NCBI RefSeq assembly: GCF_011762095.1
Contig: NZ_JAASQO010000001.1
Coordinates: forward strand, 310,001 to 374,000
Reading direction: 5' to 3'
Origin: Parvibaculum indicum
Lineage (GTDB): Bacteria; Pseudomonadota; Alphaproteobacteria; Parvibaculales; Parvibaculaceae
Length of the DNA stretch: 64,000 nucleotides
Each line of letters begins with the position of its first letter. The first letter of the stretch is position 1. This document shows positions 1 to 64,000 of this stretch, in pieces. The position numbers and the translations under genes are program-made. The notes beneath the pieces were generated by a model. That model had not been told where the DNA came from. It saw only the letters and a list, made by a program, of their open reading frames with translations, and did not search any database.

Positions 1-1
1 A

Positions 2-721
2 ACCCCCTTCGTCACCATATCGCTCGTCATTCTCGCCGCCGGCATCCCGTTGGTCTTTTTCGGCCGCGGCCTCGCCCCCCGCCTGACGGAACGGCCGAGC
101 CGGGGCCTTTTGAGCTTCGTGCTGGTGGCGCCCGCCGCCACGCTGGCCGGCCTCGTCTATGGCGCGACCGAGACGGATGTTTTCAACCTTCTTCCCGTTT
201 ATGCCGTGCGCATCGGCATGACGGAACAGTCGGCGGCCTTCGTCCTGTCGATCTTCGCGGCCGGCAATATCCTCTTCCAGATCCCCATCGGCTATTGGGC
301 CGACCGCACAGACCGGCGGCTCGTCCTTATGGTCTGCGCCGCCGTAGGCATGATCGGCGCTCTGGCCATTCCGGCCGTTTCCGGCTCGATCTGGACCTTC
401 GCACCGACGCTTTTCGTCTTTGGCGGCGTGGTGGTGGGCCTCTACACGGTGGGCCTCACCCTGCTGGGCGAGCGATTCCGGGGCGCGGACCTGGCCAGCG
501 CCAATGGCGCCTTCGTCATCATGTATTCGGTGGGCGCGCTCGCCGGGCCACCCGTTTCGGGTTATGCGATGGAGCTTTGGGACCCGCATGGCCTCGTCAT
601 CGCCATAGGGGGGATTTGCGGGCTTTATCTGCTGGTGGCGGGCTGGCGCTACTTCACCGGCCCGAAAGGCCCCGCCAACACCGGTTTTCCCGGCGAAACG
701 CCCGGAAAATCGGGCTCTTGA
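2..721 (+). CDS. MFS transporter, C-terminal part (5' end outside window)
   Basis: The reading frame is open from the first bases of the window, so the true start lies upstream. About 239 residues are visible, made almost entirely of hydrophobic helices separated by short basic loops. A short loop near position 300 carries the pattern G-Y-W-A-D-R-T-D-R-R, the cytoplasmic loop signature (GxxxDRxxRR-like) of the major facilitator superfamily. The visible part is the second half-bundle of a 12-helix permease. It probably exports or imports a small molecule; the substrate cannot be read from the sequence. The tail after the last helix is short and polar. It is co-oriented with rpmG, about 110 bases downstream. 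Confidence 0.85.
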   Translation, partial: TPFVTISLVILAAGIPLVFFGRGLAPRLTERPSRGLLSFVLVAPAATLAGLVYGATETDVFNLLPVYAVRIGMTEQSAAFVLSIFAAGNILFQIPIGYWADRTDRRLVLMVCAAVGMIGALAIPAVSGSIWTFAPTLFVFGGVVVGLYTVGLTLLGERFRGADLASANGAFVIMYSVGALAGPPVSGYAMELWDPHGLVIAIGGICGLYLLVAGWRYFTGPKGPANTGFPGETPGKSGS

Positions 722-829
722 CTTCGCAGGGCGCACGAGTAGTCTCCCGCCAACACGCACATCCTCAGATTGCGAGACGACCATCCGCGAGGGTCCCTAA
801 ACCCCGCGCAACCACAGGGATTTCGCGCC

Positions 830-997
830 ATGGCGAAGCCGACCACGATCAAGATCAAGCTCGAGAGCACGGCGGATACGGGCTACTTCTACGTTGCCAA
901 GAAGAACAGCCGCACGATGACCGAGAAGATGACGGTCCGCAAATACGACCCCATCGCTCGCAAGCATGTCGAGTTCAAAGAGACGAAAATCAAATAA
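830..997 (+). CDS. rpmG: 50S ribosomal protein L33
   Basis: This 55-residue basic protein starts [13 protein letters not shown] and ends in the lysine-rich KETKIK typical of L33 of the large ribosomal subunit. It lacks the paired CxxC zinc motifs, so it is the cysteine-free form. The ATG at 830 is chosen because it gives the family's usual length. An in-frame upstream start at 770 would add a leader with no family similarity. It stands alone, which is common for rpmG, and is followed within five bases by a strong hairpin terminator. Confidence 0.96.
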
Positions 998-1001
998 GAT
1001 C

Positions 1002-1026
1002 AGAGCAGGCCACGGCCTGCTCTTTT
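1002..1026 (+). terminator. Rho-independent terminator of rpmG
   Basis: A 10-base stem AGAGCAGGCC/GGCCTGCTCT is followed by a short T-rich run (TTTTC). It begins four bases after the rpmG stop codon. Confidence 0.85.
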
Positions 1027-1082
1027 CATATCCGCCCTCTTTCACGGTTTCCGAACCGACGAAAAATCGGCGCAGACACGAC

Positions 1083-1110
1083 AAAGGCCGGTCCCAGGGA
1101 CCGGCCTTTC
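1083..1110. terminator. Perfect hairpin, terminator-like in both directions
   Basis: A 13-base perfect inverted repeat (AAAGGCCGGTCCC and its complement) is separated by a single base. Each arm ends in T-rich sequence on its own strand (TTTCGTCATT rightward, TTTGTCGTGT leftward). rpmG already has its own terminator at 1002-1026, and pleD appears to have one at 1515-1532. This hairpin may therefore end a separate leftward transcript from the region 1111-1340. Confidence 0.6.
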
Positions 1111-1339
1111 GTCATTCCGCCTCTCAATGCCTCTTCGCCACCTCCACCGGGGGGGGTGGCCGGCCGGGAAATTATGCGGGTATCAGAGGAGGCCACTCCA
1201 CTACCACGCCCCGACCGGCCGTGCCCCGCGGACCCAGGAGATGCGGCGGACCTGAGCACCCCACGGGGACACGTTTCGTTGCCGTTCGTCTATCCGCCTC
1301 ACCCCCCAGCAAGGGCGGGAGACTGTGCGGCAACGAGAT
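1083..1339 (-). ncRNA. Candidate structured small RNA between rpmG and pleD
   Basis: No protein-coding frame in 1111-1526 looks real, but the sequence contains three consecutive long-range stems. They are 1276-1284 with 1328-1336 (9 bp perfect, enclosing 1294-1298 with 1314-1318), 1220-1227 with 1265-1273 (8 bp with one bulge), and 1153-1161 with 1191-1199 (9 positions, one wobble or mismatch). On the minus strand a promoter-like pair precedes it (TTGCAA at 1373-1368, TCTAAA at 1351-1346, spacing 16), and the hairpin at 1083-1110 ends it. The strand is inferred: stem three pairs slightly better on the plus strand. It matches no RNA family I recognise (not tmRNA, SRP RNA or RNase P). The remaining 1340-1514 is AT-rich and has no gene. 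Confidence 0.35.
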
Positions 1340-1514
1340 TCCGCGTTTAGAAAAAAATTACCATGTCTTGCAACAGGGATAAAGTGACACGATAAAGTCA
1401 AAGCCCAGAGGCTTGAAACATATTAAAAAATTAAGGTTAACAAACGGCCGCCCCACTTCATCCAATGCCTGAAGCGGCCAGATCTAAATGTCCATTTTCG
1501 GGACGAATCCGCGG

Positions 1515-1532
1515 AAAAATGCCTGCTCAGGC
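1515..1532 (-). terminator. Terminator-like hairpin overlapping the end of pleD
   Basis: On the minus strand a short GC-rich hairpin (GCCTGAGCAGGC) overlaps the pleD stop codon and is followed directly by ATTTTT. The stem is short, so it would be a weak terminator. Confidence 0.5.
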
Positions 1533-2900
1533 CGCCTGGGCGACAACCTTGTTGCGACCGCTGCGCTTGGCTTCGTAGAGGCAGTCATCGGCCCGGGACA
1601 GCAGGTCCGACGGGCTGTCACCGCCTCCGATCGTGGTCGAAAGACCGATCGATACCGTCACATCGAGCACGGTTGCGTCATCGTCGAGAGCGAAAGGCCG
1701 CGACGCGATGCAGACCCTCAGCCGCTCCGCCACCACTTTGGCGAAATCCGCATCCGTATCGGGCATCACGACAACGAATTCCTCGCCGCCCAGCCGGCAG
1801 CACAGATCCACGCCACGGACATTGTGAGCGATCCGCTGGGCGAACTCCCGCAGCACGGCGTCGCCCGCCGGATGCCCATAGGTGTCGTTGACCGCCTTGA
1901 AGTGATCGATGTCGAAGATCAGCAGGGAAACCTGCTTGCCGGTATGCGCGGCGTCACCGACGAGCGATTCCAGATGGCCTTCCATATATCGCCGATTGTG
2001 AAGCCCGGTCAGCGGGTCGGTCACCGCCTGTTCCATGCCCTGCTGGAACCTGTCGCGCAGGAAGTCCTGATAGCGCTTGCGGCGAAGCTGCGAGCGGCAA
2101 CGGGCCAGAAGCTCGTTCCGCTCCACCGGACGGACCAGATAGTCGTTCACGCCCATATCCAGCGCTCGGACGAGCCGCGCGGTATCGCCTTCCTCGACGA
2201 TAGCCAGAATCGGCGTCTGTCGCGTCGCCTCCAGCGAGCGGAGCTGCGAGCACAGGCGAAGCCCGTCATGCTGCTCAAGCGTGAGGCTCACGATATACAT
2301 GTCGAAATTGCCGTTGCCGGCCAGCTCGATCAACTCGTCCGGGGTTTCCGACACCATGACGGTATGTTCCGAGGAGAGCGTGTCGGTGATGCGCCGCAAG
2401 GAGGACGGCCTGTCGTCGATAACGAGGAATCGGCCCGGCTCCTTCAGGAGCATCTCCGCCCCTTCCCTGGCGGTGAAAGCGCCGATGCGCTGGCCCGTCG
2501 CATCGCGCAGACGCAACTCGTCGGTCACCATTTTCAGGCGAACGAGGCTGCGCACACGCGCAAAGAGCGCCAGGTCGTTGACCGGCTTGGTCAGGAAATC
2601 GTCGGCCCCTGCCTCCAGCCCCTGGACACGGTCCTTGGGCTGGTCGAGCGCGGTGACCATGATGACGGGAATATGTTCGGTCTCGGAGGAGGATTTGAGC
2701 CTGCGGCAGACCTCGAACCCGTCCATGCCCGGCATCATCACATCGAGAAGGATGATGTCCGGCTGGCATTCCTTCACGGCCTCCAGGGCTTCCGGCCCGG
2801 AACTGGCGGCGAACACTTCGAAATATTCGCCCGTCAGCTTCGCGTCGAGAAGCTTCAGGTTCGCCGGAATATCGTCGACTATCAGTATGCGGGCCGTCAC
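1527..2900 (-). CDS. pleD: Response regulator diguanylate cyclase PleD
   Basis: This 457-residue protein has three domains: a receiver (about 1-125), a second receiver-like domain (about 155-275) and a GGDEF domain (about 290-457). The first receiver keeps the acidic pair D9/D10, the phospho-acceptor D53 and K105. In the second, the acceptor position is a serine (about S205), so it is a degenerate adaptor as in Caulobacter PleD. The cyclase motif is GGEEF (371-375), preceded by an RxxD product-inhibition site (R362 to D365). The protein should make c-di-GMP on phosphorylation. The start is GTG, matching the family's N-terminus. It lies 9 bases after divK, so the two are probably co-transcribed; in relatives both are controlled by the PleC/DivJ kinases during polar development. 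Confidence 0.96.
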   Translation of the reverse strand: MTARILIVDDIPANLKLLDAKLTGEYFEVFAASSGPEALEAVKECQPDIILLDVMMPGMDGFEVCRRLKSSSETEHIPVIMVTALDQPKDRVQGLEAGADDFLTKPVNDLALFARVRSLVRLKMVTDELRLRDATGQRIGAFTAREGAEMLLKEPGRFLVIDDRPSSLRRITDTLSSEHTVMVSETPDELIELAGNGNFDMYIVSLTLEQHDGLRLCSQLRSLEATRQTPILAIVEEGDTARLVRALDMGVNDYLVRPVERNELLARCRSQLRRKRYQDFLRDRFQQGMEQAVTDPLTGLHNRRYMEGHLESLVGDAAHTGKQVSLLIFDIDHFKAVNDTYGHPAGDAVLREFAQRIAHNVRGVDLCCRLGGEEFVVVMPDTDADFAKVVAERLRVCIASRPFALDDDATVLDVTVSIGLSTTIGGGDSPSDLLSRADDCLYEAKRSGRNKVVAQAA

Positions 2901-2909
2901 AAGCTCACC

Positions 2910-3275
2910 TCAGCCGAGGAACCGTTTAACCGTCTCCAGAAACTGGGTCACGGAAATGGGTTTGGAGATATAGGCCTCGCACCCACCCTCACGGATCTTT
3001 TCTTCATCGCCCTTCATCGCAAACGCTGTAACGGCAACGACGGGTATCGCTCTGAGACTGTCGTCTTCCTTGATCCACTTCGTGACCTCGAGTCCGGAAA
3101 CTTCCGGAAGCTGGATGTCCATCAGAATCAGGTCCGGACGGTTTTCCCTGGCGATTTCGAGGGCCTCGATACCGTCTCGCGTCTGCAGCGTCTCGTAGCC
3201 GTGGGCATCCAGCAAATCGTGAAAGAGCTTCATGTTAAGCTCATTGTCTTCCACGATCAGGACTTTCTTCGACAT
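2910..3275 (-). CDS. divK: Single-domain response regulator DivK
   Basis: This 121-residue stand-alone receiver domain is almost identical in pattern to Caulobacter DivK, beginning [18 protein letters not shown]. The acidic pair (E9/D10), the phospho-acceptor D53 in [10 protein letters not shown]83 and K105 in the YISKP loop are all present. DivK is the essential cell-fate regulator that controls CtrA activity through DivL and CckA. The ATG at 3275 is preferred over an in-frame start three codons upstream because it matches the family N-terminus. It is the first gene of a divK-pleD operon. A CtrA-like half-site pair lies about 100 bases upstream. Confidence 0.97.
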
Positions 3276-3373
3276 AGCGTCCATCGCTCCGAAACTCCAA
3301 TTTACCTCGAAACCGGCGAGGGGTATCCCCGCGATTCACTGGCAGGATCAGCCCGATAGTGCCCCCGACATCC

Positions 3374-3388
3374 TTAACCAACTCTTTA
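3374..3388. promoter_or_regulatory. Imperfect CtrA-like box upstream of divK
   Basis: TTAA-N7-TTTA, one base off the TTAA-N7-TTAA core of CtrA boxes, lies in the roughly 310-base divergent region between divK and the DUF3572 gene. A GANTC methylation site (GAATC, 3399-3403) is nearby. In Caulobacter divK is CtrA-regulated, which makes the position plausible, but a one-mismatch match to an AT-rich motif is weak by itself. The rest of 3276-3584 holds nothing else that I can identify. Confidence 0.3.
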
Positions 3389-3584
3389 TCAATGGCCGGA
3401 ATCGGGGAAAAACCGCGCTTGTTGCCTCCAGAGCCCCCATATTCGCAATTCACGCTAAACTCGAGATTAATGCGAGCGGTCTTTCTCGCTCAAAATGCAA
3501 AAAACAACTGCGCAAGGACCGGTCTCCCGGAGATCTGCGACGGAAAATCGGGATTCGGTTGAGGTTTCCCGAGGGAGAAGAACA

Positions 3585-3863
3585 TTGAAACGCGACCGCG
3601 CGGAAACGATCGCCATCAAGGCGCTCACCTTCATGGCGCACGATCAGGATTTGATGGGCGCCTTTCTGGCTCAGTCCGGCCTCTCGCCGGACGAATTGCG
3701 CGAGCGCCTGAACGAGCCGGGCTTTCTCATCGGCGTCCTCGACTTCCTGCTGATGGAAGACGAGCGCGTGCTGGCGTTCTGCGCCGCCGAGGGGCTGTCG
3801 CCCGAAACCCCGCTGGCCGCCCGCCATGCCCTGCCCGGCGGCGAACACGTGAACTGGACGTAA
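3585..3863 (+). CDS. DUF3572 family protein
   Basis: This 92-residue acidic, probably cytosolic protein with helical character matches the DUF3572 pattern: RAETIAIKALTFMA near the start, then a run of Leu-rich helices including SPDELRERL and VLDFLLMEDERVLAFC. The function of the family is unknown. The TTG at 3585 is chosen because a GGGAG ribosome binding site lies about 8 bases upstream and because similarity begins there; the open frame extends further upstream without recognisable content. It sits 8 bases before the HAD hydrolase gene, so they are likely co-expressed. Confidence 0.75.
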   Translation: MKRDRAETIAIKALTFMAHDQDLMGAFLAQSGLSPDELRERLNEPGFLIGVLDFLLMEDERVLAFCAAEGLSPETPLAARHALPGGEHVNWT

Positions 3864-3871
3864 AGCCCCGC

Positions 3872-4555
3872 ATGACATCGCCCGATCCGCTTGCCCTTCA
3901 CGAAAGCGTCCCCGCGCAGCTCGACGAGTTGACGCTGGAACGCGGCCGCCCCCTCATCGTCACCGATTGCGACGAGGTGCTGGTGGCCTTCCTGAAAGGG
4001 CTGGAGCGCTATCTGGAGGCGAACGACCTCTGGATCGACCTTCAAAGCTTCGCCCTTTCCGGCAATATCAAGCATCGCGGCACGAACGAACCCGTGCCGC
4101 CGAAAGAGATGCCGGCCCTGCTCGAACGCTTCTTCGACACCGAAACCCACCGGCTGGAAGCGGTCGAAGGCGCCGCCGAGGCCCTTTCCGGTCTGTCGAA
4201 GCGGGCACAGGTGGTGGTGCTGTCCAACCTGCCCCTGACGCAACGCCGCGCCAGGATCGACAATCTGGCCGCGCAGGGCCTCGACTATCCCGTCATCGCC
4301 AATCAGGGCCTGAAGGGCGGTCCGGTCCGCAGGCTGGCCGAACTGGTGGAGGCGCCGGTCTTCTTTCTCGATGACCTGCCGCCCAACATCTCCTCCGTGG
4401 CAGAGGCACATGAACCTTCGTACCGCATTCACTTCATCGCGGATGAACGGCTGGCGAAACTGCTGGGCCCGGCAAAGGACAGCCATTTCCACACCACCGA
4501 CTGGAACAAGGCAAAAGCCTTCATCGAAGAGAAGCTGGCCGCGGAAGGCTTCTGA
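3872..4555 (+). CDS. HAD superfamily hydrolase
   Basis: This 227-residue cytosolic protein has the haloacid dehalogenase catalytic motif DCDEV (D32 and D34) near the N-terminus. It also has a motif II segment VVVLSNLP, and a late FFLDDLPP motif with the paired aspartates that bind magnesium. The spacing fits a small phosphatase with an alpha-helical cap between motifs I and II. The substrate cannot be predicted. It follows the DUF3572 gene by 8 bases and is followed by the ROK kinase gene 61 bases later, so a sugar-phosphate role is possible but only an inference from position. Confidence 0.75.
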   Translation: MTSPDPLALHESVPAQLDELTLERGRPLIVTDCDEVLVAFLKGLERYLEANDLWIDLQSFALSGNIKHRGTNEPVPPKEMPALLERFFDTETHRLEAVEGAAEALSGLSKRAQVVVLSNLPLTQRRARIDNLAAQGLDYPVIANQGLKGGPVRRLAELVEAPVFFLDDLPPNISSVAEAHEPSYRIHFIADERLAKLLGPAKDSHFHTTDWNKAKAFIEEKLAAEGF

Positions 4556-4616
4556 CGGGGCGACCGGACCGCTATTCTGCCCTTTGCAAACGACAACCGG
4601 ATTTTGAGTCTCCGCC

Positions 4617-5525
4617 ATGCGGATCGGCATCGACCTCGGAGGAACGAAGATCGAAGGCATCGTTCTCGATGCCGGGGGGAATGTGCGCGCAAGACAGCGT
4701 ATCCCCTCCCCGCGCGGCGACTATGACGACACGCTGAACGCCATTCGCGGCATGGTGGCGCATCTCGAAACCGATTGCGGCGAGCGCTGCTCCGTCGGCA
4801 TCGGTATGCCGGGCGCCATCTCGCCCGCCAGCGGACTGGTCAAGAACGCCAACTCGACATGGCTCATCGGCCATCCCTTCGCAACCGATCTGGAAGACCG
4901 GCTGGGCCGGGAGGTTCGCCTTGCCAACGATGCCGATTGCTTTGCACTCTCCGAGGCAAAGGACGGCGCAGGCTCAGGCTGCCGCACCGTGTTCGGCGTC
5001 ATCATCGGAACCGGAACGGGCGGCGGCATCGTGCATGACGGCCAGCTTCTCTCCGGCCCCAATGCGATTGCCGGAGAATGGGGACACAATCCCCTGCCCT
5101 GGCCCCGCGAAGAGGAATTGCCCGGCCCTGACTGCTATTGCGGCAAGCAGGGCTGCATCGAAACATGGACGAGCGGCCCCGGCCTTTCCGCCGCCTTCGC
5201 GCGGGATACGGGCCGCGACGCCACGGCGGAGGAAATCGCCCGCGCCGCGCAGGCAGGCGACCCGAAAGCCGCCGACGCAATCCGCCGCTATGCCGACCGC
5301 CTTGCCCGCGCCCTGGCATCGGTCGTCAATATCCTCGATCCCGACATGGTGGTGCTGGGCGGCGGCATGTCGAATATCGCAGCCCTCTACACGCTGCTGC
5401 CCGACCTTCTCCCCTCTTACGTCTTTTCCGACACGGTGCGTACACGGATAGAACGTCACCGTCATGGAGACGCCTCGGGCGTGCGCGGCGCGGCATGGCT
5501 CTGGCCGGAAAGGCAGACACCATGA
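4617..5525 (+). CDS. ROK family sugar kinase (fructokinase or N-acetylglucosamine kinase-like)
   Basis: This 302-residue protein begins [14 protein letters not shown], the ATP phosphate-1 motif of ROK kinases. The sugar-binding signature includes GIIG-like and [10 protein letters not shown] segments. The zinc-binding loop follows as a histidine (GH) and [10 protein letters not shown], with cysteines spaced as in the family. The C-terminal half has the adenosine motif VVLGGGMSN. It should phosphorylate a hexose such as fructose, mannose or N-acetylglucosamine in the cytosol; the family does not settle which. Its stop codon overlaps the dinB start (ATGA). Confidence 0.88.
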
Positions 5526-6817
5526 CCGAAAAGACAGAAGAAGGAGAAGAAGACCGGACACCCGGCTTTTGCCGCGACTGCTTCACGCGCCTCACGGGCC
5601 GCGTCGCCCGCTGCCCGGCCTGCAAACGCCCGCGCCTCGTCTGGCACGACGAAATCGACAGCCTCGCCATCGCGCATATGGATTGCGACGCCTTCTACGC
5701 ATCGGTGGAGAAGCGCGACAATCCCGATTTGCGCGACAAGCCGCTCATCATCGGCGGGGGGACGCGCGGCGTCGTTTCCACCGCCTGCTACATTGCGCGT
5801 ATTCGCGGCGTTCGTTCCGCCATGCCCATGTTCAAGGCCAAAGCCCTTTGCCCCGATGCCGTGGTGATGAAACCCGACATGACGAAATATGCGGCCGTCG
5901 CCAAAGAGGTCCGCGCGTTGATGCGCGATCTGACGCCGCTGGTGGAGCCGGTATCCATCGACGAGGCCTTTCTCGACCTTTCCGGCACCGAACGCCTGCA
6001 TCATGCAAGCCCGGCGATCAGCGCCGCGAAGCTGGTGAAACGGATCGAAACCGATATCGGCATCACCGCCTCGATCGGCCTCAGCCACAACAAGTTCCTC
6101 GCCAAGATGGCCTCCGACCTCGACAAGCCGCGCGGCTTTTCCGTGATCGGCAAGGCGGAAACCATCGCCTTCCTCGCCGAAAGACCCGTCTCCATGATCT
6201 GGGGCGTGGGAAAATCGCTGAACGCGAAACTCGCCGCGCAAGGGATCACCCATATCGGCCAGCTTCAGCATATGGATGAAAACGACCTGATGGCCCGCTA
6301 CGGCGTCATGGGCCGCAGGCTCTGGCGGCTGGCGCGCGGGCAGGATGCGCGCATCGTCGAGCCCTCGCATGAAACCAAAAGCATCTCCACCGAGATCACG
6401 TTCCCGACCGACATTTCATCGCGCGCCGAACTCGACCGCACATTGTGGAAACTCTGCGAGAAAGTATCCGCGCGCGCCAAGGAGGCCGGCCTTGCCGGAT
6501 CGACCATCGTCCTGAAGCTCAAGACCGGCGACTTCAAGACACGCACCCGCAACCAGACGCTGCACGATCCTACCCAGCTTGCCGACCGCATCTACCGTAC
6601 GGCCTCGCCCATGCTGGTGCGCGAAGCGGACGGCACCCCGTTCCGCCTCATCGGCGTCGGCATTTCCCAACTCACCGACGGCGATCTGGCCGACCCGCCC
6701 GACATGCTCGACCCCGGCTCCATGCGACGCGCAGACGCCGAACGCGCCATGGACAGGCTGCGTGCCAAATTCGGCAAGGACGCCATCATCTCCGGGCGGA
6801 CGCTGCCGAAGAAATAG
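5522..6817 (+). CDS. dinB: DNA polymerase IV (Y-family) with N-terminal zinc-ribbon-like extension
   Basis: This 431-residue translesion polymerase starts at the ATG that overlaps the kinase stop (ATGA). Residues 1-45 form an extension with C17-x2-C20 and C31-x2-C34, a likely zinc ribbon not present in E. coli DinB. The palm follows with the catalytic [11 protein letters not shown] (about 53-63) and [11 protein letters not shown]. Helix-hairpin-helix ([11 protein letters not shown]) and little-finger domains come next. I see no obvious C-terminal sliding-clamp pentapeptide. It copies damaged DNA with low fidelity. Its placement after a sugar kinase looks incidental, apart from translational coupling. 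Confidence 0.93.
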
Positions 6818-6818
6818 G

Positions 6819-7646
6819 TCAGCAGCTCCCTGCCGGGAAATATTCCAGCCCCACCAGATGACCGGCAAGCGACATATCCGGATAGTCCAGTTCGAGCCTC
6901 GTCACGACGCCATTGGGATAGAGACGGAAAACCATCTGGAATTCGGGCTCGCTGTCGCCCGGCCCATCCTCGAAATAGGAGACCCGTACCGGCCAGGCCT
7001 TCATCCCCGTCAGTTGCTTGCCGGCCTGCGCATTGACGATCTTGACCCGACGGGCCTCCTTGCCGGGCTGAACGGGTTCGCCGATGAACGCGGAGGAAAG
7101 CGTCGCATTATCCTCCGCCCCGTCGAACACTTTCTGCGCAACGATCTTTTCGCCCGCCTGCGCCGCCTCGATCAGCGCGATATTCGCCGCGGCGGGAAAC
7201 AGCACCGCGCCGGAAAGCGGCACGGACGGCTCCCCGTCAATGGCAATCATGGCCGTGTCCGCCGCCGGATCGCTGTCGACGCGCCCGCTTACCTTTTCCG
7301 AACGCTGTCCGTTGAAATAGGTGAGGCGCTCATAGCGAAAGCTCTTGCCGTCAAGCGCTTCCCAGGTGCTGAGGCGGACATCGTTACGCGAAAGACTTTC
7401 CTCGGAACGCATATCGGTGACCACCCGCTGGAGCGAGGTGTAACCGTCGCAGGACGGGCCGCCACGCCACTCCACGACCATGCGCCCGGAAACATTGGCG
7501 ATATCGCTCATCGAATCCGCCTTCAGCAGCGAAAGGTCGTAGATCGCCCTGTGCATCTGCAGCGGCGCGGCCCCCGCCCCAGGGCTCAGGCCGGCAAAGC
7601 CCGCAACGACAAGGGCGGCGGCGAAAAGAAGGCGTTTCACATACAT
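6819..7646 (-). CDS. eipB: Cell envelope integrity protein EipB (DUF1849)
   Basis: This 275-residue exported protein begins with a clear signal peptide (MYVKRLLFAAALVVAGFAG, cleavage near AGA-AP). The mature region matches DUF1849 (EipB), a periplasmic beta-spiral protein needed for envelope integrity in Brucella. Two cysteines are positioned as in EipB's disulfide: C66 in PSCDGY, and the last residue C275. The ATG at 7646 is chosen for the signal peptide; the frame stays open far upstream without similarity. It converges with dinB with one base between the two stop codons. Confidence 0.88.
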   Translation of the reverse strand: MYVKRLLFAAALVVAGFAGLSPGAGAAPLQMHRAIYDLSLLKADSMSDIANVSGRMVVEWRGGPSCDGYTSLQRVVTDMRSEESLSRNDVRLSTWEALDGKSFRYERLTYFNGQRSEKVSGRVDSDPAADTAMIAIDGEPSVPLSGAVLFPAAANIALIEAAQAGEKIVAQKVFDGAEDNATLSSAFIGEPVQPGKEARRVKIVNAQAGKQLTGMKAWPVRVSYFEDGPGDSEPEFQMVFRLYPNGVVTRLELDYPDMSLAGHLVGLEYFPAGSC

Positions 7647-7739
7647 GAATCTCGATCCCGAAAGAGCCCGGGGCCTTGCCCCGGCGCGGCCTGAGAGCCT
7701 ACACCAATCATCTATGGTTTGCAGATCGCGGATGGAACA

Positions 7740-8705
7740 ATGGCTCGCCCGACAATCCTCATCACCCGGAAATGGCCCGAGCAGGCGCAAGCCCGCGCCT
7801 CCGATACCTATGAACTCCGTCTCAATGAAGACGACCGGCTGATAACGACGGCGGAGCTTGTCGAGGCCGCCCGGGGCTGCGACGCCCTGTTGCCCACGGT
7901 AACCGACAGGCTCGACGCCGCCGCCATCGACGCCCTGCCCGCTTCGGTAAAGATCATCGCCACCGCCTCGGTCGGCTACGACCATATCGACGTTGCCGCC
8001 GCGCAAGCGCGCGGCATCGCGGTGACCAACACGCCGGACGCACTGACGGAGGCGACGGCCGAAATCGCCATCCTGCTGATGCTGGGCGCGGCGCGCGGCG
8101 CCTCTTCGGCGGAACGCATGCTGAGAGAGGGAGAATGGAAAAGCTGGTCGCCCACCGGCATGCTGGGCATCGAGGTCAGCGGCAAACGCATGGCGATTCT
8201 TGGCATGGGCCGCATCGGCCAATCGGTGGCGCGCAAGGCACGTGCCTTCGGTATGGAAATCCACTACCACAATCGCCATGCGCTCGATGAGAGCGAGGCC
8301 GAGGGCGCCATCTACCATGAAACGCCGGACACGCTTTTCGGGGTGGCGGATGTGCTGTCGATCAACTGCGCCTCGACGCCCGAAACCCGGGGGCTGGTGA
8401 ACGCCGCGCGCCTCGCCTTGCTGCCGGACGATGCCGTGCTGGTGAACACCGCGCGCGGCGACATTGTGGACGACGATGCACTGATCGCCGGGCTGAAGGC
8501 GGGACGGCCCGCCGCCGCCGGGCTCGACGTTTTCAACAACGAGCCGGCCTTCCACAAAGGGTATCTGGACCTTCCCAATGCGTTCCTGCTGCCTCATCTC
8601 GGCAGTGCGACGCTCAGCACCCGAACGGCCATGGCCGAACGCGCACTCGACAATCTCGACGCCTTCTTCAAGGGAGAAAGGCCGGGCGATCTCGTGACCG
8701 CCTGA
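7740..8705 (+). CDS. D-2-hydroxyacid dehydrogenase (glyoxylate/hydroxypyruvate reductase-like)
   Basis: This 321-residue NAD(P)-dependent oxidoreductase has an N-terminal substrate domain, an inserted Rossmann domain with LGMGRIGQSVARKA, and the catalytic triad regions of the family: Arg in NTARGDIV, Glu near NNEP, and His in LLPHLGSATL. It most resembles glyoxylate reductase or D-glycerate dehydrogenase, which reduce glyoxylate or hydroxypyruvate in the cytosol. The ATG at 7740 (MARPTILITRKWP) is chosen over an in-frame TTG at 7719 because it matches the family's start. It is transcribed divergently from eipB. Confidence 0.88.
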   Translation: MARPTILITRKWPEQAQARASDTYELRLNEDDRLITTAELVEAARGCDALLPTVTDRLDAAAIDALPASVKIIATASVGYDHIDVAAAQARGIAVTNTPDALTEATAEIAILLMLGAARGASSAERMLREGEWKSWSPTGMLGIEVSGKRMAILGMGRIGQSVARKARAFGMEIHYHNRHALDESEAEGAIYHETPDTLFGVADVLSINCASTPETRGLVNAARLALLPDDAVLVNTARGDIVDDDALIAGLKAGRPAAAGLDVFNNEPAFHKGYLDLPNAFLLPHLGSATLSTRTAMAERALDNLDAFFKGERPGDLVTA

Positions 8706-8739
8706 CGGGCAGAAAGATCGTCCGGCCTTTGTATCGGGT

Positions 8740-9279
8740 TTACCCCGCGGGGTGAGGCCTGCCGCGTCCGTCCCCTGCGATACCGGCATATGCCGCGGCC
8801 TTTTGCAGCGCCATGAGCCCCGCCAGCGCAAGCACGTTCACAGCGAAAATTTCCCGCATGATTTCGCCCGTGAAGGCCCCGAATCCCGATTGCATGGCCA
8901 TCGCCGTCATATAAAGCACCGCTTCATATGCGAGAAAAGCCACCATCAGCCCAAAGGCCGCGGAACCGAAATCGCCGAAACGCGAGATGACGGATCGTAT
9001 CTGGAAAACGGCCAGCGTCGCCATCAAAGCCCCCGCGCCGATCGCAGCGCCCCAGAGGAACGTGCTCGCCGCAAGCGGATAGCCGAGAAGGCCAAAACCG
9101 ATCGCCTGATTGACGCCCCACGCCGCGCCGACAAGCAACAATCCGTCGCGACGGCTCATATTCAGGGCGGCGACCGTTGCCAGCGCCGCAAACGGCGTCG
9201 CGCAGGTGAACACATAGCTCAACCCCACACTCGCCGCGCCAAGGATACCGAACAGAATCCATTGCCGGTTATCATTCAT
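8740..9279 (-). CDS. Riboswitch-controlled integral membrane protein, candidate B12 or cobalt uptake
   Basis: This 179-residue protein consists of five or six hydrophobic segments with short loops and no catalytic motif that I recognise. A single early cysteine, C26, sits at the end of the first helix in VFTCATPF. The tail is basic and rich in Gly/Pro. The size and topology resemble S-components of ECF transporters, including the BtuM-type B12 carrier, but I cannot confirm homology. The only functional clue is the cobalamin riboswitch that precedes it, with no other gene in between. A role in cobalamin, corrinoid or cobalt uptake is therefore inferred. No ATPase or T-component gene lies nearby. 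Confidence 0.65.
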   Translation of the reverse strand: MNDNRQWILFGILGAASVGLSYVFTCATPFAALATVAALNMSRRDGLLLVGAAWGVNQAIGFGLLGYPLAASTFLWGAAIGAGALMATLAVFQIRSVISRFGDFGSAAFGLMVAFLAYEAVLYMTAMAMQSGFGAFTGEIMREIFAVNVLALAGLMALQKAAAYAGIAGDGRGRPHPAG

Positions 9280-9410
9280 CTCTACGTCTTCCTTTCCGCC
9301 CCACCCGGGCTCTCGTCGGGGGAATGCATGAAGGCCTGAAAGGAAAACGGATGACGCCGCCTGCCGTCAGCCTTCGGAGCACCCCGCCCGAGGAATGAAC
9401 ATCGTCTTGT

Positions 9411-9595
9411 TACGGCAGGTCTCCTGGCTCGCGGCTCAATGCGATGGCCCGCCTTCCCGATGCACCGGCACCAGTGGCAGATCATGGGCAATCGCTCGCC
9501 GCTTACAGTTGCGGGGGCAGCTCCGGCCTTGTTCATGGAAAGAACGCACCGGATTCCCTCGTCCCGCCATGGGGGCGGGACGCCGTAACGGCCCG
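9411..9595 (-). promoter_or_regulatory. Cobalamin (B12) riboswitch
   Basis: Read on the minus strand, the element shows the ordered conserved blocks of the cobalamin aptamer. They are a 5' ACGGCGTCCCGCC arm with its complement, GGGAATCCGGTG (about 9557-9546), GGAGCTGCCCCCGCAACTG (about 9523-9505), the B12 box GCCACTG (9478-9472), and the closing GAGCCAGGAGACCTGCC (9430-9414). It lies about 130 bases upstream of the membrane protein at 8740-9279. No hairpin followed by a T-run is seen after it, so control is probably at translation initiation. The remaining 9596-9813 should hold its promoter and that of the divergent cyclase gene. Confidence 0.95.
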
Positions 9596-9813
9596 AGAGT
9601 GGCGATCCAGACGCGCGTGTCAAGGAAACAACTTCCCAGCGGGCGCCCCATGCCCGGCAGCAATTACCTGCTTACCGGAACCTTGACGGCATTTTTTCGC
9701 AGAAAACTGTGCGTTTTAACTTTGGCAAGGTGCTTGCTTCCTGCCAGTCAGGCTGAAATCCAGGACTGGTCCCGTACCAACGATACGAGGGACCTGATCG
9801 GGGGGACACAGAG

Positions 9814-10530
9814 ATGGCACGAACAAATCATCTGGGGGCGATGGGAAGCTATGCGTCTCCCGACGTCGTGGGCGAAAGATCCGATTCTCTGACCGCACGC
9901 TTTCGCGACATGATGTCGGCGAGCCCCTCCAGCGGCGCGGACCGCCATCTGATGGAACGCGCGCTTGCCTATGCGCGGGAAGCGGAAACCCGCATCATGG
10001 AACTCAATGAGCGCGTCCACCGCCTGGAGGCGCTGAGCCAGACCGACGAACTGACCGGCCTTCTCAACCGGCGCGGCTTCCACGACATCCTTCACCGCAA
10101 TCTGATGAGCGCCACGCGCTACAGCGAAACCGGCGTGCTCGCCTATATCGATCTGGACGGCTTCAAGGCGGTAAACGACGAACACGGTCACGCCGCGGGC
10201 GACGAAGTGCTGCGCGCCGTGGGCGCCTATCTCAAGCGGAGCGTTCGCGCGACCGATTTCGCCGCGCGTCTGGGCGGCGACGAATTCGCGCTGATCTTCG
10301 TGCGCGCCGACATCCGCCCCGCCAGGGAACGCGCCCGCGACATCGTGCGCGGCATCAACTCGCTGAAGGCCGTCTATTCGAATGTCGAACTGCCGGTCAA
10401 GGCAAGCCTCGGCACCGCGACCTATCACGGCGAGACGGACGGTCACGAACTGATGGAACGCGCCGACCGCGCCATGTACCGCGCCAAGAAGCAACGCCCG
10501 CGCATCGTACCCTTCACCATGCACGAATGA
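9814..10530 (+). CDS. GGDEF-domain diguanylate cyclase
   Basis: This 238-residue soluble protein has a short N-terminal region with a predicted coiled coil (about 50-75, MERALAYAREAETRIMELN) leading into a complete GGDEF domain. It has DELTGLLNRRGF, the metal-binding YIDLDGFK, the signature GGDEF, and an RxxD inhibitory site (RATD) just upstream. It should make c-di-GMP. There is no receiver, PAS or membrane domain, so the input is unknown; the coiled coil may drive dimerisation. It is the second diguanylate cyclase in the window after PleD and is divergent from the B12 riboswitch. Confidence 0.92.
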   Translation: MARTNHLGAMGSYASPDVVGERSDSLTARFRDMMSASPSSGADRHLMERALAYAREAETRIMELNERVHRLEALSQTDELTGLLNRRGFHDILHRNLMSATRYSETGVLAYIDLDGFKAVNDEHGHAAGDEVLRAVGAYLKRSVRATDFAARLGGDEFALIFVRADIRPARERARDIVRGINSLKAVYSNVELPVKASLGTATYHGETDGHELMERADRAMYRAKKQRPRIVPFTMHE

Positions 10531-10545
10531 CGCTAGAGACCGCGC

Positions 10546-11418
10546 TCACGGTTTCCCGTGATGAGCCGAAATGGGGTGATACAGCTCCGGACGCCTGTCA
10601 CGGAAAAGGCCCCAGCCGACGCGGCGCTTGCGGATTTCGTCCAGGTCGAATGTCGCCGTGATGACTTCCTGCTTGTCGCGGCTGGCCTCCGCCACGATCT
10701 CGCCCGTCGGACCCGACAGGAACGACGACCCGTAAAACGTCAGCTCGCATTCCTCGCCGACTTCCTTCCCGATCCGATTCGACGCGACCAGCGGCACGAT
10801 ATTCGCCGCCGCATGGCCCTGCATGACGCGCTGCCAGTGATCGCGCGAGTCGATGGGCGGCGCGGGCGGCGGCTCCGACCCGATCGCCGTGGGATAGAAA
10901 AGCGCCTCCGCCCCCTGCACGGCCATGGCGCGCGCGGCTTCCGGGAACCACTGATCCCAGCAGATCGCCGCGCCGAACCGCCCATAGGCCGTATCCCAGA
11001 CCTTGAAGCCGGTATCGCCGGGCGAGAAATAGTACTTCTCCTGATAGCCCGGCCCGTCGGGAATATGGCTCTTGCGATAAAGGCCCAGCACCTCGCCATC
11101 CGCGTCGATCATCACCAGCGAATTGAAATGCGCATGATGCGCGCGCTCGAAAAAGGAAAGCGGCAGGACGACCTTCAACTCCTTCGCCAGATCGCGCATA
11201 CGCTGGATGAGTTCATGCTCCATCGCCTCAGCGGCGAGCTCGAAATGCTCCGGCTTGCGTTCCTTGCAGAAATAGGGCGTTTCGAAAAGCTCCTGCAGAA
11301 GGATCGCCTGCGCGCCTTTCTCCGCCGCTTCCCGTACCAGCGAGACCGCGCGATCGACATTCTCGTCCCGCGCCCAGCTGCAGGCCATCTGCGTGGCCGC
11401 GAATGTGACTTCCCGCAT
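10546..11418 (-). CDS. aguB: N-carbamoylputrescine amidase
   Basis: This 290-residue nitrilase-superfamily hydrolase has the Glu-Lys-Cys triad: E in LLQELFETPYFC, K in GLYRKSHIP and C in AAICWDQWFPE. The phrase ELFETPYFC and the overall length match plant-type N-carbamoylputrescine amidase, which releases putrescine, CO2 and ammonia in the agmatine route to polyamines. No agmatine deiminase gene is within the window. The start ATG is followed by the family-typical REVTFAATQMAC. It is divergent from the RidA gene. Confidence 0.9.
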   Translation of the reverse strand: MREVTFAATQMACSWARDENVDRAVSLVREAAEKGAQAILLQELFETPYFCKERKPEHFELAAEAMEHELIQRMRDLAKELKVVLPLSFFERAHHAHFNSLVMIDADGEVLGLYRKSHIPDGPGYQEKYYFSPGDTGFKVWDTAYGRFGAAICWDQWFPEAARAMAVQGAEALFYPTAIGSEPPPAPPIDSRDHWQRVMQGHAAANIVPLVASNRIGKEVGEECELTFYGSSFLSGPTGEIVAEASRDKQEVITATFDLDEIRKRRVGWGLFRDRRPELYHPISAHHGKP

Positions 11419-11571
11419 GACGCATCATCCTCGAATGACATCCCAAGGCCGGAAATATAGGCCTTCGACATCGCTCTGCACAGGCGTCATCTTGTCGAAC
11501 GGCCCTCGCCGGGCCGGAGCCGCTTCGCTATAAAGACGGTCGAAGCCAACATGCGACAAAGGGAGAAGGAC

Positions 11572-12039
11572 ATGGGTGGACAGATAGAAACGCGCCTCAA
11601 GGAACTCGGGATCGACCTGCCCAAGGCGTCGGCGCCCGCCGGCAGCTATGTTCCCTTCGTCATCACCGGCAATCAGGTCTTCATTTCCGGCCAGGGGCCC
11701 GTCGGGCCGAACGGGCTTGAATATACCGGCAAGGTCGGCGCCGAGCAGACCGCCGAAACCGCGGCGAAATCGGCCCGCCTGACGGCCCTCAACGTGATTG
11801 CCCAGCTCAAGGAAGCCTGTGGCGGCGATCTGGACCGGGTGACGCGCATCGTGAAGCTGACGGGCTTCGTCAACTGCGCCCCCGATTTCGACCAGCACCC
11901 CACCGTCATCAACGGCGCCTCCGATCTGCTGGTGGAGATCTTCGGCGACAAGGGCCGCCACGCCCGCTCCGCCGTGGGCATGGCAAGCCTTCCCTTTCAG
12001 ATGACGACCGAGATCGAAGCGGTAGCGGAAATCGCGTGA
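11572..12039 (+). CDS. RidA family (YjgF/YER057c) protein
   Basis: This 155-residue protein matches the RidA/YjgF fold: SYVPFVITGNQVFISGQGP, then a conserved C-terminal segment in which L..P....EIEAVAEIA closes the barrel. RidA enzymes remove reactive enamine/imine intermediates, and trimerise in the cytosol. The usual C-terminal arginine that binds the carboxylate is not in the standard place, so this belongs to a longer subgroup whose activity is less certain. The ATG at 11572 is chosen because of the GGGAGAAGG ribosome binding site in front of it; the in-frame ATG at 11551 lacks one. Confidence 0.85.
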   Translation: MGGQIETRLKELGIDLPKASAPAGSYVPFVITGNQVFISGQGPVGPNGLEYTGKVGAEQTAETAAKSARLTALNVIAQLKEACGGDLDRVTRIVKLTGFVNCAPDFDQHPTVINGASDLLVEIFGDKGRHARSAVGMASLPFQMTTEIEAVAEIA

Positions 12040-12096
12040 CGGCCCGGTCCGCCTGCCGATTTTGCGTCCGCGCCTCTCTCGACTAGATTCACGCTT

Positions 12097-13296
12097 ATGG
12101 GTGACGCGGAACAAGCCATTATCAGAGCGGTGAACAGCCTGTCGGAGGTCGATCCGGCGGCGTGGGATGCCTGCGCCAACCCGCCGGGCGAGCCCTACAA
12201 CCCGTTCCTGCGCCACGCTTTCCTCTCCGCGCTGGAGGAAAGCGGCTCCGCCACGCGCGCAACCGGCTGGCTGCCCTACCACCTGTTGCTCGAAGACGGC
12301 GCAGGCAGCGTGGCCGGCGCCATGCCCATGTATCTGAAGAGCCATAGCCGGGGCGAATATGTGTTCGACTATGGCTGGGCGGACGCCTTCGAGCGCGCAG
12401 GCGGCAGTTACTACCCCAAATTGCAGGTATCCATCCCCTTCACGCCCGTGACGGGACGGCGGCTTCTGGTGCCGCCCGGCCCCGCCATGGACGCCTCCCG
12501 GGACGCGCTGATCGCGGGCGGCATCGAAGTCGGCAACCGGCTCGGCACTTCGTCATTGCACATAACCTTCCTGACCGAAGAGGAATGGGACTATCTCGGC
12601 GACCGGGGCCTGCTGCAACGCACCGACCAGCAATTCCACTGGCACAATCGCGACTATGGCAGCTTCGACGATTTCCTCGCCGATCTGTCCTCGCGCAAGC
12701 GCAAGAACATCCGCAAGGAACGACAACGCGCGCTGGAAAACGGTATCGAGATCGAATGGGTGACGGGCAGCGACCTTACCGAGGATCACTGGGACGCCTT
12801 CTATATGTTCTATATGGATACGGGCGCACGCAAATGGGGCTCGCCCTACCTCACCCGGTCCTTCTTCAGCATCGTCAATGAGCGCATGCCGGAAGACATT
12901 CTGCTCATCATGGCAAAGCGCGACGGCCGCTACATCGCCGGCGCCCTGAACCTGATCGGCTCCGACGCGCTATACGGGCGCAACTGGGGCGCGGTGGAGC
13001 ACCATCCCTTTCTGCATTTCGAATGCTGCTACTATCAGGCCATCGACTTTGCCATCGACAGAGGGCTGCAGCGGGTCGAGGCCGGCGCGCAGGGCGAACA
13101 CAAGCTCGCCCGGGGCTACGTTCCCTCGCGCACCCATAGCGCGCACTGGATCGCCAATGAGAGCTTCCGAAATGCTGTCGGCGAATATCTGGAGCGCGAA
13201 CGCCAGTATGTCGAGCACGACATCGAAACGCTTGGCGAATACGCCCCCTTTCGGCACGATAACGACGCAATACAACGCGAAGAGGACGACTTCTGA
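12097..13296 (+). CDS. GNAT/FemAB-like acyltransferase (DUF482, COG3146)
   Basis: This 399-residue soluble protein matches the COG3146/DUF482 family, described as predicted N-acyltransferases with two GNAT-like halves related to peptidoglycan FemAB enzymes. Typical landmarks are YNPFLRHAFL near the N-terminus, RKRKNIRKER in the middle, and FECCYYQAIDFAI...VEAGAQGEHKLARGY near the C-terminus. The biochemical role is not established. The stop lies 3 bases before the HIT gene start, so the two are likely co-transcribed. Confidence 0.85.
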   Translation: MGDAEQAIIRAVNSLSEVDPAAWDACANPPGEPYNPFLRHAFLSALEESGSATRATGWLPYHLLLEDGAGSVAGAMPMYLKSHSRGEYVFDYGWADAFERAGGSYYPKLQVSIPFTPVTGRRLLVPPGPAMDASRDALIAGGIEVGNRLGTSSLHITFLTEEEWDYLGDRGLLQRTDQQFHWHNRDYGSFDDFLADLSSRKRKNIRKERQRALENGIEIEWVTGSDLTEDHWDAFYMFYMDTGARKWGSPYLTRSFFSIVNERMPEDILLIMAKRDGRYIAGALNLIGSDALYGRNWGAVEHHPFLHFECCYYQAIDFAIDRGLQRVEAGAQGEHKLARGYVPSRTHSAHWIANESFRNAVGEYLERERQYVEHDIETLGEYAPFRHDNDAIQREEDDF

Positions 13297-13299
13297 TCC

Positions 13300-13719
13300 A
13301 TGGCCTATGACAAGAACAATATTTTCGCCAAAATCCTTCGAGACGAGGCACCCTGCTTCAAGGTCTATGAGGACGACATGACCCTCGCCTTCATGGATGT
13401 GATGCCGCAGGCGGAGGGCCACACGCTTGTCATCCCCAAATCCGAGGCGGAAAACCTGTTCGACCTCGATGCCGATTACGCCGCCGCCATGGCACGGACG
13501 ACGAAAAAGGTCGCCGCGGCGGTGAAGAAGGCCTTCGACGCGCCGGGCATCATGATCGCACAGCTGAACGGCGCACCCGCCGGACAGACCGTGTTCCACA
13601 TCCATACGCACATCATTCCGCGCGCGGAGGGGATCGACCTGAAACTGCATGCACGTCAGATGGCCGATATGGATATTCTGAAACAACATGCCGAGCGCGT
13701 GATCGCCGCGCTGGACTGA
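13300..13719 (+). CDS. HIT family protein (histidine-triad nucleotide hydrolase)
   Basis: This 139-residue protein carries the histidine triad HIHTHIIPR (H-x-H-x-H-x-x) near residue 105 and the N-terminal segment NNIFAKILRDEAPCFKVYED shared by Hint-type phosphoramidases. These enzymes hydrolyse AMP-lysine and similar nucleoside phosphoramidates in the cytosol. The start ATG at 13300 lies 4 bases after the acyltransferase stop codon. It is followed 55 bases later by the beta-propeller lipoprotein gene. Confidence 0.93.
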   Translation: MAYDKNNIFAKILRDEAPCFKVYEDDMTLAFMDVMPQAEGHTLVIPKSEAENLFDLDADYAAAMARTTKKVAAAVKKAFDAPGIMIAQLNGAPAGQTVFHIHTHIIPRAEGIDLKLHARQMADMDILKQHAERVIAALD

Positions 13720-13774
13720 AACGGCTTTTATCGGGGGCCGCGGAAAGCGAAATCGCCGCGGCATGTGGGGAAAT

Positions 13775-15430
13775 ATGAAGACAAAAAAAATGACGGCACT
13801 GGCTGTCGGCATAGGCGCCGCGTCGGTGCTGCTGCTTACCGCCTGCGAAGAAAAGAAGGAAACGCCCGCCCAGCGCTTTTCGATGGAAGAGGTCACGGCC
13901 CCCTCTCCCTTTCATGGCATTCACGGGATCACCGTCGAAAAGGATGGCACCATGCTGGCGGGCAGCGTGATCGGCCGCAGCATCTACGAAGTCGATCCGG
14001 AAACCGGCGCCACGGCCGTTTACGAAGGTCCGCCCAAAGGCATGGCGGACGATCTGGAACAGGGCCCCGACGGGACGCTCGCCTGGACCGCCTTCATCGA
14101 CGGCAAGGTCCATGCCCGCAAACCCGACGGTACGGTGACGACGATCGCCGAAGGCCTGCACGGCATCAACTCCATCGCCTGGACCGATGACGGACGCCTT
14201 TTCGCAACCCAGGTCTTTCTGGGCGACGCGCTCTATGAACTCGATCCCACAGGCCAGAAATCGCCGCGCAAGATCATGGAAGGCATGGGCGGCCTGAACG
14301 GGTTCGACTTCGGCCCCGACGGCAAGCTCTATGGACCGCTCTGGGACAAGGGCGAAATCGCCCGTGTCGACGTGGACAAGGCAACGCTCGATGTCGTCGC
14401 CGACGGCTTCGGCATCCCCGCCGCCGTCAATTTCAGCCCCGACGGAAAACTCTTCGCCGTCGATACGCAGCGCGGCGAAGTCGTGCGCGTCGACCCCGCG
14501 GATGGCTCGAAAGAGGTCGTGGCGAAAGTAAAACCCGCCATCGACAATCTCGCCTTCGACAATGGCGGCAACCTCTTCATCACCAACATGGCGGATAATG
14601 CCGTCATCGCGGTGGACATCCGGAACGGAAAATCCCGCACGGTCGTCTCCGGTCCGCTGGCCGTGGCAGGCGGCATCGCGCGCGCCAATGAAAGCGGCGA
14701 GGATGTGCTTTATATCGCCGACGGTTTCGCCTTCCGGAAACTTCATCTCGCCAGCGGCCGGATGGAAGAAATCGCGCGCATGTGGAGCGGCGATATCGAC
14801 TACCCGCTCAATGTCGCCGTCGCCAACGGCCATGTCACCGTGGCCGGGCTTACCTCGGGCGCCGTGCAGGTCTTCGATCAGGAAGCCGGTAAATCCATCG
14901 CCCTCATGCACGGCTTCATCACGCCGAGCGCCGCCATCGCCATGACGGACGGTCGCATCGTCGTGGCCGAATATGCCAAAGGCCGCCTCCTCATGGTGGA
15001 TCCGGAACATTCCGACGCACGCACCGAAATCGTCACCGGCCTTGAAGGCCCCGAATACATGATGGCGACGGGCGACGGCTCCATCTATGTGAGCGAGACC
15101 GAGGGCGGCGTCATCTCGCGCATCGACCCGGAAAGCGGAGAACGGACCGTGCTGGTCGCCGATCTCGACGCGCCCGAAGGCTTCGACATCGCGCCGGACG
15201 GCAAACTCATCATCGCCGAGGTCGGCGCGAAACGCATCGTCGCCGTCGATCCGGAAAGCGGCACCAGAGAGGTTTTACGGGCCGACCTGCCCATCGGCCT
15301 GAAGGGGCCGGCCGAACTGCCCTCCTCATATGTTCCCACCGGCATCTCCGTGGGCCCCGACGGCGACATCTATTTCTCGTCCGATATCGAGGCCCGGATA
15401 TTCCGTTTGAGAGAAACCGGCGCCAACTAG
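13775..15430 (+). CDS. Beta-propeller lipoprotein (SMP-30/NHL-like)
   Basis: This 551-residue exported protein has a lipobox LLLTAC near residue 23, so it should be lipid-anchored to a membrane facing the periplasm. The rest consists of repeated blades with patterns such as GPDGKLY, SPDGKLFAVD, DGSIYVSE and APDGKLIIAEV. These are typical of SMP-30/gluconolactonase and NHL-type propellers; about ten repeats are visible, so two propellers are possible. The enzyme activity, if any, is unknown. The ATG at 13775 is chosen because a GGGGAA ribosome binding site precedes it and the signal sequence starts there. It is 17 bases before the esterase gene. Confidence 0.75.
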   Translation: MKTKKMTALAVGIGAASVLLLTACEEKKETPAQRFSMEEVTAPSPFHGIHGITVEKDGTMLAGSVIGRSIYEVDPETGATAVYEGPPKGMADDLEQGPDGTLAWTAFIDGKVHARKPDGTVTTIAEGLHGINSIAWTDDGRLFATQVFLGDALYELDPTGQKSPRKIMEGMGGLNGFDFGPDGKLYGPLWDKGEIARVDVDKATLDVVADGFGIPAAVNFSPDGKLFAVDTQRGEVVRVDPADGSKEVVAKVKPAIDNLAFDNGGNLFITNMADNAVIAVDIRNGKSRTVVSGPLAVAGGIARANESGEDVLYIADGFAFRKLHLASGRMEEIARMWSGDIDYPLNVAVANGHVTVAGLTSGAVQVFDQEAGKSIALMHGFITPSAAIAMTDGRIVVAEYAKGRLLMVDPEHSDARTEIVTGLEGPEYMMATGDGSIYVSETEGGVISRIDPESGERTVLVADLDAPEGFDIAPDGKLIIAEVGAKRIVAVDPESGTREVLRADLPIGLKGPAELPSSYVPTGISVGPDGDIYFSSDIEARIFRLRETGAN

Positions 15431-15447
15431 AGGTTCGGGAGGAGACA

Positions 15448-16344
15448 ATGAAGATCATTCGGCTTGCCGCTTGTCTCTGTCTCCTCTCACTTGCCGGTGT
15501 TACCGCCGCCCGCGCCGCAACCATCGATGTGGACGGCACTGAACGCAACTACCTGATCTTTCGCACCGCCGATCTCCCCCTTCCCGCACCGACCGTCATC
15601 GTCTTGCATGGCGGCGGTGGCGGCGCCGAACGCATGGCGGCCTATAACGGCTTCGGGGACTTCGCCAGGGAACACGGCATCCTTGCCATCTATCCCGAAG
15701 CCATCGACCATTTCTGGAACGATGGACGAAAGGACGAACGCGGCGCCGCATCTGACGATACAGGCTTCCTGAGAGCGCTGATCCGGACGCTTGTTGCCGA
15801 AGGTCTTGCCGACCCGTCCCGCATCTATCTCACCGGCATGTCGAATGGCGGCATGATGACGTTACACATGGCATGTACCGCGCCGGGGCTATTCGCTGCC
15901 ATCGCGGTGGTCGCTGCTTCCCAGCCACAAGACGTGCCCTGTCCGGTAAAGCAGCCTCTGCCCGTCCTGCTCGTCAACGGAACAGATGATGGCATGGTCC
16001 CCTATAAGGGCGGCCCCGTCGGCAAGGGGTGGACAGATCGCGGGCGCGTCATCGGCCATGAAAACACGCTCCGCTTATGGGCACGGGCAAATGACTGCTC
16101 GCAAATGGCCGCGACGGCGCCTCTGCCCGATACCGCCCGTGACGGCATGAGATCGACCGAGACCGTGTTCGACTGTCCGGCGGATACCGCCGTCATCGGC
16201 ATCACGGTCGAAGGTGGCGACCATAGCTGGCCCGGCGGTTCTCGCGGGCCCATCGCGCGCATGCTGCTCGGACCCGTCACGCGGGATTTCAGCGCCAATC
16301 GGATAATCTGGAACTTCTTCAAGCCCCGTGCCCGCGCACAATAG
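15448..16344 (+). CDS. Exported LpqC/polyhydroxybutyrate depolymerase-like esterase
   Basis: This 298-residue protein has a signal peptide (MKIIRLAACLCLLSLAGVTAARA) and an alpha/beta hydrolase fold. It has the oxyanion-region VLHGGGGGAE, the nucleophile elbow GMSNGG (Ser in G-x-S-x-G), the acid in VNGTDDGMVPY and the histidine in GGDHSWPGG. The family (LpqC/COG3509) includes extracellular PHB depolymerases and feruloyl or acetylxylan esterases. The substrate is not predictable. It is probably co-transcribed with the propeller lipoprotein just upstream, so both act outside the cytosol. Confidence 0.85.
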   Translation: MKIIRLAACLCLLSLAGVTAARAATIDVDGTERNYLIFRTADLPLPAPTVIVLHGGGGGAERMAAYNGFGDFAREHGILAIYPEAIDHFWNDGRKDERGAASDDTGFLRALIRTLVAEGLADPSRIYLTGMSNGGMMTLHMACTAPGLFAAIAVVAASQPQDVPCPVKQPLPVLLVNGTDDGMVPYKGGPVGKGWTDRGRVIGHENTLRLWARANDCSQMAATAPLPDTARDGMRSTETVFDCPADTAVIGITVEGGDHSWPGGSRGPIARMLLGPVTRDFSANRIIWNFFKPRARAQ

Positions 16345-16346
16345 AA

Positions 16347-16372
16347 AACCCCGGCAGTTGCCCGCCGAGGTT
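16347..16372 (-). terminator. Terminator of the VOC gene
   Basis: Read leftward, a 9-base stem (AACCTCGGC/GCCGGGGTT, one G-U pair) is followed by TTCTATT, 24 bases past the VOC stop codon. It sits 3 bases after the stop of the convergent esterase gene. Confidence 0.55.
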
Positions 16373-16395
16373 CGATGTCGTGAAGGCTGAAAGCC

Positions 16396-16761
16396 TCAGC
16401 CCATCTTGAAGACGCAGATCTTGTTGCCGTCCGGGTCGCGGAAATAGGCGCCGTAAAACCCCTGCATCCGCTCGCCCGGCGCGCCTTCGTCCGGCGCGCC
16501 AAGTTCCATCGCCCTGGCATGCATCGCATCGACCTTCGCGCGGTCGGGCATGGCCAGAGACACCATGTTGCCATTGCCGGGCTTTGCTTCCTTCTGGTCG
16601 TAGGGCACGAAAACGCCCAGCATCGCGCCCTCGCCCGTACCCCAGAAGGTGAAGCGGTCGCTCTCCATGAGCTGCTTGGCGCCCATCTCGGCCATCAGCG
16701 GCTCGTAAAACGCCTTGGACCGCGCCCGGTCGTTCGTGCCTACCGTTACATATCCGATCAT
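16396..16761 (-). CDS. VOC family protein (glyoxalase/bleomycin-resistance fold)
   Basis: This 121-residue protein starts MIGYVTVGTNDRARSKAFYEPLM and ends GAYFRDPDGNKICVF, the two landmarks of small vicinal-oxygen-chelate proteins. They act as dimers with a metal site that includes the Glu/His positions near the ends of each beta-alpha-beta-beta-beta unit. The substrate is unknown. The ATG at 16761 has an AGGGAGAG ribosome binding site 8 bases upstream. The same frame stays open upstream, where it encodes a remnant of a different family. Confidence 0.88.
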   Translation of the reverse strand: MIGYVTVGTNDRARSKAFYEPLMAEMGAKQLMESDRFTFWGTGEGAMLGVFVPYDQKEAKPGNGNMVSLAMPDRAKVDAMHARAMELGAPDEGAPGERMQGFYGAYFRDPDGNKICVFKMG

Positions 16762-16812
16762 CGGAATTCTCTCCCTGGAGGTCTGTTCTTGTTTCCGGCA
16801 GCGAGGACAGTG

Positions 16813-16971
16813 CGGTGCGAAGCCGGACCTCGCTTCCCGCCAATGACCGTCCCGCAGGATCACGACGCAAATCGAGTCGCAAAGCCCTGCGATGCTGCCA
16901 TCGGCACGATAGCGCACAAAACACGTATCGAAATGCACTTTGTCGTGACCGGCTTCCCGTCCGCCCGGCAT
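16813..16971 (-). pseudogene. Truncated SnoaL/NTF2-like (DUF6841-type) remnant
   Basis: Directly upstream of, and in frame with, the VOC gene lie about 50 codons. They resemble the C-terminal end of a SnoaL/NTF2-like domain: HFDTCFVRYRADGS, then CVVILRDGHWREARSGFAP. The expected N-terminal half is missing. Beyond 16972 the sequence runs at once into the clpA terminator hairpin. There is no clear ribosome binding site. I read it as a 5'-truncated gene remnant. Whether it was once fused to the VOC domain is unclear. Confidence 0.5.
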
Positions 16972-16978
16972 GGAACGT

Positions 16979-17010
16979 AAAAAAACCGCCGGAGAATAAA
17001 TCTCCGGCGG
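16979..17010 (-). terminator. Rho-independent terminator of clpA
   Basis: A 10-base perfect stem (CCGCCGGAGA/TCTCCGGCGG) with a 5-base loop is followed on the minus strand by seven T residues, 26 bases past the clpA stop codon. Confidence 0.9.
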
Positions 17011-17035
17011 TCTTCGAGACTTCCTGTCGGGGCGA

Positions 17036-19453
17036 TTACTCCGTCAGCAGCGGCACCTTCGGCACGCTGCCGCCGCCGGAATCGCCCGATCCCGTATCGC
17101 TCGGGCCGGAATCGCCGGACCTGCCGCCGCCCTTCTTCTGGCCGGGCTTGCGCTTCGGCGTCGCCTTGGGCGGGGTTTCCTCGATATCGAAGGACAGCTC
17201 GTCCTTCTCCGCATCGACCCCGACCTTGACGTGACCGCCCTTGATGAGCCGCCCGAAGAGAACCTCGTCCGCCAGCGGCTTCTTGATGCTCTCCTGGATG
17301 ACGCGGGCAAGCGGCCTCGCACCCATCTGCTCGTCATAGCCGCGATTGGCCAGCCATTTGTTGGCCTCCGGCGTCAGCTCGATGGTGACGTTGCGGTCGG
17401 CAAGCTGCGCCTCGAGCTGCATGACGAACTTCTCGACGACCTGCGCAATGACCGCTTCCGGCAACTGGCCGAAGGGGATCACCGCGTCGAGACGGTTGCG
17501 GAACTCCGGCGTGAACAGGCGCTTGATCGCATCCTCGTCCTCGCCTTCCCGCTTCGCCCGGCCGAAGCCGATGGCATTCTTGGCCGCTTCCGACGCGCCC
17601 GCATTGGTGGTCATGATGAGCACCACATTGCGGAAATCGATCTTCTTGCCGTTATGGTCGGTCAGCTTCCCGTGATCCATCACCTGCAACAGGATGTTGA
17701 AGAGATCGGGATGCGCCTTCTCGATTTCGTCGAGCAGCAGCACGCAATGCGGATGCTGGTCCACGCCGTCGGTCAGCAGGCCGCCCTGGTCGAACCCGAC
17801 ATAGCCGGGCGGCGCGCCGATGAGACGCGACACGGTATGCCGCTCCATATATTCCGACATGTCGAAGCGCAGCATCTCCACGCCCATGATGGACGCAAGC
17901 TGACGCGCCACTTCGGTTTTGCCAACGCCGGTGGGGCCGGAGAAGAGATAGGAACCGATCGGCTTCTCGCCGTCGCGCAGGCCCGCGCGAGCCAGCTTGA
18001 TCGAAGCGGCCAGCGCATCGATCGCCTTGTCCTGCCCGAACACCACGCGCTTCAGCTCGGTATCGAGATCGCGCAGCTTCTCCGTATCGTTCTTCGACAC
18101 GGATTTCGGCGGTATGCGCGCCATGGTCGAAATCACGGCTTCGATCTCGCCGACGCCGATGGTCTTCTTGCGGCGCGATTCCGGCAACAGCATCTGCGAA
18201 GCGCCCGCCTCGTCGATCACGTCGATCGCCTTGTCGGGGAGCTTGCGGTCATGCATGTATTTCGCCGACAGTTCTACCGCCGTCTTGATGGCGTCGTTCG
18301 TGTAGCGGATCTTATGGAAGGTCTCGAAGTAGGGCTTGAGGCCCTTCAGGATCTTGATCGAGTCCGCCACGCTCGGCTCCGCCACGTCGATCTTCTGGAA
18401 GCGGCGGACAAGAGCCCGGTCCTTCTCGAAGTGCTGGCGGTATTCCTTGTAGGTCGTAGACCCGATGCAGCGCAGCGTGCCGCTGGCAAGCGCCGGCTTC
18501 AGCAGGTTCGAGGCATCCATCGCCCCGCCGCTCGTCGCACCGGCGCCGATAACGGTGTGGATTTCGTCGATGAACATCACCGCGCCCGGATAGGCCTCGA
18601 TCTCCTTGATGACGGCCTTGATCCGCTCCTCGAAATCGCCGCGATAGCGCGTGCCCGCGAGCAGCGTGCCCATATCGAGCGAGAAGATGGTCGCGTCCTT
18701 CAGCACATCCGGCACATCGCCATCGGCAATGCGCTTGGCAAGCCCTTCCGCGATGGCGGTCTTGCCGACGCCCGGATCGCCCACGAAGAGCGGGTTGTTC
18801 TTCGAGCGGCGGCAAAGGATCTGAATGGTACGCTCCACCTCGCGCTCACGGCCGATCAGCGGATCGACCTTGCCCGCCTTGGCCTTCTCGTTGAGGTTCA
18901 CGCAATAGGCATCGAGCGCCTCGGTGGAGGAGCGTTCCTTGCCGTTGCGCTGGCGCTCGCCCTCCTCCGCCTGTTCGCCTGCGCCCGTCACGGGCCGGCT
19001 TTCGTTCATGTCCGCGCGTTTGGCAATGCCGTGGCTGATGTAGTTCACGGCGTCGTAGCGCGTCATGTCCTGTTCCTGCAGGAAATAGGCGGCATGGCTC
19101 TCGCGCTCGGCGAACATGGCGACAAGCACATTGGCGCCCGTCACCTCTTCGCGGCCCGACGACTGCACATGAATGACGGCACGCTGGATGACGCGCTGAA
19201 AGCCCGCGGTCGGTTTGGCGTCGTCGCCATCCTCGATCACCAGGCTCGAAAGTTCGTTGTCGACATAATTGGTGAGCTGCTGGCGGATGAGGTCGACATC
19301 GACATTGCAGGCCCGCATGACGGCGGCCGCGTCCTGGTCGTCCACCAGGGCCAGCAGGAGATGCTCCAGCGTCGCATATTCGTGACTGCGGTCATTCGCC
19401 AGGGCGAGCGCTCGGTGAAGGCCATCTTCGAGACTACGAGAAAATGTCGGCAC
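17036..19453 (-). CDS. clpA: ATP-dependent Clp protease ATP-binding subunit ClpA
   Basis: This 805-residue AAA+ unfoldase has a double-Clp N-domain (about 1-145, [19 protein letters not shown]). The first ATPase domain has Walker [14 protein letters not shown] and the second has [13 protein letters not shown]. Each has Walker B and arginine-finger regions, and the ClpP-docking loop is IGFGR. It threads unfolded substrates into ClpP. The last 50 residues form a Lys/Gly/Ser-rich low-complexity tail that E. coli ClpA does not have in this form. clpS lies upstream, 60 bases away, in the usual order. Confidence 0.97.
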
Positions 19454-19513
19454 TTTTAGACCTTCCCTTCTGCTGAGGCGCCTTCCGGACGCTCAACGCT
19501 ACATGCAAAAACG

Positions 19514-19846
19514 CTACTCTCTCTCCATCGTGCATTGCAGCGGATGCTGATGCTGCCGCGCGAAGTCCATCACCTGCGTCACCTTCGTCTCCGCCACCTC
19601 ATAGGTGTAGAGACCGCAGACGCCCACCCCGTGCTGATGCACATGGAGCATGATCTTCATGGCCTCCTCAGGCCCCTTGTTGAAAAACCGCTCCAGGATA
19701 TGAACGACGAATTCCATCGGCGTGTAATCGTCATTCAACAGCAAAACCTTGTAGAGCGAAGGCTTTTTGGTTTTAGGCTTCGTGCGGGTAACAACGCCCG
19801 TCCCGGCATCCCCGTCATCATCGTCCGGCCTCTGTTCGTCAGACAT
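19514..19846 (-). CDS. clpS: ATP-dependent Clp protease adaptor ClpS
   Basis: This 110-residue N-degron adaptor has a disordered acidic N-terminus ([15 protein letters not shown]), followed by the ClpS core: [28 protein letters not shown] and the terminal helix. The N-end-residue pocket (Asn-Asp-Asp and Met-Glu, then His) is intact. It delivers substrates with bulky N-terminal residues to ClpA. The ATG at 19846 gives the family's usual length; in-frame starts further upstream lack similarity and a ribosome binding site. Confidence 0.95.
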
Positions 19847-20283
19847 TCTCTCGCCCGACGCTTTATCGTAGGACATTGCCCTTACCTGCGCCCATACCTG
19901 CCAGTCACTTACCGCCGGCTGCATTGGATTGCTCCTTTCCGGCCGGCCCCGTAAAAGCTGCCGCGCGCCCAACGCTCCCGCGAAGCGCCCCGACAACCGG
20001 TTCCTGGTTCCTATTACATAGGCGAACGTCAGGAATTTCAAAGGCCGATTGGCTTTATCCCCAGCAAATCAGCCCGGAACGGTGCGGCGCAAGCCCTGCG
20101 CGGCGCGATTTAGCGGCGGCGCGGGAGAACCTTCCCCTGAAACGCGGGGCCCATCCCCGCAACGCTATGGGAAAGGTTTTCATTTTTCCTTTACATGCCT
20201 TCCCGCCCGATCTTGAGCGTGGCACCCTGTTTTCTGACGATTTACGGTAAATACCGAAGGTAAAGCCTGCGCGAATCTGAGGG

Positions 20284-20319
20284 TTAAGAAAAGAGTAACC
20301 AAATTAACGATCGGGTAAC
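20284..20319. promoter_or_regulatory. Tandem CtrA-like boxes upstream of the D,D-carboxypeptidase gene
   Basis: Two copies of TTAA-N7-GTAAC lie at 20284-20299 and 20304-20319, repeated with a 20-base period. Each is one base off the CtrA consensus TTAA-N7-TTAAC. GANTC sites flank them (20273-20277, 20360-20364). They sit about 170 bases before the carboxypeptidase start, in the roughly 640-base divergent region 19847-20490 shared with clpS. Apart from these and the hairpin at 20450-20490, I see nothing else in that region. Confidence 0.5.
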
Positions 20320-20449
20320 AATTCGTGCTTATCGTCGGGATAAGCCTGTAAGTGCCGAAGAATCTGGGATTATCCGGCATCGGATACCGCGCGGGGCTTT
20401 CCTCGCCTGTGTTTCTTCGGCTACAGTATTCACAGAAGTAACGAGGGGC

Positions 20450-20490
20450 GACCCATAGGGGGGACGGCTCTCGAGTCGGGGTCATGGGTC
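20450..20490 (+). repeat. Inverted repeat abutting the carboxypeptidase start codon
   Basis: GACCCAT (20450-20456) pairs with ATGGGTC (20484-20490), which ends exactly where the start ATG (20491) begins. The 27-base loop holds the only purine-rich stretch that could serve as a ribosome binding site. In RNA it could limit initiation, although the stem is only seven pairs. Confidence 0.35.
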
Positions 20491-22125
20491 ATGCGCGATT
20501 CAGCGAAGGAAGTACCGGAGTCCGAAACGAGGGGGTTCGGCGCAAAAAAGGCGATTCTTCGCCGCTTCGGCCTATCCCGTTTTACCCTGTCGCTTCTTGC
20601 CCTTTGCGCTTTCGCCGTCGCAAGCACCTATGTCGGCACGGCCCATGCGGCCCCCAAGCAATCCGCCATCGTGATCGACGCCTTCAGCGGCAAGGTGCTC
20701 TATACGAGCAATGCCGATGCGAAACGCTACCCCGCTTCGCTGACCAAGATCATGACGCTCTACATCCTCTTCGAGCAGATGAAGAAGGGCGAGATCGAGC
20801 TGAACGACCGCGTCGTCTTTTCCCGCCACGCCGCCGGCATGGCGCCGTCCAAGCTGGGCATCAAGCCGGGCCGCAGCATCTCGGTGGAATCCGCCATCCT
20901 CGCCCTCGTCACCAAATCGGCGAACGACGTGGCCGCCGCCGTGGGCGAAAAGATCGCCGGTACCGAATATGAATTCGCCAAGCTGATGACCAAGACCGCG
21001 CACCGGCTCGGCATGACGAAGACCACCTACAAGAATGCGTCCGGCCTGCCCAACCGCTACCAGCGGACGACGGCGCGCGACCAGGCGATCCTCGCCAAGC
21101 GCATGCGCCTCGATTTCCCGCAATATTATCATTTCTTCAGCCGGAAATATTTCGCCTATAACGGTCGCCGCTACAAGAACCACAACAACCTGCTGACCAA
21201 GTACCACTATCGCGGCACGACCGGCATCAAGACCGGTTATACGCGTGCCTCGGGCTTCAACCTGACAGCCACAATCGAGCGCGACGACCGCTATGTCATC
21301 GCCGTGGTGATGGGCGGCAAGACTTCCAAGGCCCGCGACCGCCGCATGATCGGTCTTCTGGACCGTTATGTGCCGCGCGCCGTCGCATGGGCGGACGGCA
21401 ATACCCGTCTCGCCTCAGCCATGGTCAAGAACGTCCCTCAGCCGATTGCCCGGCCTGTGAACCTCGTCAGCGACGAGGACCGCATGGCGCTGGCCTCGCT
21501 GCTGGAAGAAGACAGCGCCGACCCGGATGAGGAAACCTACGCCGATAACACGATCCTCCCGCTGCCCGATCCCGAACACGCCGCCGCGCAGGCCGACAAG
21601 GATGGCAGCGAGAAGTCCCTCGAAGACGTCAAATCCTTCGCCGTGGCCGCCTACCGCAAGGCCAAGGGCCCCGTCGCCAAGGCCGGCGAAAGCCTGGGCA
21701 ACATACTCGTGACCCCGGCCCATGCCAGCACCGGCGACCAGCCTCGCGCACCCACGGTCAAGCAGACGGCCGGCATCCTCGCGGCCGAACAGAACTGGCA
21801 GGCGGGCGCACCGCTCATTCCCGAAGGCACCTGGGTCATCCAGATCGGCGCCTATTCCAACCAGTCTGATGCCGTGCAGAGCATTCGCCGCGCCATTCGC
21901 GCCGCGCCTGACCAGCTCGACGCGGCCGTGCCGGTCACGATCCCCGTGCGCACGGCGGACAACCGCACGCTTTACCGGTCGCGTTTCGGAGGGTTCGACG
22001 GCGAGAAGTCGGCCAGCACGGCCTGCGGACGCCTTTCCCGGCAGAATATCTCCTGCGTCGCTATCCCGCCGTCCAACTGGTCTCTGCCCGCGGGCACCAG
22101 GACGGCGCATAACGACCGCGGCTGA
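20491..22125 (+). CDS. D-alanyl-D-alanine carboxypeptidase with SPOR domain
   Basis: This 544-residue envelope protein has a signal or anchor segment (about 25-53, cleavage near AHA-AP). The peptidase S11 domain has all three penicillin-binding motifs: SLTK (S83, K86), SAN in KSANDV, and KTG in GIKTGYT. After a long Pro/Ala-rich linker, the last 75 residues match a SPOR domain (IQIGAYSNQSDA), which binds denuded septal glycan. It trims terminal D-alanine from peptidoglycan, probably at the division site. The convergent mipZ stop codon abuts its own. CtrA-like boxes lie upstream. Confidence 0.92.
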   Translation: MRDSAKEVPESETRGFGAKKAILRRFGLSRFTLSLLALCAFAVASTYVGTAHAAPKQSAIVIDAFSGKVLYTSNADAKRYPASLTKIMTLYILFEQMKKGEIELNDRVVFSRHAAGMAPSKLGIKPGRSISVESAILALVTKSANDVAAAVGEKIAGTEYEFAKLMTKTAHRLGMTKTTYKNASGLPNRYQRTTARDQAILAKRMRLDFPQYYHFFSRKYFAYNGRRYKNHNNLLTKYHYRGTTGIKTGYTRASGFNLTATIERDDRYVIAVVMGGKTSKARDRRMIGLLDRYVPRAVAWADGNTRLASAMVKNVPQPIARPVNLVSDEDRMALASLLEEDSADPDEETYADNTILPLPDPEHAAAQADKDGSEKSLEDVKSFAVAAYRKAKGPVAKAGESLGNILVTPAHASTGDQPRAPTVKQTAGILAAEQNWQAGAPLIPEGTWVIQIGAYSNQSDAVQSIRRAIRAAPDQLDAAVPVTIPVRTADNRTLYRSRFGGFDGEKSASTACGRLSRQNISCVAIPPSNWSLPAGTRTAHNDRG

Positions 22126-23004
22126 TCAGCCCGACGCCGCTGCGGCGCGAACGCTCTCCGGCGTCCCGTTTTCCGCTTTTTCCCCGATCGGCAGTTCGAG
22201 CATATCGAAAAGAGCCCTGATCTCCGCACGCGCGGCGACATGGCTCATCGACAACTGCTGATCCACCCCGCCATCGCGCAGGTCCAGCAAGGTCAGGCCC
22301 GAGGGAAACATCTCACGGAAGATCACGCGCTCGCCGAAACCGGGCGCAAGACGAAACCCGATACGGTCGGTCAGCGTTTCGAGTACGGCTTCCACGCGGC
22401 GCTTGTTCTTGGCATCGACATGCGACAGGCGGTTTCGCATCACCACCCAGTCGATCTGTCCGCCATCCTTCATGGCGCGCCGCTTGCGGCTCTCCCAGAC
22501 CATCTCGCTGTAAAGGCTCGGCCCTTTCAACTGATAGGTCTGTGGGTCCACCCGGCCCAGCAGGTCGAAATCGACGAAGCTGTCATTCATCGGCGTGATC
22601 AGCGTATCGGCCACCGAATGGCCGGCGCGGGACAGGTAATTATCCGTCCCCGGAGAATCGATGACGATGAAGTCGCATGTCGCGGACAACTCCCGATAGG
22701 CCGCATCGAAAGCCGCCTGCTCTTCCGCCTGCGCCTCGGCCACGGTTTCCGCCTTGGAGCGGTCGATGACGCGATGGTCGGGCATGGCCAGCTTTACGCC
22801 ATTGGCCTCGCACCAGGCCTTGCGGTTTTCAACATAACGGGTAAGCGAGCGTTGACGGCTGTCGAGGTCGATGGATCCGACGCACATGCCCTCGTGAAGC
22901 AGGCTCGCAATGACATGCATGGCGGTAGTGGTCTTGCCCGACCCGCCCTTCTCATTGCCTAGAACAATGACATGGGCGGCATTCCGCCCTTCGCTCTGGC
23001 TCAT
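22126..23004 (-). CDS. mipZ: Division-plane regulator MipZ (ParA-like ATPase)
   Basis: This 292-residue ATPase has the deviant Walker A motif GNEKGGSGKTTTAMH (about 16-30), a Walker B segment with IDSPGTD, and the MipZ-specific middle region (TPMNDSFVDFDLLG and RNRLSH). In Caulobacter, MipZ forms a gradient from the ParB-bound poles and blocks FtsZ assembly away from midcell. parA/parB are not in the window. The ATG at 23004 is chosen because it starts near the Walker region as in known MipZ; in-frame upstream starts exist without family similarity. Confidence 0.92.
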   Translation of the reverse strand: MSQSEGRNAAHVIVLGNEKGGSGKTTTAMHVIASLLHEGMCVGSIDLDSRQRSLTRYVENRKAWCEANGVKLAMPDHRVIDRSKAETVAEAQAEEQAAFDAAYRELSATCDFIVIDSPGTDNYLSRAGHSVADTLITPMNDSFVDFDLLGRVDPQTYQLKGPSLYSEMVWESRKRRAMKDGGQIDWVVMRNRLSHVDAKNKRRVEAVLETLTDRIGFRLAPGFGERVIFREMFPSGLTLLDLRDGGVDQQLSMSHVAARAEIRALFDMLELPIGEKAENGTPESVRAAAASG

Positions 23005-23011
23005 TCGCCCC

Positions 23012-23053
23012 CGCAAACGCCACATCAATGGGAATCGATTATCGGAGTTTGCG
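23012..23053. repeat. Inverted repeat just upstream of mipZ
   Basis: CGCAAACGCC (23012-23021) and GGAGTTTGCG (23044-23053) are complementary at nine of ten positions, with a 22-base loop. It begins eight bases before the mipZ start codon. It lacks a T-run, so it may be an operator or a leader hairpin rather than a terminator. Confidence 0.35.
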
Positions 23054-23142
23054 AGCGCAGGGCACCGCTCGTCAACTTGTTGCAGAGCCTGACGCGCAAG
23101 CCTGTGCGCTTCCGTTCGGAAACGGCACAAGCGCGCGGTTTT

Positions 23143-23475
23143 CTACTTGGGATGGCCTGGAATATAGCGCCCGTTCGCGTCGTGACGGCCGGGCACATAA
23201 CCTTGCGACTTCTTGCCCGGCGCATGCGGCGGCAGAGGCGGTCCTTCCTCGTAATGACCGCGGACATAGCCACCGTATCGGCTCGAATGCCCCGGAATAT
23301 AACTTTTGCGCGGCTCCACTTCCGGCGCCGTCGAGGATTTCGTCTCCGGGGCGGGATAGTTGGGCGAGGCCGCGGATCCGGGCTTGCCGCCAGACATGAG
23401 GTCGACCGCGTGGGCCGGTACCACCGGAACGGCGAGCATGAACAGAACGGCAAGGCATTTCGCTGTTTTGGACAT
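23143..23475 (-). CDS. Small exported protein with Y-x-P-G-H repeats
   Basis: This 110-residue protein has a signal peptide (about 1-23, ending PAHA). The mature part is Pro/Gly/Tyr-rich with two copies of a 16-residue unit: Y-[IV]-P-G-[HR]-x4-G-x-Y-[VI]-x-G-H, at residues 59-74 and 93-108. It has no cysteine in the mature region and no recognisable enzyme motif. Its function is unknown; it may be a periplasmic or surface protein, possibly metal-binding through the histidines. The ATG at 23475 follows a TTG two codons upstream; both lack a clear ribosome binding site. Confidence 0.6.
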   Translation of the reverse strand: MSKTAKCLAVLFMLAVPVVPAHAVDLMSGGKPGSAASPNYPAPETKSSTAPEVEPRKSYIPGHSSRYGGYVRGHYEEGPPLPPHAPGKKSQGYVPGRHDANGRYIPGHPK

Positions 23476-23630
23476 AACCAATATGTAGTCCGTTTTCAGC
23501 CGATTGGAAGCCGCCCAACGGTCGCATACCGGACATGCCTTATCCGGCGCCCCAAGCCCGCCGCCATTGAACGAAACGCGGGGCCTGCCTATTGTCCGGC
23601 AGAACTCACAGCCTTTCGGGGAACACGAAT

Positions 23631-24497
23631 ATGGCGCTCGACACGAAAAGCTACGCCCTGCCCGTCGCCCGCTCGATCGAAGACCTTCGCGACGCGGTCG
23701 CCGGTTGGGTCATGAAAGGCGAAACGGTTGCTCTCGTCCCGACCATGGGCGCGCTGCATGCGGGCCATCTGTCGCTTGTGGATCTTGCCCGCGACAAGGC
23801 CGACCATGTCGTCGTTTCGATTTTCGTGAACCCCACCCAGTTCGCGCCGCATGAGGACCTCGACGCCTATCCCCGCCAGGAAGCGGCGGATGCGGACGCG
23901 CTCAATGGCAAGGCCTCGCTGATTTTCGCGCCCACGGCGCAGGAAATGTATCCGGAAGGCTTTTCCACCACGGTCAGCGTCTTCGGCGTCTCGGAACCGC
24001 TGGAAGGCAGCTTCCGCCCCACCCATTTCGCAGGCGTCGCCACGATCGTCTCCAAGCTGCTGCTGGCCGCCCTCCCCGACATCGCCATTTTCGGCGAAAA
24101 GGACTGGCAGCAGCTCATGGTCATCCGCCGCATGGTGCGCGATCTCAATATTCCGGTGGAAATCCTCGGCGGCCCCATCATGCGAGAGGCGGACGGGCTC
24201 GCCATGTCCTCGCGCAATGTCTATCTCACCCCGGAAGAGCGCAAGATTGCCGGCGAGTTGAACGTCATCCTGCGCGAGACGGCCAGAAAGGCCGCCGGCG
24301 GCACACCCGTTTCACAGGCCGTAAAGGAAGGCGGGGAACGCATACTCGCCGCCGGATTCGACACGCTGGACTATCTGGAAATCCGCCACGCCGCGTCGCT
24401 AGCCCCCTTCGAGGACGACAGGGCACATGGCGATGCGCGCATCCTCGTCGCCGCGAAAATCGGCAATACGCGCCTGATCGACAACATGCCTATATAG
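23631..24497 (+). CDS. panC: Pantothenate synthetase
   Basis: This 288-residue enzyme joins pantoate to beta-alanine using ATP, the last step of vitamin B5 synthesis. Key landmarks are VPTMGALHAGHLSLV with the HIGH-like HAGH, IFVNPTQF, FGEKDWQQL, and SSRNVYL. Length and order match the family. The ATG at 23631 has a GGGGA ribosome binding site 9 bases upstream; an earlier in-frame start at 23592 lacks similarity. No other pantothenate gene (panB, panD) is nearby. Confidence 0.96.
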   Translation: MALDTKSYALPVARSIEDLRDAVAGWVMKGETVALVPTMGALHAGHLSLVDLARDKADHVVVSIFVNPTQFAPHEDLDAYPRQEAADADALNGKASLIFAPTAQEMYPEGFSTTVSVFGVSEPLEGSFRPTHFAGVATIVSKLLLAALPDIAIFGEKDWQQLMVIRRMVRDLNIPVEILGGPIMREADGLAMSSRNVYLTPEERKIAGELNVILRETARKAAGGTPVSQAVKEGGERILAAGFDTLDYLEIRHAASLAPFEDDRAHGDARILVAAKIGNTRLIDNMPI

Positions 24498-24503
24498 GCC
24501 GTC

Positions 24504-25361
24504 TCAGTAGCGACCGGGCGGCCGCGCATCCTCAAGCCATCCGCGGGCGACGAAGAGCTCATACAGCGCCGCGCAGACGGCAAAGACGAAGAAGCCGGGC
24601 AGCATCACGTCGCTGATGAAATGGTCTCCCTGGACGACGCGCACCATGCCCACGGCGAACCCCGCGACCATGGAAAGAGCGAACAGGCTGCGGCGCAGGG
24701 GAGGAAACGCCAGGAAAGCGAAGGCGAACAGGTAATAGCCCATCGCCGCGTGACCCGAGACGAAGGAGCAGTTTTTCACGCACTGGTCGGAAATGACCCA
24801 GACCGGCGTGAACTGATCCGCACCGCCGAACTCCACGATCTGATGCGGCCGGGCCCGCCCCCATTCGTTCTTGAAGATCGTATTGACCAGAAGGCCGGGC
24901 CCCAGCGCCATGCAAAGTGCAAGATAGACGAGCTTCGCCGTCGGCACGCTGTGGGCGATCCCCTTGATGAAGCCCCAGACTTCCCGCCAGAGACCCCTTG
25001 CCGCGCGCCATATGCCCGCCCCCATGCGGAAGATGAGCGAGGCATCCACCGCCGCCCCGACACGACGCTCCACCCGGCGCGACGCGGCCCCGGCAGCCGA
25101 CGCCGCATAGCGCGACCGCAAACGCGGCGCCCAGGCCACGATGAGCCGCACCAGAAGGCTGCCCAGCAGAAAGATGGAAAGCCAGCGCGTAACGAAATGA
25201 ATGCCCTCATAGACGAAGCGCATCGGCGCCGCATCGCGCCAGAAAAAGCCTGCCTCGGGCGAATAGAAGAAGCCCGACACCCAGATATCCACATCCGGGA
25301 ACATCAGGAAGAAAAGCGAGACGAGGACGAACCAGCGAATGGGATTTTTGTAGCGCTGCAT
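24504..25361 (-). CDS. PAP2 family membrane phosphatase, with cytoplasmic-type insert
   Basis: This 285-residue integral membrane protein contains the three phosphatase motifs: K-x6-RP in KNEWGRARP, a serine-glycine-histidine in CSFVSGHAAMG, and R-x5-H-x3-D in RVVQGDHFISDV. Between the second and third membrane segments lies an insert of about 70 residues rich in Arg and Ala that most PAP2 phosphatases lack. It could act on undecaprenyl pyrophosphate or the lipid A phosphates. The start is uncertain: the ATG at 25361 or a TTG 11 codons earlier (25394), neither with a good ribosome binding site. Confidence 0.82.
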   Translation of the reverse strand: MQRYKNPIRWFVLVSLFFLMFPDVDIWVSGFFYSPEAGFFWRDAAPMRFVYEGIHFVTRWLSIFLLGSLLVRLIVAWAPRLRSRYAASAAGAASRRVERRVGAAVDASLIFRMGAGIWRAARGLWREVWGFIKGIAHSVPTAKLVYLALCMALGPGLLVNTIFKNEWGRARPHQIVEFGGADQFTPVWVISDQCVKNCSFVSGHAAMGYYLFAFAFLAFPPLRRSLFALSMVAGFAVGMVRVVQGDHFISDVMLPGFFVFAVCAALYELFVARGWLEDARPPGRY

Positions 25362-25453
25362 GGCTTTGAAGGCGGGCGTTGAGAGAGCGCGCAATATGGC
25401 ACAGGGCGGTTAACCGGGCCATTCGGGAATGGGGGTTTCCGACGGAAATACGC

Positions 25454-25888
25454 TCAGAGAAGCCCCAGCTCCTCGAGTTCCCGCCGCATCTCCTCCGGCA
25501 TTTCCTCCACATCCCCGCCCGTGGCGGCGTCCCGGGGGGCGTCCGCCACCTCCAGATAGCGCCAGCCCTGAAACGGGCGCTTCTCGCGCCGCTGGGTCAG
25601 CACGATATCCGGATCGAGGACGAGGCGGCAGCGCCGCGTCCCCTCGCCATCCACGAAAGGCTCGATATCGAGGAGCTTCTGACGGCAGCGGATGACGCCC
25701 TTCATCACCCAATAGAGCGATCCGCCATTCAGCAGCTCCTCGGCGCGCTTGGGTACCATGCGCGTCACATGGGCGAGAATCGGGGCCTCGCCGCTCTTCT
25801 TCTTTTCCTTGAGCCGCGCTGCCTGCCAGGTCCGCAGATCGTCCACACCCTCGGCGCCGACGCATAGTTTCACGAGATGAAGGGTCAT
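25454..25888 (-). CDS. DUF1489 family protein
   Basis: This 144-residue soluble protein starts MTLHLVKLCVGAEGVDDL and contains the family core LLNGGSLYWVMKGVIRCRQKLL, typical of the alphaproteobacterial DUF1489 family. The function is unknown. The C-terminus is acidic (EEMPEEMRRELEELGLL). It sits between the PAP2 phosphatase and the alpha/beta hydrolase, both on the same strand, with gaps of about 50-90 bases. Confidence 0.85.
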   Translation of the reverse strand: MTLHLVKLCVGAEGVDDLRTWQAARLKEKKKSGEAPILAHVTRMVPKRAEELLNGGSLYWVMKGVIRCRQKLLDIEPFVDGEGTRRCRLVLDPDIVLTQRREKRPFQGWRYLEVADAPRDAATGGDVEEMPEEMRRELEELGLL

Positions 25889-25939
25889 GGCGCCCGATTA
25901 TGCCTTTCGCGAAGCGGCCTGCAACCGGAGCCTCACCCC

Positions 25940-26833
25940 TCAGAGATGCGTCTTGAACCACTCCCGCTGCACCGGAGCGGACATCCTGAAGATATCCCCG
26001 GTATAGGCCTCGAAATGTCTGCAGGGGAGCGACAGGAACTTCTTCGGCTCAAGCGCCTCCTCATAGGCCTTTGCGGTCAGGTCGTAGGGAGTCAGATGAT
26101 CCCCGGTCGCGGCGATGAGCAGCAGTGGCGTCGGCGAGATGCGCGGGACATAGACGCCCGGCTCATATTCCGTGAAGAGCTCGACCGAATGCATCGTGAC
26201 GTCGTTTTCCCATTTGCTCTCATTCGACTTGGCGAATTCGGTGAAGAATTCATAGGTATCCGGCGTCGGCAATACGGCGGGTTCGCCCTCCGGCGCGGCG
26301 ACGGGCATGCGCGCACCCGGCTCGCCACGCATCCGCGCCGCGCGGTCCGCCGCAAAGCCCGCGCGCAACATTTCCCAGTGATCGCCACGAATGAGACGCC
26401 GCGCGGACTCCAGTCCGGCGACCAGCGGCACCTGCGAGACGACGCATTTGACGCGCCGGTCGATCGCGCCGACGACGAGCACATGCGCGCCGGAATAGCT
26501 CGATCCCCAGGTGCCGATGCGGTCCGCATCGACCTCGTCCATGGACTGCGCATGGGTGATCGCATCGCGATAGCCGTCGATCTGCTGGCGCGGGTCGATA
26601 TGCCCACGCGGGACGCCGTCGCTGTCGCCAAGATTGCGGTGATCGTAGACGAGCGTGGAAATCCCCTCTTCCGCGAAAAATTCCGCGAAATCGCCGAGAT
26701 ACATTTCCTTCACGGCGGAAAAGCCATGCGCCATCACGACGGTGGGCGCAGGGCCCGTCACACCCTTGCCCTGATAGAACCAGCCGCGAAGCGTCACGCC
26801 GTCTTCGGTCTTGAATTCGATATCGCGCCGCAT
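25940..26833 (-). CDS. Alpha/beta hydrolase (peptidase S15-like fold)
   Basis: This 297-residue cytosolic hydrolase has the oxyanion loop VMAHGFSAVK, the nucleophile elbow GSSYSG (Ser within G-x-S-x-S-G), an aspartate in IAATGDHLTPY, and a late histidine in PCRHFEAY. The overall arrangement is that of small X-Pro dipeptidyl-peptidase-like hydrolases or thioesterases. The substrate is unknown. The ATG at 26833 has a strong AGGGAGGG ribosome binding site; an in-frame start 13 codons upstream lacks one. It is the last gene of the leucine-degradation cluster, 76 bases after mccA, so a role with acyl thioesters is possible. Confidence 0.75.
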   Translation of the reverse strand: MRRDIEFKTEDGVTLRGWFYQGKGVTGPAPTVVMAHGFSAVKEMYLGDFAEFFAEEGISTLVYDHRNLGDSDGVPRGHIDPRQQIDGYRDAITHAQSMDEVDADRIGTWGSSYSGAHVLVVGAIDRRVKCVVSQVPLVAGLESARRLIRGDHWEMLRAGFAADRAARMRGEPGARMPVAAPEGEPAVLPTPDTYEFFTEFAKSNESKWENDVTMHSVELFTEYEPGVYVPRISPTPLLLIAATGDHLTPYDLTAKAYEEALEPKKFLSLPCRHFEAYTGDIFRMSAPVQREWFKTHL

Positions 26834-26909
26834 TGTTCCCTCCCTGCGGTTTCTTTTCCAAAACCTCAGCATGGAGAGGGCCGCCTGTCACCCGTCTTTT
26901 CGGGTCGGT

Positions 26910-28922
<2,013 letters not shown>

Positions 28923-28933
28923 TGGCCGCTGCC

Positions 28934-30526
28934 TCACATCCTGAAGACGCCGAACTTGGTGTCCGGCACGGGCGCATTGAGCGTTGCGGAGAAGGCAAGC
29001 GCCAGCACGCGGCGCGTCTCGGACGGCGCGATGATGCCGTCATCCCAGAGCCGCGCCGTCGCAAAATAGGGATGCCCCTCTTCGTCATATTTTTCGCGGA
29101 TCGGCGCCTTGAAGGCTTCAGCCTCTTCCGGCGTCCACTTCTCCGCATCGCGATGGACCGTCGCGAGCACACTTGCGGCCTGCTCGCCGCCCATGACGGA
29201 GATACGCGCATTGGGCCAGGTGAAGAGGAAGCGCGGGGAATAGGCCCGCCCGCACATGCCGTAATTACCCGCGCCATAGGACCCGCCGATCACCAGCGTG
29301 ATCTTCGGCACATTGGCGCAAGCCACCGCAGTGACGAGCTTCGCCCCATCCTTGGCGATGCCGCCCGTTTCGTATTCGCGGCCCACCATGAAGCCTGCAA
29401 TGTTCTGCAGGAAGAGGAGCGGGATTTTCCGTTGCGCACACAACTCGATGAAATGCGCGCCCTTGAGCGCCGACTCCGAAAACAGGATGCCGTTATTGGC
29501 GACAATGCCGACCGGAATGCCGTGCAGATGCGCAAAGCCGCAAACGAGCGTCGTGCCATAGAGCTTCTTGAACTCGTCGAAGGCCGACCCGTCCACCAGC
29601 CGCGCAATCACCTCGCGTACATCGTATTGCACGGAGAGCGAGGACGGCACCACGCCGTCGAGTTCCGCCATGTCGTAAAGCGGCGCCTCGGGCTCCTTCA
29701 GCGGAATGTCGATCGTCTTCTTGCGGTTGAGCGTGGAGGCGATCTGACGGGCCAGCGCCAGCGCATGCGCATCGTCCACCGCGTAATGATCCGTCACGCC
29801 GGACTTGCGTGAATGCACATCCGCGCCGCCGAGGTCTTCCGCGCTCACCACCTCACCCGTGGCGGCCTTTACGAGCGGCGGCCCGCCAAGAAAGATCGTG
29901 CCCTGCTGGCGCACGATGATCGTCTCGTCCGACATGGCGGGCACATAAGCACCGCCCGCCGTGCAGGAGCCCATCACCACGGCGATCTGCGGGATACCGG
30001 CAGCGGACATACGCGCCTGATTGTAGAAGATGCGCCCGAAATGCTCACGGTCGGGAAAGATATCGGCCTGGTTGGGCAGGTTCGCCCCGCCTGAATCCAC
30101 CAGGTAGAAGCACGGCAGATTGTTTTCGAGCGCAACTTCCTGCGCGCGCAGATGTTTCTTTACCGTGACGGGATAATAGGTACCGCCCTTGATCGTCGCA
30201 TCGTTGCAGACAATGACGCATTCCTGCCCCGCCACGCGGCCGATGCCGGTGATGATGCCCGCCGCATTGATGTCCTCGCCGTAGAGGCCATGCGCGGCCA
30301 TGGGCGAGAGTTCGAGAAACGGCGTGCCGGGGTCGATCAGCCCGTAAACGCGATCGCGCGGCAGCATCTTGCCACGCTTCACATGCCGCTCGCGGGAGCG
30401 CTCGTCGCCGCCCAGCGCAGCCTTTTCACGCTGCGCATTGAGATCGGCGGTCAGCGCCGCCATGGCTTCGGCATTGGCCTTGAACTTGTCGTCGCGCGTG
30501 GAGACGCTGCTTTGCAGGACCGTCAT
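28934..30526 (-). CDS. mccB: Methylcrotonyl-CoA carboxylase, carboxyltransferase subunit
   Basis: This 530-residue acyl-CoA carboxyltransferase has the two crotonase-like halves. Landmarks are [52 protein letters not shown] and [19 protein letters not shown]. The last of these is typical of the methylcrotonyl-CoA enzyme. It moves carboxyl from biotin to 3-methylcrotonyl-CoA in leucine degradation. It sits 10 bases after ivd and overlaps the mccA start region, so the three genes are transcribed together. Confidence 0.93.
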
Positions 30527-30536
30527 GCCCTCCCCC

Positions 30537-31709
30537 TTATGCCGTCTCGTTGAAGAGTTCGCGCCCGATCAGCATGCGGCGGATTTCGCTCGTGCCCGCG
30601 CCGATCTCGTAAAGCTTCGCATCGCGCAGCAGCCGGCCCGTCGGATAGTCGTTGATATAGCCGTTACCGCCCAACGTCTGGATCGCTTCCAGCGCCATCC
30701 AGGTCGCCTTCTCCGCGGCATAGAGGATAGCCCCCGCCGCATCCTTGCGCGTGGTCTGCCCGCGGTCGCACGCCTTGGCGACGGCATAGACGTAAGCACG
30801 GCAGGCATTCATGGTCGAATACATGTCGGCAAGCTTGCCCTGCATGAGCTGGAACGTGCCGATGGGCTCGCCGAACTGCTTGCGCTCATGCACGTAAGGG
30901 ATCACCGCATCCATGCAGGCCTGCATGATACCGAGCGGTCCGGCGGAAAGCACGGCGCGCTCATAGTCGAGCCCCGACATCAGGACGCGCACGCCTTCAT
31001 TGAGCTTGCCGACGATATTCTCCTCCGGCACCTCGCAATCCTCGAAGACGAGTTCGGCTGTGTTGGACCCGCGCATGCCGAGCTTGTCGAGCTTCTGTGC
31101 CGGGCTGAACCCCTTCATGCCCTTTTCGACGATGAAGGGCGTGATGCCGCGCGGGCCGCCTTGCGGGTCCGTCTTGGCATAGACGACCAGCACATCGGCG
31201 TCCGGACCGTTGGTGATCCACATCTTGTTGCCGTTGAGAACGTAACGGTCGCCCTTCTTCTCCGCCTTCAATTTCATGGAGACGACATCCGACCCCGCCC
31301 CCGGCTCCGACATGGCCAGCGCACCGACATGCTCGCCCGTCATCAGCTTGGGAAGATATTTGCGCTTCTGTTCTTCCGAGCCGCAGCGGCGGAGCTGGTT
31401 CACACAGAGATTGGAATGCGCGCCATAGGAAAGACCGACGCTCGCCGAACCGCGGCTGATCTCTTCCATAGCCACGACATGCTCCAGATAGCCGAGCCCC
31501 GTGCCGCCATACTCCTCTTCGACCGTCATGCCCAAAAGGCCCAGCTCGCCCATCTGTGGCCAGAGATCGCGCGGAAACTCGTTCGTCTTGTCGATCTCAT
31601 CGGCGCGAGGGGTGATCTTGTCCGCCGTGAAGGACCGCACCGTGTCGCGGATCGCATCGGCCGTCTCGCCAAGGTCGAAATCGAGCGAGGGGTATTCGTT
31701 GGGCAGCAT
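30537..31709 (-). CDS. ivd: Isovaleryl-CoA dehydrogenase
   Basis: This 390-residue flavoprotein oxidises isovaleryl-CoA to 3-methylcrotonyl-CoA in leucine catabolism. The acyl-CoA dehydrogenase signatures [10 protein letters not shown] (FAD/substrate) and the C-terminal [11 protein letters not shown] are present. The catalytic glutamate lies in [10 protein letters not shown], the position special to isovaleryl-CoA dehydrogenases rather than the C-terminal position used by most of the family. It is the first gene of ivd-mccB-mccA and is divergent from a TetR regulator gene. Confidence 0.93.
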
Positions 31710-31800
31710 GGAAGCCTCTCCTCACAGAATGCCGGGTCGGCGGCGCCGGGCGTCTGGATTGCGCATTTGACCGGCAGCCGTCATTGCTTATTATAAAAAC

Positions 31801-31812
31801 GAACATACGTTC
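31801..31812. promoter_or_regulatory. Palindromic operator candidate between ivd and the TetR gene
   Basis: GAACATACGTTC is a near-perfect palindrome (five of six base pairs match) within AT-rich flanks. It lies 36 bases before the regulator start and 91 bases before the ivd start, the expected place for a TetR-family operator that controls both genes. Confidence 0.5.
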
Positions 31813-31848
31813 TTTTATTTTTCGCCGCAAGCGGGGAACCCGTCCGAT

Positions 31849-32445
31849 ATGTCCAGAACCGCCGGCTCATCTGGCGCCAAGACGCTGGCCGCGATCCGCG
31901 AGGCCGGGCTGCAGCTTATCTACGAACATGGCTATGAAGCGATGACGCTGCGGCGCCTCGCCCGGGAGGTCGGGCTGCAGCCGGGCTCGCTCTACAATCA
32001 CATCGCGACCAAGCAGGAACTGCTCTTCGACCTCATCCACAATCATATGATCACGCTGCTGGAGAGCCTGGACAAAGCGCTGGAGGGCCATACCGCCCCC
32101 GTAGAGAGCCTCAAGGCGTTCACGGCCTTCCACCTCACCTATCACATCGAGAGAAAGCGGGAGGTCTTCATCGGCTCGGCGGAGCTGAGAAGCCTCGACC
32201 CTGAAAACCGCGACATCATCGTCGACCTGCGCCGAACCTATGAAGATCGCCTCTGCGCGATTTTGGACGCAGGCCGCGCCTCGGGCGATTTCGTTGTGGA
32301 GGATGTTCGGGTTGCGACTTATGCCATTCTCGCCATGCTGACGGGCATCTGCACATGGTACGATCCCGGCGGACGCATCGACCGGGAAGCGCTGATCCGC
32401 ATTCACGAGCGGCTCGTGCTCGACGGCGTCACAAAAAACAGGTGA
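31849..32445 (+). CDS. TetR family transcriptional regulator
   Basis: This 198-residue repressor has an N-terminal helix-turn-helix (about 14-60, TLRRLAREVGLQPGSLYNHIATKQELLFD) and a ligand-binding C-terminal domain. It begins MSRTAGSSGAKTLAAI. Being divergent from ivd-mccBA, with a palindrome between them, it probably represses leucine degradation and responds to an acyl-CoA intermediate, as PsrA/LiuR-type regulators do. It may also control the SnoaL-like gene whose ribosome binding site overlaps its stop. Confidence 0.88.
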   Translation: MSRTAGSSGAKTLAAIREAGLQLIYEHGYEAMTLRRLAREVGLQPGSLYNHIATKQELLFDLIHNHMITLLESLDKALEGHTAPVESLKAFTAFHLTYHIERKREVFIGSAELRSLDPENRDIIVDLRRTYEDRLCAILDAGRASGDFVVEDVRVATYAILAMLTGICTWYDPGGRIDREALIRIHERLVLDGVTKNR

Positions 32446-32453
32446 GGACTCCC

Positions 32454-32855
32454 ATGTCGAAAAGCCCCGCAGCCGAGAAATTTCTTACCCTCTGGTATGC
32501 CTATGTCGAAAACCACGATCCCGACCTGCTGGACAGGCTCGTGGCGGAAAAGACCGGCATCTCCTCCCCCGCCTTCTTCACGCCGAAATACGACCGCCCC
32601 TATGTGATGGCGATCCTGCGCGCCGTGGCGGAAGGATTGCAGGATTTCGAATATACGAAGGAATGGTTCGACGGGAACGAGATGATCCTCGAATTCGAGG
32701 GACGTCTCGGCGACACGAAGCTCAAGGGCATCGACCGCATCACCGTGAATGAAAACGGGCAGATGGAACATATCGAGGTTCTCATCCGCCCGCTGAATGG
32801 TTTGATCGCTCTTGCCGAGCACGTAAAGGCCGCGCTGGCGAACGCCGCCTCCTAG
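32454..32855 (+). CDS. SnoaL/NTF2-like family protein
   Basis: This 133-residue protein has the small alpha+beta cone fold pattern of SnoaL-like proteins: FLTLWYAYVENHDPDLLDRLVAE near the start, followed by beta strands with FEGRLGDTKLKGIDRITVNENGQMEHIEVLIRPLNGL. It could be an isomerase, a lyase or a binding protein; none is supported further. The ATG at 32454 has a GGTGAGGA ribosome binding site overlapping the upstream TetR stop. Its stop overlaps that of the convergent thiolase (shared CTAG). Confidence 0.78.
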   Translation: MSKSPAAEKFLTLWYAYVENHDPDLLDRLVAEKTGISSPAFFTPKYDRPYVMAILRAVAEGLQDFEYTKEWFDGNEMILEFEGRLGDTKLKGIDRITVNENGQMEHIEVLIRPLNGLIALAEHVKAALANAAS

Positions 32856-34042
32856 AGACGCTCGACCGCCACCGCCGTCGCTTCGCCGCCGCCGATGCAG
32901 AGCGAGGCGACGCCCTTTGTCGCATCTTTCTGCTTCATCGCATTCAAGAGTGTCACGATGATGCGTGCGCCCGACGCGCCGATGGGATGGCCCAGCGCGC
33001 AGGCACCGCCATAGACGTTCATGTTGTCATGACGGATATCCAACTCGCGCATCGCCGCCATGGCGACCACGGCAAAGGCCTCGTTGATCTCCCACAGATC
33101 GACGTCGCCGGTCTTCCATCCCGTCTTTTCCATCAGCGTCTCGATCGCGCCGACCGGCGCGGTGGTGAACCATTCCGGTGCACGCGCATGGGAGGCATGA
33201 CCGCGAATGACGGCAAGCGGTTTCAGCCCGCGCCGTTCCGCCTCCGACATCTTCATCATGACGAGTGCCGCCGCGCCATCCGAAATGGAAGAGGAATTCG
33301 CCGCCGTCACCGAACCGCCTGCCGCGAAGGCTGGCTTCAGCGTCGGGATCTTGGCGGGGTCGGCCTTGTCCGGCTGCTCGTCGCCTGTCACCTCGACCGC
33401 GCCCTTTTTCGACTTCACTTCCACCGGCACGATTTCATGAGAAAAGGACCCATCGTGATTGGCCGCCCGCGCGCGCTTCAGCGACTCGATGGAATAGGCA
33501 TCCTGCATCTCACGGCTGAACTGATAATGCTTCGCCGTCTCCTCGGCGAAATGCCCCATCAGATAGCCGTCATAGGCGTTCTCGAGGCCATCCAGGAACA
33601 TGTGGTCCTTCACCTCCGCATGGCCGAGCCGCATCCCGCCACGCGCCTTGGGCAGAAGATACGGCGCGTTGGACATGCTCTCCATGCCCCCCGCCACGAT
33701 GACCGCGCCGTTGCCCAGCGCCAGCGCGTCATGCGCCTGCATCACGGCCTTCATGCCGGAGCCGCATACCTTGCTCACCGTGGTGCAGGGCGTGCTTTCG
33801 TCGAGCTTCGCACCCAGCGCCGCCTGTCGCGCCGGGGCCTGGCCGACACCCGCGCTCAGCACACACCCCATCAGCACCTCATCCACCGCCGTATGGCTGA
33901 GCCCGGCTTTCTCGCAAGCCGCCTCGATGGCGGTCGCACCGAGTTGCGGCGCCTTGAAACCCGACAGGGCGCCCTGAAAGCCGCCCATGGGCGTGCGCGC
34001 AGCGCTGACGATAACGATGGGATCCTTGGTGACGTCTGACAT
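32852..34042 (-). CDS. Acetyl-CoA C-acyltransferase (thiolase)
   Basis: This 396-residue degradative or biosynthetic thiolase has the nucleophile cysteine C93 in SKVCGSGMKA, NEAFAVVAM, the histidine in CALGHPIGASGARI, and the second cysteine in CIGGGEATAVAVERL. It cleaves acetoacetyl-CoA to two acetyl-CoA or does the reverse. It could finish leucine degradation (after HMG-CoA lyase) or feed PHB synthesis. The start ATG has a GGAAGCGGA ribosome binding site. A second thiolase or HMG-CoA lyase is not in the window. Confidence 0.93.
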   Translation of the reverse strand: MSDVTKDPIVIVSAARTPMGGFQGALSGFKAPQLGATAIEAACEKAGLSHTAVDEVLMGCVLSAGVGQAPARQAALGAKLDESTPCTTVSKVCGSGMKAVMQAHDALALGNGAVIVAGGMESMSNAPYLLPKARGGMRLGHAEVKDHMFLDGLENAYDGYLMGHFAEETAKHYQFSREMQDAYSIESLKRARAANHDGSFSHEIVPVEVKSKKGAVEVTGDEQPDKADPAKIPTLKPAFAAGGSVTAANSSSISDGAAALVMMKMSEAERRGLKPLAVIRGHASHARAPEWFTTAPVGAIETLMEKTGWKTGDVDLWEINEAFAVVAMAAMRELDIRHDNMNVYGGACALGHPIGASGARIIVTLLNAMKQKDATKGVASLCIGGGEATAVAVERL

Positions 34043-34134
34043 TTCCGCTTCCCATGAGTATTGTTGTCGGCTTGAGCCGCCGACGATGAACGATCGGTGA
34101 GCACAATAAGAGAGATGGAGAGGGGGAAAAAGCC

Positions 34135-35043
34135 TTGTACAGCGTTCTTCACGATATGAACTGGGTCCTTCCGCTGCGGAACGACCTCGCGACGACCGTA
34201 TTTTACGGCTTTACCTTTCTGGGCTACGCGCCTTTCTTCCTCATCTTCCTGCCCATCGGCTACTGGCTATGGGACCGCGATATGTTCACCCGCCTCGTCG
34301 TGCTGATCGGCCTGACCGCCGTCCTGAACGGCTGGTTGAAGGATTTCTGGCAGGACCCGCGCCCGGCAGCCCGGTTTCAGCTCGACGCCGATCGCGTAGC
34401 GGATTCCTACGGGCGCCCGTCGGGCCATGCCCAGGTCGCCATCGCCATGTGGTTCTGGCTCGCCTGGGAACTGCGTCGCCCCTGGGCATGGATCGGCGCA
34501 GCCATCATCGCCGCCGGTGTCATTTTCAGCCGTCTTTACCTTGGCGTTCACGACATCGACGATGTGCTGGCCGGCACCATCCTCGGCTTCATCACGCTCG
34601 GTATCTTCGCCTGGCTGGTCAGCGAACGGATCATCGCTTTCATCCGCAGTCTGCCCGCGGGGTTCGAATTCGCCGTCATTGTCGTTTCGATCCCGGCCCT
34701 CTGGCTCATCTGGCCGAACGGCGAGAACCCCGGACCGATTGCCAGCGTTCTTTTCCTGCTGCTGGGCTGGTTCGCCGGCGCGGCGCTCGACAAAAAAGCC
34801 GCCCCGCACAAGCCGGTTCTTCCCGCCTGGTGGCTCCGGATCGTCATGGCCATAGGCGGTACGCTCGGTCTCTTCGCGCTGCGGGCCGGCGCCACGAGAC
34901 TGGTGGAAGCGACAGACCTCGGCCACCCCGTTGCCGGGCTGGCAGTCTCCGCCCTGCTTGGGCTTTATGCTACCGGCATCGCGCCCTGGGTATTTCGCAA
35001 GCTCGGCCTGATGAAACCGGGCACGGCTCACGCCACGGCATAG
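34135..35043 (+). CDS. PAP2 family membrane phosphatase
   Basis: This 302-residue multi-pass protein carries all three PAP2 motifs: K-x6-RP in KDFWQDPRP, PSGH in GRPSGHAQVA, and R-x5-H-x3-D in SRLYLGVHDIDDV. The last third adds further membrane segments, giving about eight in all. It may act on undecaprenyl pyrophosphate or other lipid phosphates. The start is TTG with a strong purine-rich ribosome binding site about 8 bases upstream. It is unlike the PAP2 protein at 24504-25361, which has a basic insert. Confidence 0.85.
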   Translation: MYSVLHDMNWVLPLRNDLATTVFYGFTFLGYAPFFLIFLPIGYWLWDRDMFTRLVVLIGLTAVLNGWLKDFWQDPRPAARFQLDADRVADSYGRPSGHAQVAIAMWFWLAWELRRPWAWIGAAIIAAGVIFSRLYLGVHDIDDVLAGTILGFITLGIFAWLVSERIIAFIRSLPAGFEFAVIVVSIPALWLIWPNGENPGPIASVLFLLLGWFAGAALDKKAAPHKPVLPAWWLRIVMAIGGTLGLFALRAGATRLVEATDLGHPVAGLAVSALLGLYATGIAPWVFRKLGLMKPGTAHATA

Positions 35044-35076
35044 AACGGAGTCCCCTCGTCGGTTTCGGCTTCTGGA

Positions 35077-36066
35077 TTAGTCGGTCGCGGTGAAAATTTC
35101 CACGACGTCGCTCTCGGTGAACACCGAATAGAAACCGGCGCCGGGACTGCCGCCCGCGACGACGAGCTTGCTGTCATCCGCCGCCGCGACCGCGCCATGA
35201 CGCGGGGTCGGCAGCGCGGCGGAACGGCGCCAGCCCGCCTGCCCTTCCAGATCCATCACGAAATGATCGCCATGCGTCTTGGGCGGATCGCGCCGCTCGC
35301 CACCCAAGACGTGAATGGCATCGTCCAGAACGACTGCGACATGCCCTGCCCGGGGCGACGGCAGGTCGGGACCGCGCGACCAGCTCCCCTTCGCAACGTC
35401 GAAGATGTCGACGCGCGACATGGCAGCGCCCGAGGCGGAAAGACCGCCAATGACATAGATGCGGTTGTCCGCCGCCACATAGGCGGCCTCCACACGCGGC
35501 GCGGGCATGGCGGCGCCCGTCTGCGTCCATTTGTTTTCAGCGGGATCATAGGCGGTCACACGGGCCGCATCAGGCCCCTTGCCGCCGACCGCATAAAGCT
35601 TGCCGTCGACCGCCACGAGCCCATGCCCCACACGCGGCGCGGGCATGGACGCACCGTCCACCCAGGTGCCGATACGCGGATTGAAAATCCACAAGGAACG
35701 GCTCGGACCGCCAGCCTTTTCCGGCCGGGTCTTGTTCGCCTTGTAGCCGCCGGACACATAGACGCGCCCGTCAAGCGCCGCCGCCGCTGCCTGTTGCACA
35801 CCCGCGGGCAGCGCCGAGGTCGACCGCCAGAAATTGCCTTTGAGGTCGAAGATTTCCGTATCCGAACGCGGGCCCGCAATCGCGTCGCCGCCCAGCACAT
35901 AAAGCTCGTCGCCCAGCAATGCACCGGCGGCCATGACGCGGCCATTGAGCATGGGAGCGCCCTCCGTCCAGCTTTCGGCGCAAGCCTCCATGCCGCTGGC
36001 GGCCAAAAGCACGAGGACCGCAATCCCGCTCGACACGAAACGAACGATACGCCGAATCCGGGTCAT
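35077..36066 (-). CDS. Exported kelch-repeat protein
   Basis: This 329-residue protein starts with a signal peptide (MTRIRRIVRFVSSGIAVLVLL, cleavage near CAES). The remainder has about six kelch repeats with the recurring LYVLGG, VYVSGGY, LYAVGG, IYVIGG and IHVLGGE motifs, forming a beta-propeller. It probably acts in the periplasm or outside the cell. No catalytic residues such as those of galactose oxidase are obvious. The start ATG at 36066 has a GGAGAG ribosome binding site. It follows mgtE by 68 bases on the same strand. Confidence 0.82.
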   Translation of the reverse strand: MTRIRRIVRFVSSGIAVLVLLAASGMEACAESWTEGAPMLNGRVMAAGALLGDELYVLGGDAIAGPRSDTEIFDLKGNFWRSTSALPAGVQQAAAAALDGRVYVSGGYKANKTRPEKAGGPSRSLWIFNPRIGTWVDGASMPAPRVGHGLVAVDGKLYAVGGKGPDAARVTAYDPAENKWTQTGAAMPAPRVEAAYVAADNRIYVIGGLSASGAAMSRVDIFDVAKGSWSRGPDLPSPRAGHVAVVLDDAIHVLGGERRDPPKTHGDHFVMDLEGQAGWRRSAALPTPRHGAVAAADDSKLVVAGGSPGAGFYSVFTESDVVEIFTATD

Positions 36067-36134
36067 CTTCTCTCCTTCCCCTGCCTCACAATACCTAGGC
36101 TGCCACACCGCACTCTCCCCAACGACCTGCAAGC

Positions 36135-37517
36135 CTAGTTGAAGAGGAACAGGGCGGCGAGCCCCAGAAAGGCAAAAAACCCGACCACATCCGTCACCGT
36201 TGTAAGAAAAACGGCGGAGGACACGGCCGGGTCCACGCCCAGTTTGTCGAGACCGATCGGGATCAGAATACCGGCAAGCCCGGCCGCCACCAGATTGATG
36301 ATCATCGCCGCCGCGATAATCATCCCCAGCGCCGGGTTCTCGAACCAGAGCCCGCCGATGACGCCCATCAGCAGCGCGAACATGATGCCGTTCAGGAAAC
36401 CGACCATCACTTCGCGCGTCACGATACGCGAGGCATTGAAGGGCACGAGATCTTTCGTCGCCAATGCGCGCACGGCCACCGTCATCGTCTGCGTCCCCGC
36501 ATTGCCGCCCATCGAGGCGACGATGGGCATAAGCACGGCCAGCGCCACCATTTGCGAAATCGTCCCGTCGAAAAGCCCGATCACCGCCGAGGCGAGAATG
36601 GCCGTCAGCAGATTGAGAAACAGCCATGAGAAACGGCTGCGCGTGGTCTGGATGACCGTATCGGAAATCGCTTCCTCGCCGACACCGCCGAGACGCCGGA
36701 TATCTTCCGTCGCCTCTTCGGTGATGACTTCGACGATGTCGTCCACCGTGATCACACCGACCAGACGCTCGTCCTCATCCACCACGGCGGCCGAAATAAG
36801 GTCGTATTTGCTGAAAAGCAGCGCCACGTCTTCCTGGTCCATGTTCACCGGGATGAGGGTCTGCTCTTCCTCCATGACTTCCGACATCTTGACGGGCCGC
36901 TTGGTACGCATGACGCGCGAAAGGGGCACCGTCCCCACCGGCTTGTAGCCCGGATCGACGACGAAGATTTCATAGAACTCGTCTGGAAGCTGGTCGGCTT
37001 CGCGCAGATAGTCGATGGTCTGGCCGATGTCCCAGAACGGCGGCACGGCCACCAGCTCGCGCTGCATGAGACGGCCGGCGGAATAGTCGGGATATTCGAG
37101 CGACTTTTCCAGGACCGCCCTGTCGGTCGCCGGAAGCTGTTCGAGGATTTCGCGCTGATCCTGCGCGTCCATATCCTCCAGCAGATAGACCGCGTCGTCG
37201 GAATCCATCTCGGCGACGGCCGATGCGATCACACTCGGATCGAGCATCTCCATCACGTCGTCGCGGACGGATTCGTCAAGTTCGTGAAGCGTTTCGGGGT
37301 TGAGATCGGAGCCGATCATCTCGACAAGCGCATGACGCTCGTCCTGACGCACCAGCTCCAGCAATTCGGCGAGATCGGCCGGTCTGAGGTCGAGAACCAG
37401 AGAACGGACCTGCGGCCGGTCGGCCCGGTCGATGGCATCGACCACCGCGCGAACAAAGGCCGGGCTCAAAAGGTCGTCCGGTTCTTCCGTATCAGTCCTG
37501 GTCGCCAAATCTGCCAA
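36135..37517 (-). CDS. mgtE: Magnesium transporter MgtE
   Basis: This 460-residue protein has an N-terminal superhelical domain (about 15-125, repeats like LVEMIGSDLNPETLHELDE), two CBS domains (about 130-255, including VGVITVDDIVEVI), and five C-terminal membrane helices. The helices include MPIVASMGGNAGTQTMT, where the family's selectivity filter lies. MgtE is a Mg2+ channel gated by magnesium binding to the CBS domains. The start is TTG (37517) with GGAGG 7 bases upstream. The tRNA-Leu gene lies just upstream. Confidence 0.94.
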   Translation of the reverse strand: MADLATRTDTEEPDDLLSPAFVRAVVDAIDRADRPQVRSLVLDLRPADLAELLELVRQDERHALVEMIGSDLNPETLHELDESVRDDVMEMLDPSVIASAVAEMDSDDAVYLLEDMDAQDQREILEQLPATDRAVLEKSLEYPDYSAGRLMQRELVAVPPFWDIGQTIDYLREADQLPDEFYEIFVVDPGYKPVGTVPLSRVMRTKRPVKMSEVMEEEQTLIPVNMDQEDVALLFSKYDLISAAVVDEDERLVGVITVDDIVEVITEEATEDIRRLGGVGEEAISDTVIQTTRSRFSWLFLNLLTAILASAVIGLFDGTISQMVALAVLMPIVASMGGNAGTQTMTVAVRALATKDLVPFNASRIVTREVMVGFLNGIMFALLMGVIGGLWFENPALGMIIAAAMIINLVAAGLAGILIPIGLDKLGVDPAVSSAVFLTTVTDVVGFFAFLGLAALFLFN

Positions 37518-37675
37518 ACGGGCACCTCCGGATCACTCAAACACGGCGCGGATACGGCAAAGCGAATCCGACGCATAAGCGTGCAGAGTGTGCGCTATTT
37601 GGCGATTGCCTGCCAGCCGCTAGAACCGGCGAACGAATAGAAGGAGGACCGGAAATCCGACAGGTCCGAAGGACA

Positions 37676-37762
37676 TGGTGCGGTCGAGAAGACTCGAACT
37701 TCCACGGGTTTTACCCCACAGCGACCTCAACGCTGCGCGTCTACCAATTCCGCCACGACCGC
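37676..37762 (-). tRNA. tRNA-Leu(GAG)
   Basis: This 87-base tRNA with encoded CCA has a long variable arm, as expected for leucine. The acceptor stem pairs GCGGTCG with CGACCGC, and the TGCGG-type D arm and TTCGAGTC T-loop motif are present. The anticodon loop TTGAGGT gives anticodon GAG, reading CTC and CTT codons. Confidence 0.95.
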
Positions 37763-37865
37763 GCACGCATGTCCCAGACCAGATTCCGTTCTGGAGAGCC
37801 GCCCATGTAACAAATCCCTGACGGCTACTCAAGCGGCAAAATGCATCCGAACGCACAAGTTGAGA

Positions 37866-38699
37866 TTAAATGCCGTCGCCGTCGGTATTGGTCACCGGAA
37901 GGTGGATACCGCATTCGTCCTTGTCCTGCCCGGCCCAGCGCCCGTCGCGATAGGACCCGCCTTCGGGCACGCGTTCCGTGCAGGGCATGCAGCCGATGGA
38001 CAGATAGCCGTCTTTCACCAGGGGATGACGCGGCAGCCTGTATTCGTCCAGATAGGCCTCCAGCGCCTCCTGATCCCAGTCCGCCAGCGGATTGAGCTTG
38101 AAGCGGGTCCCCAGGGACCCCGATTTAGCCGCTCCCGCTTCTCCGGTGCCCCGGATCGCCTCTTCCTCGATCTTGTGCATGGCAGAGCGGGCGCTCGTCT
38201 GGAAACGCTTCCGGCCCGTAATCGACATCTCCACGCCCTTGAGCGCGCGCTCCAGCGGCAGCACCTTGCGGATATGGCAGCACTGGTCCGGATTGGCGTT
38301 CCACAGGCCCCCGTTTGGGTCCTGGGCCGCCAGATCGTCCGGATGCGGGCCGATGGCACGCAGATCCGCAAGTCCGAGCTTTTCCTGCAACCGGTCTCGA
38401 TAGCGTAGCGTCTCGCCGAAAAGCTTTCCCGTATTGAGAAAGATGACCGGGGTCGTCGGATCGATCTGCGAAATCATGTGAAGCAGCACGGCCGATTCCG
38501 CCCCGAAAGAGGAAACCGCCGCGATCCGGCCCTGAAACTCCGACTTGATCATGACCTCGAGAAGGTCCTGCGGCGCAAGGCTTTCATAGGCGTCGCGCAA
38601 TTCGCGCAGACGCGCGGACGTGACGGGCTCGGCATCCATCACCGCCGCCTGCCGGTCTGTCAGCCCCGTGCTTTTTCTTGTGAGATCGAGTGCGGTCAT
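37866..38699 (-). CDS. cysH: Assimilatory (phospho)adenylylsulfate reductase
   Basis: This 277-residue enzyme has the P-loop-like VSSFGAESAVLL and a conserved Arg-rich segment. Four cysteines are arranged as CC in QCCHIRK and CxxC in IGCMPCT. These bind a [4Fe-4S] cluster, the mark of the APS-reducing form rather than the E. coli PAPS enzyme. The catalytic C-terminal ECGIH is also present. It reduces activated sulfate to sulfite. It overlaps the upstream siroheme gene by ATGA, so they are coupled. The ATG at 38699 is preferred over an in-frame start 40 codons upstream. Confidence 0.9.
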   Translation of the reverse strand: MTALDLTRKSTGLTDRQAAVMDAEPVTSARLRELRDAYESLAPQDLLEVMIKSEFQGRIAAVSSFGAESAVLLHMISQIDPTTPVIFLNTGKLFGETLRYRDRLQEKLGLADLRAIGPHPDDLAAQDPNGGLWNANPDQCCHIRKVLPLERALKGVEMSITGRKRFQTSARSAMHKIEEEAIRGTGEAGAAKSGSLGTRFKLNPLADWDQEALEAYLDEYRLPRHPLVKDGYLSIGCMPCTERVPEGGSYRDGRWAGQDKDECGIHLPVTNTDGDGI

Positions 38700-39256
38700 G
38701 ACAACCAGCCTTTCTCGTCGATAAGGGCATCGGTCCGGCGTCCGAGTTCGGCAATGCCTGTTCCTTCGTCCCGCCACATCTCGCGCTGGCGAGCCAGTTC
38801 GTCCAGCCGCCCGCCCCATTCCGGGCCAAATTTCTCGGCCAGATAGCGCTTCAGGCGGCGTGCCAGGCCCGGCGATTTGCCGCCCGTCGAAACGGTGAGC
38901 GTCAGCTCGCCCCGCCTCAGCATGGCGGGCACATGGAAATCGCAGAGCGCCCGGCGGTCTTCCGTGTTCACAAGTGCGCCTGCCGCCCGTGCCGCCTCGG
39001 CAAGCCTCTCGGCCTCGGCTTCCTCGAGCCCGGCGATGAAAACCACCCGCGCGGCCTCCAGCGCCCCGGCCTCCGGCCGCGCGCCGCGCAACCTGTCGCC
39101 GATCGCCGAGGCATAGTCCGGCGCCGGATCGCGCGCATAGACATCCAGCCGCGACGCACCGGCCTCATCCAGCAAGCGCAGCCGACGCAGGGCATCGTCG
39201 CCCTCCCCGATCAGTACGATATTCACGCTGTCGGTATCGATCAGGATCGGAAACAT
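38696..39256 (-). CDS. Precorrin-2 dehydrogenase/ferrochelatase (siroheme synthase N-terminal type)
   Basis: This 186-residue protein matches the N-terminal half of CysG (Met8-like): MFPILIDTDSVNIVLIGEGDDALRRLRLL with a Rossmann start, VNTEDRRALCDFHVPAMLRRGELTLTVSTGGKSPGLARRLK for the active site. It lacks the methyltransferase half. It should make siroheme, the cofactor of sulfite reductase, from precorrin-2. It is translationally coupled to cysH; cysI and the methyltransferase are not in the window. A palindromic promoter element lies upstream. Confidence 0.88.
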   Translation of the reverse strand: MFPILIDTDSVNIVLIGEGDDALRRLRLLDEAGASRLDVYARDPAPDYASAIGDRLRGARPEAGALEAARVVFIAGLEEAEAERLAEAARAAGALVNTEDRRALCDFHVPAMLRRGELTLTVSTGGKSPGLARRLKRYLAEKFGPEWGGRLDELARQREMWRDEGTGIAELGRRTDALIDEKGWLS

Positions 39257-39332
39257 CGACGCCCGGCCTCCTGCTACACTCCAATTCCCCAAAGAGATAT
39301 GGAACCGGAGAAAATAATTCAAGAAGATAACG

Positions 39333-39348
39333 TATTATACCAATAATA
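39333..39348. promoter_or_regulatory. Palindrome over the -10 region of the sulfur genes
   Basis: TATTAT-N4-ATAATA is a perfect 6-base inverted repeat in an AT-rich stretch upstream of the siroheme gene. On the minus strand, TATAAT (39339-39334) overlaps one arm, so a regulator bound here would block the promoter. Confidence 0.4.
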
Positions 39349-39375
39349 ACACTATTTTCACGTTGTTTATAGGCG

Positions 39376-39400
39376 AAGAAAAGGGCCGTTCCCGGCCCTT
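39376..39400 (-). terminator. Terminator of the fliN-like gene
   Basis: The stem AAGGGCCG/CGGCCCTT is followed on the minus strand by TTCTTCG, 28 bases after the fliN-like stop codon. Confidence 0.7.
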
Positions 39401-39427
39401 CCTGCGAATTTACCCTGTTTCAGCCGT

Positions 39428-39676
39428 CTAATCGGCTTTCTGGCTGATCAGTTCCGTCACCGAAACGGCGATCCTTTCGCCTTCCACAACGATCTGGCCG
39501 CGTGCGATCGGAACATTGTTGGCCAGCAGGAGCACATCGTCTTCATGGCGCGCATTGAGCTCGATCACGGCGCCGCGCCCCATCTTCAGCAATTGCTGAA
39601 TCGGCAAGGTGGTCTTGCCAAGCACCACCGATAGTTCGACAAAGACCTTGTTGACGGTATTCATTTTCGCGCCCAT
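39428..39676 (-). CDS. fliN: Stand-alone FliN-like protein (SpoA domain)
   Basis: This 82-residue protein consists essentially of one SpoA/FliN C-ring domain: VFVELSVVLGKTTLPIQQLLKMGRGAVIELN, then GQIVVEGERIAVSVTELIS. FliN forms the base of the flagellar rotor and binds CheY-P; related proteins exist in type III secretion. No other flagellar gene is in the window, so the setting is unusual. The start is uncertain among three in-frame codons (39706, 39676, 39664); 39676 has the best ribosome binding site. A CtrA-like box lies 56 bases upstream. Confidence 0.8.
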   Translation of the reverse strand: MGAKMNTVNKVFVELSVVLGKTTLPIQQLLKMGRGAVIELNARHEDDVLLLANNVPIARGQIVVEGERIAVSVTELISQKAD

Positions 39677-39731
39677 TAGCTTATCTGCCCCTTTGAGGAG
39701 CACCACCCGAAGCCCAAATTCGCATGGCGGA

Positions 39732-39747
39732 GTTACCCCGTGGTTAA
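39732..39747 (-). promoter_or_regulatory. CtrA-like box between fliN and lipB
   Basis: On the minus strand this reads TTAA-N7-GTAAC, identical in half-sites and spacing to the two boxes upstream of the D,D-carboxypeptidase gene. It lies 56 bases upstream of the fliN-like start and overlaps the first codons of lipB on the other strand. Confidence 0.5.
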
Positions 39748-40435
39748 CCAGTCGAGCAGGCCTGCCCCCTCATCCGATGCGTCGCATCGGGTGGAATGGC
39801 GCGTGTCGGACGCGCCCGTCCCCTATGAAGAGGCCGTCGCCGTCATGGAAGAACGCGCGGCCGCCATCGCCGCCGGCGAGGCGCCTGAGATGGTCTGGCT
39901 GCTGGAGCACCCGCCGCTTTACACGGCAGGCACAAGCGCGGACGCCAGGGACCTGCTGACGCCGGATCGCTTCCCCGTCTTCAAGACGGGCCGCGGCGGG
40001 CAGTACACCTATCACGGTCCCGGACAGCGCGTAGCCTATGTCATGCTCGACCTGAAGCGCCGCAAGCCGGATGTCCGCGCCTATGTGCAGGACCTGGAGC
40101 GATGGCTCATCGCCGCGCTGCAACGGTTCAACGTGAAAGGCGAGGTCCGCGACGACCGCGTCGGCGTCTGGGTTCGCCGCCCCGAAAAAGGCCCGGGCCG
40201 AGAAGACAAGATCGCCGCCATCGGCGTCCGCCTGCGCCGCTGGGTGACGTTTCACGGCATCAGCCTGAACGTCGATCCCGACCTCGATCATTTCACCGGC
40301 ATCGTGCCCTGTGGCATCAGCCAGCACGGCGTGACGAGCCTTGCCGATCTCGGACATCTCGTCTCGATTCCGGAAGTCGACATGGTGCTGCGCGAAACCT
40401 TTGAAGAGGTTTTCGGCGAAAGCGAAACCGCCTAG
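39740..40435 (+). CDS. lipB: Lipoyl(octanoyl) transferase
   Basis: This 231-residue enzyme transfers octanoyl from acyl carrier protein to lipoyl domains. The motif [12 protein letters not shown], the lysine in DKIAAIGVR and the catalytic cysteine in GIVPCGI are all present. The start is GTG at 39740 with a GGAG ribosome binding site 7 bases upstream. The stop codon overlaps that of the convergent gene (shared CTAG). No lipA is in the window. Confidence 0.95.
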
Positions 40436-41451
40436 GGCAAATCCGCCTGCCTCATCCCCAGCACGATAGAGCCGATCCCCGCCGTTACGATGGCAAGCCA
40501 GAACAGGCCGCCCGCTATCGGCATGGAAAGCGCGATCCAGAACACGAATGTCGCAATCGCGACGCCGATGACGCGCCCCAGTGCCCCCTCGCCCACCGCG
40601 CCGAGCTTCGTCCAGATAAAGGCGCCTGCCGCGACGATGGAGGTAAGGAACCCCGCGATCACGCCCAGCGGCCAGAGCAGGATCAGGATGAACGCCGCCG
40701 GAATGCCGATAATCGTCAACGCAACGGCAACCGCTAGAACGGGCACGCCGACGATCCAGGCCAGACCGAGAAGGAAGGCAAGCAACGGGTTTTCGGTAAA
40801 CCCGTCACGCAAGCGAGCGCTCCCTTCGGGCGCCAGCAGAGCGAACAGCGCTGCGAGAATGCCGAACACGACCGCGCCGCCGGCCGACACGCGATAGCCC
40901 GGCGCCGACCAGCCCGACCGGCTTCGCTCTTCCCATTCGCGCGGCAGGCGCCGGTCTTGCGGCATCGCCCGTGGCTCGGCCTTGCGGGACGACCAGGCGT
41001 TTTCGCTTACCTTGCCGGAAATCTCCGCCCCCGGATCGATGTCGGCCCGCGAGGCGGCGTAGTAATTCACATCCCCGTCGATCCTCGCATCCGGCCCGAG
41101 CGTCAGCCGGCTGCCATAGAAGGTGACGGTCCCGTCGATCTCGCCATTGATGAGCGCGTCCTGCGAGCGGATGGAAACATCGCCATCGACCTTGCCGCTC
41201 ATCGCGACGCGCCGCGCCGCGATCCAGACACCCCCGTCGACATCGGCATCCGGCGTCAGGATCACTGTCTCGGCAAGGATATTGAGGCCCCGGTCCGTCT
41301 TGCGCGAGAAGGTCACTTCCTGCCCGGTCAGGAACAGAGCGTCGTCCGTTCCCCATTCATAGCCTTTCTGGGCCGCATGGGCGGCACCGCCCGGCAAGGC
41401 GGACAGAACCGGGAGGGTCAGCAGCACCAGGGCCAGCAGAAACGCGCGCAT
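40432..41451 (-). CDS. Polymer-forming (bactofilin-like) protein with C-terminal membrane domain
   Basis: This 339-residue protein starts with a signal-type helix ([19 protein letters not shown]). Residues about 45-160 form regular hydrophobic repeats ([24 protein letters not shown], then [16 protein letters not shown]), the beta-helix pattern of bactofilin/polymer-forming domains. Residues about 215-335 contain four to five membrane helices. A beta-helix joined to a membrane domain is unlike cytosolic bactofilins. The function is unknown; a scaffold at the envelope is possible. Confidence 0.7.
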
Positions 41452-41511
41452 CGTCGGTCCTTTCAGCTTGTAACGCTCGACCCGCACTATAGGCACAAGC
41501 GCCGCATATGA

Positions 41512-41537
41512 AAAAGGGCGCCCGAAAGCGCCCTTTT
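41512..41537. terminator. Hairpin terminator, T-runs on both strands
   Basis: AAAAGGGCGC and GCGCCCTTTT form a 10-base stem with a 6-base loop. On the minus strand the T-run serves pccA, 24 bases past its stop codon. Confidence 0.85.
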
Positions 41538-41560
41538 CGCGTAATCCCCGAAAGGAACGC

Positions 41561-43576
41561 CTATTCGAATTCCATAATGACGGCATCGACCGCCAGACTG
41601 TCGCCTTCTTCACACTCGATGCTTTTCACCACCGCGTCCACTTCGGCGCGGAGAATATTTTCCATCTTCATGGCTTCGACGACGGCAAGCGCTTCGCCCG
41701 CCTTCACTTCCTGGCCGACCTCCGCGTGCAGCTTCTTTACAAGGCCCGGCATGGGGCAGAGAAGCATCTTGGATGTATCGGCAACCTTGAGTTCGGGCAT
41801 CAGCGCTGCAAGCGCATAGCCGCGCACCGTATGGACGACGGCATTGGCCGTCGCACCGCGATAACGCAGCAGATACCCCTGCTTGGCGCGGTCCGTCTCG
41901 ACGACATATTCCTTGCCGTCGATCATGCCCTGCCAGACGGCCTGCCCTGGCGTCCAGTCCGACCGCACCAGATGCTCGGAGAGCCGCTTGCCGTTTTCAT
42001 CGAGGAAGAAGACTTCCAGCCCCGCCGCCACATCCGTGGCGGAAACACGCTGGTTCCACTCGTCCAGCGACACGATCCACTCCGTCGGCAGCACACGCGG
42101 CCTGTTGGGCAACTGACCGGAAATCTGAACCGCGCGGTCCGCATGCAGCTTGTTCATATGCACGGCGATAACGGCGAGCATGACGGCGCGCTCATCGGCC
42201 AGGTCCACGCCCTTGAAGCCGTCGGGATACTCCTCGGGAATGAAATTCGTCGTCAGACGGCCTTCGCGAAAACGCGGATGCTCCATGATCGCCGCGAGGA
42301 ACGGGATATTGTGACCGATCCCCTTGATATGGAAGCTGTCCAGCGCCTTCGACATATGGTCGATGGCGGAGAGCCGGTCCGGCCCATGCGTACAGAGCTT
42401 GGCGATCATCGGGTCGTAGAACAGCGAAATCTCGCCGCCCTCGAAGACGCCGGTATCGTTGCGGATGGTAAGGCCCTTTTCCGTCCCCTCCTGCGGTGGC
42501 TGGTAACGCACCAGACGCCCCGTGGACGGCAGGAAGTTCCTGTACGGATCTTCCGCATAGATGCGGCTTTCCATCGCCCAGCCGTTGATCTCCACATCCG
42601 ACTGCTTGATCTTCAGTTCCTCGCCATTGGCGACGCGGATCATCTGTTCCACAAGGTCGATGCCGGTGATGAGTTCCGTCACCGGATGCTCCACCTGCAG
42701 GCGCGTGTTCATTTCGAGGAAATAGAAGTTCTTGTCCTTGTCGACGATGAACTCCACCGTGCCCGCGCTCTCATAGTTCACGGCCTTTGCGAGCGCCACG
42801 GCCTGTTCGCCCATGGCCTTGCGGGTTTCCTCGTCGAGGAAGGGCGACGGCGCCTCCTCGATCACCTTCTGGTTGCGGCGCTGGATCGAGCATTCGCGCT
42901 CCACCACATAGATCGCATTGCCCTTCTTGTCGGCCAGCACCTGAATTTCGATATGGCGCGGCTGCGTCACGAATTTCTCGATGAAGACGCGGTCGTCGCC
43001 GAAGCTCGACTTGGCCTCGGACATGGAGGAGGCAAACCCGTCCGCCACTTCCGATTCAGACCATGCGATACGCATGCCCTTGCCGCCGCCGCCGGCCGAC
43101 GCCTTGATCATCACCGGATAACCGATGTCGTTGGCGATCTTCACCGCCTCTTCCGCCGTCTCGATCACACCGAGATAGCCCGGCACCGTGTTGACCTTGG
43201 CCTCGTTGGCGAACTTCTTGGACTCGATCTTGTCGCCCATCACCTCGATGGCCTTGATGTTCGGCCCGATGAAGGCAATGCCGTTATCGGCCAGCGCCTG
43301 CGCGAATTTCGCGTTTTCCGACAGGAAGCCGTAGCCGGGATGAACCGCCTCGGCACCCGTCTGTTTGCAGGCTTCGATGATCTTGTCCGCGATCAGATAG
43401 GATTCCGACGCCGGCGGCGGGCCGAGGAACACATGCTCGTCCGCCATCTCGACATGAAGTGCATCGGCATCCGCCTCGGAATAGACGGCCACCGTCTTGA
43501 TGCCCATGGCACGCGCCGTCTTGATGACGCGGCAGGCAATTTCGCCTCGGTTGGCGATCAGGATTTTCTTGAACAT
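41561..43576 (-). CDS. pccA: Propionyl-CoA carboxylase, biotin-carrying alpha subunit
   Basis: This 671-residue protein has the biotin carboxylase domain (MFKKILIANRGEIACRVIKTA, ATP-grasp loop GGGGKGMR, catalytic YFLEMNTRLQVEHP) and a C-terminal biotinyl domain with EAMKMEN. With the beta subunit it carboxylates propionyl-CoA to methylmalonyl-CoA. The substrate assignment relies on the pairing with pccB and on overall similarity; it is a separate system from mccA/mccB. It starts 11 bases after pccB. Confidence 0.92.
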   Translation of the reverse strand: MFKKILIANRGEIACRVIKTARAMGIKTVAVYSEADADALHVEMADEHVFLGPPPASESYLIADKIIEACKQTGAEAVHPGYGFLSENAKFAQALADNGIAFIGPNIKAIEVMGDKIESKKFANEAKVNTVPGYLGVIETAEEAVKIANDIGYPVMIKASAGGGGKGMRIAWSESEVADGFASSMSEAKSSFGDDRVFIEKFVTQPRHIEIQVLADKKGNAIYVVERECSIQRRNQKVIEEAPSPFLDEETRKAMGEQAVALAKAVNYESAGTVEFIVDKDKNFYFLEMNTRLQVEHPVTELITGIDLVEQMIRVANGEELKIKQSDVEINGWAMESRIYAEDPYRNFLPSTGRLVRYQPPQEGTEKGLTIRNDTGVFEGGEISLFYDPMIAKLCTHGPDRLSAIDHMSKALDSFHIKGIGHNIPFLAAIMEHPRFREGRLTTNFIPEEYPDGFKGVDLADERAVMLAVIAVHMNKLHADRAVQISGQLPNRPRVLPTEWIVSLDEWNQRVSATDVAAGLEVFFLDENGKRLSEHLVRSDWTPGQAVWQGMIDGKEYVVETDRAKQGYLLRYRGATANAVVHTVRGYALAALMPELKVADTSKMLLCPMPGLVKKLHAEVGQEVKAGEALAVVEAMKMENILRAEVDAVVKSIECEEGDSLAVDAVIMEFE

Positions 43577-43587
43577 GGAGATCGCCC

Positions 43588-45120
43588 TCAGAGCGGAATG
43601 TTGTCGTGCTTCTTCCAGGGATTCTCGAGCTCCTTGTCGCGAAGGAGCGCGAGCGCGCGGGCAAGCCGCGGCCGCGTGGAATGCGGCATGATCACTTCGT
43701 CGATATAGCCCCGCTCCGCCGCGACGAAGGGGTTGAGGAAGCGATCTTCATAGGCCTTGGTGTGGGATGCGATCTTTTCATCGTCGCCAAGGTCCTGACG
43801 GTGGATGATTTCCACCGCGCCCTTGGCACCCATCACCGCGATCTCGGCGGTCGGCCAGGCATAGTTGATGTCGCCGCGCAGATGCTTGGACGACATCACG
43901 TCATAAGCACCGCCATAGGCCTTGCGGGTGATGACGGTCACTTTCGGCACCGTCGCTTCCGTATAGGCAAAGAGCAGCTTCGCGCCATGCTTGATGAGGC
44001 CGCCATATTCCTGCGCCGTCCCCGGCAGGAAGCCCGGCACGTCGACGAAGGTAACGATCGGAATATCGAAGCAGTCGCAGAAGCGTACGAAGCGCGCGGC
44101 CTTGCGGCTCGCATCGCTGTCCAGCACGCCCGCCAGTACCATGGGCTGGTTCGCGACGATGCCCACCGTGCGGCCCTCGATGCGGCCGAAACCGGTGACG
44201 ATGTTCTTGGCGAAGTTTTCCTGCAGTTCGAAGAAATCGCCCTCGTCCACCGTCTTCAGGATCAACTCCTTCATGTCATAGGGCATGTTGGGGTTGCGGG
44301 GGATGAGCGTATCGAGCGAGCGCTCGCTGCGGTTCGCGTCGTCGAAGAACGGACGCTCCGGCACTTCATCGCGGTTCGACGACGGCAGGAAGTCGATCAG
44401 GCGGCGAATTTGCCCCAGCGTGATGACGTCATTGTCCCAGGCACCGTCCGCGACGGAAGACTTCACCGTGTGGATGGACGCGCCGCCCAGCTCTTCCGAC
44501 GTCACGGTCTCGTTCGTCACCGTCTTCACCACATCGGGGCCGGTCACGAACATGTAGGAGGTATCGCGCACCATGAAGATGAAGTCGGTCATGGCCGGCG
44601 AATAAACGTCGCCGCCCGCGCAGGGGCCCATGATGACGGAAATCTGCGGGATCACGCCCGAGGCCAGCACGTTGCGCGTGAACACTTCGCCATAGCCGCC
44701 CAGCGCATCCACGCCTTCCTGAATGCGCGCGCCGCCCGCGTCGAACAGACCGATGATCGGCGCACCGGTCTTCAGCGCCATGTCCTGCACCTTGGTCATC
44801 TTGCGGGCATGGGATTTCGACAGCGAACCGCCGAAGACGGTGAAATCCTTCACGAAAAGATAGACAGGGCGGCCATTGACGGTGCCCCAGCCGGTGACCA
44901 CACCGTCACCGGGGATCTTCTGCCCGTCCATCCCGAAATCGTGGCAGTCATGTTCCACGAACATGTCGAACTCCTCGAAGGAGCCCTCGTCGAGCAGAAG
45001 CTCGATGCGTTCGCGGGCCGTCAGCTTGCCCTTGGAATGCTGCGAGTCGATGCGCTTCTGACCGCCGCCGAGCCGCGCCGTGGCACGCCTCTCCTCAAGC
45101 TGGCGAAGAATTTCCTTCAT
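43588..45120 (-). CDS. pccB: Propionyl-CoA carboxylase, beta subunit
   Basis: This 510-residue carboxyltransferase has [20 protein letters not shown] near the start, [41 protein letters not shown] and [14 protein letters not shown], typical of the propionyl-CoA enzyme. The active site is made with the biotin of the alpha subunit. It opens the pccB-pccA operon. The 250 bases upstream (45121-45370) hold no gene and should carry its promoter, although I see no clear element there. Confidence 0.95.
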
Positions 45121-45370
45121 GCCGCCCCCTTATTTGCTGGCTGGCTTCCCGCCGCTGGAAATCAGGCGGGCTGTGGCCGGGCGTGATGACATTATCCGGC
45201 GCCGGAAACGGCCTGCCCCTCCCCCCCGATCTGAGGCGCAGGGCGGCTGCGGACGCCATCCTTGTGCGAGGCGCTTTCAATAGCACCCTGTACGAGAAAT
45301 TGCCAATGGTACGGGCAGTTTACGGCGGTTTTCCGAGGCTATTCCGGTTCCCCGGCGCGCCGACGCTGCG

Positions 45371-46180
45371 TCAGACCGCTCCCTCGTCCAGCAAGGCCAG
45401 AAACCGTGCCGTATCGGCGATCTCCGAGCGGCGGGTTTCAAGGCGGATTCGCTCCTCCTCATCCTCGCCGCAAAGCTGCACGGCCCAGGCTTCCTCGACA
45501 TGGGCTGCCTGATGGACCGCCTCCGCGTCCATCCTGCCCCGCACCATGGCCAGCGCGATCAGGGCCGAGCCCGTCAGCGTGGTCATATTGTGGAGCGCCG
45601 CCACCCGGAAGGCGTCGAGGCCGGCCACGGCGCGACGCAGCCGGTCGAGCGCATCGGCGTCCTGCGGTACCTGAATGATGCTGCTGGTCGTGACAAAGGA
45701 GGCCCCGAGCTCGTCCCGCGCCCAGGTCAGCACCGGGTCCCAATGCGCCGCCTGCAGGGCCACGAGCCCTTCGGGGTATTCCGCCCGGTAACAGGTAAGA
45801 TCCGAACCGCCATATTTGACGATTTCCTCCGTCACGACGTCATGTCGCGGCTCCACGAGATCGAGCGCGGTGTTGGCAAGCCGTGTGAACCACATGACGC
45901 GGGGGTCGATTTCCTCGGTCTGCGCGTTCCACTCCTCTGCCATGGCACGGGCCAGCGCCTCGCTCGGCACGACAAGCGACCGGCGTGAAGGAGTTTTCAC
46001 ACCCTTGCCGTCCAGCAGCACCGTGTGCCCGCCTTCCCCGGGCGCGGCCTCCGCCTTCTCGTAAAAGCGTTTGGGCAGCTTTCTGAGCTTCTGTCCGCCG
46101 GGATGGGCGGCCTGTTCGTCGCCCTCTTTCCGCCCGGCGAGATCGAAAATGCCGCCGCTCTTGTCGTTGTCGTCCTGCAT
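45371..46180 (-). CDS. ATP12 family F1-ATPase assembly chaperone
   Basis: This 269-residue soluble protein matches the ATP12 chaperone family: RFYEKAEAAPGEGGHTVLLDGKGVKTPSRRSLVVPS, then AEEWNAQTEEIDP and the conserved LTCYRAEYPEGL. In mitochondria Atp12 binds the F1 alpha subunit before assembly, and many alphaproteobacteria carry a homologue. The ATG at 46180 starts MQDDNDKSGG; earlier in-frame starts lack similarity. It follows the AsmA gene by 7 bases. Confidence 0.9.
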   Translation of the reverse strand: MQDDNDKSGGIFDLAGRKEGDEQAAHPGGQKLRKLPKRFYEKAEAAPGEGGHTVLLDGKGVKTPSRRSLVVPSEALARAMAEEWNAQTEEIDPRVMWFTRLANTALDLVEPRHDVVTEEIVKYGGSDLTCYRAEYPEGLVALQAAHWDPVLTWARDELGASFVTTSSIIQVPQDADALDRLRRAVAGLDAFRVAALHNMTTLTGSALIALAMVRGRMDAEAVHQAAHVEEAWAVQLCGEDEEERIRLETRRSEIADTARFLALLDEGAV

Positions 46181-46187
46181 GAAATCC

Positions 46188-47996
46188 TTACTTGCCGAAT
46201 AGATCGCCAATGCCCTTGCCGACATCCTCAAGCGCGCCGCCGACACCTTCCACGGCGCCCTTGGCGGCACCGCCGACCGTCTCGCCGACGCCCTTCACGA
46301 TGCCGGTCACGCCGCTGTCCTTGGCCGCCGTCGCCGCAAGCGCGGCGCAACCGCCGGAACTCGCCACGGATTGATCGCCCGTGCTCATCAGCGGCAGCAG
46401 CGCGCCGATCCCACCCGTCAGGGCGGTACCGGCCACCGCCGTCGCTACGCCCTTCACCACACCCGTCTTGTCCAGTCCGGCGGAAGGCGCAGTCAGCGGA
46501 CCGGAAAGCCGCACCGGGAAGGCAAGGCTGACGAGGGAGGGGTTCTTCGGCTTCGGTTTCAACAACAGGTCGACATATTCAGACCCGAGATTGACCGTGC
46601 CGCCGCCCGTTGTGACGAGGCTGTTCGTCTCCAGCGCCAGCGCCTTCGACGTGCCGACGCCGTTCTTGAAGTCGAACCGGCTGAGCGCACAAACGAGCTT
46701 CGCCCGCTCGCCGCTCTTGCCGTTGGGAATGAGAACATTCACCAGATCGTCCGACACCATGGCGAAGGCGCGAGAATTGATGCTTCCCTCGCCCAGCGCG
46801 AAATTGGTCTGCCCGCTTGCACTGGCCGCGATCGCATGGAGCGAGGCGCCACGCCCGCGAAGCGACGCGCCGAAATCCGCCTTGGCGCTCAAAAGGTCCG
46901 TTACCTCCGCATCCTTCAGCAGCCGGCCGAAATCCAGGGCGGAAGATGTTGCATCGAGGCTCACCGATTTTGCCTTTCCGTCGACACCGATATCCACCGT
47001 GACCGGACGATCCAGATAGTGCACGCTCAGCGGCAGATCGAGCCTGCCCTTCTCTATTTTGAGCGGCGCCTTGAGAGCCGTGAGCGTCACCCCGCCATAA
47101 ACGAGCCTGTCGATGGAAAGGTCGAGATCGGCGTCCACCGCTTCCAGCGCATCGAAAGGAAGCGGATCGCGGCTGAAGAGTTTGCCGTCCGACTTGGCCG
47201 GCGCGGCGCCGCTCCGGCCGCCTTTCAACAGCGGCGTCACATCGAGCTCGGGGCTCGTGAACGCACCCTTCAGCACCATCCTCTTGTTCGCACCGCGCTT
47301 CAACGAGAGATCGCCGCTGACGCTGGTATCGCCGATCGCAAGCGCCGTATCTTCAAGCGACAGGTCCGAGGCATCTCCCGAAACGACCGAGGCCAGGGAA
47401 ACCTCGGTGCCGTTCACCTCACCCGTGACCTTGACGTCGGTCGAGGCGAACCCGGGATCGATCCGCACTTCGTCGAAGCTGGCTTCGTTCACCTTGCCCG
47501 TCACGCCGTCGCGATAGGTGATGGCGAGATCGGTAATATTCACATCCGGGATGCCAGCCAGGCTCGGACCGCCGGAAGACTCTTCGGATTGCGCAGGCTC
47601 GGGCGCGGTGCCGGTCGACAGCTCCCAATTGCCCACACCCTTCCTGTTCGTCTCCAGATAAATGTCCGCGCCGTCGATCTCCACCGAACGCGCGTCCAGC
47701 TTACCGCCCAGCAACGGCACCAGCGCGACCTGGATGCCGAGCTTCCTGGCGGTGAGCATATTGGGACGCGAGCCCCAATCGGCATTGGCGAAGCTCACAT
47801 TCTCCGCAACGACGGTGGGCACCAGCGAAACGCCGATATGGAGCGGACCGGAAATCTTGAGCTCCCGCCCCGTAGCCTCTTTCGCAGCCTGCTCGATCTG
47901 CGGCGAAAAGCGCCCGAGATCGACGAAGCTGAGCGCGACCAGCGCGCCCCCGAAAACAAGGACGAGAACGACGAGAACCTTCAGCAGACCCTTCAT
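46188..47996 (-). CDS. AsmA family protein
   Basis: This 602-residue protein has one N-terminal membrane helix (MKGLLKVLVVLVLVFGGALVAL) and then the AsmA N-terminal domain with GRELKISGPLHIGVSLVPTVVAENVSFANADW. A long beta-rich body and the C-terminal AsmA2 region follow. AsmA proteins face the periplasm and are thought to carry or organise lipids between the membranes. The last 60 residues are rich in Gly, Val and Ala (GVTGIVKGVGETVGGAAKG). The ATG at 47996 has an AGGAGATGG ribosome binding site. Confidence 0.88.
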   Translation of the reverse strand: MKGLLKVLVVLVLVFGGALVALSFVDLGRFSPQIEQAAKEATGRELKISGPLHIGVSLVPTVVAENVSFANADWGSRPNMLTARKLGIQVALVPLLGGKLDARSVEIDGADIYLETNRKGVGNWELSTGTAPEPAQSEESSGGPSLAGIPDVNITDLAITYRDGVTGKVNEASFDEVRIDPGFASTDVKVTGEVNGTEVSLASVVSGDASDLSLEDTALAIGDTSVSGDLSLKRGANKRMVLKGAFTSPELDVTPLLKGGRSGAAPAKSDGKLFSRDPLPFDALEAVDADLDLSIDRLVYGGVTLTALKAPLKIEKGRLDLPLSVHYLDRPVTVDIGVDGKAKSVSLDATSSALDFGRLLKDAEVTDLLSAKADFGASLRGRGASLHAIAASASGQTNFALGEGSINSRAFAMVSDDLVNVLIPNGKSGERAKLVCALSRFDFKNGVGTSKALALETNSLVTTGGGTVNLGSEYVDLLLKPKPKNPSLVSLAFPVRLSGPLTAPSAGLDKTGVVKGVATAVAGTALTGGIGALLPLMSTGDQSVASSGGCAALAATAAKDSGVTGIVKGVGETVGGAAKGAVEGVGGALEDVGKGIGDLFGK

Positions 47997-48007
47997 GCCA
48001 CCATCTC

Positions 48008-48700
48008 CTATCCCGTTGGCGCTTCCGCCGCCCATAAGCGGTCGAGTGCCGGCAGAAGCTCGTCGAAATGGGTAAGCACTTTTCCCGCCCCGGCGCGCTT
48101 CAGCATATCCGTTTCATGATAGCCCCAATCGACACCCAGCGCATATGCGCCCGCCGCCCGGGCCATCTCCATGTCATAGGTCGTATCGCCTACCAGCACG
48201 GTGTCGGCGGGCTCCACCCCGGCCTCTCTGATGGCGCGGCGCAGCATTTCCGGATGCGGCTTGGACGGCGCATCGTCCGCCGTCTGGAGGGTCACGAAAT
48301 AGCGCCCGAGCCCATGCGCCTCCAGTGCGTGCCGGAGTCCCCGCTGCGATTTGCCGGTCGCCACCCCCATCAGTACATGGTCGATGCCATAAAGCCCTTC
48401 CAGCGCGGCCCGCGCACCCTCGAACAGCGGCTCCACCAGATCCGCTCGCTTGCGTAATTCGAAAAACGCATCCTTATAGGCAAGCGTCAGCTCGTCTCGC
48501 CTGGAAAGCTCCACATGCGGCACCAGCGTCGCGATCGCCTCGTCCAGCGAAAGCCCGACAATCGACAACACCTGTTCGCGCGGAAGCGGCTCCATCTCGT
48601 GCCTGGCAAAGGCATGAGTCATGGCGGCGACGATCATGTGCTGGCTGTCGATCAACGTGCCGTCGCAATCGAAAACCACGAGTTTCAGACGATCGCTCAA
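48008..48700 (-). CDS. HAD family phosphatase (phosphoglycolate phosphatase-like)
   Basis: This 230-residue hydrolase has the motif I VFDCDGTLIDS, motif II GVATGKS, a lysine in SKPHPEML and the acidic motif VLVGDTTYDMEMA. It has a helical cap between motifs I and II, typical of the Gph/PGMB-like group. It probably cleaves a small phosphate ester such as 2-phosphoglycolate. It overlaps the pseudouridine synthase gene by 4 bases (ATGA), so translation is coupled. Confidence 0.88.
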   Translation of the reverse strand: MSDRLKLVVFDCDGTLIDSQHMIVAAMTHAFARHEMEPLPREQVLSIVGLSLDEAIATLVPHVELSRRDELTLAYKDAFFELRKRADLVEPLFEGARAALEGLYGIDHVLMGVATGKSQRGLRHALEAHGLGRYFVTLQTADDAPSKPHPEMLRRAIREAGVEPADTVLVGDTTYDMEMARAAGAYALGVDWGYHETDMLKRAGAGKVLTHFDELLPALDRLWAAEAPTG

Positions 48701-49695
48701 AGCTCCAGCTCCTCGAACGGGTTTTCGTCGTCTTCCATATCGAAGGCGAGCAACTTCCAGCTCTTCTGCATATGCGGCGGCAAGGGCGCCACAAGGTGAA
48801 GGCGTTTTCCCTTGCCTGCCGGATGCGCAATGTCGAGCGAGCGTGCATGCAGGTGAAGCTGGCGTGGGATCTCGCCGCCCGGATGCGCTTTCACACCGCC
48901 ATATTTCCCGTCGCCGACAATCGGCGTTTCGATGGCCGCCGCATGAGCGCGGATCTGATGGGTGCGCCCCGTCATCGGCATGAAAGCGACCCAGGCAAGT
49001 TTGTAAGACGCCGTTGCGACGACCGCATAATGCGTCTCGGCATATTTACCCTCGGGATCGCCCTTGGCGGCGGGGAACACACGCTCCGCCCGCGGGCCGC
49101 CCTGCTTGGACAGCGCCAGCTTGATCGTGCCTCGCTGCGGCGAGGGCACGCCGACGACCAGCGCCCAATACACCTTGCGTGCATCCTTCTGTTTGAAGGC
49201 ACGGGCAAGCTCCGTCGCGGCTTTCGTATGACGCGCCAGCACGAGCACGCCGGAGGTATCTCGGTCCAGCCGGTGCACCAGCTTCGGCCGTTCTTTCGCA
49301 TCGAATTTGAGCGCATCCAGCATCCCGTCCAGATGACGCTCGGTCTTGGTTCCGCCCTGCACGGCTAGCCCCGCCGGCTTGTTGATCGCAATCACATCAT
49401 CGTCGCGATAGATGACAAGCGAGCGAACGAAATCGGCATCGGTCGCGGTAAGCGTCTGCTCCTTCTTCGGAGCGGGCTTTTCGACATCCTCTCCCATCGG
49501 CGGCACACGCACCGTCTGCCCGGCCTCGAGCCGCAGATTGGCCTTGGCCCGCGCACCGTCCACGCGAACCTGCCCCGTGCGCAGGAGCTTTTCGAGACGG
49601 CCATGCGTCAGCGCCGGGTAACGGCGCTTGAACCAGCGGTCGAGCCGTGTCCCGTCTTCGTCTTGCGAAACCTCGATCTGCTCGACAGCGCTCAT
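48697..49695 (-). CDS. RluC/RluD-type ribosomal large-subunit pseudouridine synthase
   Basis: This 332-residue protein has an S4 RNA-binding domain (about 15-75) and a pseudouridine synthase domain with the catalytic aspartate in HRLDRDTSGVLVLA. A basic C-terminal GRTHQIRAHAA follows. It converts uridines in 23S rRNA; the domain order and length fit RluC best. The ATG at 49695 starts MSAVEQIEVSQDEDG. Its neighbours are a HAD phosphatase (4-base overlap) and the fluoride channel gene. Confidence 0.92.
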   Translation of the reverse strand: MSAVEQIEVSQDEDGTRLDRWFKRRYPALTHGRLEKLLRTGQVRVDGARAKANLRLEAGQTVRVPPMGEDVEKPAPKKEQTLTATDADFVRSLVIYRDDDVIAINKPAGLAVQGGTKTERHLDGMLDALKFDAKERPKLVHRLDRDTSGVLVLARHTKAATELARAFKQKDARKVYWALVVGVPSPQRGTIKLALSKQGGPRAERVFPAAKGDPEGKYAETHYAVVATASYKLAWVAFMPMTGRTHQIRAHAAAIETPIVGDGKYGGVKAHPGGEIPRQLHLHARSLDIAHPAGKGKRLHLVAPLPPHMQKSWKLLAFDMEDDENPFEELEL

Positions 49696-50072
49696 ACGAG
49701 AACCAGCCGTACGAAATAGAGCCCGGCAAAGAGCGCAGCGATTGCACCCACCACCGAGCCGCCCACATAGAGCATGGACAGAAGCCCGTCGCCGCGCTCC
49801 ATCATGTTGGCCGCGTCGAGGGAAAAAGCGGAAAAGGTCGTGAAGCCGCCGAGAAGGCCCGTCATGACGAAGCTGCGCATTTCGGGAGAGAAGTGGAATT
49901 TCAGCGCCAGCCCTTCCGCGACAAAGCCCATAATGAAAGAACCGATCACATTCGCACTGAACGTGCCCCAAGGAAAATTCGGACCAAACCAATGCAGCAT
50001 CTGCGCGGTAAGCAAGTATCGCCCACTCGCGCCGACCGCACCGCCGATTGCCACTGCGAAAAGTCCGTTCAC
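49692..50072 (-). CDS. crcB: Fluoride ion channel
   Basis: This 126-residue four-helix membrane protein has the Fluc/CrcB landmarks GRYLLT, GTFSANVIGSF with the channel-lining Asn, and GGFTTFSAFS. It forms dual-topology dimers that export fluoride. The start is GTG at 50072, with an AGGAGAAGG ribosome binding site, overlapping the rarA stop codon (GTGA). No fluoride riboswitch precedes it, so it is likely expressed from the upstream rarA promoter. Confidence 0.92.
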   Translation of the reverse strand: MNGLFAVAIGGAVGASGRYLLTAQMLHWFGPNFPWGTFSANVIGSFIMGFVAEGLALKFHFSPEMRSFVMTGLLGGFTTFSAFSLDAANMMERGDGLLSMLYVGGSVVGAIAALFAGLYFVRLVLV

Positions 50073-51373
50073 TGACCCTTCTCCTGTCTGAGTTTCTGCC
50101 AATAGGCCAACCGCTTCGCGATCTCGCGCTCGAAGCCGCGATCCACCGGCGAGTAGAATTTCTGCCGCGTCATCTCCTCCGGGAAATAGTCCTGCCCCGA
50201 AAACGCATTGGGCGCGTCATGGTCGTATTCATAGCCTGCGCCATAACCGAGATCTTCCATGAGCCGCGTCGGCGCATTGAGGATGTGGGCCGGCGGCGAG
50301 ACGGAACCCGTCTCCCTGGCCGCGCGTTTCGAGGCACCGAACGCCTTGTAGCCCGCATTCGATTTGGGCGCGGTGGCGAGATAGATCGTCGCCTGCGCCA
50401 GCGCCAGATCGCCCTCCGGTGAACCGAGGAAATCGAAAACCTCCTTGGCCGCCAACGCCTGGTGCACCGCTTCCGGGTCGGCCAGGCCGATATCCTCGAT
50501 CGCAGCGCGCACCAACCGTCTTGCGATGAAGAGCGGGTCTTCACCCCCGACGAGCATACGCGCCAGCCAGTAAAGCGCCGCATCGCAATCGGAGCCACGA
50601 ATGGATTTGTGAAGCGCGGAGACGAGATTGTAATGTCCTTCCCGGCCCTTGTCGTAGAGCGGCGCGCGGCGCTGGATCGCGGCAATGAGATCGGCCGTCT
50701 CGAACGGCTCGTCCGGCGCCAGCGCATAGACCTCTTCGGCGAGGTTCAACGCATAGCGGCCATCGCCATCGGCCATGGCGCGCAGGCTCGCCCGCGCATC
50801 GTCGGTTACCGGCAGCGGGCGACCTTTATGCGCCTCGGCTCGCGCCAGCAATTCTTCCAGCGCGGAATCGTCGAGCCGGTTCAGCACCAGCACCTGCGCG
50901 CGTGAGAGAAGCGCCGCGTTAAGCTCAAAGGACGGGTTCTCTGTCGTCGCGCCGACCAGCGTCACCGTGCCGTCCTCCATCACGGGGAGGAAACTATCCT
51001 GCTGGGTCCGGTTGAAACGGTGAATTTCATCCACGAAGAGGAGCGTTCCCTGCCCCGTCTGACGGCGGGCCCGGGCGGCGTCGAACACCTTCTTGAGATC
51101 CGCCACGCCGCTGAAGATCGCCGACATGGGCTCGAAATGAAGCCCCACCCGGGTCGCCAGCAACCGGGCGATGGTCGTCTTGCCCGTGCCCGGCGGCCCC
51201 CAGAGGATGATCGAGGAGAGGTGCCCGGACGCCAGCATCCGCGCAAGCGGCCCCTTCTCGCCCAGCAGATGCGCCTGGCCGACCACCTCTTCCAGCGTTT
51301 GCGGGCGCAGCTTGTCGGCGAGCGGACGCGGCGCCCCCTCATCCATCCCGGCTGCTTCAAAAAGATTGCTCAT
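50069..51373 (-). CDS. rarA: Replication-associated recombination ATPase RarA (MgsA)
   Basis: This 434-residue AAA+ protein has Walker A GPPGTGKTT, Walker B FVDEIHRF, sensor 1 GATTENPSFE and the MgsA C-terminal tetramerisation domain (PDGD-like segment and RKFY near the end). RarA works at stalled replication forks and is a clamp-loader relative. It is the first gene of a leftward string with crcB, rluC-type and HAD genes. The 170 bases upstream (to 51544) form a divergent promoter region with bfd. Confidence 0.95.
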   Translation of the reverse strand: MSNLFEAAGMDEGAPRPLADKLRPQTLEEVVGQAHLLGEKGPLARMLASGHLSSIILWGPPGTGKTTIARLLATRVGLHFEPMSAIFSGVADLKKVFDAARARRQTGQGTLLFVDEIHRFNRTQQDSFLPVMEDGTVTLVGATTENPSFELNAALLSRAQVLVLNRLDDSALEELLARAEAHKGRPLPVTDDARASLRAMADGDGRYALNLAEEVYALAPDEPFETADLIAAIQRRAPLYDKGREGHYNLVSALHKSIRGSDCDAALYWLARMLVGGEDPLFIARRLVRAAIEDIGLADPEAVHQALAAKEVFDFLGSPEGDLALAQATIYLATAPKSNAGYKAFGASKRAARETGSVSPPAHILNAPTRLMEDLGYGAGYEYDHDAPNAFSGQDYFPEEMTRQKFYSPVDRGFEREIAKRLAYWQKLRQEKGQ

Positions 51374-51452
51374 GGGCGGGATTTATCACGTTTGCCGGGC
51401 ACACTCACCCACACCCGGAAAAGCCGCTGCAAAAAGTTGGGCCTGCGACAAT

Positions 51453-51475
51453 TTGCAATTGCGAATGCCTTGCAA
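51453..51475. promoter_or_regulatory. Paired TTGCAA palindromes upstream of bfd
   Basis: TTGCAA occurs at 51453-51458 and 51470-51475, with TTGCGAATG between. Repeats with TGCAA or GCAA half-sites resemble Fur-type iron boxes of alphaproteobacteria, which fits the downstream bfd-bfr pair. The match is partial. Confidence 0.35.
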
Positions 51476-51544
51476 TAACGATGCAGCCATGACATAAAGA
51501 CACTGGAATCGGGAGAATTCCCGAGCGAAGGGAAGGCCATCGAC

Positions 51545-51751
51545 ATGATCGTCTGCGTCTGCAATGCCATTAACGACCGCTCCGTGAAGCAAACGCTCGC
51601 GACTGCGCCGCATATTGCAACGCCCGCCGCCCTTCACCGCGCCCATGGCTGCAAGGCTCAATGCGGCCGCTGCCTGCCGAGCCTTGCAGAGTTGATCGCC
51701 GAGTCGAAGCTCGAAACCGCTCTCGCCTCCTCCGTTCAAGCTGCCGATTAA
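51545..51751 (+). CDS. bfd: Bacterioferritin-associated ferredoxin
   Basis: This 68-residue protein carries the four cysteines that bind a [2Fe-2S] cluster: C4 and C6 in VCVCNAIND, then C36-type in GCKAQCGRC. It donates electrons to bacterioferritin so stored iron can be released. bfr follows 93 bases later. The ATG at 51545 has a GGGAAGG ribosome binding site. Confidence 0.95.
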   Translation: MIVCVCNAINDRSVKQTLATAPHIATPAALHRAHGCKAQCGRCLPSLAELIAESKLETALASSVQAAD

Positions 51752-51844
51752 TCCGCAGAGCCGGTCTTTTCATCATTTGACCCCGTTCGCCTGAAGGGGG
51801 ACGATGATGCGCGATTCCTCCCTGCGTGATCCAAGAGGCACCCC

Positions 51845-52327
51845 ATGAAAGGCGACACCAAGGTCATCGAGTATCTGAACCGGGCGCTGAAGATGGAACT
51901 GACCGCCATCAATCAGTATTTCCTGCATGCCCGCATGTTCAAGGACTGGGGCTTCAAGCGCATCGCGGACAAGGAATACGAAGAATCCATCGATGAGATG
52001 AAGCATGCCGACAAGCTCATCGAGCGGATTCTCTTCCTGGAAGGCCTGCCCAATCTGCAGGATCTCGGCAAGCTCTATATAGGCGAGGACGTGGTCGAGT
52101 GCCTCGAATGCGACCTGAAGCTGGAGATGGAAGCGCAGGCTTTCTATCGCGAGGCGGTCGCCTATTGCGAAGGCGCCAAGGACTATGTCACCCGCGAACT
52201 CTTCGAGGACATTCTAGAAGGCGAGGAAGACCATATCGACTTCCTTGAAACCCAGCTCGAGCTGGCGAAGAAGGTCGGCAGCGAAAACTATCTCCAGACC
52301 CAGATCGGCGAAGGCGACGAAAGCTGA
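51845..52327 (+). CDS. bfr: Bacterioferritin
   Basis: This 160-residue four-helix ferritin has the ferroxidase residues E18, E51, H54 and the matching residues of the second half (about E94, E127, H130). The heme-binding methionine M52 in DEMKHADKL distinguishes bacterioferritin from plain ferritin. It forms 24-subunit shells that oxidise and store iron. It is preceded by bfd, so storage and release are under common control. The convergent Deg protease gene ends 6 bases away. Confidence 0.97.
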
Positions 52328-52333
52328 GGCGCC

Positions 52334-53782
52334 TTACCCGCTCACCATCGCATTGAACACCCGGTCGCCCCGGCGAACTGAAAAATCCCATTGCGCACGG
52401 CTGGTGCCGAGAAGGCCGGTCAGGTCTTTTACCTGTCCGATCTTGCGCCGATTGACCTCCAGGATCACATCCCCGCGCTGGAACTTGATACGCGAGGCGG
52501 GCGACCCCTGCTCCACGTCGAGCACCACCACGCCGCCCTGCCCGCCCATCACCGACAGGCCGAGGCGGTCCGCAATCGCGGGCGAAAGATTGGCGACACG
52601 CATGCCCGAAAACGGATTGCGTCCGTCGATATCGGTTTCATGCGCAGGCGGATCTTCCGGCGGCGCCGCAAGCGTGACGCGCGCCGTGCGCAATTCGCCG
52701 TCGCGCATATAGGAGACATCCGCCTTGCCGCCGAGCCCCTTCGTGGCAAAGCGGTAGCGCACCGCCGCCGGGTCGATGACGTCGTGCCCGTCTACCGCCC
52801 GGATAACATCGCCGACCTTCAGGCCGGCCTGCGCAGCGGGCCCGTCGGGATAGATGTCGCGAATGATGCCGCCGCCGGGCCGGTCGATGCCGAGCGATCC
52901 CGCCATCTCCTTGTCGACCTCCTGAAGCTGGGCGCCGAGCCAGGGCCGTTCGATATGGCCGCCATCGCGCGCGCCGTCCACGATGAGGCGAACCATATTG
53001 CCCGGAATGGCAAACCCGATACCGACGCTGCCGCCCGATTGCGAGAAGATCGCCGTATTGATGCCGGCAAGCTTGCCATCCATCGTGACGAGCGCTCCGC
53101 CGGAATTGCCCGGATTGATCGCCGCGTCGGTCTGGATGAAGAACTGATAATCGGAAACGCCCACATGCGTGCGCGCCAGCGCCGAAACGATACCCGTGGT
53201 GACCGTCTGCCCCACGCCGAACGGATTACCCACGGCAAGGACCAGGTCCCCCACTTCGAGCGTGTCTGAGTCCCGGAACTTCAGATAAGGCAGATCCTTG
53301 CCCTGCGTGTCGATCTTCAGCACGGCAAGGTCGGTGCGTTTATCCGCGAGCACCACCTTCGCGTCGAATTCGCGTCGGTCCGTCAGCGCAATGGTGAGCT
53401 GTTGCGCGCCATCGATGACATGATTGTTGGTCACGATGAGCCCGTCTTCGGAAACAATCACCCCGGAGCCGAGAGATTGCGCCACACGTTCGCGCGACGG
53501 GCCGCCCTGAAACGGACCGCCGAAAAACCGCTGGAAGAAGGGATCGTTGAAAAGCGGCGAGGCCCGCTCCTTCACCACGCGCCGCGCATAGACATTCACC
53601 ACCGCGGGTGCGACGCGCTTCACGACGGGCGCGTAGGAGAGCTGGATCTGCTCGCGGCTCTGCGGCACCTGCGTTTCGGCGTGCGCCTTGCTCCAGCTCC
53701 ACGGGAAAAGCGCCAGCGTAACGCTGAGCACGATCGCCGTGACCAGCATCAGCAATACGCTCCCAAATGACGATTGCGACAT
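52334..53782 (-). CDS. Deg-type serine protease (DegP/HtrA family)
   Basis: This 482-residue protease has an N-terminal anchor or signal helix (about 8-30), the trypsin-like domain with His in IVTNNHVID, Asp in KRTDLAVL and Ser in GNSGGAL, and two PDZ domains (about 280-370 and 385-480). It acts on misfolded proteins in the periplasm. The ATG at 53782 has a GGTGGAG ribosome binding site; upstream in-frame starts lack one. Upstream 53783-53942 holds no gene. Confidence 0.92.
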   Translation of the reverse strand: MSQSSFGSVLLMLVTAIVLSVTLALFPWSWSKAHAETQVPQSREQIQLSYAPVVKRVAPAVVNVYARRVVKERASPLFNDPFFQRFFGGPFQGGPSRERVAQSLGSGVIVSEDGLIVTNNHVIDGAQQLTIALTDRREFDAKVVLADKRTDLAVLKIDTQGKDLPYLKFRDSDTLEVGDLVLAVGNPFGVGQTVTTGIVSALARTHVGVSDYQFFIQTDAAINPGNSGGALVTMDGKLAGINTAIFSQSGGSVGIGFAIPGNMVRLIVDGARDGGHIERPWLGAQLQEVDKEMAGSLGIDRPGGGIIRDIYPDGPAAQAGLKVGDVIRAVDGHDVIDPAAVRYRFATKGLGGKADVSYMRDGELRTARVTLAAPPEDPPAHETDIDGRNPFSGMRVANLSPAIADRLGLSVMGGQGGVVVLDVEQGSPASRIKFQRGDVILEVNRRKIGQVKDLTGLLGTSRAQWDFSVRRGDRVFNAMVSG

Positions 53783-53942
53783 AATCTCCACCAACATACG
53801 GCTCGCCCCCCGGCAGAAACCGACAGGTGGCTCATGGCCTCTCATTCCACCCGTCCATTCCAACCGCCGCAAACGGATTTTCCGGGTTCGCCGCACCGCT
53901 TTCAAGCGCCGATCGGCGATCTGACCGAATTGTCACAAAACG

Positions 53943-53975
53943 AAAGGGGCGGCTGCCCAAAGCAACCGCCCCTTT
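53943..53975 (-). terminator. Terminator at the end of the ribosomal gene cluster
   Basis: A stem of AAAGGGGCGG with CCGCCCCTTT, 13-base loop, is followed on the minus strand by TTTCG. It sits 25 bases past the rplQ stop codon and ends the alpha operon. Confidence 0.85.
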
Positions 53976-53999
53976 GAATTCTTCGATCGCCCTGAATGA

Positions 54000-54431
54000 T
54001 CAGGCGTTCTCGAGCTCCGCTTCCTGCTCGCCTTCGACATAGACCGGGCCGGAATCCTGCCCACGAGCCGTTTCGTCGCGGTCGACGAACTCGATCACGG
54101 CCATCGGCGCGCTGTCGCCATGGCGGAAGCCGGCTTTCAGCACACGGGTGTAACCGCCATTGCGTTCCGCATAACGCGGGCCCAGCACGTCGAACAGCTT
54201 CGCAGCCCATTCCTTGTCCGGCAGGGCCGAATAGGCCTGGCGGCGGGCATGGAGGTCGCCACGCTTGCCGAGCGTCACCAGCTTCTCCACATAGGGACGA
54301 AGCTCCTTCGCCTTGGGCAGCGTCGTAACGATCTGCTCATGTTTGATCAGCGCGACAGCCATATTGGCGAGCATCGCCTTGCGATGGCTTGCCGTCCTGT
54401 TGAGCTTGCGGCCGGAATTTCCGTGACGCAT
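54000..54431 (-). CDS. rplQ: 50S ribosomal protein L17
   Basis: This 143-residue protein starts [21 protein letters not shown], the conserved L17 N-terminus. The last 25 residues are acidic ([22 protein letters not shown]), a common alphaproteobacterial tail. It is the last gene of rpsM-rpsK-rpoA-rplQ, 68 bases after rpoA, and is followed by a strong terminator. Confidence 0.98.
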
Positions 54432-54499
54432 GACCCGTCTCCTTGTCTATTGCGGCGTCTCCCAGACGCTGCGGTCAACTCAAACGCCCGATTGGGCAA

Positions 54500-55516
54500 T
54501 CAATACTGGTCTTCGTAGCGCTTGGCCAGCTCTTCGATATTCTCCGGCGGCCAGTTCGGCACTTCCATACCGAGATGAAGCCCCATCTGCGCCAGCACTT
54601 CCTTGATCTCGTTCAGCGACTTGCGGCCGAAATTCGGCGTGCGGAGCATTTCGCTCTCGGTCTTCTGAATGAGGTCGCCGATATAGACGATGTTGTCGTT
54701 CTTCAGGCAGTTCGCCGAACGGACCGACAGTTCCAGCTCGTCCACCTTCTTGAGAAGGGCGGCATTGAACTCCAGCTCCGGGCGCGCTTCCTCGACCTGC
54801 TTCTGCTCGGGCTCTTCGAAATTCACGAAGGTCTGGAGCTGGTCCTGCAGAATGCGCGCGGCATAGGCGACCGCGTCGTCCGGCGAAATCGCGCCATTGG
54901 TCTCGACCTGCATGGTGAGCTTGTCATAGTCGAGGATCTGGCCTTCGCGCGTGTTTTCTACCTTGTAGGAAACGCGCTTCACCGGGCTGTAAAGGCTGTC
55001 GATCGGGATCAGGCCGATCGGCGCGTCTTCGGGACGGTTGCGGTCGGACGCCACATAGCCCTTGCCCTGCGACACGCTGAATTCCATGCGCATCTCGGCG
55101 CCTTCGTCGAGCGTGCAGATCACCAGCTCCGGGTTCAGCACTTCGATATCCGCCGGCGTGGTGATGTCGGCGGCGGTCACGACGCCGGGGCCCGTCTTGG
55201 TCAGCGTCATGCGCTTGGTGCCTTCCGCGTGCATGCGGAGCGCCAGCTGCTTGATGTTGAGAATGATGTCCGTCACATCCTCGCGGACGCCCGCGATGGA
55301 GGAGAACTCGTGCAGCACACCGTCGATCTGCACCGCGGTCACCGCCGCGCCCTGCAGCGACGACATCAGCACACGCCGCAGCGCATTGCCGAGCGTCAGG
55401 CCGAAACCGCGCTCGAGCGGCTCGGCGACAACGGTCGCGAAACGCTGGGCATCATGGCCCGGATTGATCTCAAGCTTGTTCGGCTTGATCAGCTCTTCCC
55501 AGTTCTTCTGGATCAC
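54500..55516 (-). CDS. rpoA: DNA-directed RNA polymerase subunit alpha
   Basis: This 338-residue protein has the N-terminal dimerisation domain ([38 protein letters not shown]) and, after a flexible linker near 240, the C-terminal domain ([19 protein letters not shown]) that contacts UP elements and activators. The start is GTG (55516). It follows rpsK by about 150 bases and precedes rplQ. Confidence 0.98.
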
Positions 55517-55669
55517 GTCTTGAACCTCGTGCCGTTAACGGATGCCGGAGCATCCGGGCGGGCTAACCCGCCATCTGAGCTGTTTAACGTCCCCTCCACC
55601 ATTCATTCGTGCGAGCGGACGTGACGAACCCGATGCCGGCATGCAACGGGTTCTGTCAGATAGGTCGTG

Positions 55670-56059
55670 TCAGACGCGGCGGCGCTTCGGAGGGCGGCAG
55701 CCATTATGCGGGATCGGCGTCACGTCGCGGATCGACGTCACGGTGAACCCCACCGACTGCAGCGCACGAAGCGCGGACTCGCGACCGGCGCCCGGGCCGC
55801 ACACTTCGACCTCGAGGGTCTTCATGCCATGTTCCTGGGCCTTCTTGCCCGCGTCCTCGGCAGCCATCTGCGCGGCGAAGGGGGTGGACTTGCGGCTCCC
55901 CTTGAACCCCATCATACCGGCCGAAGACCAGGAGATCGCATTCCCCTGCGCGTCGGCGATGGTGATCATGGTGTTGTTGAACGTCGAATTCACGTGAGCA
56001 ACGCCCGACGAGATATTCTTGCGTTCCTTGCGCTTCACGCGCGCCTTTTCCTTGGCCAT
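55670..56059 (-). CDS. rpsK: 30S ribosomal protein S11
   Basis: This 129-residue protein has the conserved landmarks [35 protein letters not shown] and the C-terminal [15 protein letters not shown]. It contacts 16S rRNA at the platform. It lies 57 bases after rpsM in the alpha operon. Confidence 0.98.
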
Positions 56060-56116
56060 GCGTCTCTAAACCTCTTGTACCGCGTGGCAAACACCCGCGG
56101 TGAAAACCTCGAAACC

Positions 56117-56485
56117 TTACTTCTTCTTACCGGCAATCGCCTTGGCCGGCCCCTTGCGGGTGCGCGCATTGGTATGCGTGCGCTGCCCGCGAACCGGAAG
56201 CCCGCGACGATGGCGCAGACCGCGATAGCAGCCAAGATCCATCAGGCGCTTGATGTTCATCGCGACGTCGCGGCGAAGATCGCCTTCCACGAGGTAGTCG
56301 CGGTCGATCGTTTCGCGAATCTGGATGACTTCGGCATCTGTCAGTTCATTGACGCGACGCTCGGCCGGGATGCCGACCTGATCGCAAATCTCTTTCGACT
56401 TGGCATCACCGATGCCGTGGATATAGGTCAGTGCGATGACAACCCGCTTATTGGTCGGGATGTTGACGCCAGCGATACGAGCCAA
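56117..56485 (-). CDS. rpsM: 30S ribosomal protein S13
   Basis: This 122-residue protein starts [25 protein letters not shown] and ends with the basic tail [13 protein letters not shown]. It sits at the head of the small subunit and touches tRNA and L5. The start is TTG (56485) with an AGGAG ribosome binding site 5 bases upstream. It is the first gene after the strong promoter at 56732-56759, so it opens a transcription unit with rpsK, rpoA and rplQ. Confidence 0.97.
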
Positions 56486-56504
56486 TGTTTTCTCCTGCTC
56501 ACCC

Positions 56505-56529
56505 AGAGCGCTTTCCGCGAAAACGCTCT
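56505..56529 (-). promoter_or_regulatory. Hairpin in the rpsM leader
   Basis: AGAGCG (56505-56510) pairs with CGCTCT (56524-56529), and inside it TTTC pairs with GAAA across a CGC loop with one mismatch. It ends 8 bases before the ribosome binding site of rpsM and may contribute to translational control. Confidence 0.4.
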
Positions 56530-56731
56530 AACTCATATGGTTAGATCGCTCTTTTTGGCGGAAAACTGCCCTCTTCTGTCAGAGAGGCACTTTTCCTTAG
56601 AGCAACCTGGAATCGCTTACACGGCGCCTGCACGAAAAACCGGTTGTCTAGCTCCGGAAAAACCGCGGAAACCCGCCAATTTTTCGGACCCAACCGGAAT
56701 CTACATCATCGGAGCCGTCGCGAAGGCCGGG

Positions 56732-56759
56732 ATTATAGGATTTACCCCATCCCAGTCAA
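56732..56759 (-). promoter_or_regulatory. Strong sigma-70-type promoter for rpsM-rpsK-rpoA-rplQ
   Basis: On the minus strand, TTGACT (56759-56754) and a perfect TATAAT (56737-56732) are separated by 16 bases. Transcription would start near 56725, leaving a leader of about 240 bases before rpsM. The rest of 56486-56821 shows only the hairpin at 56505-56529 and no gene. Confidence 0.75.
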
Positions 56760-56821
56760 CCGCGTTAAGCGAGATTCCTCTTTGTTTTTCAACGTCCAAC
56801 CGGCTTGCCGCCGGGTCTTCC

Positions 56822-57394
56822 TTAAACCCCGAGGACCGCCTCGATCTGGCGGGTAACCTCATCGATATCCTTCATGCCGTCCACGGTCTTGAGCTGGCCC
56901 TTGCCTGCGTAATAGGCGGAAAGCGGCGCCGTCTGCTCATGATAGACCTTGAGGCGCTTGGCCAGCGCCTCCGCATTGTCGTCGGCGCGCGGACCGCCTT
57001 CGGTCTCCGCCGCGCGGCCCTCGATGCGCGCCAGAAGCGCGTTATCGTCGACCTTGAGTTCCACGACCGCATCCAGCTGGGTGCCATGACGGGCCAGCAT
57101 GGCGTCCAGCGCCTCGGCCTGGGCCACATTGCGCGGGAAACCGTCCAGGATATAGCCCTTGGCGCAATCCGGCTCGGAAATGCGTTCCTCAATGATGCCC
57201 ACCACGACCTCGTTGGGCACGAGTTCGCCGGCTTCCATCAGCGCTTCGGCCTTCTTGCCGACTTCCGTCCCGGCCTTCACCGCGGCGCGCAACATGTCGC
57301 CGGTGGAAAGCTGGGTAAAGCCGTATCGCTCTTCCAGCCGCTTTGCCTGGGTTCCCTTGCCCGCGCCGGGCGGACCAAGAAGAATGAGTTTCAT
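56822..57394 (-). CDS. adk: Adenylate kinase
   Basis: This 190-residue enzyme has the P-loop [27 protein letters not shown] and the [13 protein letters not shown] motif. The LID is the short form without the zinc-binding cysteines, as in many alphaproteobacteria. It balances AMP, ADP and ATP. The start ATG overlaps the secY stop (ATGA), so it is translated with secY. Confidence 0.97.
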
Positions 57395-58722
57395 CGACGC
57401 TGCCCCCTCAGTTTCGACTTCTTGATGAGTCCTTCATACTGGTGAGCCAGCAAATGGCTCTGGATCTGCGAAACCGTATCCATGGTCACGCTGACGACGA
57501 TCAGCAGCGACGTACCGCCGAAATAGAACGGCACCTTGTACTGCGAAATCAGCACTTCCGGCAGCAGGCAGACGGCCACGAGATAGATCGCGCCGACAAG
57601 GGTGAGCCGCGTCAGAACGTAGTCGATATATTCCGCCGTGCGGGTGCCTGGACGGATGCCGGGAATGAAGCCGCCATACTTCTTCAGATTGTCGGCCGTC
57701 TCCTGAGGATTGAAGACGATTGCCGTATAGAAAAAGGCGAAGAACATGATACCCGCCGCGTAAAGCAGCATGTAGAGCGGCTGACCATGCGCCAGCAGCG
57801 CCGTCATCGTGTTCAGCCATTCAGGGCCCTGCCCGCCGCTGAAATTGGCGGCCGTCACCGGCAGCAGCAGCAGCGAGGAGGCGAAGATCGGCGGGATCAC
57901 GCCGGCCGTGTTCAGCTTCAGCGGAAGATGCGAGCTGTCGCCGCCATACATCTTGTTCCCCACCTGCCGCTTCGGATACTGCACGATCAGCTTTCGCTGC
58001 GCGCGCTCCATGAAGACGATCGCCATGATGACGGCGACGATCATGACGACGAGGAACAGGATCACGAAGGTGGACAGCGCCCCTTCCCGGCCGAGTTCCA
58101 GCGTGCCGACGATCGCATGAGGCAGCTGCGCCACGATGCCCGAGAAGATGATGAGCGAAATGCCGTTGCCGACGCCGCGCGAGGTGATCTGCTCGCCGAG
58201 CCACATCAGGAACACGGTACCGCCCACAAGCGTGATGGTCGTCGTCGCCCGGAAGAAGAGTCCCGGATCCATCACCACATTCTGCGCGCCTTCAAGGCCG
58301 ATCGCGATGCCATAGCCCTGGATCGCGGCCAGGAACACCGTGCCGTAGCGCGTATACTGGTTGATCTGCTTGCGTCCCTGCTCGCCTTCCTTCTTGAGCT
58401 GCTCAAGATGGGGCGAAACGCTCGTCATCAGCTGGATGATAATGGACGCCGAGATGTAGGGCATGATCGCCAGCGCGAAAATGGCCATACGGCCAACCGC
58501 GCCGCCCGCGAACATGTCGAACACGCCGAGCAGGCCGGACTGCTGCTGGTTGAAAACCCGCGCCAGCGCCGCCGGGTCGATGCCGGGCAGCGGAATATAG
58601 GTGCCCAGCCGGTAAACGATGAGCGCACCCAGTGTGAACCAGATGCGCTTTTTCAGCTCTTCCGCCTTCGCAAAGGCGGAGAAATTGAGATTCGCTGCAA
58701 GTTGTTCCGCCGCTGATGCCAT
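57391..58722 (-). CDS. secY: Protein translocase subunit SecY
   Basis: This 443-residue protein has ten membrane helices. Landmarks are [26 protein letters not shown]-type and [15 protein letters not shown] at the start. It forms the channel for secreted and membrane proteins with SecE and SecG. It follows rplO by 73 bases and overlaps adk by 4 bases. Confidence 0.97.
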
Positions 58723-58795
58723 TCAACTCACCTCTGCGCCGATCGCCTGGCGCCCCTTGAGAAATGCGAATCCCGTTTAACTCACGCCCTGTCGA

Positions 58796-59278
58796 TTACT
58801 CGGCAGCGGCTTTGGCTTTCGGCTCGACAACCGTCACCGAACCGCCGGCCTTCTCGACCGCGGCCTTGGCCGCTTCCGACGCGCCCGCGACCTGGAAGCT
58901 GAGCTTGGCTTTGAGCTCGCCCTTGTTGAGCAGGCGCACGCCATCCTTCACCCGGCGAATGATACCGGCCTCGACCAGCGCGGCCGCATCGACCGTCGCA
59001 CCCTCGGCAAGCTTGCCCGCCTCGACGGCCTGCTGCACACGGCCGAGATTGACCGTGTTGTAGTCCAGCCGGAACGGGTTCTTGAAGCCACGCTTGGGCA
59101 GGCGCATGTGGATCGGCATCTGGCCGCCCTCATAGCCCTTGATCGCCACGCCGCTGCGGGACTTCTGACCCTTCACGCCGCGACCGCCGGTCTTGCCCTT
59201 GCCTGAGCCGATACCGCGGCCCACGCGCATGCGCGACTTGCGGGCGCCTTCATTGTCGGCGATTTCATTGAGTTTCAT
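58796..59278 (-). CDS. rplO: 50S ribosomal protein L15
   Basis: This 160-residue protein has [34 protein letters not shown], the conserved glycine-rich L15 N-terminus. An Ala/Lys-rich tail ends it (EPKAKAAAE). The ATG at 59278 is chosen because it is the family start; the frame extends 16 codons upstream. It lies between rpmD and secY, the standard order. Confidence 0.98.
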
Positions 59279-59309
59279 TGGCTTTGCCTCTGCAACCACT
59301 TGAGCCCGA

Positions 59310-59510
59310 TCAGCCTTCGTCCACAATGCGAACGAGGTGGGGCAGCTTATTGATCATGCCGCGAACCGCCGGCGTATCGGCAAGGGTCCGCGTCTTGTTC
59401 ATCTTGTTCAGTCCAAGGCCCACCAGCGTGGCTCGCTGGTCCGCCTTGCGGCGGATCGGGCTTCCGACCTGCTGAACCGTGATGGTCTTCGCCGACTTCT
59501 TGGCAGCCAT
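59310..59510 (-). CDS. rpmD: 50S ribosomal protein L30
   Basis: This 66-residue protein has [32 protein letters not shown], the L30 signature, and ends HLVRIVDEG. It starts [11 protein letters not shown]. It lies between rpsE and rplO in the spc operon. Confidence 0.97.
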
Positions 59511-59530
59511 TGTCCGTTACCTCTCCGCGC

Positions 59531-60085
59531 TTACTCGAGGCCGCTCTCGGCGGCGGCATCGGAACGACGACCAACGATTTCGCTGACCTTCTTCCCGCGG
59601 CGCGCCGCAACCATGCGCGGGCTCTGCTCGTTCTTCAGCGCGTCAAACGTCGCGCGAACCATGTTGTAGGGATTGGAGGTGCCGAGCGACTTCGCCACGA
59701 CATCCTGCACACCCAGCGTCTCGAAAACGGCGCGCATCGGGCCGCCGGCAATGATACCGGTGCCGGGAGGCGCCGCGCGGAGCACCACGCGGCCCGCGCC
59801 ATGACGGCCATCGACATCGTGATGCAGCGTGCGGCCTTCGCGAAGCGGAACGCGGATCATCGAGCGCTTGGCGGCCTCGGTCGCCTTGCGGATCGCTTCC
59901 GGCACTTCGCGCGCCTTGCCGTGACCGAAGCCGACACGGCCCTTCTGGTCGCCGACCACGACGAGCGCGGCAAAGCCGAAACGACGGCCGCCCTTCACCA
60001 CCTTGGCGACGCGATTGATATGGACCAGCTTGTCCACGAATTCGCTGTCGCGATCTTCCCGTTCACGATTGTCTTTACGTGCCAC
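59531..60085 (-). CDS. rpsE: 30S ribosomal protein S5
   Basis: This 184-residue protein has [27 protein letters not shown] and [10 protein letters not shown] with the central S5 fold, [15 protein letters not shown]. It helps decoding fidelity. The start is GTG at 60085. It is the gene between rplR and rpmD. Confidence 0.98.
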
Positions 60086-60097
60086 GTGTCAATTCCC

Positions 60098-60451
60098 TTA
60101 GAAGTTGAGTCCGCCCTCGCGCGCACCGTCCGCGAGCGCTTTGACCCGACCGTGATAGATATAGCCGCCGCGGTCGAACACCACCTCGGTGACGCCTGCA
60201 TCCTTGGCACGCTTCGCCAGCAGTTCGCCGACCTTGGTCGCCGCACCGACATTGCCGCCGGCCTTGATGCCGAGATCGGGATCGAGCGACGAAGCATGGG
60301 CAAGCGTCTTGCCCTCCTTGTCGTCGATCACCTGGGCATAGATATGTTTGGACGAACGGAACACCGAGAGCCTCGGGCGCCCATTCGCGTTCTTCGCGAG
60401 CCGCGAGCGGTTGCGCATTGCGCGCCGCTGGGAAAGGGTCATGTTCTTCAT
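60098..60451 (-). CDS. rplR: 50S ribosomal protein L18
   Basis: This 117-residue protein has [20 protein letters not shown] and [35 protein letters not shown], typical for L18, which binds 5S rRNA. It follows rplF by 12 bases and precedes rpsE by 12 bases. Confidence 0.98.
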
Positions 60452-60463
60452 GGATACACCCGA

Positions 60464-60997
60464 TTACTTCTTCTTGCCTTCCTTGCGGAAGATGTACTCG
60501 CCGGCATATTTCACGCCCTTGCCCTTATAGGGCTCCGGAGCGCGATAGGCGCGGATTTCCGCCGCGACCTGACCGACGCGCTGTTTGTCGATACCGCTCA
60601 CTTCGATCTCGGTCGGCTTCGCGCATTTGATCTCGATGCCGTCCGGGATCGGATACTTCACGTCATGGCTGAAGCCGAGATTGAGCTGGAGCGCCTTGCC
60701 CTGCACCGCTGCGCGGTAGCCGACGCCGTTGATCTCGAGCTTCTTGGTGAAGCCTTCGGTCACGCCCGTCACCAGGTTCTGCACCAGCGTACGGCTCAGG
60801 CCCCACATGGCACGGCCACGCGACGCGCCTTCGCGCGGCTGCACGGAGATGCCGTTCTCGCCCATCTCCACTGTGACGTCGTCAACCAGCGTCAGTTCCA
60901 GAGTCCCCTTGGGGCCCTTCACCGACACCTTCTGGCCGTCGATTTTCGCTTCGACGCCCTTGGGAACCTCAATGGGTCTTTTGCCAATTCGAGACAT
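60464..60997 (-). CDS. rplF: 50S ribosomal protein L6
   Basis: This 177-residue protein starts [15 protein letters not shown] and has the L6 segment [18 protein letters not shown] and the C-terminal [18 protein letters not shown]. It lies near the sarcin-ricin loop. It is 47 bases after rpsH. Confidence 0.98.
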
Positions 60998-61044
60998 GGT
61001 CTCTGCTTCCTGTCGTCAACTCGTTGCAGCCGGTCTGTCGCGTC

Positions 61045-61443
61045 TTAGAAGACGCGGCACAGGACTTCGCCACCTACATTCTGTTCCCTCGCCGCCGCGT
61101 CGGACATGATGCCCTTCGGCGTGGAGAGGATCGAAATGCCGAGCCCGTTATGGACCGTCGGCATCGTCTTCACCGAAGAGTACACCCGGCGGCCCGGCGT
61201 CGAGACACGCTCGATCTCCCGGATGACCGGCTCACCCTCGGTATATTTCAGTTCGATCTCGAACTCGCTCTTGCCGTCGGCATATTCGGTCTTCGAATAG
61301 CCGCGGATAAAGCCTTCATCGGCGAGAACGTCAAGCACCCAGCCACGAAGCTTGGAAGCCGGCGTCACCACCTTGGACTTGCCGCGCGTCTGCGCGTTGC
61401 GAATCCGGGTCAGCATATCGCCAAGAGGATCGGACATTGTCAT
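61045..61443 (-). CDS. rpsH: 30S ribosomal protein S8
   Basis: This 132-residue protein has [16 protein letters not shown] and the C-terminal [16 protein letters not shown] typical of S8, which binds 16S rRNA helix 21 and in E. coli represses the spc operon. Two starts fit (61443 and 61437); the first has better ribosome binding site spacing. Confidence 0.97.
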
Positions 61444-61456
61444 GCGCGTAGTCTCC

Positions 61457-61762
61457 TTACCAGCTCGACTTCACCATGCCGGGAATCTGCCCCTTGGACG
61501 CAAGGTCCCGGAGCGCGATACGCGACATGCGCAGCTTGCGGTAGTACGCCTTGGGACGACCGGTGACTTCGCACCGGTTATGAAGCCGCGTCTTGGACGA
61601 ATTGCGCGGCAGCTCGTTGAGCTTGAGCTGCGCCTGGAAACGCTCTTCCATCGAAAGAGACTCGTCCTTGGTCATCGCCTTCAGCTTGGCGCGCTTTTCG
61701 GCATACTGCGCAACAAGCTTGCGGCGCTTTTGATCCCGGTTGATGGCGCTTTTCTTAGCCAT
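61457..61762 (-). CDS. rpsN: 30S ribosomal protein S14 (zinc-free form)
   Basis: This 101-residue protein lacks the CxxC...CxxC motif and is therefore the long zinc-independent S14. Landmarks are [17 protein letters not shown] and [28 protein letters not shown]. It follows rplE by 42 bases. Confidence 0.97.
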
Positions 61763-61804
61763 TCCTACCTCCGTCGGGTCCGCCCCATGCGGACCGTGAG
61801 AAAC

Positions 61805-62365
61805 TTACTTCGTGAACGGGAAGTTGAACTTCCGAAGCAGCTCGCGCGCTTCGTCGTTCGTCTCCGCCGTGGTGCACACGATGATGTCCATGCCCCAGAC
61901 CTGATCGACCTTGTCGTATTCGATCTCGGGAAAAACGATGTGCTCTTTCAGGCCCATCGCAAAATTGCCGCGCCCGTCGAAGCTCTTCGGGTTCAGGCCG
62001 CGGAAGTCACGCACGCGCGGCAGCGCGATGGTGATCAGGCGGTCCAGGAACTCGTACATGCGGTCGCGGCGTAGCGTAACCTTCACGCCGATCGGCATAT
62101 CTTCGCGAAGCTTGAAGCCGGCGATCGAGGTCTTGGCCTTGGTGATGACCGGCTTCTGGCCGGTAATCGCCTGAAGGTCCTCGAAGGCGGACTTGATCTT
62201 CTTGGAGTCGCCAACGGCCTCGCCGACGCCCATATTGATCACGACCTTGTCGATCCGCGGGATCTGAAGCACGTTCGCGTAATTGAACTGCTCTTTCATC
62301 TGGCCGCGGATGGCCTCGTTATACTGTGCGCGCAGACGCGGCGCGTAGCTCTGTGCTTCAGCCAT
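61805..62365 (-). CDS. rplE: 50S ribosomal protein L5
   Basis: This 186-residue protein has [21 protein letters not shown] and [29 protein letters not shown], plus the conserved [16 protein letters not shown] near the end. It binds 5S rRNA. Its start overlaps the end of rplX by 8 bases. Confidence 0.98.
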
Positions 62366-62675
62366 CGATCACATCTCCCGACGCCTTGGCGAAACGAACC
62401 TTGCGGCCGTCGTCCAGCGTCTTGAAACCAACTCGCGTCGCCTTGCCGGAAGCGGGATCGGCAATGGCGAGATTCGACAGGTGAATGGACGCCTCGCGGG
62501 TCGAAATGCCGCCGGCCGACACCTGGGACGGCTTCTCGTGGCGCTTCACCATGTTCACGCCCTGAACGAGAGCGCGGGACTCCTTGGGAAGCACGGCGAG
62601 AACTTCGCCGGTCCGACCCTTGTCCTTGCCCGCCAGGACAACGACCTTGTCACCCTTTTTGATCTTCTGGGCCAT
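62358..62675 (-). CDS. rplX: 50S ribosomal protein L24
   Basis: This 105-residue protein starts [20 protein letters not shown], the KOW motif of L24, followed by [15 protein letters not shown]. It nucleates large-subunit assembly. Its start codon shares one base with the rplN stop (TGATG), and its end overlaps rplE. Confidence 0.98.
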
Positions 62676-63043
62676 CAGAGCACCTCCGGGGCCAGCGAGA
62701 CGATCTTCATATGGTTCTTCGCGCGAAGTTCGCGGGTCACCGGACCGAAGATACGGGTGCCGATCGGCTCGCCCTGATTGTTCACAAGCACCGCCGCATT
62801 GCGGTCGAAACGGATGACGCTTCCATCTGCGCGGCGGATATCCTTCGCGGTGCGGACGATCACGGCCTTGACCACATCGCCCTTCTTCACCTTGCCGCGC
62901 GGAATGGCTTCCTTCACGCTGACGACGATGATGTCGCCCACGGAAGCGTATTTCCGCTTGGAACCACCCAGAACCTTGATGCACATCACGCGACGCGCAC
63001 CAGAGTTGTCGGCGACCTCCAGGTTTGTTTCCTGTTGAATCAT
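62675..63043 (-). CDS. rplN: 50S ribosomal protein L14
   Basis: This 122-residue protein has [27 protein letters not shown] and the C-terminal [18 protein letters not shown], exact family length. It lies at the subunit interface. It is followed with one base overlap by rplX. Confidence 0.98.
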
Positions 63044-63086
63044 AACTTCATCCGCCTTCGCTCGGACCGAACCTCACCCTTGGGGC

Positions 63087-63323
63087 TCAGGCCTCGTCCG
63101 TAATGACTTCCCATCGCTTGCTACGAGAGTGCGGGCGGCATTCCTGGATCTTCACGATCTGGCCGACCTTCGCCTGATTGCTCTCGTCATGAGCGTGATA
63201 CTTCTTGGTGCGGCGCACGATCTTCTTCAGGAGCGGGTCCTTGAAGCGGCGCTCGATATTCACTGTCACCGTCTTTTCGTTCTTGTCGCTGACAACGACA
63301 CCCTGGAGGATTCTCTTCGGCAT
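63087..63323 (-). CDS. rpsQ: 30S ribosomal protein S17
   Basis: This 78-residue protein has [27 protein letters not shown] and [20 protein letters not shown], typical of S17. It binds 16S rRNA helices in the 5' domain. It follows rpmC by 11 bases. Confidence 0.98.
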
Positions 63324-63334
63324 GGTTCTCGTCC

Positions 63335-63541
63335 TCAGCCCTTGTTCTGTTCAGCCGGCGCGGCCTGCCGCTGCATGGTCTTGATCCGCGCAATGTCTCG
63401 GCGGATCTGACGGAAGCGCGCAGTCTTCTCCAGCTGGCCGCTCGCCTGCTGGAAGCGAAGGTTGAACTGTTCCTTCTTCAGCTTCACCAGCTCGTCATCG
63501 AGCTGGTCCGGCGTCATGTCTCTCACTTCACTGGCCTTCAT
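63335..63541 (-). CDS. rpmC: 50S ribosomal protein L29
   Basis: This 68-residue helical protein has [35 protein letters not shown], the L29 signature. It sits near the exit tunnel where trigger factor and SRP bind. Its C-terminus is slightly extended and Gln/Ala-rich. Confidence 0.97.
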
Positions 63542-63604
63542 GGCCCGACCCTTTCATTTCGTCGCCGCCGCACGGCGGGAAATTTGCCTTAACCGTCCTT
63601 ACGC

Positions 63605-64000
63605 TCAACCGTGCTCGCCGGGACGCGCGACAAAGCGCGTCTTGACCGGAAGCTTGGCCGCCCCGAGGCGCAGCGCCTCTTCGGCGATCGCATGCGGAAC
63701 ACCGTCGATCTCGAACATGATCCGGCCCGGCTTCACTTTGGCCGCCCAGTATTCCGGCGTGCCCTTACCCTTACCCATGCGGACTTCGGTCGGCTTCTGC
63801 GAAACCGGAACGTCCGGGAAGATACGGATCCACACACGGCCCGCGCGCTTCATGTGACGCGTGATCGCACGGCGTGCCGCCTCGATCTGGCGCGCGGTGA
63901 CGCGAGCCGGCTCCTGGGCCTTCAGGCCATAGGCGCCGAAATCCAGATTCGTTCCGCCCTTCGCGGCGCCGTGGATACGGCCCTTGTGTTGCTTGCGGAA
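63605..64000 (-). CDS. rplP: 50S ribosomal protein L16, 5' end outside window
   Basis: The visible 131 codons run from the window edge ([16 protein letters not shown]...) to the stop and match nearly all of L16. Landmarks are [52 protein letters not shown] and the end ARPGEHG. Only the first few residues and the start codon are missing. It binds near the A-site tRNA elbow. Confidence 0.97.

Follow-up and report, generated by a model that had tools for sequence, protein, structure and literature searches.

The protein encoded by a single gene on the minus strand of the window, the stretch of 64,000 nucleotides of the Parvibaculum indicum genome analysed here, is probably a solitary corrinoid (vitamin B12) transporter of the inner membrane that adopts the fold of an S-component. 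It would work in the manner of BtuM, which is a likeness of working and not a claim of identity. The protein is part of a diverged family, all of whose members identified here come from Alphaproteobacteria. The features that bear on this reading are a complete cobalamin riboswitch ahead of the gene, the recurrence of riboswitches, TonB-dependent receptors and cobalamin genes next to its relatives, one invariant cysteine, a predicted S-component fold, and a genome without EcfT. The riboswitch and the gene are located as follows.

9397 to 9602, minus strand: cobalamin riboswitch aptamer (RF00174; 124.3 bits, model positions 1-189, E 9.4e-31)
8740 to 9279, minus strand: gene of a 179-aa, six-helix inner-membrane protein, a predicted solitary S-component-fold corrinoid transporter (from the ORF, family alignments, the AlphaFold model and fold matches)

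The first-pass annotation of this DNA had recognized a complete cobalamin riboswitch, and the Rfam model bears this out, since the aptamer spans all 189 model positions and its 124.3 bits compare with a gathering threshold of 31.5. Its 5' end lies at 9602, seven bases past the interval given at that time. Among the six cobalamin riboswitches of the 4.02 Mb genome, this one has the second best score. When adenosylcobalamin is plentiful the riboswitch would turn the gene off, and the product would be made only under scarcity. Two parts of the leader are relevant to this switch.

9382 to 9389, minus strand: segment GGGCGGGG just past the aptamer, able to base-pair with the conserved CCCCGC in its loop L5
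9280 to 9396, minus strand: leader from the aptamer to the start codon, the expression platform (fold z-score 0.09)

We take the segment GGGCGGGG to be L13, the kissing partner of L5 in riboswitches of this class, and it is probably the loop of a regulatory kissing hairpin. All ten leaders in which the gene follows the aptamer directly carry GGGCGGGGTG (GGACGGGGTG in one) within about 15 nt after the aptamer. The complementarity to L5, formed in the window by GGGCGGGG and the aptamer segment GCCCCCGC, recurs in each of the other nine leaders of the direct type (GGACGGGG in one). The consensus fold of these leaders is weak, and the window leader, folded as a single sequence, does no better than its shuffles. 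In several relatives, L13 could pair with a C-rich segment close to the start codon. This pairing beats shuffled sequences in L037, L040, L041, and L042, and is no better than a shuffled sequence in the window leader. Elsewhere in the window, an EcpR1 small RNA (RF02500) is detected at 1153-1271 on the minus strand with 88 bits.

The gene is the first open frame downstream of the riboswitch, starts with an ATG 118 nt after the aptamer and encodes 179 residues, in keeping with the initial description of a lone gene for a membrane protein of that length. Because the genes on both sides, for a 2-hydroxyacid dehydrogenase and a GGDEF protein, are on the opposite strand, it forms a single-gene unit. 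In 20 further Parvibaculum genomes the dehydrogenase and GGDEF genes are still adjacent, with neither the riboswitch nor the membrane-protein gene between them, and the interval is either empty or, in eleven genomes, occupied by an unrelated lipoprotein gene. Riboswitch and gene co-occur at this site, where they are both present or both missing, and the intergenic site is a place of repeated gene turnover. The lipoprotein of the eleven sister genomes (L095, L096, L097, L098, L099, L100, L105, L107, L108, L109, and L110, with the site empty in about ten others) is itself conserved, about 295 aa long and, by eye, similar to formylglycine-generating enzymes.

The claim that the protein falls outside the known transporter families agrees with the searches. 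Pfam returned only a chance-level match to a phage holin (E 0.11) and no sequence match to its S-component families, NCBIfam returned zero matches, and PDB sequence searches with profiles of 26 and 31 family members retrieved no chain at E up to 10. A family of unrelated, established function was found in none of these Pfam, NCBIfam and PDB profile searches. Scanning GTDB contigs with the single protein as query detected one close relative only, and whole-genome searches were required to recover the family. Counting the own genome, these identified homologues in 7 genomes out of 61 from near relatives, in 19 out of 387 from the class and in 11 out of 397 from the phylum, and all of these homologues belong to the same class. 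Two additional homologues are encoded on plasmids of Methylocella and Sphingobium, and a weak match in G180, which has an E of 5.8e-4 and contains a stop, was excluded from every count. The family as studied comprises 34 loci in 31 host genomes and an alignment of 31 sequences, whose identity to the window protein is 27-42%, with the exception of one close relative at 85% (G015). A literature search, on an incomplete search base, found no paper that describes it. The family is apparently unnamed and resembles BtuM in its apparent working, and it might coincide with one of the predicted transporters CbtC-CbtG.

Six residues are invariant in the alignment (C26, P29, Q58, G61, Y67, and W76) and nine more are conserved in at least 90% of the sequences (A32, A34, N57, L65, P68, G77, G81, A84, and L155). 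There is no conserved histidine, and no aspartate or glutamate of the periplasmic loops is conserved beyond 17 of the 31 sequences. The early cysteine that had been singled out in the window protein is the sole conserved one of the family.

9202 to 9204, minus strand: codon of C26, invariant in 31 of 31 sequences, in the predicted periplasmic loop L1 (residues 24-29, position from the model), candidate cobalt ligand

The AlphaFold models of the window protein (pLDDT 91.4, pTM 0.86) and of its homologue from G090 (pLDDT 90.9, pTM 0.85) both adopt the S-component fold. Where five or six hydrophobic helices had been proposed, the window model has six, at residues 3-23, 30-40, 43-63, 71-93, 95-129, and 138-164. 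No match was significant with Foldseek alone, whose best E was 0.6 and which ranked the S-component 5edl fifth, and the relation became clear from the second comparison, made with VIA-align. In it, S-components and ECF complexes fill 12 of the top 13 rows of the window model with Z scores of 9.1-11.6, among them RibU (11.6), BioY (10.7), CbiM (10.6), ThiT (10.3), and PanT (10.2). BtuM with hydroxycobalamin (8ovv) is tied for the best match with a Z of 11.6 over 161 residues at 3.9 A, values near 11 being in the range that calls for caution with helical bundles. Outside the S-component group MreD reaches 9.6, and unrelated rows score 7.4 and below. The top three rows of the G090 model are S-components as well (Z 9.4-10.1, the next row at 6.3), and 8ovv is not in this list, whose candidate set was smaller. 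The S-component matches of the two models align over 142-167 residues, so that six helices and most of the chain agree, an assignment that concerns the fold only. The early impression of S-component-like size and topology is thereby supported. The same fold also occurs in proteins other than transporters, such as MreD, listed above, and certain receptor domains (PMC11109136).

The charges of the loops place both termini, L2 and L4 inside and L1, L3, and L5 outside. Accordingly, L1 (with C26 and P29) and L3 (with L65, Y67, and P68), the two periplasmic loops that hold the most conserved residues, face the periplasm, which is also the side on which BtuM binds cobalamin (PMC6072759).

A cobalamin riboswitch (RF00174) precedes the family gene on the same strand in 26 of the 34 loci, where about 0.2% would be expected by chance (our estimate, from six sites in 4 Mb, a distance within 3.5 kb and the correct strand). 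The linkage is direct in ten loci, at 92-124 nt, and of longer range in 16, at 2.1-3.5 kb with other genes between; the eight remaining loci (L039, L045, L046, L047, L054, L075, L077, and L082) have no riboswitch in position. It persists over tree branches of 0.5-1.6 changes per site, and the gene arrangements on the tree require at least eight changes, so that it is not one inherited frozen arrangement.

In 15 of the 16 longer-range loci, the genes between riboswitch and family gene include one for a TonB-dependent receptor. The B12 receptor model TIGR01779 is the best model for both receptors scanned, with 325 and 132 bits, under its curated cut-off of 600. The one exception is G403, with the order riboswitch, btuF, btuC, btuD and family gene (L051 124-4000), and two of its close relatives (L075, L077) retain the gene at the equivalent position, where both riboswitch and btuFCD are missing. 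CobO is encoded near the family gene in two loci, and CobW and CobN adjoin it in others. The statement that no ATPase, TonB receptor or cobalamin synthesis gene is near therefore holds for the direct neighbours in the window and fails for relatives, in which TonB receptors directly adjoin the gene.

Seven loci (L036, L037, L038, L040, L041, L042, and L049) carry a gene for a BtuF-like protein (Peripla_BP_2) 3-9 bases 3' of the family gene, and weaker BtuF-like matches follow it in G606 and G621. L044 has also been counted with the loci that carry such a binding protein behind the family gene. In L037 the BtuF-like gene (10324-11142, plus strand) begins 3 bases past the last codon of the family gene, and its binding-protein domain starts at residue 7. 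As this leaves no room for a signal peptide, the protein is apparently cytoplasmic, and a possible role for it is that of a trap or chaperone for the imported corrinoid.

Two domains of unassigned function (DUF) are also found in this neighborhood. DUF7676 lies between the TonB receptor and the family gene in four loci (L033 7305-7904, L052 10399-11004, L079, and L080), and its position behind a cobalamin riboswitch in all four suggests a role in B12 uptake. DUF1636 is encoded immediately 3' of the family gene in two loci (L034 8510-8914 and L078) and also near CobW and CobN in L042, and this company makes a cobalamin- or metal-related function probable. A literature search for either domain together with cobalamin returned no paper. 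The genome G562 has two copies of the unit of riboswitch, TonB receptor, DUF7676 and family gene (L079 and L080), on different contigs and beside similar nitrilase-like genes.

B12-binding domains are encoded by all 31 host genomes. CobI/CbiL is found above cut-off in 11 of them, so that de novo corrin synthesis is probably absent from the other 20. Eleven hosts (G046, G090, G138, G147, G225, G229, G242, G362, G397, G562, and G621) have no convincing FecCD permease, the superfamily of BtuC, with nothing above 30 bits as opposed to a best member of more than 270 in every other genome. Nine hosts, among them G046 with a genome only 77% complete, lack both a convincing FecCD/BtuC permease and CobI/CbiL. 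Five of these (G090, G138, G147, G225, and G362) have riboswitch, TonB receptor and family gene in consecutive order. EcfT/CbiQ (PF02361), found in 10 control genomes, is missing in the own genome and in 24 of the 30 other hosts (25 of 31). The protein had been expected to act alone or with shared partners, and the lack of this module is in favor of the former.

The own genome encodes BtuB-, BtuF-, and BtuC-like proteins, cobW-cobN and cobT behind or near its other cobalamin riboswitches. Since a BtuC/BtuF-like system is already available, the protein would serve here as an additional route or have a different corrinoid preference. This, together with the btuFCD genes ahead of the family gene in G403, means that the family does not just stand in for BtuCD in every genome. 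Two further loci of this genome deserve mention. In L061 (6138-9700) a cobalamin riboswitch is followed by an acyl-CoA-thioesterase-like gene and then by metE, and the B12-independent methionine synthase may be controlled through this leading unrelated gene. In L059 (12363-17203) cobW and a full-length cobN are found behind a cobalamin riboswitch, yet no CobI/CbiL is above cut-off, and the genome is a case of a cobaltochelatase without an evident corrin pathway.

The proposed transporter would bring a complete corrinoid, cobalamin or a different one, from the periplasm into the cytoplasm, and would need neither an ECF module nor BtuCD. For the outer-membrane step it would rely on a TonB-dependent B12 receptor, whose gene shares the operon in many relatives and lies at another place in this genome. 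The site for the corrinoid would be made up of L1 (C26, P29) and L3 (L65, Y67, P68). The cobalt would probably have C26 as its lower (axial) ligand, a role analogous to that of Cys80 in BtuM and exerted from a different loop; C26 could instead have a structural role. The simplest idea for the driving force is facilitated entry followed by trapping, either through adenosylation or by a BtuF-like protein. A more detailed version of this scheme, which we put forward as a tentative proposal, is that of an alphaproteobacterial family separate from BtuM, whose L1 cysteine would hold the corrin cobalt and which would, in part of its members, hand the corrinoid to the cytoplasmic BtuF-like protein encoded directly behind it.

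Many B12-requiring Gram-negative bacteria possess BtuB but no BtuCDF, and their inner-membrane carrier is mostly unknown (PMC6072759). The family would fill this gap in at least five of the genomes examined and, if the proposal is right, would explain how some B12-requiring bacteria import the vitamin without the usual ATP-driven partners. It would then constitute a second kind of solitary B12 carrier with an S-component fold, beside BtuM, and a good comparison case for how a six-helix protein transports so large a molecule when no ATPase assists it. Its gene would also be a simple genomic sign that an alphaproteobacterium takes up B12.

The closest known system is BtuM from Thiobacillus denitrificans (PDB 8OVV), in which the cysteine that binds cobalt, Cys80, belongs to L3 (Rempel et al. 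2018, PMC6072759). Both proteins have a size of about 20 kDa, a six-helix S-component fold with the two termini inside, one invariant cysteine in a periplasmic loop (as predicted here for the family), hosts that mostly lack an ECF module, and genes linked to a B12 receptor, a linkage to BtuB having been reported for BtuM (PMC6072759). Given the tied structural match as well, the family could be a highly diverged branch of BtuM proper, a reading that overlaps in function with the one preferred here. It is unlikely nonetheless, as there is no detectable sequence similarity, the two profiles having matched no PDB chain although the PDB includes BtuM. The cysteine of the family is moreover in L1 rather than L3, with no conserved cysteine in residues 64-70, so that the BtuM-like cysteine of the first-pass annotation is upheld in its conservation and not in its position. 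The pocket residues H28, D67, and R153 of BtuM have no conserved counterpart either. Also unlike BtuM, the family, found here only in Alphaproteobacteria, is under direct riboswitch control in ten loci.

A cobalt carrier had been named alongside a B12 or corrinoid carrier. The protein would in that case take up Co2+, like the predicted Cbt transporters, to supply cobalamin synthesis or salvage, and C26 would bind the metal ion. Cobalt transporters are indeed known B12-regulated genes, as in cbtBA, repressed via a B12 riboswitch (PMC8123684), and the types CbtA-CbtG and CbtX are, like this family, predicted transporters tied to B12 genes or riboswitches (PMC2667541). The fold matches include the cobalt S-component CbiM, Co2+ could be bound by a conserved cysteine, and CobN and CobW are present in the own genome. 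Cobalt nevertheless seems quite an unlikely substrate. It fits less well because most hosts seemingly make no corrin, the main use of cobalt, and because the nearest partner is a TonB receptor, both of those scanned being closest to the B12 type. The Cbt types, by contrast, are essentially always found in B12 producers (PMC2667541). Bare metal-ion sites, in addition, usually need a histidine or acidic loop residues of the kind that the family does not conserve. The carrier part of the early proposal is supported, with cobalt its less likely variant.

S-component-type carriers are known for precursors of the lower ligand (CblT), and a transporter of another part of the pathway, such as an incomplete corrinoid (cobinamide), alpha-ribazole or dimethylbenzimidazole, would be expected to show the same regulation; cblTS is listed for DMB uptake (PMC8123684). 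The BtuC-like system of the own genome also leaves room for a second carrier that differs in substrate. Such a substrate is improbable, however, as small bases and ribosides need no TonB receptor, a partner that accompanies the family gene in 15 loci, and as the genomes without BtuC have the gene alone behind the receptor, which favors a complete corrinoid.

Least likely is an accessory protein or sensor with an S-component fold that does not transport the corrinoid and either aids BtuCD or the TonB system or changes the corrinoid chemically (e.g., by removing its upper ligand): the gene is fourth in the btuFCD operon of G403, the own genome has a BtuC/BtuF-like system, the fold is found in receptors too (PMC11109136) and BtuM joins transport with decyanation (PMC6072759), but a convincing FecCD permease that it could aid is lacking in 11 of the 31 hosts, the relatives L075 and L077 retain the gene without btuFCD at the site, and no signalling domain is attached.

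As a predicted solitary S-component-fold corrinoid transporter, the protein can finally be compared with the two canonical arrangements for uptake across the inner membrane. With the ECF S-components RibU, BioY, ThiT, PanT, and CbiM it shares the predicted fold and the orientation, whereas most of its hosts lack the EcfT/CbiQ partner and its sequence matches no S-component family of Pfam. With the ABC importer BtuCDF it shares the regulation, the outer-membrane receptor and, in one genome, a place directly after btuF-btuC-btuD; unlike BtuCDF, the family has neither an ATPase nor the FecCD fold, and occurs in the 11 genomes without a convincing permease of that superfamily.
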